DNA of 38,797 bases, taken from assembly GCA_021797085.1 (NCBI GenBank), contig JAKAAG010000003.1, positions 15,598 to 54,394 on the forward strand. The letters run 5' to 3'. Shown one piece after another: positions 1 to 38,797 of the stretch (the stretch's first letter is position 1; each line of letters begins with the position of its first letter). A program made the position numbers and the translations under genes. The stretch is from Nanobdellota archaeon (GTDB lineage: Archaea; Nanobdellota; Nanobdellia; Parvarchaeales; Parvarchaeaceae). The notes under the pieces were generated by a model. The model saw nothing but the letters and a program-made list of their open reading frames with translations, did not search any database and had not been told where the DNA came from.

Positions 1-1
1 C

Positions 2-925
2 AATATTCAGTTTAATGGTGTTTCAGCAGCTAGTACTTCAACTGATTATTGGCTAAAATTGGGCAGCATCCAACCAAGGGAATCTTACATTGCATTCATG
101 GGCTTTGCATTACCAAACATAACATTATTTAACAACACTAATGATGGAGAAGCATCACAACTTTCTCCAGTATATGGGCAATACAATGATGGTCCAAATG
201 TATTTGATTTTTACGCAAACTTTGAGGGGCCTTCGATAATAGAATCATCTTCTTATTCAACTATAAACAGCACAGTAACACCTTCTTATACTGCAGGAAG
301 TGCCTCTTCTCCGGGTTATGTAACTACTTTATCTAATCAAGGGAGTTCGTCTTCATATCTTGAATGGACCTCTGGCCCGTCATCCATTTCCAACGGATTA
401 ATAATGGAGACAAGCGCTTACTATGGGGCACCAGAAAGCTCAAAGCCAGCGGATCAACAGATATTGGGTTTATTGTCCAGTTCAGATCCACAGGAAGCCG
501 GCCAAGGCTTTATAGGTTGCGGTGGAAGCGGCCAACCTGCTAGCACTGGGGTGGCATTCTCTTCAGACCCTTACTGCACAAGTTCATTCATAGAATACGA
601 TGATTCTGCAACGACCTCTTCTTCCAGTAGCATACCTAACGATGATTATATATTCTACAGGTTTACTGTCCTGCCAAGTTCACAGACTCTGCAAATAGCT
701 TCATCTTCCTCATCAATATTCCAGTATCCATATACTGGTACATTATCAACTGTACTGTCAGCTAGTTATTCCGTCTCTCCTTCCGGATCCACAGTTTATG
801 TTGGTGATACCTCTGGAGGAGCTTCGCATACTGCCAGATACTATTGGATCTTAATAAGAGCTTACCCTCCAAATGGTGTTATGCCTTTTGAAACCGTTGG
901 GCCATTAAACGGTCAGCCAAGCTAA
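2..925 (+). CDS. C-terminal part of a large secreted/surface protein with DUF2341/LamG (concanavalin-like) domain; 5' truncated by window edge
   Basis: Frame is open from base 2; GYWLKL-like '...DYWLKLGSIQPRESYIAFMGFALPNITLFNNTNDGEASQLSPVYGQYNDGPNVFDFYANFEGP' and C-terminal 'YYWILIRAYPPNGVMPF' resemble archaeal DUF2341-type surface proteins; Ser/Thr-rich. Confidence 0.75.
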   Translation, partial: NIQFNGVSAASTSTDYWLKLGSIQPRESYIAFMGFALPNITLFNNTNDGEASQLSPVYGQYNDGPNVFDFYANFEGPSIIESSSYSTINSTVTPSYTAGSASSPGYVTTLSNQGSSSSYLEWTSGPSSISNGLIMETSAYYGAPESSKPADQQILGLLSSSDPQEAGQGFIGCGGSGQPASTGVAFSSDPYCTSSFIEYDDSATTSSSSSIPNDDYIFYRFTVLPSSQTLQIASSSSSIFQYPYTGTLSTVLSASYSVSPSGSTVYVGDTSGGASHTARYYWILIRAYPPNGVMPFETVGPLNGQPS

Positions 926-956
926 TGTATAAATTCTTGCAGTTTTTAATATAGCT

Positions 957-2297
957 ATGGCAAGCAAGATTAAAACAGTAGTTACCGTAGGACCGGCCTG
1001 CGACAGCTATGAAATGCTTAAAAAAATGATAATTAAGGGGGCGGACATATTTAGGTTTAATCTTTCTCATGGGGATAAGGAGTATTTTACAAGAGTAGTT
1101 GCAAACGTAAGGAAAGCAGAGCAAGAAACAAAAAGAAGTGTTCTCATGTTTTTCGATCTTCCTGGGCCAAAATTGAGAACTGGCAAGGTACACGGAGACA
1201 AGATAGAAATAAAAGAAGGAACGGAATACACTTTAGGCAAGAACGGACAGATACAGGTTTCAGAGGAAATAATAAAGATGATTAACCTGAAAAGCAAGCT
1301 TCTTTTGTCTGATGGCAAAATAGAGTTCAAGCCAATAAGAAAGGAGATGGGCCTTTTGGTTGCAAAGGCCTTGAATAATGGCGTTCTTCTCAATGAGCAG
1401 AGCATAAATTTCAAAGGTATTTCTTATCCTGGAAAATATCCAACAAAGAAAGACGAGGAGGGTATAAAATTCGGCTTAAGTCTTGGGATAAACACATTTG
1501 CTTTGTCTTTTATATCAAGCGCAAAGGACATAGAGAATGCTAGAAAGATAGCTGGAGAAAAAAGCGTGTTGATAGCAAAGATAGAAAGGATAGAAGCAGT
1601 GAAACACTTTAACGAGATTGTAAAGGTAGCAGATGTTATAATGGTTGCTAGGGGAGATCTCGGCCTAAACATAGATATTGCGGATTTGCCAGAGGTCCAA
1701 AAAAAGCTCTTATCTTTATGCAATGAAAACAGCAAGCCAGTTATAACAGCTACACAGATGCTTGAATCTATGACAAACAATGTAATGCCCACTAGGGCCG
1801 AGGCAGATGATGTTTTTACTGCAATAGATGAAGGAACGGATGCGGTCATGCTTTCGGAAGAAACTGCTATAGGAGTTTATCCTTTAAAGGCGCTGTCGAT
1901 GTTAAAACGAATAATAGAGAAATATCACTATTCGGGTATTGTAAAAAGATACAAGATAACAGATATACATGATGCCATATTAAATTCAGCGATAGATCTC
2001 GTCATAAACACCAAAATAGATAAAATAATAACATTTACTCCATCGGGAAGAAGCGCATTCAGGCTTTCAAGGCACCATATTCAATTGGATATATCTGCAA
2101 TTACAACCAGCAAAACAACATTTTCTAAGTTGTTCTTCAGCAAAAATGTTAAAGGAATACTTGTAAAAAGCCTCGAAAAAGCGGAAGCCAATCTTTTTAA
2201 TATAGCTAAAGAGCATGGTATAAAAAAGGCGATAGTCATTTCAGGTTTGTCCTTGAGCGAAAACTCGACGGAAAATATAAGGATAATAAGCTTTTAA
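957..2297 (+). CDS. pyk: Pyruvate kinase
   Basis: Motifs FRFNLSHGD, FDLPGPKLRTG, AKIERIEA, MVARGDLGL, ITATQMLESM, PTRAEADDV, GTDAVMLSEETA. Confidence 0.95.
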   Translation: MASKIKTVVTVGPACDSYEMLKKMIIKGADIFRFNLSHGDKEYFTRVVANVRKAEQETKRSVLMFFDLPGPKLRTGKVHGDKIEIKEGTEYTLGKNGQIQVSEEIIKMINLKSKLLLSDGKIEFKPIRKEMGLLVAKALNNGVLLNEQSINFKGISYPGKYPTKKDEEGIKFGLSLGINTFALSFISSAKDIENARKIAGEKSVLIAKIERIEAVKHFNEIVKVADVIMVARGDLGLNIDIADLPEVQKKLLSLCNENSKPVITATQMLESMTNNVMPTRAEADDVFTAIDEGTDAVMLSEETAIGVYPLKALSMLKRIIEKYHYSGIVKRYKITDIHDAILNSAIDLVINTKIDKIITFTPSGRSAFRLSRHHIQLDISAITTSKTTFSKLFFSKNVKGILVKSLEKAEANLFNIAKEHGIKKAIVISGLSLSENSTENIRIISF

Positions 2298-2438
2298 ATG
2301 CTATCATTTTTGGATAAAAAATACGTTATAAATGCAAAATTGAAAGAATTTATATGTTAAGTGAAACATAATCTCAAATGTTAACCTATTTAAACGTAAA
2401 AAATCTATATCAGTAAATAAAACAATTGCAATTAGATT

Positions 2439-3389
2439 ATGGGACATCAAATAACGAAGAAGAGCACTCCAAGAAGGGGAAGTCTGCAGTATTACCCTAT
2501 AAAGAAGAGCAAACGGCCTTACAACACGGTCAACAATTTCAAGGACTTAGAGAAGGGTGAGATAGGTGGTTTTGCAGGCTATAAGGCAGGGATGCTGCAG
2601 CTTGTTTACATTGATTCTGATAAAAACTCACCGACGTTTAAGATGGAGGTAATGACGAACGCAACCATACTTGAATGCCCTCCTTTGCTGGTTTGTGCGG
2701 TAAGGTTCTACAATAACGGAATAACTGTGGGAGAAAGCTGGGGAACAGGTATAAACAAATACGTTCAGAGAAAGGTAAAATTCAAGGAGAACAATAAAAG
2801 CATAGACGATTTTAAAGGAAAAGCAAATGATCTTCGTTTATTGGTGGCTACACAGCCTTGGTCAATAGGTCTCAAGAAGAAACCAGAAATATTTGAATTG
2901 GCAGTAGGCGGTAAATTTGATGATAAACTAGAGACTGCAAAGAATTTTTTAAGCAAGTCAATAGAAGTTTCTTCGGTTATAAAAGATGGTAATTTCGTTG
3001 ATGTTGGTGCAATAACAAAAGGCAAGGGTTTCCAGGGTTCCGTGAAGCGTTATGGTGTAAAGATATACCCTGTGCATGCCAGTAAGTCAAGAAGAAAAGC
3101 CGGTAACCTAGGCGCAGAGACAATGGCAAAGGTTCAGTACACGGTTCCACAGCATGGTAGGCTTGGTTTTAATTCAAGAGTAGAGTACAACAAGTTCGTT
3201 TTCAAGGTTGTAAAAGATCCGCAGGAGGTAAACATCCCAAGCGGCTATAAGAATTATGGCAACATAAAGGGAAGCGCAATTGTCTTAAAAGGTTCTGTAC
3301 CTGGGAGTGCAAGCAGATTGATTATAATGAGAAAAGCAATAAGGCCTACAAGAAAGGCCGAGCCGGTAAAAATAACATTGTTGAAGTGA
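2439..3389 (+). CDS. rpl3: Ribosomal protein L3 (uL3)
   Basis: First gene of archaeal S10-type operon; GKGFQGSVKRYGVK...HASKSRRKAGNLGAETMAKVQYTVPQHGRLGFNSRVEYNK. Confidence 0.96.
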   Translation: MGHQITKKSTPRRGSLQYYPIKKSKRPYNTVNNFKDLEKGEIGGFAGYKAGMLQLVYIDSDKNSPTFKMEVMTNATILECPPLLVCAVRFYNNGITVGESWGTGINKYVQRKVKFKENNKSIDDFKGKANDLRLLVATQPWSIGLKKKPEIFELAVGGKFDDKLETAKNFLSKSIEVSSVIKDGNFVDVGAITKGKGFQGSVKRYGVKIYPVHASKSRRKAGNLGAETMAKVQYTVPQHGRLGFNSRVEYNKFVFKVVKDPQEVNIPSGYKNYGNIKGSAIVLKGSVPGSASRLIIMRKAIRPTRKAEPVKITLLK

Positions 3390-3390
3390 T

Positions 3391-4176
3391 ATGGTAAAAG
3401 TATTTTCGTCTGATGGTAAGGAAAATGGTGAGATTCAATTACCAGAAGTATTCAACACAAAATTTAACTATTCTACTTTTAAAAAGGCATTTCTTGCAGA
3501 GCAGTCCGAAAAGTTCCAGCTTAAGTACACTGACCCTATGGCTGGTAAAAGAAAGGTGGCAGAACTTACAAAAAGGCGAAGGTCTTTCAAGACAAGCTAT
3601 GGACGAGGATTAGACAGGACTCCAAGGAAAACTCTTTCCAGAGTAGGAACGAATTTTAGTTACATGGGGGCAGTTGCTCCAAATACCGTGGGCGGAAGGG
3701 AAGCTCATCCTCCACAAGCTGAGAAAAAGCTTGTAAAGGAAATAAACAAGAAGGAAAGGAAACTTGCGATTAAGATGGGGATAGCAGCATCAGCCGATAT
3801 AAAAAGGGTTTCCATGTTTCATGCTATTAACGGCATAAAGGAACTACCAATAGTTATAGAGGATTCTGCAGTAATGGTAAAAAAGACAAAGGAAGCCAAA
3901 AATCTGTTTTCTTCCATTGGTTTAAATGCTGAACTTGAAAGAATAATGAAGAAAACTATAAGAAGTGGAAAAGGAAAATTAAGGGGTAGAAAGTACAAGA
4001 AGAAGCTAGGTATAGTTCTTGTTGTGAAAGATAATGAAAAAGTTTCAAGCGCATTTTCAAACCTTAACATAAAAGTTACAAACCCTTCCTCCCTTTCAAT
4101 GACTGATGTTTCACAGGCGGGCAAGCCTGGCAGGTTGATAATATGGACAAAGGGGGCAGTTGAAAATCTCAGGTAA
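3391..4176 (+). CDS. rpl4: Ribosomal protein L4 (uL4/L4e)
   Basis: GRGLDRTPRKTLSRVGTNF...GGREAHPPQAEKK; order after L3. Confidence 0.95.
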   Translation: MVKVFSSDGKENGEIQLPEVFNTKFNYSTFKKAFLAEQSEKFQLKYTDPMAGKRKVAELTKRRRSFKTSYGRGLDRTPRKTLSRVGTNFSYMGAVAPNTVGGREAHPPQAEKKLVKEINKKERKLAIKMGIAASADIKRVSMFHAINGIKELPIVIEDSAVMVKKTKEAKNLFSSIGLNAELERIMKKTIRSGKGKLRGRKYKKKLGIVLVVKDNEKVSSAFSNLNIKVTNPSSLSMTDVSQAGKPGRLIIWTKGAVENLR

Positions 4177-4178
4177 AC

Positions 4179-4442
4179 ATGGAAGAAAATCTAAAATATA
4201 TAATAAGTGTTTTGAGCGGCGAGAAGTCAACAAGATTGATGCAGATGGAGAACAAGCTTTCTTTTATAGTATCAAAGGATTCGAACAAGATATTAATAAA
4301 GAAAGAGGTGGAATCTCTGCTTAAAGCAAAAGTAGAGAGCATAAACATAATAAATAGAATGGATTCCAGAAAGGTGGCTATAGTAAAGCTAAAGCCTGAA
4401 TTCCAGGCAATGGATATTGCCACGCAGCTCGGTTTAATCTGA
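4179..4442 (+). CDS. rpl23: Ribosomal protein L23 (uL23)
   Basis: 87 aa, SEKSTRLMQMENKLSFIVSKDSNKILIKKEVESLLKAKVESINIIN; position after L4. Confidence 0.93.
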   Translation: MEENLKYIISVLSGEKSTRLMQMENKLSFIVSKDSNKILIKKEVESLLKAKVESINIINRMDSRKVAIVKLKPEFQAMDIATQLGLI

Positions 4443-4494
4443 TTTGTTTTGCTGTCTGAAAACATTTTTAAATTTAAATATTCTAAGATAGCTA

Positions 4495-4704
4495 ATGCTG
4501 ATAGGGTTTAAATTGAAAGTAATGGGAAAGGATTTGGAAGGAAAGGTTATAGATGAAACGAAAAGCACTTTGCTGCTCGAAACAGAAAGTGGCATAAAAA
4601 GAGTTATAAAGGATGGAAACAGATTTATAGTACATATGAATAAAAAAGAAATAAAAGTGAGTGGAAATGATATCAGTATGAGGCCATGGGAATATGCTTT
4701 ATGA
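4495..4704 (+). CDS. rnp1: Ribonuclease P protein component 1 (Rnp1/Pop4/p29)
   Basis: GKDLEGKVIDETKSTLLLETESGIKRVIKDGNRFIV...SGNDISMRPWEYAL; position before S17. Confidence 0.9.
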   Translation: MLIGFKLKVMGKDLEGKVIDETKSTLLLETESGIKRVIKDGNRFIVHMNKKEIKVSGNDISMRPWEYAL

Positions 4705-5008
4705 AGATTTGAAAAAACCAGAGAATAGCTGCAATGACATACATTGTCCTTATCATGGACAATTAAAGGTTCATGGCAGAAGGTTTGAAGGAGTAGTTAC
4801 TTCGGCAAAAGCCGATAAAACAGTTGCAGTAAGCTGGACGGTTTTCAGAAGACTGGGAAAATACGATAGATATGTAAAAATAAGAAGCAGGGTTCTTGCC
4901 CATAACCCAGAATGCATATCGGCAAAATTAAATGATAAGGTAGTGATATACGAAACAAGACCAATAAGCAGGTGGAAAAGATTTGTAGTTGTGAGGAAAT
5001 TGCAGTAA
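4694..5008 (+). CDS. rps17: Ribosomal protein S17 (uS17)
   Basis: CPYHGQLKVHGRRFEGVVTSAKADKTVAVSW...KYDRYVKIRSRVLAHNPECI; 11-bp overlap with rnp1. Confidence 0.95.
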   Translation: MLYEDLKKPENSCNDIHCPYHGQLKVHGRRFEGVVTSAKADKTVAVSWTVFRRLGKYDRYVKIRSRVLAHNPECISAKLNDKVVIYETRPISRWKRFVVVRKLQ

Positions 5009-5009
5009 T

Positions 5010-5441
5010 ATGGGAACAGGAAGGAAGGGAGCTGGTTTAAAGGCCATAAGAGCAAAGATTTCTAAGTCAATAAACGTGGGAAGCTGGATAATGGTAGCTG
5101 ACAATTCTGGAGCAAAGATAGTAAAAGTGGTAAACATAAGAAATTATCATGGTGTAAAGGATAGGCAGCCGAAGTGCGGAGTAGGAGATACAATATTTGT
5201 CGTTGTAAAGAAAGGTTCACCCGATACTGTACACAAGAAGTTCCCAGCAGTAGTCGTAAGACAAAGAAAAGAGTACAGAAGACATGATGGCACAAGGGTT
5301 TCATTTGAAGATAATGCATGCGCAATAGTCAAGGACATAGACAAGTATGAACCCCAGGGTACGATTATAAGGGGGCCAATAGCCAGGGAAATCTCTATAC
5401 GTTTCCCAAACATAACTAAAATAGCGTCAAAGATTGTATGA
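5010..5441 (+). CDS. rpl14: Ribosomal protein L14 (uL14)
   Basis: GSWIMVADNSGAKIVKVVNIRNYHG...GDTIFVVVKKGSPD...PAVVVRQRKEYRRHDGTRVSFEDNACAIV. Confidence 0.97.
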   Translation: MGTGRKGAGLKAIRAKISKSINVGSWIMVADNSGAKIVKVVNIRNYHGVKDRQPKCGVGDTIFVVVKKGSPDTVHKKFPAVVVRQRKEYRRHDGTRVSFEDNACAIVKDIDKYEPQGTIIRGPIAREISIRFPNITKIASKIV

Positions 5442-5830
5442 AAAATAACTTTAGCAGACATTGGGTTTCGAGTACCTCTCCAAAGAAACAGAGGAAATAT
5501 AGGACAAATGCTCCGTTACACATAAAAAGAAAGATGCTTTCTGCCCACTTATCGAAGGAACTAAGAGCAAAATACAAGACAAGGAATGTGCTGTTGAAAA
5601 AAGGAGATACTGTGCTTATCGCAAGAGGAAAGTTTAAGGGGAAGGAAGGAAAGATAGACAAAGTTTACACGAAACAGTTAAAAGTAAGTGTTGATTCAGC
5701 TAAGAACGTAACGAAAAAAGGAAACAAGGTTCCTTTTAAGATCAGGCCATCGGCTTTAATAATTACAGATCTTAATCTGTCCGATGCAAGGAGGTTAGAA
5801 AAGATAGAATCTTATGGCAAGACACGGTGA
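5438..5830 (+). CDS. rpl24: Ribosomal protein L24 (uL24)
   Basis: MLSAHLSKELRAKYKTRNVLLKKGDTVLIARGKFKGKEGKIDKVYTKQLKVSVDSA; ATGA overlap with L14. Confidence 0.95.
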   Translation: MKNNFSRHWVSSTSPKKQRKYRTNAPLHIKRKMLSAHLSKELRAKYKTRNVLLKKGDTVLIARGKFKGKEGKIDKVYTKQLKVSVDSAKNVTKKGNKVPFKIRPSALIITDLNLSDARRLEKIESYGKTR

Positions 5831-6476
5831 GTCGAAACATTTTAAGAGAAGTGCAGTTACTAATTCTTTAGTTATACCTAGGAAGAAATATAAATATTAT
5901 ATCAAGCCTTTACCCGGAAAACACAGTAACAAAGAGGGCGTTTCATTATTGGGCTTTTTAAGAGATGTAGTTAACATAGCGGGAAATGCAAGAGAAGCCA
6001 GGTACCTTATAAAAGCAGGTTTGGTTTCGGTTGACGGGAAAAAGATAAAGGAAGAAAAGTACGTTGTCGGTTTCTCCGATGTTGTAAGCGTCAAAGATGA
6101 TTATTTTTTGGTGTGGCTGAACGAAAAGGGAAAGATAATCTCAGTAAAACAAGACGGAAATGTAGACAGTAAAAAAGTAAAGGTAATGTCGAAGCACAAG
6201 GGAAAAGGTTCAAAGGATATACTTTTTACAAGCGACGCAAGGAACATTGTGTCTGAAAAAACGGACGTGCAGATAAATGATTCTGTAATACTGGATTTCT
6301 CCACGGGTAAAATAAAGGACAAAATACCTTTTGAGCAAGGAAGAGAAGTAATAGTTTTCAACGGTAAAAACGCTGGAAGAAAAGGAAAGATAAAGGAAAT
6401 TGACGGCTATTCCGTTTTGGTTTCAGGAAAGGACGGTGAATTTGTTTCATCCATTAAATCCTGCATGGCATTGTAA
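5814..6476 (+). CDS. rps4e: Ribosomal protein S4e (eS4)
   Basis: MARHGESKHFKRSAVTNSLVIPRKKYKYYIKPLPGKHSNKEGVSLLGFLRDVVNIAGNAREARYLIKAGLVSVDGK. Confidence 0.95.
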   Translation: MARHGESKHFKRSAVTNSLVIPRKKYKYYIKPLPGKHSNKEGVSLLGFLRDVVNIAGNAREARYLIKAGLVSVDGKKIKEEKYVVGFSDVVSVKDDYFLVWLNEKGKIISVKQDGNVDSKKVKVMSKHKGKGSKDILFTSDARNIVSEKTDVQINDSVILDFSTGKIKDKIPFEQGREVIVFNGKNAGRKGKIKEIDGYSVLVSGKDGEFVSSIKSCMAL

Positions 6477-6477
6477 T

Positions 6478-6984
6478 ATGGAAAATAAAATGAGGGAGAT
6501 TTTTGTTGAGAAGGTCACGTTGAACATAGGCGTGGGCGAGCCTGGAGAAAGGCTTGAAAAGATAAAGAGCCTGCTTGAGCAGATCTCTGGTTCAAAGGTG
6601 GTTAAGACAGAGACCAAAAAAAGGATACCTGAATGGGGGTTAAGGCCGGGCCTTGAAATAGGTGTAAAGACAACGTTGAGAAAGCAGGCTGCAGAAGAAG
6701 TATTAAAAAGGATGTTTACCGCAATGGAAAATTCAGTAAAAGAATCAAATTTTGATGAAAAAGGCAATCTATCTTTTGGAATAAAGGAATACATACACAT
6801 ACCTGGAGCAAAGTACGATTATACAATTGGTATAGTCGGCCTTTCAGTCAATGTAACTTTGTCTAGAAGAGGATTCGGTATAACTAGAAAGAGGAACAAA
6901 TCAAACATAGGCAAGTCACATCTAATCAAAAAAGAAGAGGCAGTGGAATTCATAAAGAATAAATACAATGTGAAGGTTATTTAA
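6478..6984 (+). CDS. rpl5: Ribosomal protein L5 (uL5)
   Basis: MENKMREIFVEKVTLNIGVGEPGERLEK...GLRPGLEIGVKTTLR...FGIKEYIHIPGAKYDYTIGIVGLSVNVTLSRRGFGI; start at 6478 preferred over the longer track ORF because it immediately follows the S4e stop. Confidence 0.95.
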   Translation: MENKMREIFVEKVTLNIGVGEPGERLEKIKSLLEQISGSKVVKTETKKRIPEWGLRPGLEIGVKTTLRKQAAEEVLKRMFTAMENSVKESNFDEKGNLSFGIKEYIHIPGAKYDYTIGIVGLSVNVTLSRRGFGITRKRNKSNIGKSHLIKKEEAVEFIKNKYNVKVI

Positions 6985-6990
6985 GGAATC

Positions 6991-7227
6991 ATGGAAACTC
7001 AATTCGAAAAAATATTGAAGGTGCATTCAACCAATCCCGCAAAGAGAGCCAGATTTATCAAATTCAACAAGCATAAGATGCAACCGCATGACAGACGTGC
7101 GCACCTATGCATAAGATGCAACAGGGCAGAAGGCCACATAAAGATACATGGCCTTAACTACTGCAGACAGTGCTTCAGAGAGGTCGCTCCGGATCTCGGA
7201 TTCAAAAAATACGGAAAGGAGGCATAA
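6991..7227 (+). CDS. rps14: Ribosomal protein S14 (uS14, zinc type)
   Basis: [37 protein letters not shown] with two CxxC pairs; a shorter start (ATG at 7078) is possible. Confidence 0.93.
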
Positions 7228-7229
7228 TT

Positions 7230-7616
7230 ATGGTGGATTCCCTTTCGACTATATTTAATACTATAAACGTTGCAAGAAAAGTTGGTAAGAAATCTTGCGT
7301 GGTAAGCCCAAACAGCAAGCTTTTAATCAACCTTCTGGAGCTTATCAAAAAGGCAGGATATATTGACAATTACGAGATAATAAACGATGTAAGAGGTGGG
7401 TTTGTAAAAATAGATATAAACGAGCATTTAAATGAGTGCAAAGCCATCAGGCCTAGAATACCAATAAAGGCAGGCGACATTGTAAAATATGAAAAGAGGT
7501 ATTTGCCTGCTTTGGGTTTTGGTTTAATACTTTTGTCTACAAATAAAGGAGTGATTACAAATGAAGAGGCAAAACAACTAATGATAGGGGGAAGTCTTTT
7601 AGCTTATGTCTACTAA
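7230..7616 (+). CDS. rps8: Ribosomal protein S8 (uS8)
   Basis: DSLSTIFNTINVARKVGKKSCVVSPNSKLLINLLELIKKAGYIDNYEI...RYLPALGFGLILLSTNKGVITNEEA; AAAGGAGG Shine-Dalgarno-like sequence upstream of ATG at 7230. Confidence 0.95.
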   Translation: MVDSLSTIFNTINVARKVGKKSCVVSPNSKLLINLLELIKKAGYIDNYEIINDVRGGFVKIDINEHLNECKAIRPRIPIKAGDIVKYEKRYLPALGFGLILLSTNKGVITNEEAKQLMIGGSLLAYVY

Positions 7617-8127
7617 ATTTAAGGTTGATCTTGCAGGCTCGAATGTGGAGCTTAACGGGAACAAAATAACTGTTAAGGGAAAGGAAGGGGAACTGCACAC
7701 TGAGATAGTACATCCTTTTCTGAAAGTTGAAAAGAAGGATAATGTTCTTCTTATTGAAGCAGAAAAGGACAATAAGTTTCAGAAGTCAATTGCAGGTACA
7801 TTGGCAGCAAACGTTAGGAATATGATAAAAGGCGTAAGCGAAAAATACACAGCAGAACTAGAGCTTGTTTACATGCACTTTCCAGCTTCTTTAAAGCTTA
7901 ATGGAAACAAAATACTAGTAGAGAATTTTGTGGGAGAAAGGAAGCCAAGAGAAATACAGATACCGGAAGGATTAAAGGCAGAAGTGAAAGGTAATAAAAT
8001 AGTCATATCCGGAATAGACAAATACAAAGTAGGACAGTTGGCCGGTACAATAGAGTCTAAAATACAGATCAAAAACAAAGACAGGAGGGTCTTTAAGGAC
8101 GGAATCTTTATAACTAAAAAACCTTGA
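7606..8127 (+). CDS. rpl6: Ribosomal protein L6 (uL6)
   Basis: GSNVELNGNKITVKGKEGEL...GTLAANVRNMIKGVSEKYTAELELVYMHFPASLKLNGNKILVENFVGERKPREI...VISGIDKYKVGQLAGTIES. Confidence 0.95.
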   Translation: MSTKFKVDLAGSNVELNGNKITVKGKEGELHTEIVHPFLKVEKKDNVLLIEAEKDNKFQKSIAGTLAANVRNMIKGVSEKYTAELELVYMHFPASLKLNGNKILVENFVGERKPREIQIPEGLKAEVKGNKIVISGIDKYKVGQLAGTIESKIQIKNKDRRVFKDGIFITKKP

Positions 8128-8480
8128 TTATGGAATTCACAAAACACGATGCTAAGAAGCTTAAAAGAGTTGGAAACTCTTGGAGAAAGCCGACCGGCAA
8201 GAAAAACAAGACAAAGGTAGGCAAGAAAGGACATAAAAAAATGCCTTCAAAGGGTTTCATGTCTCCTGCTTCAAAGAGAGGGAAGATAGCCGGCAAAATA
8301 CCTGTAAGGGTATTCAACTTAAAAGACGTTGAAAAGTTAAATGAGGCAAACATCGCTGTAATCGGAAAAGCAGTTGGGGCATTAAAGAGAAAATTAATAT
8401 ATGAGAAATGCAAGGAAAAGAAGATAATGGTGATAAATTATGCAGGGGAAACTGAAGACACAAAGAAGAATAGCCAGTAA
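8124..8480 (+). CDS. rpl32e: Ribosomal protein L32e (eL32)
   Basis: FTKHDAKKLKRVGNSWRKPTGKKNKTKVGKKGHKKMPSKGFMSPASKRGKIAGKIPVRVFNLKDVEKL. Confidence 0.9.
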   Translation: MIMEFTKHDAKKLKRVGNSWRKPTGKKNKTKVGKKGHKKMPSKGFMSPASKRGKIAGKIPVRVFNLKDVEKLNEANIAVIGKAVGALKRKLIYEKCKEKKIMVINYAGETEDTKKNSQ

Positions 8481-8883
8481 TGTTTTAGGCGTTGGAGAAA
8501 GCAGAGTTTGGCTGGATCCATCAAAGTTTAAGGACATAAAGGAAGCGATAACTAGGGCAGACATAGAAGGCCTTATATCAAAAGGTATCATAAAGAAGAA
8601 GGAACTAAAAGGGCAGTCCAGAGCAAGGGCAAGAGTTCTTCATGAAAAGAAGAGAAGAGGACACAGAAAGGGAATAGGCAGCAGAAGAGGGGAGAAGTCT
8701 GCAAGGATGGCCTTCGAATGGATAGACAAGGTTAGAGCGCTTAGAAACGAGCTTTTCAAGCAAAGGAAGCAGGGAAAGATAGACCAGAAAGAATTCAGGC
8801 AGCTTTACAGAAAGATAAAAGGAAATTCATTCCACAGTGTTAACCACATGAGGAATTACATCGAGGGAATGAAGAAGGCTTAA
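8440..8883 (+). CDS. rpl19e: Ribosomal protein L19e (eL19)
   Basis: KTQRRIASNVLGVGESRVWLDPSKFKDIKEAITRADIEGLISKGIIKKK...RRGHRKGIGSRRGEKSAR; 41-bp overlap with L32e. Confidence 0.96.
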   Translation: MQGKLKTQRRIASNVLGVGESRVWLDPSKFKDIKEAITRADIEGLISKGIIKKKELKGQSRARARVLHEKKRRGHRKGIGSRRGEKSARMAFEWIDKVRALRNELFKQRKQGKIDQKEFRQLYRKIKGNSFHSVNHMRNYIEGMKKA

Positions 8884-8884
8884 C

Positions 8885-9394
8885 ATGAAAAACACGAAAC
8901 GGACTAATTATAGAAAAAGGCTTGAGTTGCTTAAATCCGGCATACCAAGAGTAGTAGTAAGAAAGACAGATAAAGCAGTCATAGCTCATATTGTACAGTA
9001 CGGTGAAGAAGGAGACAAAACAATAGCAATGGTAAGAGGAAACGATCTAAAGAAATTTGGTTGGAACTTCAGCGGTAAAAATTCATCAGCTTCATATTTA
9101 ATAGGTTATTTGTTGGGTAAAAAGTCAAATGTAAAGGAAGCAATCCTCGATAAGGGGAACAGGACTTTAAAGAAAAATAGCTTCATATATTACGTAATGA
9201 AAGGCCTGCATGATTTTGGGGTAGATGTTCATTCGGATGACATAAAAATCGATGAAAAACGTTTATACGGAGAACACATTTCAGGCTATTATGATAATAG
9301 AAACGGAAACCAGTTTTCCGCTGTCGGAGATAAAATTAAAAATATAAAGGAAGAGTTTAATAAAACACTGGAGAATATAAAGAATGGAAAATGA
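8885..9394 (+). CDS. rpl18: Ribosomal protein L18 (uL18)
   Basis: TNYRKRLELLKSGIPRVVVRKTDKAVIAHIVQYGEEGDKTIAMVRGNDLKKFGW...ASYLIGYLLGKKS. Confidence 0.94.
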   Translation: MKNTKRTNYRKRLELLKSGIPRVVVRKTDKAVIAHIVQYGEEGDKTIAMVRGNDLKKFGWNFSGKNSSASYLIGYLLGKKSNVKEAILDKGNRTLKKNSFIYYVMKGLHDFGVDVHSDDIKIDEKRLYGEHISGYYDNRNGNQFSAVGDKIKNIKEEFNKTLENIKNGK

Positions 9395-10130
9395 AGAAGC
9401 TGTGAATGAAACGGTAGTTGAGAGCAGAGAAGCAGCTACAAGCTCAGAATACGCTGGAAAAACATATGAATTCAAAACAGAGCTTGGAAAGGCAGTTAAG
9501 AGCGGTGAGATAAAGGACATAGATGAAATACTGGGAAAGCACCTTAAGATCCTTGAGCCGCAGATAGTTGATTTTCTTATACCTAATCTTCAAGTAGATT
9601 TTCTTTATGTTGGTCAGTCAAAGGGTAAGCTTGGAGGAGGAAAGAGAAGAATAATAAGAAACACACAGAAAGTAACTGCGAAGGCAAAGAGACAACACTT
9701 TTCTGCAATGGCTGTAGTAGGCGATGGAAATGGCCATATAGGCATAGGAAAAGGCAGAGGGCTGGAATCAGTGATTGCAAAAGAAAAGGCACTTAAGAAT
9801 GCTAAGTTAAATATAATCAGTATACTTAGGGGATGCGGCAGCTGGGAGTGCGCATGTCATGGCAGCCATTCAATTCCGTTCAAGGTTTCTGGAAAATGTG
9901 GTTCTGTAGTTGTAACACTTTTGCCTGCTCCGAAGGGGATAAGCTTTTGCGTTATGGATGACATAAAAACCATAATGAGGCTTGCAGGAATAAAGGATGT
10001 TTGGTCTAAAGTAAACGGCCAGACAAATACAAGAATAAATATAGGCTATGCGACTTTCGAGGCATTAAAATCACTTAATTATTATAGATTTTTCAACAAG
10101 GAAAAGGAAAACTTGGGAATAAAGGGATAA
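9384..10130 (+). CDS. rps5: Ribosomal protein S5 (uS5)
   Basis: RQHFSAMAVVGDGNGHIGIGKGRGLESVIAKEKALKNAKLNIISILRGCGSWECACHGSHSIPFKVSGKCGSVVVTLLPAPKG. Confidence 0.97.
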   Translation: MENEEAVNETVVESREAATSSEYAGKTYEFKTELGKAVKSGEIKDIDEILGKHLKILEPQIVDFLIPNLQVDFLYVGQSKGKLGGGKRRIIRNTQKVTAKAKRQHFSAMAVVGDGNGHIGIGKGRGLESVIAKEKALKNAKLNIISILRGCGSWECACHGSHSIPFKVSGKCGSVVVTLLPAPKGISFCVMDDIKTIMRLAGIKDVWSKVNGQTNTRINIGYATFEALKSLNYYRFFNKEKENLGIKG

Positions 10131-10131
10131 A

Positions 10132-10581
10132 ATGGAAAAAATTGCAGTCATAAAGATAAGAACGGATATAGGGAAAAACAAGGCCATAAAGGAGGGATTG
10201 AGGGTCTTTGGGTTGAAAAAGCTTTATTCATGTGTTATACTTGACAATTCTCCACGTAATAAAGGAATACTCAACATAATAGACAGCGTCGTGACTTACG
10301 GTGAGATAGATTCAAAGACACTGTCTAAATTACTTTTAAAGAGGGGAAGGATAAGCAACAAAAAGAAGATAGAGGCAAAGGAACAGGATATAAACTCCTT
10401 TTCAGAGTCTTTTCTAAAAGGAGAGAAAAAGATAACAGATTTAGGCGTTAAAAATCTATTTAATTTGCATCCGCCTATAAAAGGCTTTGAAAGAAAGGGC
10501 AAAAAAGCGCCATTCTCCCTGAAAGGTGCATTCGGTTACAGAGGAGATAAAATAAATGAACTTTTAGACAGGATGATATGA
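10132..10581 (+). CDS. rpl30: Ribosomal protein L30 (uL30)
   Basis: IAVIKIRTDIGKNKAIKEGLRVFGLKKLYSCVILDNSPRNKGILNIIDSVVTYGEID; order. Confidence 0.93.
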   Translation: MEKIAVIKIRTDIGKNKAIKEGLRVFGLKKLYSCVILDNSPRNKGILNIIDSVVTYGEIDSKTLSKLLLKRGRISNKKKIEAKEQDINSFSESFLKGEKKITDLGVKNLFNLHPPIKGFERKGKKAPFSLKGAFGYRGDKINELLDRMI

Positions 10582-10979
10582 AAAGAAAGCATTTGAGAGG
10601 AAGCTCCACGGCTGGAAGAGGATCCGGTAAAAGAACTAGGCATGCTGGAAACAGAGGAGGAGTTGGTAAAGCTGGAGGGGGGAAGAGAGGGCAGCAAAAA
10701 ATGATTTCTTTCCGTGCAAATACCCATACTTATAGTTATTCAAGCGTGAAAAAGGTGCCTTTGAACCTAAAAGATGTTGGCAGCTTAATAGAATCGCTTA
10801 AAAATAAAGGAAAAATAAAGATGGACAATGACAGGTATGAAATAAAGCTTAAGGATCTAGGCTATTCTAAAGTATGCGGTAAATTTAGGAATGAAAAATT
10901 TAAGTTGGCTGTGTATGGAAAGGCCTCCGTAAAGGCTAAGGATGATATATTAGCCAACGGCGGCGAGATCTATGAATGA
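10578..10979 (+). CDS. rpl15: Ribosomal protein L15 (uL15)
   Basis: HLRGSSTAGRGSGKRTRHAGNRGGVGKAGGGKRGQQK; order before SecY. Confidence 0.92.
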   Translation: MKRKHLRGSSTAGRGSGKRTRHAGNRGGVGKAGGGKRGQQKMISFRANTHTYSYSSVKKVPLNLKDVGSLIESLKNKGKIKMDNDRYEIKLKDLGYSKVCGKFRNEKFKLAVYGKASVKAKDDILANGGEIYE

Positions 10980-12369
10980 GAAGTTGAAGAAATTCATTTC
11001 GAATTTACCTGCTGTAACAGTTCCAGAAAAAAAGCTAGATTTGAAGACAAAGATGGAGTGGACCTTCGTTATAGTCGTTCTCTTTATAGTAATGTCCTTT
11101 GTTCCTTTGTTTGGTATAAGTAAGTCATATAGTCTTAATTTTGAGATACTTCAAGTCCTTATAGCTTCACACTTTGGTTCATTACTTTCTCTGGGTATAG
11201 GCCCGATAGTGAGTGCCAGCATTATAATACAGATGCTTCAAGGAACAAAGATAATAAATATAGATACAGCAACAAAGGAAGGCAGAGTTACTTTTCAGGG
11301 AATACAAAAACTCGCTGCATTTGCCTTCATAGCAATAGAAAACGGGGTTTATGTATTCAGCGGAGCGCTTACTCCTGCAGGGCCAGGGTTATTCTTCCCC
11401 GTGGTGATGTTTATCCAGCTTTTTGTAGCGGGTGTAATCCTTCTTTTCATGGATGAGGTTGTAAGTAAGTGGGGTATAGGCTCAGGTATAAGTCTTTTCA
11501 TACTTGCAGGTATATCGCTACAATTGATAAATACAGCATTTAATCCATTTATAACTCCGATAGGCGCGATACCTTCAATAATAGAGGCATTTATTGCAGG
11601 GATACCATTGAATGCAGTGTTTCCTATAATAACAGTTATATCTACGGTTGCTTTGTTTGCAGTTGCTATCTGGCTTCAATCAATAAAGGTGGAGCTTCCC
11701 CTTTCTTTTGGAAGGTTGAGAGGTTATTCTATAAGATGGCCAGTTTCTCTGTTTTATACAAGCATAATACCGATTGTGTTGATAGTTTCGATGGTGGCAG
11801 GTGTGCAGTTTTTCGGTCTTACTTTATCGCATGCCGGTATAAACATATTGGGAACGTTTACTACTGAATCTACAGCATTTGGTACACAGGAGGTTGCAAC
11901 TGGTGGTTTGGCTGCTTATCTTTCACCTCCAACTATACAGCAGCTTTATACAAGTGCAGTGACTACTGGGATAACAGCATTGGAGATAGAATCGATGATT
12001 ATTTACACAGTTATACTTGTGGTAGGAGCTGCTGCTTTTTCTTATGTATGGATGTATTTGGGTGGACAGGATCCAAGGTCCGTGGTAAAACAGCTTATGG
12101 AATCAGGTTTGTCAATGCCAGGTTTTAGAAGGGACGAAAGAGTACTCGTAGATATATTTAAGAGGTACATAATCCCGCTGGCTATACTGGGCGGAGCACT
12201 TACTGGTTTGGTTGCGGCCCTTGCGGCTTTTCTAAACACATTGACAGAGGGTATAGGAATACTTCTTATCGTAATGATAATCTACCAGTTCTACTTCTCA
12301 TTGCAGCAGGACAACGGAGATGAATTCAAACCTATAAAAGACAAGCTCGTTGGGAATACAATGGAGTGA
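10972..12369 (+). CDS. secY: Preprotein translocase subunit SecY
   Basis: Polytopic; LGIGPIVSASIIIQML, KWGIGSGISLFILAGIS, YLGGQDPRSVVKQLMESGLSMPGFRRDERV. Confidence 0.96.
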   Translation: MNEKLKKFISNLPAVTVPEKKLDLKTKMEWTFVIVVLFIVMSFVPLFGISKSYSLNFEILQVLIASHFGSLLSLGIGPIVSASIIIQMLQGTKIINIDTATKEGRVTFQGIQKLAAFAFIAIENGVYVFSGALTPAGPGLFFPVVMFIQLFVAGVILLFMDEVVSKWGIGSGISLFILAGISLQLINTAFNPFITPIGAIPSIIEAFIAGIPLNAVFPIITVISTVALFAVAIWLQSIKVELPLSFGRLRGYSIRWPVSLFYTSIIPIVLIVSMVAGVQFFGLTLSHAGINILGTFTTESTAFGTQEVATGGLAAYLSPPTIQQLYTSAVTTGITALEIESMIIYTVILVVGAAAFSYVWMYLGGQDPRSVVKQLMESGLSMPGFRRDERVLVDIFKRYIIPLAILGGALTGLVAALAAFLNTLTEGIGILLIVMIIYQFYFSLQQDNGDEFKPIKDKLVGNTME

Positions 12370-12408
12370 AGATAAGTTTATTTACTATAAGAAAATAGAT
12401 TAAAGAAT

Positions 12409-13128
12409 ATGAATATAGACGTTATCGCTGTAATATTGATTTCGATAGCTGTAGGAGCTTCTGGTCAAATAGCATATCTTTTCATAGTAGATCATGAGAT
12501 GGTTAGAACCAGCAAGGCAAGGATAAAGGAATTACAGCAGAAAATGAAAGGGATGAAGCCCGATCACCCGGAATTCAAGCCTACTTACAGTGAGTTGATG
12601 GCTGAAAATTCGAAGATAATGAAGCAGTCAATGAAGCCAACGTTCATAACCTTTGTTCCCTTCTTAATAGTCTTCCTTTTAATGTCTTCGTACTTTAGTT
12701 ATGTCCCAGTAGCTATTGGTTCACCAATCGCTGCAACATTCTCCGGTAACATAAACGGAACACTTTTCTCTGCGAATAATTGTATAACGTTCAACGGCCA
12801 CAACAATGTTTCAATATTCTCAAATGACACGTCGCTTAAAATGACTGCAAATATAACAAAAAGTGGTACATGTACTCTTTTTCTTTCAACAAATGGCAAG
12901 GTATACAATAATTCATTTTCATTAGTTGGCAAATCAAAGGTTCAGACGATTAATCTTAATTCGTCAAAGGTGGAGTTTATACCAGATACATTTATAATTA
13001 CAAAGCTTCCATTCAGCTTACCATTAATTGGGAATGAGCTTAATTGGTACTGGGCTTATCTTATAATAACATTCATAACTTCTATAACCTTAAACAGGAT
13101 ACTTATTCATTTTAAGCTAATAGCCTAA
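12409..13128 (+). CDS. EMC3/TMCO1-family (DUF106) Oxa1-superfamily membrane insertase with large extracytoplasmic insert
   Basis: N-terminal TM, coiled-coil region (RIKELQQKMKGMKPDHPEFKPTYSELMAENSKIMKQSMKPTFITFVPF), TM2, ~100-aa Ser/Asn-rich loop, C-terminal TM; located directly after secY as in other archaea. Confidence 0.8.
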   Translation: MNIDVIAVILISIAVGASGQIAYLFIVDHEMVRTSKARIKELQQKMKGMKPDHPEFKPTYSELMAENSKIMKQSMKPTFITFVPFLIVFLLMSSYFSYVPVAIGSPIAATFSGNINGTLFSANNCITFNGHNNVSIFSNDTSLKMTANITKSGTCTLFLSTNGKVYNNSFSLVGKSKVQTINLNSSKVEFIPDTFIITKLPFSLPLIGNELNWYWAYLIITFITSITLNRILIHFKLIA

Positions 13129-14285
13129 ATTAAAGTAGTCTGTGTTTTAAGCATAGTTATGAGTTTGCTTCTTCTCTCCAGATTTGCAGGGAACAGAATC
13201 TTGGATTTAGCAATCATTAAAGCAGTTTGCATGTCTGCAGCGGAAATGCTTTCTCCTTCTAATGCTTTTCTCGCGCCTTCCCTTACAACCCAAACACCTA
13301 GAGGAACAAAGTACTCCGGCAATATTTCTCTTATGACAAGTACGGAATACTGCTCTTTTAACTGTAGAAGTTTCTCAAGAACCGCAAGCCTTATGGCATA
13401 GTATGCTCCCGCGGTGTTCTTCACATATTCCTTTCTTCCATTGTAAAATTCATAGTCTCCGCTACCCATTAAAACGTTGTTTGCATCCCTGTTCCAGGTT
13501 TCAAGAAGCTCAAATGACCACGGGCCTTTTAGGAACATGAATGTAAAGCGGTTTCCAAGGAACTGCCCTGTTTGTATCCTGTAATCCTCTCCTTTTTTGA
13601 ATTCTTTAATCTTTTCAATTTCCTCTTTTCCAAGGGAATCATCAACTGCAGTTATAGACCATTTTGTTGGGACAAGTTTTCTTTTTACGCCCATTGCACC
13701 TACACTCAGTATCTTGCTTATCTTGTTTTCATCTATTTTTGAATTGTAAAGGAATTTTATCCCCTCCTGCGCTTTCATGTCTTTATCATAGTAGATTTTT
13801 TCTATTCTCTGGTCTATCTTGAAATTGTCGTTTATTTTGAATTTCTCCAGCTTTGTTTTTATTCCATGTTGATAAAAGTCTTTGTTGTCTATCTTCGGGA
13901 GATTTACACTGGATACTTTTAGATCTACGTTAAGTTCATTTGAAGATATCACTGCAAGTCTTATCCTTTCTAATTCCTCTAAATCAATATTGTTTACATT
14001 GAAGTTTTTTGACGCGTTTATAAGTTTTGTTCTAAGTGAAAAAACATCCTCTACTTTAAAGTTATTAGCAGCCCATAATTTTGGTGCATCATATATCTGT
14101 GCTTTATTGTCTTCTGTGAAAATTACTCCTACAGAGACATTTGGATAGTTGTATTCTCCGACAAGCGCAGATGGCGGTGTAAATCCGTTTATATCACCTT
14201 TCTTGACGTAGTCAACTATCTTTTTAATTTCGTTTTTGTGTTTTACTATTTCGTAATAAACGGATTTTACATTAGTTACTTTCAT
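13125..14285 (-). CDS. Nre family DNA repair protein (NreA/NreB-like)
   Basis: PPSALVGEYNYPNVSVGVIF, APKLWAANNFKVEDVFSLRTKLINAS, VGAMGVKRKLVPTKWSITAVDDSLGK, FLGNRFTFMFLKGPWSFELLETW. Confidence 0.85.
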   Translation of the reverse strand: MKVTNVKSVYYEIVKHKNEIKKIVDYVKKGDINGFTPPSALVGEYNYPNVSVGVIFTEDNKAQIYDAPKLWAANNFKVEDVFSLRTKLINASKNFNVNNIDLEELERIRLAVISSNELNVDLKVSSVNLPKIDNKDFYQHGIKTKLEKFKINDNFKIDQRIEKIYYDKDMKAQEGIKFLYNSKIDENKISKILSVGAMGVKRKLVPTKWSITAVDDSLGKEEIEKIKEFKKGEDYRIQTGQFLGNRFTFMFLKGPWSFELLETWNRDANNVLMGSGDYEFYNGRKEYVKNTAGAYYAIRLAVLEKLLQLKEQYSVLVIREILPEYFVPLGVWVVREGARKALEGESISAADMQTALMIAKSKILFPANLERRSKLITMLKTQTTLI

Positions 14286-14448
14286 GTCTATCCAATGACT
14301 CCTTTTTTATTTTTCTTCTGTAGTAAGCAACAGTTTCATCCTTTGAGTATTTCTGAGGAGCGTTTATTTCAGTTTCCTTGCCGCATTCCGGGCAAGTCTT
14401 CTTAAGAGTATATCTACCGCAATTCACGCAGAACCTAATCCTCTCCAT
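14272..14448 (-). CDS. nop10: H/ACA RNP component Nop10
   Basis: Not in the ORF track; manual translation MERIRFCVNCGRYTLKKTCPECGKETEINAPQKYSKDETVAYYRRKIKKESLDRHESN* (58 aa) with CxxC...CxxC and PQKYSKDE; adjacent to eIF2-alpha as commonly seen in archaea. Confidence 0.92.
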   Translation of the reverse strand: MERIRFCVNCGRYTLKKTCPECGKETEINAPQKYSKDETVAYYRRKIKKESLDRHESN

Positions 14449-14450
14449 GT

Positions 14451-15176
14451 TTACTGCCTTATTTCCGTGTATTTGAACTCAATGTTTGATGCCTTGCTTT
14501 TTTTGCTGATAAGTTCAAGTAGTTTTTTATTCTCATTCAAAGTCTTTTTTGTATCACCAAGATCTATTGTCATCATGTAAACAGGCGCTTTTATGTATTT
14601 TATCGAAACTCCCTTTATTTTTGCGCAGTCATTTAATACTTCCTTTATCTTTTCAACACCGTTCTCTTCGTAGGTTTTTAGCTCAAGCTGGTTTTTTATG
14701 ATTACTTTCTTTTTGGTTTTTTCAACGAAATCAAGAAGTTCAGCAGTTATTTCCTTGTTCAACTTTAAGTCTTCTAGTTCATCTTTTCCGTTTTTGGAAA
14801 GCGATTCATAGAAATTGAACAGGGATCCGTATTTTTTAATAATCTGCTCTTTCAATTTGTTAGTGTCCTTTTTGTAGAATTTTTCAATCAATTTTATAAG
14901 CCTATTCTCTATGGACCACTCTCTTAACGCTTCCCTCTTTTCGCTGTCTGTTACTCTTTTTATGGACAACTCTGGAGATTGGCCCAAGGTGATTACTTTG
15001 CATACTAACACATCACCTTCCTTAGCAACATCCTTTACATCTCTTACCCACCTTTTGCTTAGTTCTGAAATGTGTATAAATCCTTCTTTTTCCTCGTTTC
15101 CTATGCTTACAATTATACCGTGTTGTAGTAGTTTTCTGACCTTGCAAATGTATATATCTCCTTCCTTTATTTCCAT
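14451..15176 (-). CDS. eif2a: Translation initiation factor 2 subunit alpha (aIF2-alpha)
   Basis: S1 domain: EGDIYICKVRKLLQHGIIVSIGNEEKEGFIHISELSKRWVRDVKDVAKEGDVLVCKVI. Confidence 0.92.
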   Translation of the reverse strand: MEIKEGDIYICKVRKLLQHGIIVSIGNEEKEGFIHISELSKRWVRDVKDVAKEGDVLVCKVITLGQSPELSIKRVTDSEKREALREWSIENRLIKLIEKFYKKDTNKLKEQIIKKYGSLFNFYESLSKNGKDELEDLKLNKEITAELLDFVEKTKKKVIIKNQLELKTYEENGVEKIKEVLNDCAKIKGVSIKYIKAPVYMMTIDLGDTKKTLNENKKLLELISKKSKASNIEFKYTEIRQ

Positions 15177-15237
15177 GTTTACAAGCTAAATGTTTCTATT
15201 TATATAAATAAATATACTGCCATTCTTTATAGTATCT

Positions 15238-15771
15238 ATGAAAAAAACCAAAGAACAACAAACAGTTTTTGTAGGCAGCAAGGTCATAGTAAGTGATCAG
15301 GCCTTAGCTTCCACCCTTTTTAATAAGGGCAGTTTTGGGGCATTTGTGAATGGAAAGCTGGAATTATCGATAGAAGAGGCAGTTTATCTGAATGAAAGAA
15401 AAGAGCTTAAAATATACGACAAGAAAGGAAAGGAATTAAAGTTCCATGAATTACTGGAAATGGCAAAAAAGAAGCAAAAAAGGTTCTGGATAAGGTATCT
15501 GGTTTTCACTGACCTTAGAAATATGGGCTATCTACCAAAGACAGCATTTAAATATGGTGGCGATTTTAGAGTGTATAACAAAGGCTCTATTCCGGGCAAA
15601 GAACATGCGGAATGGATACTTTACTGCTCTGACGAGCATGAGAGCCTTACGCTGCTGAATTTTTCGGCAATGAACAGAGTAGCTCATAGCGTAAGGAAAA
15701 GACTCCTCATGGGTGTAGTTGATGATGAAGGTTCAGTTACATACTATGAGGTTAATTGGGTGAGGATGTGA
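15238..15771 (+). CDS. endA: tRNA-splicing endonuclease, single catalytic unit
   Basis: RYLVFTDLRNMGYLPKTAFKYGGDFRVYNKG...HAEWILYC...SVRKRLLMGVVDDEGSVTYYEVNWVRM; candidate Tyr/His/Lys catalytic residues present. Confidence 0.93.
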   Translation: MKKTKEQQTVFVGSKVIVSDQALASTLFNKGSFGAFVNGKLELSIEEAVYLNERKELKIYDKKGKELKFHELLEMAKKKQKRFWIRYLVFTDLRNMGYLPKTAFKYGGDFRVYNKGSIPGKEHAEWILYCSDEHESLTLLNFSAMNRVAHSVRKRLLMGVVDDEGSVTYYEVNWVRM

Positions 15772-15772
15772 T

Positions 15773-15889
15773 ATGGCAAATCTTTTAAGGAAAAAATTGG
15801 CTTTGAAAAGAAAAAGCGAAAGAAAAAGCAGAAAAGATGAAAACAAATTTGAGGCTAGACTTTACAAGATTATAAATCAAAAGGCTTAG
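15773..15889 (+). CDS. Possible 38-aa highly basic small protein
   Basis: Manual translation MANLLRKKLALKRKSERKSRKDENKFEARLYKIINQKA*; starts 1 nt after endA stop; below the ORF track cutoff. Confidence 0.45.
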   Translation: MANLLRKKLALKRKSERKSRKDENKFEARLYKIINQKA

Positions 15890-16458
15890 ACGATTTCTAC
15901 CTTTATTCTTGATATTAGGTTCAAACCTTCTATTTCTTTTGATTTTATAACTAGGAAAAGAAGTGTAGACCCTTTTTTTGCCTTTTCGTTGCTTCCTATC
16001 TTGAATTTTATCTCCTTTGTTTCCTCACTGTCTATTATCCTCTCTTCAGAGAATTCATTGAAATAAGAATCCTGTATCTTGTCATATATTATTGGCAGGA
16101 AATTATCCCGGTCTTCAAGCTTTATTTCGAAAACCAAAGGTACATCGAAGTTGTTTGTTATTTTTACTGACAATACAAAATTTTCATCTTCTTTTAAATG
16201 TATATCCTTTGCGCTTATTTCTACTGCAAGTTTTGATGAAAGCTCGTCGTTTATCCTTTCTATTATGTCTTTTATCTTTCTTGAATAATCGCTTTTTGTT
16301 AGAAGGCTATTCAATGCATGTATTAAGTCACCTGTTCTCTCATTTTTCATGAGAAGATAATTATACACCCTTTCCTTGTCTTCCGGTTCAAGGTATTTTG
16401 AAAGCGTTTCACTTATAGCTCTTTTTATGCTTTTACTATCGTTTATTGTCAGGTCCAT
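15886..16458 (-). CDS. Hypothetical protein, helical N-terminus plus predicted beta-rich C-terminal domain
   Basis: 190-aa ORF filling the gap between endA and prf1; codon pattern like neighbours; family not recognised. Confidence 0.75.
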   Translation of the reverse strand: MDLTINDSKSIKRAISETLSKYLEPEDKERVYNYLLMKNERTGDLIHALNSLLTKSDYSRKIKDIIERINDELSSKLAVEISAKDIHLKEDENFVLSVKITNNFDVPLVFEIKLEDRDNFLPIIYDKIQDSYFNEFSEERIIDSEETKEIKFKIGSNEKAKKGSTLLFLVIKSKEIEGLNLISRIKVEIV

Positions 16459-16498
16459 AAGTTTTTCTGGAGCTAAACATATTTAATCCTTTTGTGCA

Positions 16499-17593
16499 TC
16501 ACTGTCTCGATGGTCGTTTAAGAAATGCAGCCACTCCTCCTAGGTTGAAAAGCTGCTGCCCATCGCTTGAATCCTTTGATATTAGTTCAACGTCAACATT
16601 CTTTCCTTTGCCAAGGTAGTAAAACTCGTTTCTTTTGCTTTCCTCTAATCCTGTAGAAATCAAAAGGATATCTACATTATCGCTTTCAAGCTCCTTTCTT
16701 ACCGCTTCTTCCCCATATGTTGAAAGGTTGTCGTTTCTGGCTATGCTGCTCAATAGTTTCTGTACATATTCCTTTTCAATAGTTATTCTTTCATTTGCAA
16801 GTATATCCTTGCTTTTTTCAACTAATTCCCGCAGTCCGCTTTCATCCGTGTAACTTATGCTTCTTACCCCCTTTATAAGATTTTTAAGGTTTGTTATAAG
16901 ATAGCCGCTTTCAATGAAATTGTCCTTGGCAGGCCCCGGTCCACCGATTATTATCCCTTTAAGTTCTTTGTTAAAGAACAGGTCTTTTGCGGTATCTGCT
17001 ATTTCTTTATAGAAATCTCTTATCAATCCTTCTCTTTCCCTAGAGAAACGCATTGCCGACTGGCCACCTTTCGAGAATTTTCCCGGTACCAAAGATTTAA
17101 TGTGCTTGAGAACGTCTATTCTTGATCCTTCCAGTATACCGAAAGTCGCTTCCCTTAAGTCAAGAACTATTAAGCCGTATGCGTTTTCCTGGTGGTACAT
17201 CTGCTTTAAAGGTTCAGTTATAAATCTCTGGTCGCAGCGGTAAAGCCTTATGTCTGATTTAACTGGGGGAACTATCTCCCATACCTTTATGTCAGGTTCG
17301 CCTTCTCTTTCAGAGGTATTCCCGCAGAATATGACTAAGCCGTTTTCAGGAGTGCTTCGTATAAGCTTAAGCTCATTCATTATCTTTTCCAATGCATCTA
17401 TTACATTTTTCCTGTTATTCCTGTCCTTTATGTTTGTCGCAGTGCTTTTTTCGTCCGCTAATTGAGAACGTATTAAATCTAAATTGAAACCTCCCGGTAC
17501 GTAAACAGTTACAAGTTCTGTATGTCTTCCCTTTATACCTTCTAGGTAGTTTATGAGGTTGAGTATTTCAAATTCATCCATAAAAATCAGCAA
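16499..17593 (-). CDS. prf1: Peptide chain release factor aRF1
   Basis: GGQ motif (KFSKGGQSAMRFSREREG), YxCxxxF (YRCDQRF), NIKS-equivalent reads NIKD (STATNIKDRNNRKNV); start may be MDEF at 17581. Confidence 0.95.
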   Translation of the reverse strand: MLIFMDEFEILNLINYLEGIKGRHTELVTVYVPGGFNLDLIRSQLADEKSTATNIKDRNNRKNVIDALEKIMNELKLIRSTPENGLVIFCGNTSEREGEPDIKVWEIVPPVKSDIRLYRCDQRFITEPLKQMYHQENAYGLIVLDLREATFGILEGSRIDVLKHIKSLVPGKFSKGGQSAMRFSREREGLIRDFYKEIADTAKDLFFNKELKGIIIGGPGPAKDNFIESGYLITNLKNLIKGVRSISYTDESGLRELVEKSKDILANERITIEKEYVQKLLSSIARNDNLSTYGEEAVRKELESDNVDILLISTGLEESKRNEFYYLGKGKNVDVELISKDSSDGQQLFNLGGVAAFLKRPSRQ

Positions 17594-18804
17594 ACGCTAA
17601 ACTTTCCTTCTATTATCTTGTTTGTGATTTCATTTATACTTGACAGCTCTTCGTTTATAAAATTGATTATGTCCTTTTTCTGGTCTTTATTGATCTTTTC
17701 CTCCAGTATCAAGGAAAATGCCAGAGGTTTACTTAAATCGTTGCCTATCCTTCCGACCATCTTTATCTGGCTTTTCAAGCTGAATTTGTCATATATCTTC
17801 TTTGCTAAATCAAAGGAAAAAAGACTATAAATCTTTCCTATATGGTTTACAGGGTTTTTACCGGCTGCGGCCTCCAATGTCATTGTTCTATTCGGGGTTA
17901 TTAATCCATTTACACGGTTGCCTCTGCCAACAGCGCCATCATCTCCACTCTCTGCGCTTAACCCAGTTACTGTAAGGTAACATCCGTTTATTCCCCTTCC
18001 TTTTTTGTCCATCCCGTTTACTGCGAGTTCTATCTTCCTTTTTTGTTTTATACCATTCTCATTTTCCAGTTTTTCATTCAGCTGTTTAATGTATGACAAT
18101 GCTTCTTCTGTCACTTCCTCCTTCTTCTTGAAATAATCCTGTTCGGATGAAATAAAACGGTCTATCATCGCCATGGCTATTGTTATTTTTAGTTTGTTTT
18201 TAAGCCTTACTCCCATTATCTTTATATCTTCACCAGAAAACTGAAATTTTGATTTAAAGTCAGTGGAATTCAGATAGTTCTCAGTTTTTAATACCAAGCT
18301 TTCAAGTACACTGTAAGGATAATAACCGACTGCAAACGAAGTATCATTTGAGCCAGGTTTTCCATTCCTTTGAAATGCATCAGTAAGATTAACTGAACCA
18401 TTGTTTGTTTCAAATAGGTATCTCAATTGTTCTGGATTCAAAAATCGTATATTATGTTTTATCCAGTCCTTTGCAGAGTTCTCCGCGATTTCCTTTAATG
18501 GAATAGCTTCATTGTTTACAACCCCAGTTGCCCTGCCGGAAAAAAGGATTGTTATCGGTTTTATTATCTTTCCTCCATTGAATGCAGGCCGGGTTTCACC
18601 GCCTATTACTTCTAATTTGTCAACGTTATGGTGCAGTATCTTGCCGAAATGCTCAATATAGTACTTTGAAAGGTTCACTGAGAATTTTTCTGCTATTGAA
18701 TCTGCCAGGTAATCCGGGTGTCCCAATCCCTTTCTTTCTACTATCTCTATCCCCTGCTTTTCGATGTTTTTTGCAGTATTTTTTTCTATCGCTATAAAAT
18801 TCAT
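17587..18804 (-). CDS. mat: Archaeal-type S-adenosylmethionine synthetase
   Basis: [57 protein letters not shown]...[40 protein letters not shown]. Confidence 0.96.
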
Positions 18805-18927
18805 TTCAATATTAATTTTTCAACCGATTTAAGCTTATTTTTATTCATTTTTCAATGCAAAATAGCAAATTACCTGCTTTGTAATTGTTTGATAATCCAA
18901 AAGAATTTTCATACTTAAAAAATAAAA

Positions 18928-19001
18928 TGGTCTGGGGGAGATTTGGACTCCCGACCTTTCGATTATCAGTCGAACGCTCCACCGGGCTAAGCTACCAGAC
19001 C
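18928..19001 (-). tRNA. tRNA-Ile(GAT)
   Basis: Cloverleaf: GGTCTGG/CCAGACC acceptor, anticodon arm TTCGA-CTGATAA-TCGAA, T arm GGGAG-TCCAAAT-CTCCC, discriminator A; CCA not encoded. Confidence 0.93.
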
Positions 19002-19036
19002 CTAAACTATAATTTACCAATTTATTATTTATATGT

Positions 19037-19627
19037 TTAAGACTGCTTTGCAAATGAGAGTTTTATGATTTTGCCTATTACTTCGATGTTTTTCTTGTAT
19101 CCTTTGAATCTGTATTTTTCAGCTTCTTTTATAGAAAGGCTGTGTTTTCCAATTGATATCCTTTGAAAGCCGTTTAATTTGTCGTAGCAGAATTCATATA
19201 TTATAAAAATGCCCCTTGCATTTAGTTTTTTTAATAAGTACTTTATACTTTTTTCCTTTTCTTTCCAGTGATGGAAAGAGATCGTTGTAACTATCAAATC
19301 GAACTTTTCACTAAATAAAATGTGGCGGCTGCTCCCAAGTTCGTATTTTACGTTTTTTATTTCATTTTTAATGATTTTTCTCTCGGCTATCCTTTTCATT
19401 GAAGGAGATGGATCAACGCAGTATACCTCCGCTTTTTTAATTTTACTCAAAAGAAGTGAAAGGTCCCCAGGGCCCGCTCCGACGTCAAGTATTCTTCTTG
19501 GCCTGTATTTTTTTATATCATTTGCTATAAAAGAATAGAAACTCTTCATTGCTTTTGAAGAACCAAAAGAGTAAATCCTAGAAGAAACAAAACCGAATCT
19601 CTCCTCTCCTTTTTCGTAGTAGTCCAT
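19037..19627 (-). CDS. Class I SAM-dependent methyltransferase
   Basis: ILDVGAGPGDLSLLLSKIKKAEVYCVDPSPSMKRIAERK...FDLIVTTISFHHW. Confidence 0.88.
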   Translation of the reverse strand: MDYYEKGEERFGFVSSRIYSFGSSKAMKSFYSFIANDIKKYRPRRILDVGAGPGDLSLLLSKIKKAEVYCVDPSPSMKRIAERKIIKNEIKNVKYELGSSRHILFSEKFDLIVTTISFHHWKEKEKSIKYLLKKLNARGIFIIYEFCYDKLNGFQRISIGKHSLSIKEAEKYRFKGYKKNIEVIGKIIKLSFAKQS

Positions 19628-19733
19628 ATTAAATTTAATTTATTTGTAGTTATTACTTATAATAAAACTCAATTATATAAAAAATGCTCGTCTTATTTTT
19701 TGTTTTTTATATTATGCTTATTTTTAATAAAAG

Positions 19734-19806
19734 TGGACCGAATGGGATTTGAACCCACAGTCTCTCCCGTGCAAGGGGAGCGCGTTGCCAATTGCGCCAT
19801 CGGCCC
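19734..19806 (-). tRNA. tRNA-Ala(TGC)
   Basis: Cloverleaf: GGGCCGA/TCGGTCC acceptor with G3:U70, anticodon arm CTCCC-CTTGCAC-GGGAG, T arm GTGGG-TTCAAAT-CCCAT, discriminator A; CCA not encoded. Confidence 0.95.
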
Positions 19807-19895
19807 ATAAATCATATTTAATTATCAAAGGTTAATAAATGCTTTTATTTATTATTGTGCAATAAGCTTAAATCTGTTTTACACCTTTATAATTT

Positions 19896-20288
19896 ATGGA
19901 TAGAGCAGATAAAAGTGTTATTGATAGATTATTGGATTCAGCAAAAAAAACAAAAGGTGTTGTGGCCGTTTTACTTTTTGGGTCATATGCTAAGAAAAAA
20001 CAAACACCAATCAGTGATATAGATATTTGTATTATAGATTATAAAATATCTAAAGACGATAAGATTAACTTGTACACAAAATCAAATGAAAGAGTGCAGG
20101 TGTCGTTTTTTTCGGATTTGCCAATAGCCGTTAGGTTTAGGGTATTAAAGGAAGGCAAGATTTTATTCTTATCCGACAGAAATCTTTTTTATTCAATAAG
20201 GGCAGACACGCTTACAGAGTTTATGGATTACAGGCATGTTCTAGATTTCTACTATAAAAAAGCTTACAATATAAAATATGAAATTTGA
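19896..20288 (+). CDS. mntA: MNT-type nucleotidyltransferase antitoxin (MntA-like)
   Basis: LFGSYAKKKQTPISDIDICIID = GSx10DxD motif; paired with HEPN gene by 11-bp overlap. Confidence 0.87.
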   Translation: MDRADKSVIDRLLDSAKKTKGVVAVLLFGSYAKKKQTPISDIDICIIDYKISKDDKINLYTKSNERVQVSFFSDLPIAVRFRVLKEGKILFLSDRNLFYSIRADTLTEFMDYRHVLDFYYKKAYNIKYEI

Positions 20289-20682
20289 TAAAGTAAAGGT
20301 TGGAAAAGTTATATCAGACATAGAAAAGTATTCTATTGATTTAGAAGGCATTAAAATCAAAGGTCAGAAATCTCTTCATAATATAGAGTTTTATGGCGCT
20401 TCAATGCTTATATTCTCAATAGTAAATTCATACATAGACTTAGCAAACGAGATTATAAGCTCTAATTCCCTAGGTTACCCTTCGACATATTCAGACATGT
20501 TCGATTTGCTACAGCAAAGAAATATAATAAATGAAAGCGAATCCAAGGCATTTAAACGGCTAGTTAATATAAGAAATGCAATAGCTCACAGGTATTTCAG
20601 CATAACACAATTAGACATAATGAATGCAATTTCGGATTTAAAAAAAGTAAAAAAGTTAATTTCAATATTTAAGCAATGCTAG
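20278..20682 (+). CDS. hepT: HEPN/DUF86-family toxin (HepT-like)
   Basis: DUF86-like composition and RNAIAHRY = Rx4HxY motif. Confidence 0.87.
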   Translation: MKFDKVKVGKVISDIEKYSIDLEGIKIKGQKSLHNIEFYGASMLIFSIVNSYIDLANEIISSNSLGYPSTYSDMFDLLQQRNIINESESKAFKRLVNIRNAIAHRYFSITQLDIMNAISDLKKVKKLISIFKQC

Positions 20683-20719
20683 TATTGACAGTAAACCTTT
20701 ATAATTAAGCAAAACTATA

Positions 20720-22120
20720 ATGATATCTGGTATGAAGCTCATTAAAGACAAGTTCACATTTGACGATGTTCTGCTTGTTCCAAAGGTTTCTTCTGTAAAT
20801 TCAAGGTGGCAGGTCGACACCACAACTTATATTTCTGATAGGATAAAAATAAGCATCCCATTGATAAGCTCAAATATGGACACGGTTACAGAGCATGCAA
20901 TGGCAATAGCTATGGCCAAGGTGGGAGGAGTTGGTATAATACATCGTTTTAATTCAATAGAAAACGAAGTGCTTGAGATAACAAGGGTAAAACGAGAGCA
21001 GAACATAATAATAGAGAAGCCTTACGTTGTAGGCAAGGATTTCACAATAGGAAAGATAAGAGAGATGGTAAATGAAAAGAAAGTTACCAGCTTCCCTGTT
21101 GTGGAAAAAGGAAAGCTTATCGGAATAATAACAAGAAGAGACTTTGAATTTGAAGAAGACATGAACAAGAAGGTAAGCGATCTTATGACGAAAGACGTTA
21201 TAACATCCCATAAAGGAATTTCATTAGATGACGCAAAGAAACTGATGTACAAAAACAAGATAGAGAAGCTGCCTTTAGTAGACAAAGAAGGCAATTTGAC
21301 TGGAATGATAACTTCAAAGGATGTAAAGCTGTTGGATGGCTATTCAAAGGCATCAAAGGACAAGAACGGTAGATTAATCGTTGGGGGGTCCATAGGTATA
21401 GGAAGTGATTATCTGGAAAGGGCAAAGTCCCTAGTTGAAGCGGATGTAGATTTTATAGTAGTTGACGTAGCAAACGGTTACTTAGAGAAAACAGCAAAAG
21501 TTGTAAAGGAAGTTAAAAAATTGGGAGTAAGCATAGTTGCAGGAAACGTTGCCACCAAAGAAGGGGTCTTGAACCTCAAAAAAGCCGGGGCTGACTGTGT
21601 AAAGGTTGGTATAGGTCCTGGAGGGGCATGTTTAACAAGACCAGTTGCAGGAGTCGGTTATCCTCAGCTAAGTGCTATACTTGAATGTGCAAGGAATGGT
21701 GTTAATATAATAGCAGACGGCGGGATTAGCAAATCGGCAGATTTCGCAAAGGCAATTGCCGCAGGCGCAGATGCGGCAATGATCGGTGGCTTGTTTGCAG
21801 GAACAGATGAAAGCCCAGGAGTCGTAATAACAAAAGAGAACGTAAATTACAAATTCTATAGAGGAATGGCGTCAATAAACGCTTTTTCAGATAAGGCGTT
21901 AAAAACAGAAGAAGCAGCAGACCTTGAAGGTTATACTCCAGAAGGAACTGAAACTCTTATACCTTACAAAGGCAGCGTTCTCAAGATAGTAAATAATCTT
22001 ATGGGCGGGTTAAGGTCGTCAATGACTTACCTCAATTCTAAAGATTTGGTGGAATTCAGAAAAAATGCGGAATTTGTTCTTTTAACCGACTCAAGTAAAC
22101 GGGAAAGCAAATACAAATGA
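20720..22120 (+). CDS. IMP dehydrogenase/GMP reductase family enzyme with tandem CBS domains (specific activity uncertain)
   Basis: [41 protein letters not shown] pair, [37 protein letters not shown]. Confidence 0.92.
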
Positions 22121-22149
22121 TTTAAATAGCATATAACTATTATTATAAT

Positions 22150-23502
22150 ATGCAGAGAAAAACAAAAAGGAAGGTTAAGGTCAGTAGAAGCAAAGCCGTA
22201 AAAAAGACCGTTAAAAAGAAAGAGAAAGTGCATTCATTTCTTGAGCTGTACCTGCATGGTCTTGCTGGAGTAATAGGTTTAGGAGTGCTGGTTATCCCGC
22301 TTTTTGTTGCGTTAGTTTATGGGGGGGCATTCTCAATATATCTTGTCATTGGTGCAGGTTTTCTTGCTCTTCTGATTGCAATGTTGATATATGATATAAG
22401 TATAACTCACAACCATGACCCTTATAATTTTCTTAAAAACACAGTTACAAAGGAGTATTCCTTTATATTTGCATTTCTTCTCCTGGTCTCATTCATAATA
22501 ACAATCACTGCAGCGGGAATAGCTTCCGTAGGCGAGCTTTCTCTTTTCTTTGGGTTAAGCCCCTTCACTTCAATAGCTATAGTGGATATAGTCTTCGTTA
22601 TAATGTGGGTATTGATGTTCTATAATAAAGCAAGGAGAACTTTAAATTTCGCAGGAACATTAAAAATATTCTTCATCGTACTGCTTATAATTCTTGGCAT
22701 AATAGCTTTCTTCTCAAGCAAGACAGCCGCTCCTGCCGGAGTACAAATTTCTTATGTCCTGCCAGTTTCCGCGCCAATATTCCTATTTGGTCTGCTTATA
22801 TTACTATGGATGTATGGCGGTTTTGAAGGAGCGTCAATTGTTTACAAGGGCGAGAAGAGAACAGATGTTGCAAAGGCTCTGCTGGCTATAATAATAACTG
22901 CAATAATACTTTTCGGCTTAGTGCAGACTTTCGTATACGCGGCGGAAAACTCGGCTGCAGTTGGTAATCTAATTTATCCAATATTGTCAAGCGTTCCTAC
23001 CGCCAATATATTCACTGCAAACATATTGTCAGCCCCATTTGGTATGGGTGTTGAATACGTTGTAGTCGCATTGTCTATATTAGTTATGTTACTAACAGCA
23101 TTTGCCCTAATCAATGCTTCAAATAGGACATTAGATGACGTTTCAAAAGATGGTTTGATGCCTTCCTTCCTTCAAAGGGATGAAAATCTTAAGCTTCTTA
23201 TAACTGCGGCAGTTCCAATCGTTTTAATAACTATATTTGCACCAGTAATTGTTAATTCTGGCGTTTTTAGCTATCTTTCACTTATAATAATAAGTGCACT
23301 TGCGTTTGCAGCAGCGTTTGTTTTCTTTGCATTCGGTTATGGTTATGTTTATTCAAAGAAGAGAAATTACTCAAGGGCATTGTTTGGTTTCTTTGTTTTT
23401 GCGGTTCTTTTGGCTTTGATTGCCTTCTCTCCAATTCCTTTCCTGATAGGATTAATAATAATTCTAATAGTGGCGTTTATAGGCTATGCTTTGATAAAAT
23501 AA
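22150..23502 (+). CDS. APC-family amino acid/polyamine permease
   Basis: Lys-rich N-terminus then about 11-12 predicted TM segments; GLAGVIGLGVLVIPLF, LWMYGGFEGASIVYKGEKR, NASNRTLDDVSKDGLMPSFL. Confidence 0.85.
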   Translation: MQRKTKRKVKVSRSKAVKKTVKKKEKVHSFLELYLHGLAGVIGLGVLVIPLFVALVYGGAFSIYLVIGAGFLALLIAMLIYDISITHNHDPYNFLKNTVTKEYSFIFAFLLLVSFIITITAAGIASVGELSLFFGLSPFTSIAIVDIVFVIMWVLMFYNKARRTLNFAGTLKIFFIVLLIILGIIAFFSSKTAAPAGVQISYVLPVSAPIFLFGLLILLWMYGGFEGASIVYKGEKRTDVAKALLAIIITAIILFGLVQTFVYAAENSAAVGNLIYPILSSVPTANIFTANILSAPFGMGVEYVVVALSILVMLLTAFALINASNRTLDDVSKDGLMPSFLQRDENLKLLITAAVPIVLITIFAPVIVNSGVFSYLSLIIISALAFAAAFVFFAFGYGYVYSKKRNYSRALFGFFVFAVLLALIAFSPIPFLIGLIIILIVAFIGYALIK

Positions 23503-23544
23503 AGCTTTTATATTAGGTAGGTTCAAATAAAGTCAATATATAAT

Positions 23545-24090
23545 ATGGTAAATGTAAGGTTAAAGCAGGCATTAGCATTGTTCATAGCGATAGCTTTCGT
23601 TTCCTCTATTTTCTTTTTCTTTCCACATGTATCAAGTACGGCTCCGGTAAGTTATTATATAGTAGTTCCCTCTAGTGTATTGACTTCAAATTCTTCTTAT
23701 CTTGGTAATCCTATATCAGTTCAGCAAGGAGTGCCTGACAATATAATTGCTTTTTCATCTGCAGTACCTGTTTCAACTCTTTCTGCAGACAATATATCAA
23801 ATATGCTTGAATTTACAGAAAGTATGCTAACTCAGCAAAATATCTCATATAATGTATCTAATGGAAATATACAGTGCCTGTTCTCTAAACAGTTTGTACA
23901 GCCCTTGTGTGCAAATGCAAGTGAAGGCACTTCTTGGTTTCTTATTCAAGAGGGTTCAAACACGCCTTTACTACCGTCAGATGTAAAGCTTTCATCCATA
24001 AATTCAAATTCTACATTCATACTCGTATTTTTCACATCCGGCAATTCTTCGAATAGTTCAACTACAATCCCGAGGATAAATCTTAATTAA
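23545..24090 (+). CDS. Small secreted or membrane-anchored Ser/Asn-rich hypothetical protein
   Basis: N-terminal signal/anchor LKQALALFIAIAFVSSIFFFFP, then Ser/Asn-rich ectodomain with NxS/T sequons. Confidence 0.7.
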   Translation: MVNVRLKQALALFIAIAFVSSIFFFFPHVSSTAPVSYYIVVPSSVLTSNSSYLGNPISVQQGVPDNIIAFSSAVPVSTLSADNISNMLEFTESMLTQQNISYNVSNGNIQCLFSKQFVQPLCANASEGTSWFLIQEGSNTPLLPSDVKLSSINSNSTFILVFFTSGNSSNSSTTIPRINLN

Positions 24091-24092
24091 TC

Positions 24093-24157
24093 GGCGCAAT
24101 GATGAAATGAACACCTGCTGAGCTTTGCAATGAAGATTAGGGTAGCTTCTGAGCGCT
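24093..24157 (+). ncRNA. C/D box guide sRNA (archaeal snoRNA-like)
   Basis: Terminal stem GGCGC/GCGCT; C box ATGATGA 24099-24105; 12-nt spacer; D' CTGA 24118-24121; 8-nt loop; C' ATGAAGA 24130-24136; 12-nt spacer; D CTGA 24149-24152; then GCGCTTTT. Confidence 0.87.
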
Positions 24158-24203
24158 TTTATCCGATAAATAAACATTTATTCACGTAAATTTTTATTTA
24201 GAT

Positions 24204-24902
24204 ATGGCTAAAAAAATTTTAGGAGTAAAAATAAATGATCAATTGCACGAGATAAATCTGGGATATGTTAAGGCTTTTCTTATAGAATCTAAAGATGGTT
24301 TGATATTGGTAGATACGGGTTTACCAAATAGTGAGAAGAAAATAATTGCATATATAAACAGTATAGGTAAATCTGTCAGCGATATAAAATACATTCTGTT
24401 GACGCATTCGCACATGGACCATTTTGGAAGTGCTTATGCATTGCAGAAGATGAGCAATGCACACCTAGGAATAAGTGAACAAGGCATACCGTATGTTGAT
24501 GGCACTAAAGGTCTTTTAATGCCAGTATCAAATTCAAAATCCTTTAAAAATAAATTTTTCGTGCGTTTATTGCCGATAATGGCTAAATTTATGAAACCAA
24601 AGTACGTAAAACCAGATATAAAATTAAAAGAAGGAGTATTCCCAAAAGAGATGGGTATAAATGCAAAAATAATTGAAACACCAGGGCACACAAAAGATTC
24701 CATATCAATATACCTTGTGGATTCAAAAACGGCAATAGTCGGAGATTTACTCCAGGGAACTGACAAAAGACTGGAAACTCCTCCATTTTTTGAGGATTAC
24801 ATCTCTCTTATAAATAGCGTGAATAAAATAAAGGAATTAAAACCAGATTTAATCTGCGTTTCTCACGGAAAGGATCACAATGTAGACGACATTTTTGTAT
24901 GA
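24204..24902 (+). CDS. Metallo-beta-lactamase-fold hydrolase
   Basis: LLTHSHMDHFGSAYAL (HxHxDH), ETPGHTKDSISIYL, AIVGDLL, CVSHGKDH. Confidence 0.92.
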   Translation: MAKKILGVKINDQLHEINLGYVKAFLIESKDGLILVDTGLPNSEKKIIAYINSIGKSVSDIKYILLTHSHMDHFGSAYALQKMSNAHLGISEQGIPYVDGTKGLLMPVSNSKSFKNKFFVRLLPIMAKFMKPKYVKPDIKLKEGVFPKEMGINAKIIETPGHTKDSISIYLVDSKTAIVGDLLQGTDKRLETPPFFEDYISLINSVNKIKELKPDLICVSHGKDHNVDDIFV

Positions 24903-24903
24903 T

Positions 24904-27603
24904 TCAAGACCAAAACTCTTTGGTTTCTATGTAGTTTTTCTCCGCTTCAATTATCTTATCTATAAGCTCGTCTTCATTTTTGCTGTACGAAGATAGAATC
25001 CTGCTAGCCGTCTTTGCGCCTATGCCATAAGCCGAGCTTACTATGCATGCTTTCTTATCATACCCTAAGTACAATGCACCGTTCTGTTTAACACTTTCAA
25101 AAAGAAGCCGTTCCTCTCTGCTTAATTTCTTGTTTTTAAGCGCCTTCTTTAATACCTTTTCATAAATATCTTTCTGCCTTATTTTGTAGAACCCTATGTA
25201 TCTTGCCTTACATTTTGGGCATTTTATCCCTTCAGTGTCTTTTACCAGCATGCTTCCTATCTTGTATCCACAGTTCATACATTGCATGAATATTTCCGTG
25301 TTCTCTATTCTTTCGAGAACCAGCTGCCTTAACACCTTTTTTGCTTCTTCCGGTTTAATTATAGATCCACCATAGCTGCTTTCTAATCCTTCGTAAGTAA
25401 GTGGCGAGGCTTCTCCCTTATTTACAAAAATCTCTATTTCCCCCTTTTTTATCCTATTAAGCACATCTTCCGCAGATTTTACGTCTATTTTGCTTGAAAA
25501 AATTTCTTTGAAGGTTTCTTCCTCAAGCACACTGTTATCATAAAGTTCTACAAGGCTCCTTAACCGTATCTTTGTAAAATCCGCATACTTGTTTATAACA
25601 CCGAACCTTTTTGCTATGTTAAGGAATCTATATTCATACAAAGAAGTTCTTTTTATGCTTTCTTTTATATTTTCTTCAATGTCCTTTAAGTTTACAAGCA
25701 TGTCCTTTATTTTTTCCGCAGGAATGAACGTTTTTATCATTATCCTGTAAGGATCGATTTTGCTTACAACGCTTTCACCTATTATATCCGTTATCTTAGA
25801 GGTAATTGCTTTTGCAAGGGCTTCATTTGTCATGCTCCCAAAAGTTGAATGGATTATAACATAGTCCTCAACCTTCTCTATAACTACTCTCTTGGAGTTT
25901 GGAATCACAAAATTTTCCTTCTGTTCCTTTAAAACTGAAAACTTGTCCGAGTATTTTTCTCTTAGGTCAGCGGCTTCCTCCGCAACGAACCTATAGACTG
26001 GCATTAGCTCCCCCTCCCATGCAGGTATTGCCCCTATGTTGCTTGTTGTTCTTATAACCTCAATCTTCTGGCCTTCTACTTTTATTATTTTCCAATTTTC
26101 TCCGCGCATTATGAAATTGTTTCCTGCCTTTCCATTTTCAGCTACGAACTCTTCATCCAAGACACCTATTCTTTTGTTCAGTTGGCTGTCTATCACAATA
26201 TAGCTCTTTCTGTCGGGTATTGATGATATGTTGTTTATGTAAAAAAGCAGGCCTTTTCTAGTTCTTATGAGCCCTTCTCCATAGTATCTTATCATGTAAT
26301 GTTTTATAAGAAAATCAATTACTTCTTCAAACTTCTCTTTTTTAAGTTCTTTGTATGCATAACTTTTTTTTATTATCTGGAATATATCGTCTTTCTTTTG
26401 TACTCCATCTATTATCAAGCCAACTATCTGGTGTGCAAGTATGTCAAGACTGCCTGTGGGCAGTGAAATAACCTCCAGCTTTCCTTTTAATCTGCAATTG
26501 TCTATAGCCTTGCTTTCCAAGTAATCGTCTATATTTATTGTAACAAGCTTCCCCTTTGCTATTCCCATCTGATTGTGGTTAGATCTTCCTACTCTTTGTA
26601 TGAGCTTTACCACCTGTCTTGGAGACATATACTGTATCACCAGATCTACATTTCCTATGTCTATTCCAAGTTCTAAAGAGCTAGTAGCTATCATCAAGTC
26701 TATTTTACCTACTTTAAATGCATTTTCTATCTCTGTTCTAACTTCTTTTGACAGTGAGCTGTGGTGTACTTCCATCTTCTTATCTTTCAGAAATTTGCTT
26801 AACCTAGAACCTAAGAGTTCAGCCGTTTCCCGGGTATTTGTAAATATTATTGTCGATTTTGAGTTTTTTATTTCATCACTTATGTATCTTAACGAGTTTG
26901 CGACAAGTTTGCTTACATTCTCCTTTGAAGCTACCTCCTCATCTTCGCTGTTGAAGCTAGGATAAGCAACTTCAATGTCATATTTTTTATCACCGGAAAA
27001 TTCAACGCTTTCCTCCGCTGAAAGATATTCCTGCGTTTCCTTAAAATCGGCTATTGTTGCGCTTATACCCACCACCTGAAAGTTTGAAATCCTGCGAAGT
27101 CTTTCAAGGCCTACTGAAAACTGTGTTCCTCTTTTGGATTCCATCAGGCTTTGTACTTCATCTACAATCACATACCTCAGGTTTTTCAGTTTTTCCACTA
27201 GTTTTTTGCTGAGAAGTATTGATTGAACCGTTTCCGGAGTAGTTATCAGGCAATGTGGCGGCATTCTTGCCTGGTTTGCCCTTTCGTATGCAGTAGTGTC
27301 TCCGTGCCTTATATCAACTTCTATCCCCATTTTGTTGCTTATTGTTATTATGTTTTTGAATATGTCCCTGTTAAGTGACTTTAATGGAGTTATATATAGA
27401 AGTTGTATTCCCTCCGAATCCGAATCCAATTTGTCAAGCAACGGCAAAAATGCTGCAAGCGTTTTTCCATATCCAGTTGGTGCCCTGAATATGATGTTTT
27501 TGCCCGCCTTTATCTTGGGGATAACTATTTTTTGTATTTCTGTGAGATCTGTAAATCCAACTTCCTTTAGTGCCTTCTCTAATTTTGCCGATATGTTTTC
27601 CAT
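24904..27603 (-). CDS. lhr: Lhr-family DEAD/DEAH-like ATP-dependent helicase with zinc ribbon
   Basis: FRAPTGYGKTLAAFLPLL, YITPLKSLNRDI, VDEVQSLMESKRGTQFSVGLERLRR, GISATI, ATSSLELGIDIGNVDLVIQYMSPRQVVKLIQRVGRSNH; CMNCGYK...CPKCKARY. Confidence 0.93.
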   Translation of the reverse strand: MENISAKLEKALKEVGFTDLTEIQKIVIPKIKAGKNIIFRAPTGYGKTLAAFLPLLDKLDSDSEGIQLLYITPLKSLNRDIFKNIITISNKMGIEVDIRHGDTTAYERANQARMPPHCLITTPETVQSILLSKKLVEKLKNLRYVIVDEVQSLMESKRGTQFSVGLERLRRISNFQVVGISATIADFKETQEYLSAEESVEFSGDKKYDIEVAYPSFNSEDEEVASKENVSKLVANSLRYISDEIKNSKSTIIFTNTRETAELLGSRLSKFLKDKKMEVHHSSLSKEVRTEIENAFKVGKIDLMIATSSLELGIDIGNVDLVIQYMSPRQVVKLIQRVGRSNHNQMGIAKGKLVTINIDDYLESKAIDNCRLKGKLEVISLPTGSLDILAHQIVGLIIDGVQKKDDIFQIIKKSYAYKELKKEKFEEVIDFLIKHYMIRYYGEGLIRTRKGLLFYINNISSIPDRKSYIVIDSQLNKRIGVLDEEFVAENGKAGNNFIMRGENWKIIKVEGQKIEVIRTTSNIGAIPAWEGELMPVYRFVAEEAADLREKYSDKFSVLKEQKENFVIPNSKRVVIEKVEDYVIIHSTFGSMTNEALAKAITSKITDIIGESVVSKIDPYRIMIKTFIPAEKIKDMLVNLKDIEENIKESIKRTSLYEYRFLNIAKRFGVINKYADFTKIRLRSLVELYDNSVLEEETFKEIFSSKIDVKSAEDVLNRIKKGEIEIFVNKGEASPLTYEGLESSYGGSIIKPEEAKKVLRQLVLERIENTEIFMQCMNCGYKIGSMLVKDTEGIKCPKCKARYIGFYKIRQKDIYEKVLKKALKNKKLSREERLLFESVKQNGALYLGYDKKACIVSSAYGIGAKTASRILSSYSKNEDELIDKIIEAEKNYIETKEFWS

Positions 27604-27675
27604 TCTAATGTTTTATTATGCGATAACTTTATGCCATTATATAATTTATTAATACCTTTCAAATGATATATTGCT

Positions 27676-28872
27676 ATGGATAAGTTTAAAAAAGTATTTG
27701 AGAGGGCTTATGCGTCGTTTGTGCCTTCTGAAAAAGATAAAACTAAGTTGGATAAGAGCGCTGCTGAATTGATGAACATATTAAATAAAAATGCGATCAG
27801 CAGTGGAGTAAATGTTGAGTTCAGGTTTAGCGGCTCCTACGCTAAAGGGACATGGATAAAGAATGAAAGTGATATAGATATATTCGCACTTTTCAATTCA
27901 GAAGAAGAGATGAAAACTCTGTCTTTTTTAGTTCCAAAGGATTTTATTCCTACCTTCGGTACAAGAAAATACTTTAAGGGCTGGTTTAACGGAATAAAGA
28001 TAGAAGTTGTTCCTGTTCTTAGGTTTTCTGACGTAAATTCAGTAGAAAACTCCATAGATTTATCTGTTCTTCATGCAAATTATATAAATTCTTCTTTATC
28101 CAGTTCGCAGAAAAAAGATGTTATAATATTGAAGGCCTTTTGTAAGGCCAATAACTGTTACGGTTCAGAGACATATATGCATGGTTTTTCAGGTTATTCA
28201 TTAGAAGTAATGATAAAGGAGTTTGGAAGTTTTACTGGTTTAATGAAAGCAGTAAATTCATGGAAAATTCCGGTTGTCATTGGAAAAGCTTTGGATAAAA
28301 GCAGTTTTCCAATTTTTCTTATGGATCCAACTAATCCAAAGAGAAACATATGTGCTTCGGTAAATGAAGAGAACCTCTCAAAGTTTGTTCTTTCTGTAAA
28401 ACGTTTTTACATTTCCCCGTCATTTGATTTTTTTGTGAAGAAAGGCATCAGAGAAAAAGTCCTAAACGAGGTTAAAGTACGTCGTACTAAGTTATTCGTT
28501 TTTACCACTAAAATACTCGAGCCAAGAGATGTTTTCCTTTCAAAGTACGTAAAGAATCTAGACAAGTTGATAAAAGAGCTTAAGGCAGAAGACATAGAAA
28601 TATACTCATTCGACGTTGACTATAATGAAAGAAGTGCAGACCTGTTCCTTCAAATAAAAAACGTACCTAAAACGAAAACAAAGGCAGTTTGTGGCCCAGA
28701 AGTCTTTTCTGATGTGGAGATACTTAAAAACTTTATTAAGGCGCACAAGGGCGTTTTTATCACTGGAAAACACGTTTGTTATGATAAACAATATGATGTT
28801 AAGGATTTCAATAAATTTATATTGCTTAAAATAAAAGAATATATGTCTCCCAAATCAATATTTATTAATTGA
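27676..28872 (+). CDS. cca: Archaeal (class I) CCA-adding tRNA nucleotidyltransferase
   Basis: RFSGSYAKGTWIKNESDIDIFALF, GIKIEVVPVLRF, FCKANNCYGSETYMHGFSGYSLEVMIKEFGSF. Confidence 0.93.
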   Translation: MDKFKKVFERAYASFVPSEKDKTKLDKSAAELMNILNKNAISSGVNVEFRFSGSYAKGTWIKNESDIDIFALFNSEEEMKTLSFLVPKDFIPTFGTRKYFKGWFNGIKIEVVPVLRFSDVNSVENSIDLSVLHANYINSSLSSSQKKDVIILKAFCKANNCYGSETYMHGFSGYSLEVMIKEFGSFTGLMKAVNSWKIPVVIGKALDKSSFPIFLMDPTNPKRNICASVNEENLSKFVLSVKRFYISPSFDFFVKKGIREKVLNEVKVRRTKLFVFTTKILEPRDVFLSKYVKNLDKLIKELKAEDIEIYSFDVDYNERSADLFLQIKNVPKTKTKAVCGPEVFSDVEILKNFIKAHKGVFITGKHVCYDKQYDVKDFNKFILLKIKEYMSPKSIFIN

Positions 28873-28873
28873 T

Positions 28874-28945
28874 GCCCGAGTAGCTCAACGGCAGAGCACT
28901 TGGCTGTTAACCAAGGCGTTGCAGGTTCGAATCCTGCCCCGGGCG
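28874..28945 (+). tRNA. tRNA-Asn(GTT)
   Basis: Cloverleaf: GCCCGAG...CCCGGGC acceptor, D arm GCTC/GAGC, anticodon arm CTTGG-CTGTTAA-CCAAG, T arm GCAGG-TTCGAAT-CCTGC, discriminator G; CCA not encoded. Confidence 0.95.
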
Positions 28946-29006
28946 CTTTTGTGATTAATTTACTCTTAAGTAAAATATAAATACTAGTTTACTTCACAGA
29001 TAGTAT

Positions 29007-29714
29007 ATGGGATTGTTTGATTTGATAGGCTTTGCGGCGGACAAGGCATATAGTAAATATAAGGACTCTAAATTAGAAAATGCAATGGATGCTATCCTAG
29101 ATTCATTGGATTCAACAGCAATAAACATAGAAATTCTACCCTATATTGAGGGCGAGGATAAGCATAAGATAAAGGGCAGGGTATACAGGTTAAGCAAAGA
29201 CGAAGTTCTTAAATCAAGTGCAACTTACTTTTTGACCACTTCTGATTGGCTTTTAAAGTCGGGCATTTCTATAAATGACGATAAAACGTATGAAGCGGCT
29301 TTGCACGAAAAGGGCGGTTATCTTTATCAAAATCTTATTAAAAGATTTCCAGATCCTGTTAAGAATTACAAAGCAAAATACGATCCAAGCCCAGCTATTA
29401 CTGCTTTGTTTTTGTATATACCTGAGGAGAAGGTCCTGTTCGCAATGCCTAGGTTCATAAAAGACGAGAAAACAGGTAAAAATCTATTGGCAAAAAAGGC
29501 AACTACAGAAGAATTCAATAAAATTGAAAAAATAAAAACCGAGAATCCAGAGAGATACGAAAAGATCCTTTCAAATTTCTATTACAGAGCAAAGATGTTT
29601 TCATACAAACTCGCAGAAGAATTAAACAGTTACAATAAAACAGATCTAGGGAATGCATTCCAGCAATTCAAGGAAAAACATGGTTCTGAAAGCGAAATAG
29701 AGTACACTTTATAA
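29007..29714 (+). CDS. Hypothetical protein, soluble, Lys/Glu-rich
   Basis: 235-aa ORF with archaeal TATA-like sequence (aaatataaatac) upstream; no family recognised. Confidence 0.75.
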   Translation: MGLFDLIGFAADKAYSKYKDSKLENAMDAILDSLDSTAINIEILPYIEGEDKHKIKGRVYRLSKDEVLKSSATYFLTTSDWLLKSGISINDDKTYEAALHEKGGYLYQNLIKRFPDPVKNYKAKYDPSPAITALFLYIPEEKVLFAMPRFIKDEKTGKNLLAKKATTEEFNKIEKIKTENPERYEKILSNFYYRAKMFSYKLAEELNSYNKTDLGNAFQQFKEKHGSESEIEYTL

Positions 29715-29753
29715 CTATTGTGAACTTAATTGATTATCTAAAAAGGATAAATA

Positions 29754-29782
29754 TCAACATAAATTATAATTATTTATGTTGA
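29754..29782. promoter_or_regulatory. Perfect 11-bp inverted repeat overlapping the first start codon of the surface-protein cluster
   Basis: TCAACATAAAT-tataatt-ATTTATGTTGA; right arm contains the ATG at 29776. Confidence 0.55.
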
Positions 29783-32205
29783 CTAAGAAGGCACAGATAG
29801 TTATAGGCATTGGTGTTATTATACTGTCCGCAGCCTTTCTTTTAGTAGGGGTTTATTTTGCCAATTTGCAGGGCCTTTTCTTTCAAAATGGGGCAAGGTC
29901 TTTGCAGTTGTTCGCTGATAACATAGGCTTCTCAATAAATTCACTTTACAGTGCACCTTCCTCCATGTCGATTACTCTAGCAGGAAACAATTCACTGTGT
30001 ACATGGCAGCCATCAATAGCAGCTTATACTTGCGCAGGTGGGTCTAAAGTGTATAATGTGTCTTATGCCAACGGCCCAACCCTTGATTCAGGAAAAAATG
30101 TATTTAGCGTTGCACTTTGTTTCATGGTAGGCTATGGATTTGGTGGTGTAGGTGGCTCAGAAGATGCAGCAAAAGAAGGTGTTGGTGAAGCCGAACAATT
30201 AACAAAAGACGAAGCAATAGAGGGATTGGAATCTGTAGGGGAGCAATCGGCAGAAGTGTCTGAGCAGACTGCTGAGGAGGAAACAAGCCAGGTTGCACAG
30301 GAATCTGGACAGGGATCTAAAAGCAGTTTATTGACTAGAATTAAAAAAGCAATAAAAGACAGAATAGTAACGGACATAAAACATCCGTTTGTGCAGGATT
30401 TGCCAGAGGATTCCCTTCTATCCAGTGGTCTTTCAACTATTAGAGATGCTTTGCCTAGCATGAAAATATTTATCCCAACAGTTGTTGCCTCCCTTTCTGT
30501 AGCGCTAATATCCGTTCCTTTAATAGAAGCTTGGTTCGGTACAACTAGCAGCAACTTGAATACATTTGTTACTAAAGGAATTTATGTAAACGGGCAGCAA
30601 ATAGGCGCTTTGACTGGTCCATCCGTATCAATAAGCCAGCAGATAGCTTCTGCGTATCTTACAGAAGCGCCGATGCCATTCAAGTATGCTGCGGCAGACT
30701 ACGTGTTACAGCAGTACTCTCAGTTACTGTCTAGTGAACAGACATTGAATTCTTTGCCTTCTGGTGTGGGGAAGGATACTTTAATTCTTTTTGCTTCAAA
30801 GCAAGTTGCTGTAAAGCAGAATGTTTTATCAGAATTGTCTTCTAATGCATATACAGCTGCTTCCAATAATCCTTATGGGACTCCGATTTCGGGGGTTTCT
30901 GCTCCAGGTACTTTAAGTTCTTCAAGTTCCTTGGTCGGTTCAGTGGCATTGTCCCAAAGTGGAAGTGACCCGTTGCTTTCAATTCCTTTTTTTCTAGCAC
31001 AGAATGCTTTTCTTACTTATGCTAGGACTGCAAGCTGTCTAAGTTTGCCATCACAACCATTAAATGTGAATAGCTACAATTCTGTTGGAAAGGGCTTGTC
31101 TTCAATATCCGCTGAACTTGGTGCAGCTACTACGCTTGTAAACTTATACACAAAAGTGAATAGTGTTCTCCCCTTAGGTACATACTTTATTGGATACGGC
31201 GGAGAGGTATATCTTGATGGTCAGTCAAGCGGAAGGCCGACACAGGTTACTAGCCCTTTGATAACGGACATGAATGACATGTGTGAACTCGCACAGACCG
31301 CATCTGAACCTGGGCAGAATTTAAGGACAGTTATACAGCCAAGCGGCAATGGCTCTATCTCGTTTTCGATATCTCAGGGGCTTTACAACACGCTTTGTTC
31401 GCAAAATAATGCCCTGTTCCCAAATACCTTGCAGACCGAGCTTAACAACCTTTTCAATTCAAAGTCAAATATAAAAAATATTACGATTTTATTGCCGCCG
31501 GGAGAATCATTAGCTATCTCTAACCAAGGAAGCAATGTAAATTTGTGTATATATAGGCTGCTTATTGATTCTTTCGGTTCTCCAGTTATTGATACAAACA
31601 ATTTCAATAACCCTTCTTTTAATGTTACTGAATATGGCGCACCAGTATCATGTGTTAACATGACAAATTTAAGCGATGGAAAAGTAAATATCGGCTTGAC
31701 CCAAAATGAGCTATCAGCATTGAAAAACATGAGAAACAACCCAGATTTCTACATAAACAACGGTTCATTATTTGGTTTCTCTGTTCCAGTAATGGATTTT
31801 CCAAATCAGTTAACCGCAACTAATCTTTTAGGGCAAAGTAGTTTTCTATCTGCAGGCAATTTCATAGGCGGGGGTAGCCCAATATTGAAAAAAGATTTTG
31901 GTGTAGATTTCCCAGTTGCTTCTTTAATTGCATCTTTTATAGGAAAAAGCATTCCTAAACTTCAAGTTGGCATATCAACTTCTTTGGATAATTTTTTGGT
32001 TGATCCAATGATAGCTATAGCAGCACATGACACAAATCTTTCATACTATGAAACAGATTATTCAAATGTAACGTTGGAATTTACAAAAACACAGCAGGGA
32101 AGCACGACAGATTATAATATAGAAAATGTCTATAATAGTTTAGTTTTCGGAGTGTATCCGAACAATCCAAATTCATTCGGAGGTACTTACTTTTCGGGGA
32201 GTTGA
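29776..32205 (+). CDS. Large membrane-anchored surface protein with pilin-like (class III) N-terminus
   Basis: MLTKKAQIVIGIGVIILSAAFLLVGVYF; further TM-like segments VFSVALCFMVGYGFGG and IFIPTVVASLSVALISVPLIEAWF; Ser/Asn-rich remainder. Confidence 0.8.
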   Translation: MLTKKAQIVIGIGVIILSAAFLLVGVYFANLQGLFFQNGARSLQLFADNIGFSINSLYSAPSSMSITLAGNNSLCTWQPSIAAYTCAGGSKVYNVSYANGPTLDSGKNVFSVALCFMVGYGFGGVGGSEDAAKEGVGEAEQLTKDEAIEGLESVGEQSAEVSEQTAEEETSQVAQESGQGSKSSLLTRIKKAIKDRIVTDIKHPFVQDLPEDSLLSSGLSTIRDALPSMKIFIPTVVASLSVALISVPLIEAWFGTTSSNLNTFVTKGIYVNGQQIGALTGPSVSISQQIASAYLTEAPMPFKYAAADYVLQQYSQLLSSEQTLNSLPSGVGKDTLILFASKQVAVKQNVLSELSSNAYTAASNNPYGTPISGVSAPGTLSSSSSLVGSVALSQSGSDPLLSIPFFLAQNAFLTYARTASCLSLPSQPLNVNSYNSVGKGLSSISAELGAATTLVNLYTKVNSVLPLGTYFIGYGGEVYLDGQSSGRPTQVTSPLITDMNDMCELAQTASEPGQNLRTVIQPSGNGSISFSISQGLYNTLCSQNNALFPNTLQTELNNLFNSKSNIKNITILLPPGESLAISNQGSNVNLCIYRLLIDSFGSPVIDTNNFNNPSFNVTEYGAPVSCVNMTNLSDGKVNIGLTQNELSALKNMRNNPDFYINNGSLFGFSVPVMDFPNQLTATNLLGQSSFLSAGNFIGGGSPILKKDFGVDFPVASLIASFIGKSIPKLQVGISTSLDNFLVDPMIAIAAHDTNLSYYETDYSNVTLEFTKTQQGSTTDYNIENVYNSLVFGVYPNNPNSFGGTYFSGS

Positions 32206-32211
32206 GAAAAA

Positions 32212-33018
32212 ATGGCATTAACTGAAATGATGGCTTTCTTGAATGCTGGCATACTAATAGTTGCATTTGCTCTTCTCTTGGTTGTTTTATCCTTCAGTGT
32301 TTCTCAAATAAACAGTACAAGCGTCTTTGCAAATTCCGAATCCGTTGCGGCAGGGATAGGCACAAGATTAATAACTTCTCCTAATTGTTTTGCTTATAAG
32401 AACACAATCTCTTATTATAATTCAAGTATAGATGCTCCAGGGGGGCCGTTGTATTCATCTTCATACACTGAACCTGGGGTAGTAAACATAAATAAATTCA
32501 TTGAGAATTATTTCCTTTCTTGCATGCAATATATATATTTTGGAGGTGCGACAAACATACCTGCTTTACAGTCAGATCTTGCAGCTGCAACTGGCGTTTC
32601 ATTGACACTATATGATACGCAGGATCCAAACGAGCTGGGACCAACTGGTTCTTTGTATCTTTCTAATTACAATCAGTTTAATTTTGGAGAAAGTTTCCAG
32701 CAGACGGAAGCGTTAATTCAAAAATATGCACAGAACGCGGAATATGCGGCAATGGGTGTAAGCTTAGTAACAAGTTTGATAATTATGATTGCTACTGGAG
32801 GGGCTATCCAATTTAATATAATCCTTGCGGTGGGTCAACATTCCACTACAGAAATAGCTCCTCAATATGCCTTGGCATCTATTTTTTACGCTGAGAATAC
32901 ATACTCTGAAAGTTTTCCAGTAGAAATACAATTTACTAATGCACAAGGACAGCCGACTTTCCAAAACAGCGGCGTATTACAGGTTCAGGTTACATATGGT
33001 ATTCCACCTTACAGTTAG
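32212..33018 (+). CDS. Secreted/membrane-anchored surface protein, pilin-like architecture
   Basis: Short N-terminus followed by MMAFLNAGILIVAFALLLVVLSFSV; SPNCFAY segment; internal TM MGVSLVTSLIIMIATGGAI. Confidence 0.78.
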   Translation: MALTEMMAFLNAGILIVAFALLLVVLSFSVSQINSTSVFANSESVAAGIGTRLITSPNCFAYKNTISYYNSSIDAPGGPLYSSSYTEPGVVNINKFIENYFLSCMQYIYFGGATNIPALQSDLAAATGVSLTLYDTQDPNELGPTGSLYLSNYNQFNFGESFQQTEALIQKYAQNAEYAAMGVSLVTSLIIMIATGGAIQFNIILAVGQHSTTEIAPQYALASIFYAENTYSESFPVEIQFTNAQGQPTFQNSGVLQVQVTYGIPPYS

Positions 33019-33580
33019 ACTGGGTAAGAAAGGCCAGCTTACAATGCTTGATTTAGTGCTAGCACCACTGGTAGCAGTAGTTCTAGCCGTTTTAGCATCG
33101 GCTTTGCTTCACGGCGCTACCGCAAACCTATTGACAGCCGTAAGTCAGCAACCAGTCTCATTTTCATGCAATTTTGCTTTGGATACAATATACAGTACAT
33201 ACTATGTTCATAATGCGTTTACTTTGTCTCAGCTAGCTTTGTCTAATCCTAGCCAGTATTCTCTTGCAAATTCAAATAAAGAGCAGTCCTTATCGACAAA
33301 TTGCAGCGGAGCATGCAATTCTAATTACAATTACATTCAAACATATCTTTATAACTCTTCTTCTCTCTACAGTGATTTTATAGGCTATTTTTCCGGTTTT
33401 TCTCTAAGTGATTTTCAAGTCTTGACAGGACAAGAAACGGCTACATTGAAAGCGCTTGGAATGCAGGTCTTTTTAAATCAAATACCTGCAGGCGTTACTG
33501 GTAAATCAGAATGCAGCATGCAGGTTTATAATCCTGCAGATCCTTCAAAGCCTTATACTATTTACGGGGTGATAAGCTAA
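32996..33580 (+). CDS. Membrane-anchored surface protein with class III (KKGQ) signal
   Basis: MVFHLTVRLGKKGQLTMLDLVLAPLVAVVLAVLASALL; start set at ATG 32996 rather than the longer track ORF (32939), which would overlap the upstream gene by 80 bp. Confidence 0.75.
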   Translation: MVFHLTVRLGKKGQLTMLDLVLAPLVAVVLAVLASALLHGATANLLTAVSQQPVSFSCNFALDTIYSTYYVHNAFTLSQLALSNPSQYSLANSNKEQSLSTNCSGACNSNYNYIQTYLYNSSSLYSDFIGYFSGFSLSDFQVLTGQETATLKALGMQVFLNQIPAGVTGKSECSMQVYNPADPSKPYTIYGVIS

Positions 33581-36500
33581 ATGCTAAATACTAAAGGACA
33601 GGCAAATATGATTGTGGTGCTGGGCATGGTCGCAGCTACAATATATATAGTTCTTAATGCCTTCGGTTACATAGGAAATGTAGGTTTAAGTTCAAAAATA
33701 GAGATAACCGCACAAAACAGCATTTATCAAACGCTTGCGTTAAAAAACTATCTTATACAAGAAGCAAATTACAATTTCCAGAAAGCAGAACTTTTTGACG
33801 GGCTTACTTTGCAGCCAAGCAGCGTTGACTGTGGCTATATAAATACCTCTAAGTCATTACCTTTTGTGCCGGTTCCCAAGATTTATTACTGGAGGAATCT
33901 GGCGGGCCAGATTTGCCTTCCTAATAACAATATGATAGAATACGGCCTTGAAACGCTTTTAAATAAGAATTCATTTGAAGTAGTAAATTCATCAAATATA
34001 GATATACAGTCTAATTTGGTGCTTAATCTATCTGAACGAAGTAATACAGTATTTTTTAGCAATTTTTCTGCGCCTTTTCTAAGCAACAAATATGAATTTC
34101 AGTATAATACTTCATCAGCTACTTTCTCAGTATGTGAGTGGTCCTCAAGCGGATGTTCCTATATTGACAGCAACGTTCCTTTAGGGATTAACTTTAATTT
34201 GTCTGGCATGGAATTTACTTCTATGCCTTTACAGGATGTTGTTTCTGGTGTAATAGACCAGTCGGTTTCAGTGAGTGCCTTTTTCAAGGGGTCTGGCCTT
34301 TCTCCTTCAAGTCAATATACATTGGTTACATTTCCAAATGGGGATGTTGCTATTATTTATACTGACACAATATCTGGGGTTACTTCGTTTTATCTGACGC
34401 CTATGCCAGATGAAAATCTATACTCCTTAAGCAGTGTTATCTCATATGATAATGCAAATGGTATACCAAGTCAAATAAAGCTTGTTAATGCTTCAAAAAG
34501 CGGGTTTCTTTTTGACGGCACAAATTATACTTTTTCCGTAACTTCTGACACTAATGGGATATTCACAATAAAACCGGCAAATTACGTTATGTTTGGCATA
34601 CAACCTAAATTCGTTTATTACAAATACATTTTAAACAGCATACAAAATTCTGGCACACAGAATCTTCTATTTCCGAACAACCAGAATCTTTACGTTTCAT
34701 ATTCCTTGTTCCCTTTGTACTCTCCACAAGTTTGCGTAAATTATAACGAGGGCCAATACGATCTACAAAACTGCCTCACACTTTCTGATTCTATAACAGG
34801 TAATAACTACCTGAGCCAGTTAATGCAACTGGGGATTGCATTTGTAAATCAAAGCTTTCCAATAGGAAACCAGAAAATAGAAGGTTTTGCACAGTATGAA
34901 ATAGACAATTATATATCAAATGCGATAAACGCGGTAAACCTTAAAACAGTATCAGTAAATGGCAGGCCAAAGTATGATTGGTATTCTGCACTGATTTTAC
35001 AGCTTGGCTCTCCACAAGGAACTAGCTACCTGTTAAACAAATTAAATAGAGTGAAAGAACCATATTATGGTACTTATATATATAACTGTGAGCAAAATAG
35101 CTCGGATTTAACTTATTGCAGAAATTTGTTGTCTTCTACATTATCCCAAGATGTTATAGCTTTGCTACAGCAGCAAATGCCACAGGAATTAAGTTTTCTC
35201 TCCGGCACTAATTTCAATATAAATGTTTTGAATCTTTCCATAAACGCGAGTGAAATAGATTCCTGCGTAAATGCAAGTAATTACAGTGTCAAATCGAATT
35301 ATTCCTATTCCGTAAAAAGCTTGCCTGTAAATGGGAATTTCTCTGAAGAAGTGCTTGGTATACCAATATCATTGGATTTCGGCTATCAGAATAATCTAAG
35401 TTTAACGCCGACTGAAGCATGCGGTATACAAAGATCTCCTTACGCTACAGGATATCCTGGATTTACCGAGGCGCTCATAACAAATAATTTTACTTACATC
35501 AATTGTGCTCCAGTTATTTCACAATTATTCTTAAATCATACTTGCATTGCCAGTTTGCAGACATCAAATTCTACAATGGAAAGCTATCTGAATTCTACAA
35601 GTTCAGCTCCGAATGGAGAGTATTGTCGTAAACTTTCAAATGGGCAGTATTTCTGTCCTTATTATAAGGTATCAAGCTTCTCTTACAAAAATTGGATAAC
35701 AAGTAGCAATACTTGCCCAGATTACTTTGTATTAAACAGCAAAAACTTCACGACTTCACAGAACAGTAATTACAGGCTCGTTTCGGTTTATGGGGGAGGA
35801 GCAGACTCCGCGAATTTATCGTTCTATAACAAGACATTTGCTTTATACAATGGGTCTTTAAATCTTCCTATGAATTTCAGTTTTAATGTTGGTTTCAATT
35901 CAACAGGGCCATATGCAGGAGTTAGTGCATTCTTTTCCCCCAGTCATTATCTTTCTGGCAGTGTCATATCCGCTTCTTTCAATTCAGAACAGAATCCAGA
36001 TGGGTTGTATAATTACTCCCTAGCAACTGATTCTGCTAGCCTGCTTGGCGGTTCAAATGACTATGTATCACCGGGTACACAAAATGAGCTTAGCTTCAAT
36101 CGTTATTGCATACACAGCGATGGTTGCAATCTCACTGCATATCTTAATTCAAACCTCCAGAGCAGCTTTTATAGTAACTCCTCCGCCATTGCATCAACCG
36201 TTAATTTGCTTGGGATATCAACTACTTCCAAGCCTTCCTCTGACCTAATAAGCTATGCTTTTGTGAGTAATTATGTTCCTCTCTACAAACCAATTGAAGG
36301 AGAATTAGCGTATGCTCCGGCCTCTGAGCTTAATCCATCTTTAAACACTTCCTTTGGTCTTACAACCGATAATAATACTTACTTCAATGAGCTGCTTCTG
36401 AATTCCTCTCACTTTACTAGTAGTTTCCAGCTTGCAATTAATCTTAATAGCAATTTCAATTTCGGTTATTTCGTTCCAGGTTATATAAAAATATTTGGAG

Positions 36501-37006
36501 TTTATTCGAGTAATGAAGTTTTACAACTCTATTGGTGGAATCAAACGGCCTTGGAAAATGGCGGTTTGTTGTGGATTAATCTTACAAAAAACGTGCCAAA
36601 CGAATTGTATATAGTTTATGGGCAAGGCGCTTCTTATACAGGGAAGTTTTCTGATAACGGCTCTTCAGTTTTTCCATTCTTCTATTCTGTAAATTCAAAT
36701 AGCAAGCCATTTACTTTTCTTTATCCGAATAAAGAGCAGCATAACTTCAACGCATATTATTCTGAAGCTGGCTTGAATCTTTCAAATACAGAACCAGTAC
36801 CCCCTTACATTTACAACGCTACTTTAAGTTCTTATTATGAGGAATTTGCATGTATAAACGTTAACCCGTTTAAGTTGACTCTTCTTAACGGAACGTACTC
36901 TGCATATCCTCCAAACTTTAATATAAATGAATTATATAATGATTTTAGTACAGAATACCCCGGTTTAACTATAATCGGAAAGCAAACTTACACAAATTGG
37001 CCGTGA
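33581..37006 (+). CDS. Giant surface protein with class III-like (TKGQ) N-terminus and C-terminal DUF2341-like domain
   Basis: MLNTKGQANMIVVLGMVAATIYIVLNAF; 1141 aa, very rich in Ser/Asn/Tyr and NxS/T sequons; C-terminal GGLLWINLTKNVPNELYIVYGQGASYTGKFSDNGSSVFPFF. Confidence 0.8.
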   Translation: MLNTKGQANMIVVLGMVAATIYIVLNAFGYIGNVGLSSKIEITAQNSIYQTLALKNYLIQEANYNFQKAELFDGLTLQPSSVDCGYINTSKSLPFVPVPKIYYWRNLAGQICLPNNNMIEYGLETLLNKNSFEVVNSSNIDIQSNLVLNLSERSNTVFFSNFSAPFLSNKYEFQYNTSSATFSVCEWSSSGCSYIDSNVPLGINFNLSGMEFTSMPLQDVVSGVIDQSVSVSAFFKGSGLSPSSQYTLVTFPNGDVAIIYTDTISGVTSFYLTPMPDENLYSLSSVISYDNANGIPSQIKLVNASKSGFLFDGTNYTFSVTSDTNGIFTIKPANYVMFGIQPKFVYYKYILNSIQNSGTQNLLFPNNQNLYVSYSLFPLYSPQVCVNYNEGQYDLQNCLTLSDSITGNNYLSQLMQLGIAFVNQSFPIGNQKIEGFAQYEIDNYISNAINAVNLKTVSVNGRPKYDWYSALILQLGSPQGTSYLLNKLNRVKEPYYGTYIYNCEQNSSDLTYCRNLLSSTLSQDVIALLQQQMPQELSFLSGTNFNINVLNLSINASEIDSCVNASNYSVKSNYSYSVKSLPVNGNFSEEVLGIPISLDFGYQNNLSLTPTEACGIQRSPYATGYPGFTEALITNNFTYINCAPVISQLFLNHTCIASLQTSNSTMESYLNSTSSAPNGEYCRKLSNGQYFCPYYKVSSFSYKNWITSSNTCPDYFVLNSKNFTTSQNSNYRLVSVYGGGADSANLSFYNKTFALYNGSLNLPMNFSFNVGFNSTGPYAGVSAFFSPSHYLSGSVISASFNSEQNPDGLYNYSLATDSASLLGGSNDYVSPGTQNELSFNRYCIHSDGCNLTAYLNSNLQSSFYSNSSAIASTVNLLGISTTSKPSSDLISYAFVSNYVPLYKPIEGELAYAPASELNPSLNTSFGLTTDNNTYFNELLLNSSHFTSSFQLAINLNSNFNFGYFVPGYIKIFGVYSSNEVLQLYWWNQTALENGGLLWINLTKNVPNELYIVYGQGASYTGKFSDNGSSVFPFFYSVNSNSKPFTFLYPNKEQHNFNAYYSEAGLNLSNTEPVPPYIYNATLSSYYEEFACINVNPFKLTLLNGTYSAYPPNFNINELYNDFSTEYPGLTIIGKQTYTNWP

Positions 37007-37009
37007 ATT

Positions 37010-38797
37010 ATGGATAAACAAAAAAGATCGGTTGAAGTTTTAATGGTATGCTTTATAATTGTACTTTCTCTTTTAATTGTTTATAGAGGGGTAAATCTCT
37101 TATCAAATAACAATTTGGTCGTTAACACTAACTCTAGTTTGCAGGCAATAACTACAACGAGCACTCCGAATCCATTATCAAACTCCGTGTCTAATTACGG
37201 CAATTCCGATCCTTCAAGTTTAATAACAAGCAATGAATATGTGTCTTCTTCATCACCAATCACTAATTTCTGGTTTAATGAAAAATTTTACCCTGGAAAT
37301 ATCCAGTCTTCTTCAACCGGTTATTCATGCAGCGCAGTAAATGAGATAACCGCTCCTCATTTATGCTGGGATATCTTCACTTTATTTTCATGCGGCGGTG
37401 GTCCAACGACTTCTAATTTTACTAATCTAGTGGGGTACCTTGGTTTTCCACAGGGCGACAGCCAATTTCCAAACAGCGGTGGTGTAAACTATTCAAATCT
37501 TTATTCTGCAACAAACAATGCTACTTCACAGAACGTTTATCAATTGCCTTCATCAGAATTTCCTTATCAAAACTTTATAAATTGGAGCGATTCAACAATA
37601 CATGCTTATTATGGTTTATATCCCACTTATCTATACGCTATAAACAACTCTTTTACAGGTTATACGAATCTGCCAGGCAGTGTACCAAAAAGCACATTGA
37701 TAATACCTGCCGTTTCATGTGGTTCTACCTTTATAAATAATTATGTCAATTATCCTGGTTTTGTGGGTACGTTATACAATATATCAACCTTAAGTGGTTT
37801 TACTCCATCTGTTTTCATAGCGTCTCCAAATCAAAACGGCTACGGCGCAGATTATGCTTTTGGTCACATACTGAGTTTGGGAGGCGATCCTTGGATAGGC
37901 TCATTCAATTCGCTTCTAGCATACCAGATTCAGTCAATAAACCCTGCTTTCAACTATACAATGCCATCTGTGGACTATGCTCAATTTCCGAAGGGAAATA
38001 AAGGTGACATACAGTATCTGAATGTATCTACAAGCTTTTTGACTCCATTGTCTGCCACTTATTATGGAGGGAGTTCTCAGGGGATTGAAATTTACGTTTC
38101 AACCAAAGGTATCTCCTCTCTACTGAACACTTCTACCTCTCAAACAACATGTGCTGAGATAGCACCTCGCGGAGGATGTTTAAGATATACACAGGATCTT
38201 ATAACATCCACAACTGCAGATACTTTCACATCTCCAGATCTAGAAGGAGCGTACTATCCTAATTATGGCAATGGCATTTATCTTAAGTTTAGAACTGATG
38301 GGATATTCCCAATCTGTGCGTGGAATTCTAGCACTGGCAACACATTAAGCAGCTGCACATTTGAAAACCCTGCAACTATAAACAATGTCTCCTATGAAAG
38401 GCTGTGGCTGTCAAATAACCTAAGAAATAACCAGTTATTCAATACCCCGTTCACTCCTGGTTACTCAAGCTCTTCCTATCAGAATAACTTTACATTGACC
38501 GCTTTGGATAGTTTTTGCTTTTATGGAGAAAGCTTTGATACTAGTAATGGTGTTTACACTTCACCAAGCTACACTAGGATAATACCTCCTACAGCACTAG
38601 AAAATTACACCACTGCAATTGGAACATGCAATGCATTTTTTAACAATACAAACTGCTTTAGTAGCACTGCAAGCCAGTATTTAAATTTCCAGGACGGAAT
38701 ATTTGCCAATAACATAAAATGTACTTCAACAGGAATACATGCTCAGAATGTTACGGATGCTTGGATTAATTCAATATATGTAGCAAATGATGCTGGA
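37010..38797 (+). CDS. Large signal-anchored surface protein, 3' truncated by window end
   Basis: Manual translation is open from ATG 37010 for 596 codons to window end: MDKQKRSVEVLMVCFIIVLSLLIVYRGVNLL...; Ser/Asn/Thr-rich; absent from ORF track because no stop is in the window. Confidence 0.82.
   Translation, partial: MDKQKRSVEVLMVCFIIVLSLLIVYRGVNLLSNNNLVVNTNSSLQAITTTSTPNPLSNSVSNYGNSDPSSLITSNEYVSSSSPITNFWFNEKFYPGNIQSSSTGYSCSAVNEITAPHLCWDIFTLFSCGGGPTTSNFTNLVGYLGFPQGDSQFPNSGGVNYSNLYSATNNATSQNVYQLPSSEFPYQNFINWSDSTIHAYYGLYPTYLYAINNSFTGYTNLPGSVPKSTLIIPAVSCGSTFINNYVNYPGFVGTLYNISTLSGFTPSVFIASPNQNGYGADYAFGHILSLGGDPWIGSFNSLLAYQIQSINPAFNYTMPSVDYAQFPKGNKGDIQYLNVSTSFLTPLSATYYGGSSQGIEIYVSTKGISSLLNTSTSQTTCAEIAPRGGCLRYTQDLITSTTADTFTSPDLEGAYYPNYGNGIYLKFRTDGIFPICAWNSSTGNTLSSCTFENPATINNVSYERLWLSNNLRNNQLFNTPFTPGYSSSSYQNNFTLTALDSFCFYGESFDTSNGVYTSPSYTRIIPPTALENYTTAIGTCNAFFNNTNCFSSTASQYLNFQDGIFANNIKCTSTGIHAQNVTDAWINSIYVANDAG

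Follow-up and report, generated by a model that had tools for sequence, protein, structure and literature searches.

The five-gene operon at the end of the analyzed DNA likely encodes minor pilins and a tip adhesin, one half of a scattered type IV pilus (T4P) machine belonging to Parvarchaeota, a DPANN lineage from acid mine drainage. In relatives, homologues of the operon genes are linked to an ATPase and an 8-TM TadC (TadC8), close orthologues of which are present in the operon's own genome, and the operon was therefore assigned to the tip half of that machine. Archaeal T4P islands with fast-evolving pilins, including those of DPANN archaea, are known already (PMC6393860); the new elements are the recognition of this operon, its association with a single motor type, the dispersal of the machine, the degenerate signal of c1 and the lectin-pilin. 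In a study describing a new Parvarchaeota family, virB11 and TadC were the sole pilus genes reported, and the question of genome streamlining was raised (PMC7779479).

Organization and conservation of the operon

The window, the whole stretch of 38,797 nucleotides analyzed in this study, is of archaeal origin, as a preceding sequence-only reading had supposed, and belongs to Parvarchaeota. It ends where contig C11 ends, and core archaeal genes are present on this contig. Genes 1-5 of the operon are referred to as c0-c4, with G numbers for genomes and C numbers for contigs (Table 1). In line with the same reading, the five ORFs are co-directional and closely spaced (gaps between ORF calls of +6, -23, 0 and +3 bp, in gene order), genes 2 and 3 overlapping by 23 bp, and all five start with a short stretch followed by one hydrophobic segment, to which genes 1 and 2 add a second, internal hydrophobic stretch. 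For gene 3, an internal ATG was taken as the start, the longest frame beginning at 32939. Because C11 ends there, gene 5 is truncated; its intact orthologues are 2817-4016 aa long, with 51 invariant Cys in the full-length copies compared, so that the 1141 aa earlier given for the largest ectodomain is an underestimate.

Table 1 Genes of the operon and pilus components encoded elsewhere in the same genome
Feature	Position	Strand	Description
Gene 1 (c0)	29776-32205	+	809 aa, class III pilin-like, KKA/QIVIGIG, 8 invariant Cys; large minor-pilin candidate
Gene 2 (c1)	32212-33018	+	268 aa, pilin-like, degenerate class III N-terminus MA/LTEMM
Gene 3 (c2)	32996-33580	+	194 aa, class III minor-pilin candidate, KKG/QLTMLDL, 4 invariant Cys
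Gene 4 (c3)	33581-37006	+	1141 aa, class III modular pilin, TKG/QANMIVV; putative lectin/adhesin
Gene 5 (c4)	37010-38797	+	N-terminal 596 aa, giant Cys-rich protein, secreted or N-anchored; open at contig end
C29 set			507-aa ATPase, two TadC, three SALEYMMTYGWAIL (SALEY) pilins
C27 set			746-aa T2SSE ATPase, 705-aa 8-TM TadC (TadC8)
A24 prepilin peptidase	C17:40628-40969		One in genome, E 1.5e-14

Synteny of the operon is kept in all Parvarchaeota genomes that have a contig covering this region. As far as the contigs reach, the 12 genomes examined most closely and 18/18 named Parvarchaeota loci share one gene order, and the synteny in relatives that had been proposed as a check was thus found, in strict order, in every locus compared. 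Most genomes of the genus have a c3 orthologue, and three more are present in the wider family. On the left, the operon is flanked by a large Lhr-type helicase and a CCA-adding enzyme (by other genes in G017 and G024), and on the right by several housekeeping genes. In G012, G015, G016 and G025, true loss of the operon was considered and rejected, since either the flanking housekeeping (CCA) gene is absent as well or the contig stops at that point, which identifies these apparent absences as assembly gaps; G012 retains a cut c0. A mobile element at tRNA-Asn was rejected as well, the flanks being core housekeeping genes in nearly all relatives. With a constant order, housekeeping flanks and absences explained by assembly gaps, this is therefore a core chromosomal operon.

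Class III signals and pilin-like subunits

Genes 1, 3 and 4 carry [K/R/N][G/A/T]-Q ahead of the hydrophobic helix. The three K-[GA]-Q motifs pointed out in the sequence-only reading are real and are kept in orthologues, as K/R-G/A-Q in 18/18 for gene 3, as K/R-G-Q in 16/16 for gene 4, and for gene 1 as a Q invariant in 17 orthologues and preceded mostly by A/T/G, while the neighboring N-terminal residues drift. Among 90 ORFs of at least 90 aa from contigs of this genome, [KR][GAST]Q beside an N-terminal TM was found in four, three of which are c0, c2 and c3.

Gene 2 is without the motif because its N-terminus has degenerated. In this family it begins MALTEMM, homologues of other families begin KAQLE, RKSQIE, RKAQTE or LKAQFE (K-[AS]-Q-x-E), and the c1 alignment places M-A-L-x-E on K-[AS]-Q-x-E; judged by this homology, gene 2 is a pilin that has lost the charge of its leader and retains a degenerate signal. 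It is a single-copy gene and the most conserved member of the operon, with invariant R52, C59-F-A, P88-G89 and K95; its AF2 model was unusable (pLDDT 34). Gene 5 begins with charged residues and has a single hydrophobic segment, and it is devoid of the class III motif. Class III N-termini are accordingly assigned to genes 1, 3 and 4 by motif and to gene 2 by homology, with gene 5 excluded. The earlier description of small minor-pilin-like proteins with giant partners is supported.

No internal repeats were found in c4, and homology between gene 5 and the giants downstream in other families was not detectable, position alone matching. Searches of PDB sequences with the c0 and c3 profiles gave no significant match, and an NCBIfam search gave no useful match. 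Sequon density, also attributed to the operon at large, proved to be a property of gene 4 only (39 versus 25.1 ± 4.3 in shuffles, p 0.0015), the other genes giving p values of 0.39-0.86. No STT3/AglB oligosaccharyltransferase was found in the operon's own genome (87% complete), and an argument from N-glycosylation was dropped as unsupported outside gene 4.

The motor elsewhere in the genome and its linkage in other families

Two T4P motors are encoded in the same genome, on C29 and C27, and neither adjoins the operon. The T2SSF score of TadC8 alone is below the cut-off; the protein is 30-37% identical to cluster TadCs over most of its length. Homologues of the small shaft pilin, of the type typical of relatives' pilus clusters (KAQGLPxN), were located at C3 (NRKAQGLPINTI pilin) and C21 (MKGQGLPVSTL). 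Motor and platform genes, which the sequence-only reading had not seen in the window, are indeed absent beside the operon, but the same genome holds motor, platform, small pilin and peptidase on C27, C3/C21 and C17. The genes of a single machine therefore occupy four or more loci in this lineage, namely those of the motor, the shaft pilin, the peptidase and the tip operon.

Because motor and operon are unlinked in this genus, the pairing of the operon with C27 rests on linkage in other families. In G043 and G056, which represent two other families of the class, c0-c1-c2-c3-giant recurs in this order within stretches of class III pilin-like genes, the c0 homologues beside c1-c3 matching at E 6e-13 and 1.5e-18. 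Distant c1 homologues were detected by a c1 profile search, and in G056, G069, G036, G042, G044 and G032 the homologue lies in a pilin-like run behind an ATPase and an 8-TM TadC. In these six genomes the C27-type ATPase shares a contig with the c1 homologue and is directly followed by TadC8; this ATPase is 44-54% identical to the C27 type and only ~28% identical to the C29 type. The statement that no described system with this composition was recognized is therefore not supported, as the genes lie in archaeal T4P clusters with ATPase and TadC in other families, a kind already described (PMC4858521, PMC6393860).

As an extra test of the linkage, ten c1 loci left out of profile building were read over 40 kb. 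Each of the ten is embedded in a run of class III pilin-like genes. In four of them, a C27-type ATPase with TadC8 (43-51% identity) is located 11-16 kb upstream of c1, a contig edge follows shortly upstream in two, and the motor was not found within 40 kb at the remaining four (G174, G132, G239 and G280). The wider c1 profile matched 74 of 378 genomes of the class, from 44 of 248 genera, nearly always in one copy, making c1 a single-copy marker family for this pilus type across the class.

Gene 4 is a predicted lectin-like adhesin

In the AF2 model of gene 4, the KGQ N-terminus is followed by helices 5-31 and 47-67, and ConA/galectin-like β-sandwich regions are predicted at ~146-343 and ~760-1017. 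The model is poor overall (pLDDT 48), the two β regions being more confident (local ~70-85). Its best PDB matches in Foldseek are galectins and CBM66 (E 2e-4 to 9e-4; TM ~0.6, on target), in rows that give no aligned region. A LamG_3 match was found in the G028 orthologue (E 8e-4). DUF2341 scores 16.1 bits against a cut-off of 23.4 at ~981-1038 of the window copy, matches weakly near the C-terminal end in 6/12 orthologues, and exceeds the Pfam cut-off in the G023 orthologue (24.5 bits). Because it is expanded in these genomes, DUF2341 is not specific to pilus tips; for DUF2341 proteins, a function as tip adhesins of archaeal T4P has been suggested (PMC4858521). The galectin/CBM66-like sandwiches together with DUF2341 suggest that gene 4 is probably an adhesin, which makes the adhesin role proposed from sequence alone a likely one.

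The ConA-like sandwich is a common fold. A search of a viral fold library returned mostly ConA-like lectin proteins, plus large low-quality matches.

Proposed machine and comparison with known systems

In the proposed machine, genes 1-4 would provide pilin-like subunits, and the single A24 prepilin peptidase (C17) would cleave the class III leader from the products of genes 1, 3 and 4. The C27 T2SSE ATPase and TadC8 would assemble the subunits, probably into a complex that is built first and sits at the tip of a filament, with the small KAQ-GLPINTI pilin (C3/C21) forming the shaft. Gene 4 would display its lectin-like domains, and gene 5, whose giant, disulfide-rich product would be exported with no pilin signal, would be the probable non-pilin partner in a PilY1-like part. 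The likely job of this complex would be binding a partner archaeal cell or a surface.

In bacteria, minor pilins and PilY1 form a tip-priming complex, and small and large minor pilins are encoded with a very large non-pilin adhesin. The operon would have the same set-up, with no sequence homology shown and with a Cys-rich gene 5 product of 2800-4000 aa. The closest characterized design is Streptococcus sanguinis PilC (PMC9934059), in which a class III signal and a pilin moiety are followed by a lectin module with a ConA-like fold, as is predicted for gene 4; PilC works with other minor pilins, as the operon layout would suggest for gene 4 too. PilC is a bacterial protein of ~53 kDa with demonstrated glycan binding, whereas gene 4 encodes a putative lectin of 1141 aa with two predicted sandwich regions and a DUF2341 match. 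Archaeal and DPANN T4P islands (PMC4858521; PMC6393860 Fig. 2A) likewise have a VirB11-type ATPase, TadC, an A24 peptidase, many class III pilin-like proteins and large adhesin-like proteins, including some with DUF2341, the domain weakly matched in gene 4. In contrast to those islands, the parts are here scattered over at least four loci, TadC is the 8-TM form, and the tip operon is reduced to four pilin-like genes and one giant. The epd/eppA cluster of Methanococcus maripaludis (PMC10133366, PMC3875500) also holds minor pilins and a DUF2341 protein together, as the operon may do, but it is compact and includes the peptidase. The thin T4P of Saccharibacteria (PMC12206443), as the pilus of an ultrasmall episymbiont, is a proposed functional analogue; it differs in being bacterial and in having a host-binding role established by mutants, a role that is inferred here.

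Alternative explanations

A competence pilus, with a tip that captures DNA from outside the cell for transformation or to salvage nucleotides, has a small but appreciable chance of being the correct reading. A transformation screen in M. maripaludis found epd/eppA pilus genes and the DUF2341 gene MMJJ_08210 (PMC10133366), and DNA import by DPANN pili has been proposed by several authors (PMC9563170); however, none of the operon genes was recognized as a DNA-uptake gene, and sugars are the ligand suggested by the lectin-like domain. DNA uptake and attachment are compatible, and one does not exclude the other. The size of the subunits, far beyond that of ordinary pilins, their giant Ser/Asn-rich ectodomains and the absence of +5 Glu from c0, c2 and c3 would also suit a pilin-anchored surface glycoprotein complex, class III-processed and retained in the membrane, where it would form an adhesin coat or envelope and no filament. 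We regard such a coat as unlikely, because the homologues sit in motor-containing pilin clusters and large modular pilins are known at pilus tips (S. sanguinis PilC, PMC9934059).

If a filament is assembled, the motor could be that of C29, or the operon could be common to both machines: this genome also encodes the C29 set, which lies beside canonical major pilins, one prepilin peptidase serves both machines, and a sharing of pilin sets between ATPase/TadC modules has been considered for other euryarchaea (PMC4858521). In other families, c1 homologues are nevertheless linked to a motor of the C27 type, which renders this assignment quite improbable. Giant extracytoplasmic proteins of a DPANN archaeon, with LamG-like domains common to gene 4 and SPEAREs, also recall SPEARE-like host-interaction proteins unrelated to pili. 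This explanation is strongly disfavored by the class III motifs, by the absence of Pfam/NCBIfam matches to serine protease or restriction-endonuclease domains in genes 1-4 and the intact gene 5 orthologue, and by SPEARE matches being reported absent from Parvarchaeota (PMC6642349).

Significance

The tip half of a scattered T4P machine thus remains the preferred reading of the operon. ARMAN cells have been observed joined to Thermoplasmatales by pili-like structures (PMC5864196), and a role in host attachment would fit these contacts as well as, by analogy, the role of the Saccharibacteria T4P (PMC12206443). More tentatively, and with somewhat less than even confidence, a DPANN-wide T4P subtype, defined by the ~750-aa ATPase, the fused 8-TM TadC, QGLP-type shaft pilins and the single-copy c1 core minor pilin, may carry a giant lectin-pilin and a disulfide-rich tip protein of 3000-4000 aa and serve Parvarchaeota as the dedicated device to recognize and grip their Thermoplasmatales partners.

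In summary, the missing subunits were located in the lineage studied, where the pilin and adhesin half is present and conserved, although unannotated and split from the motor. This bears on how DPANN archaea hold their hosts and names candidate proteins, overlooked until now, for the parts that could touch the host cell.

Pilin-like genes and DUF2341 proteins outside the operon

Three large pilins lie in tandem beside the second type IV pilus motor of the genome, and their nearly identical starts (SALEYMMTYGWAILIIVIV) suggest a recent duplication. Directly upstream of the ATPase of the other motor, the partly masked gene of a secreted protein carries the motif GTSLAAPSWA, which we take to resemble that of sedolisin peptidases. 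At the left edge of the window, the class III protein with DUF2341 carries SKSQSSLEYLIV and is followed by a Ser-rich ORF; this locus includes a masked stretch. DUF2341 is expanded in the genus, with up to 16 matches per genome (G000:C13:25289-31783 and relatives), including ORFs of more than 4000 aa remote from the operon. Against the viral fold library, the 1141-aa modular pilin of the operon matched AMDV4_2, a protein of an uncultured acid-mine-drainage virus (E 4e-5, low TM), which may merely reflect common beta-sandwich folds. Among the genomes of the genus that were compared, only about half encode the 235-aa protein left of the operon; the gene for it is split in G009, and the match of the protein to SBB_T7 is weak (E 0.0085).

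Features beside the operon and pilus clusters
Feature	Coordinates or loci	Location
755-aa class III DUF2341 protein	L002:13386-15653 (C11)	just ahead of window, overlapping window 1-56
Ser-rich ORF	window 2-925	after 755-aa protein
235-aa protein	window 29007-29714	between tRNA-Asn and operon
Modular pilin (gene 4)	window 33581-37006 (+)	operon
Three tandem large pilins	L054:5221-9153 (C29)	adjoining second motor
Secreted protein, overlapping membrane-anchored piece	L055:6028-8675 (C27)	directly upstream of ATPase
4-7-TM and soluble accessory genes	L105:11122-14027, L106, L107, L143:4671-7292	other families
Gene with FKBP-type prolyl isomerase-like start	L094, L150-L153, L156-L159	downstream ends

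Accessory genes in other families

The stretch ahead of the C27-type ATPase in other families regularly encodes three proteins with 4-7 TM segments (about 190 aa each) and, on the opposite strand, one or two that are soluble. Pilus clusters of other families are often followed by a gene with an FKBP-type prolyl isomerase-like start (KGDFVNIDY...), possibly encoding a folding helper.
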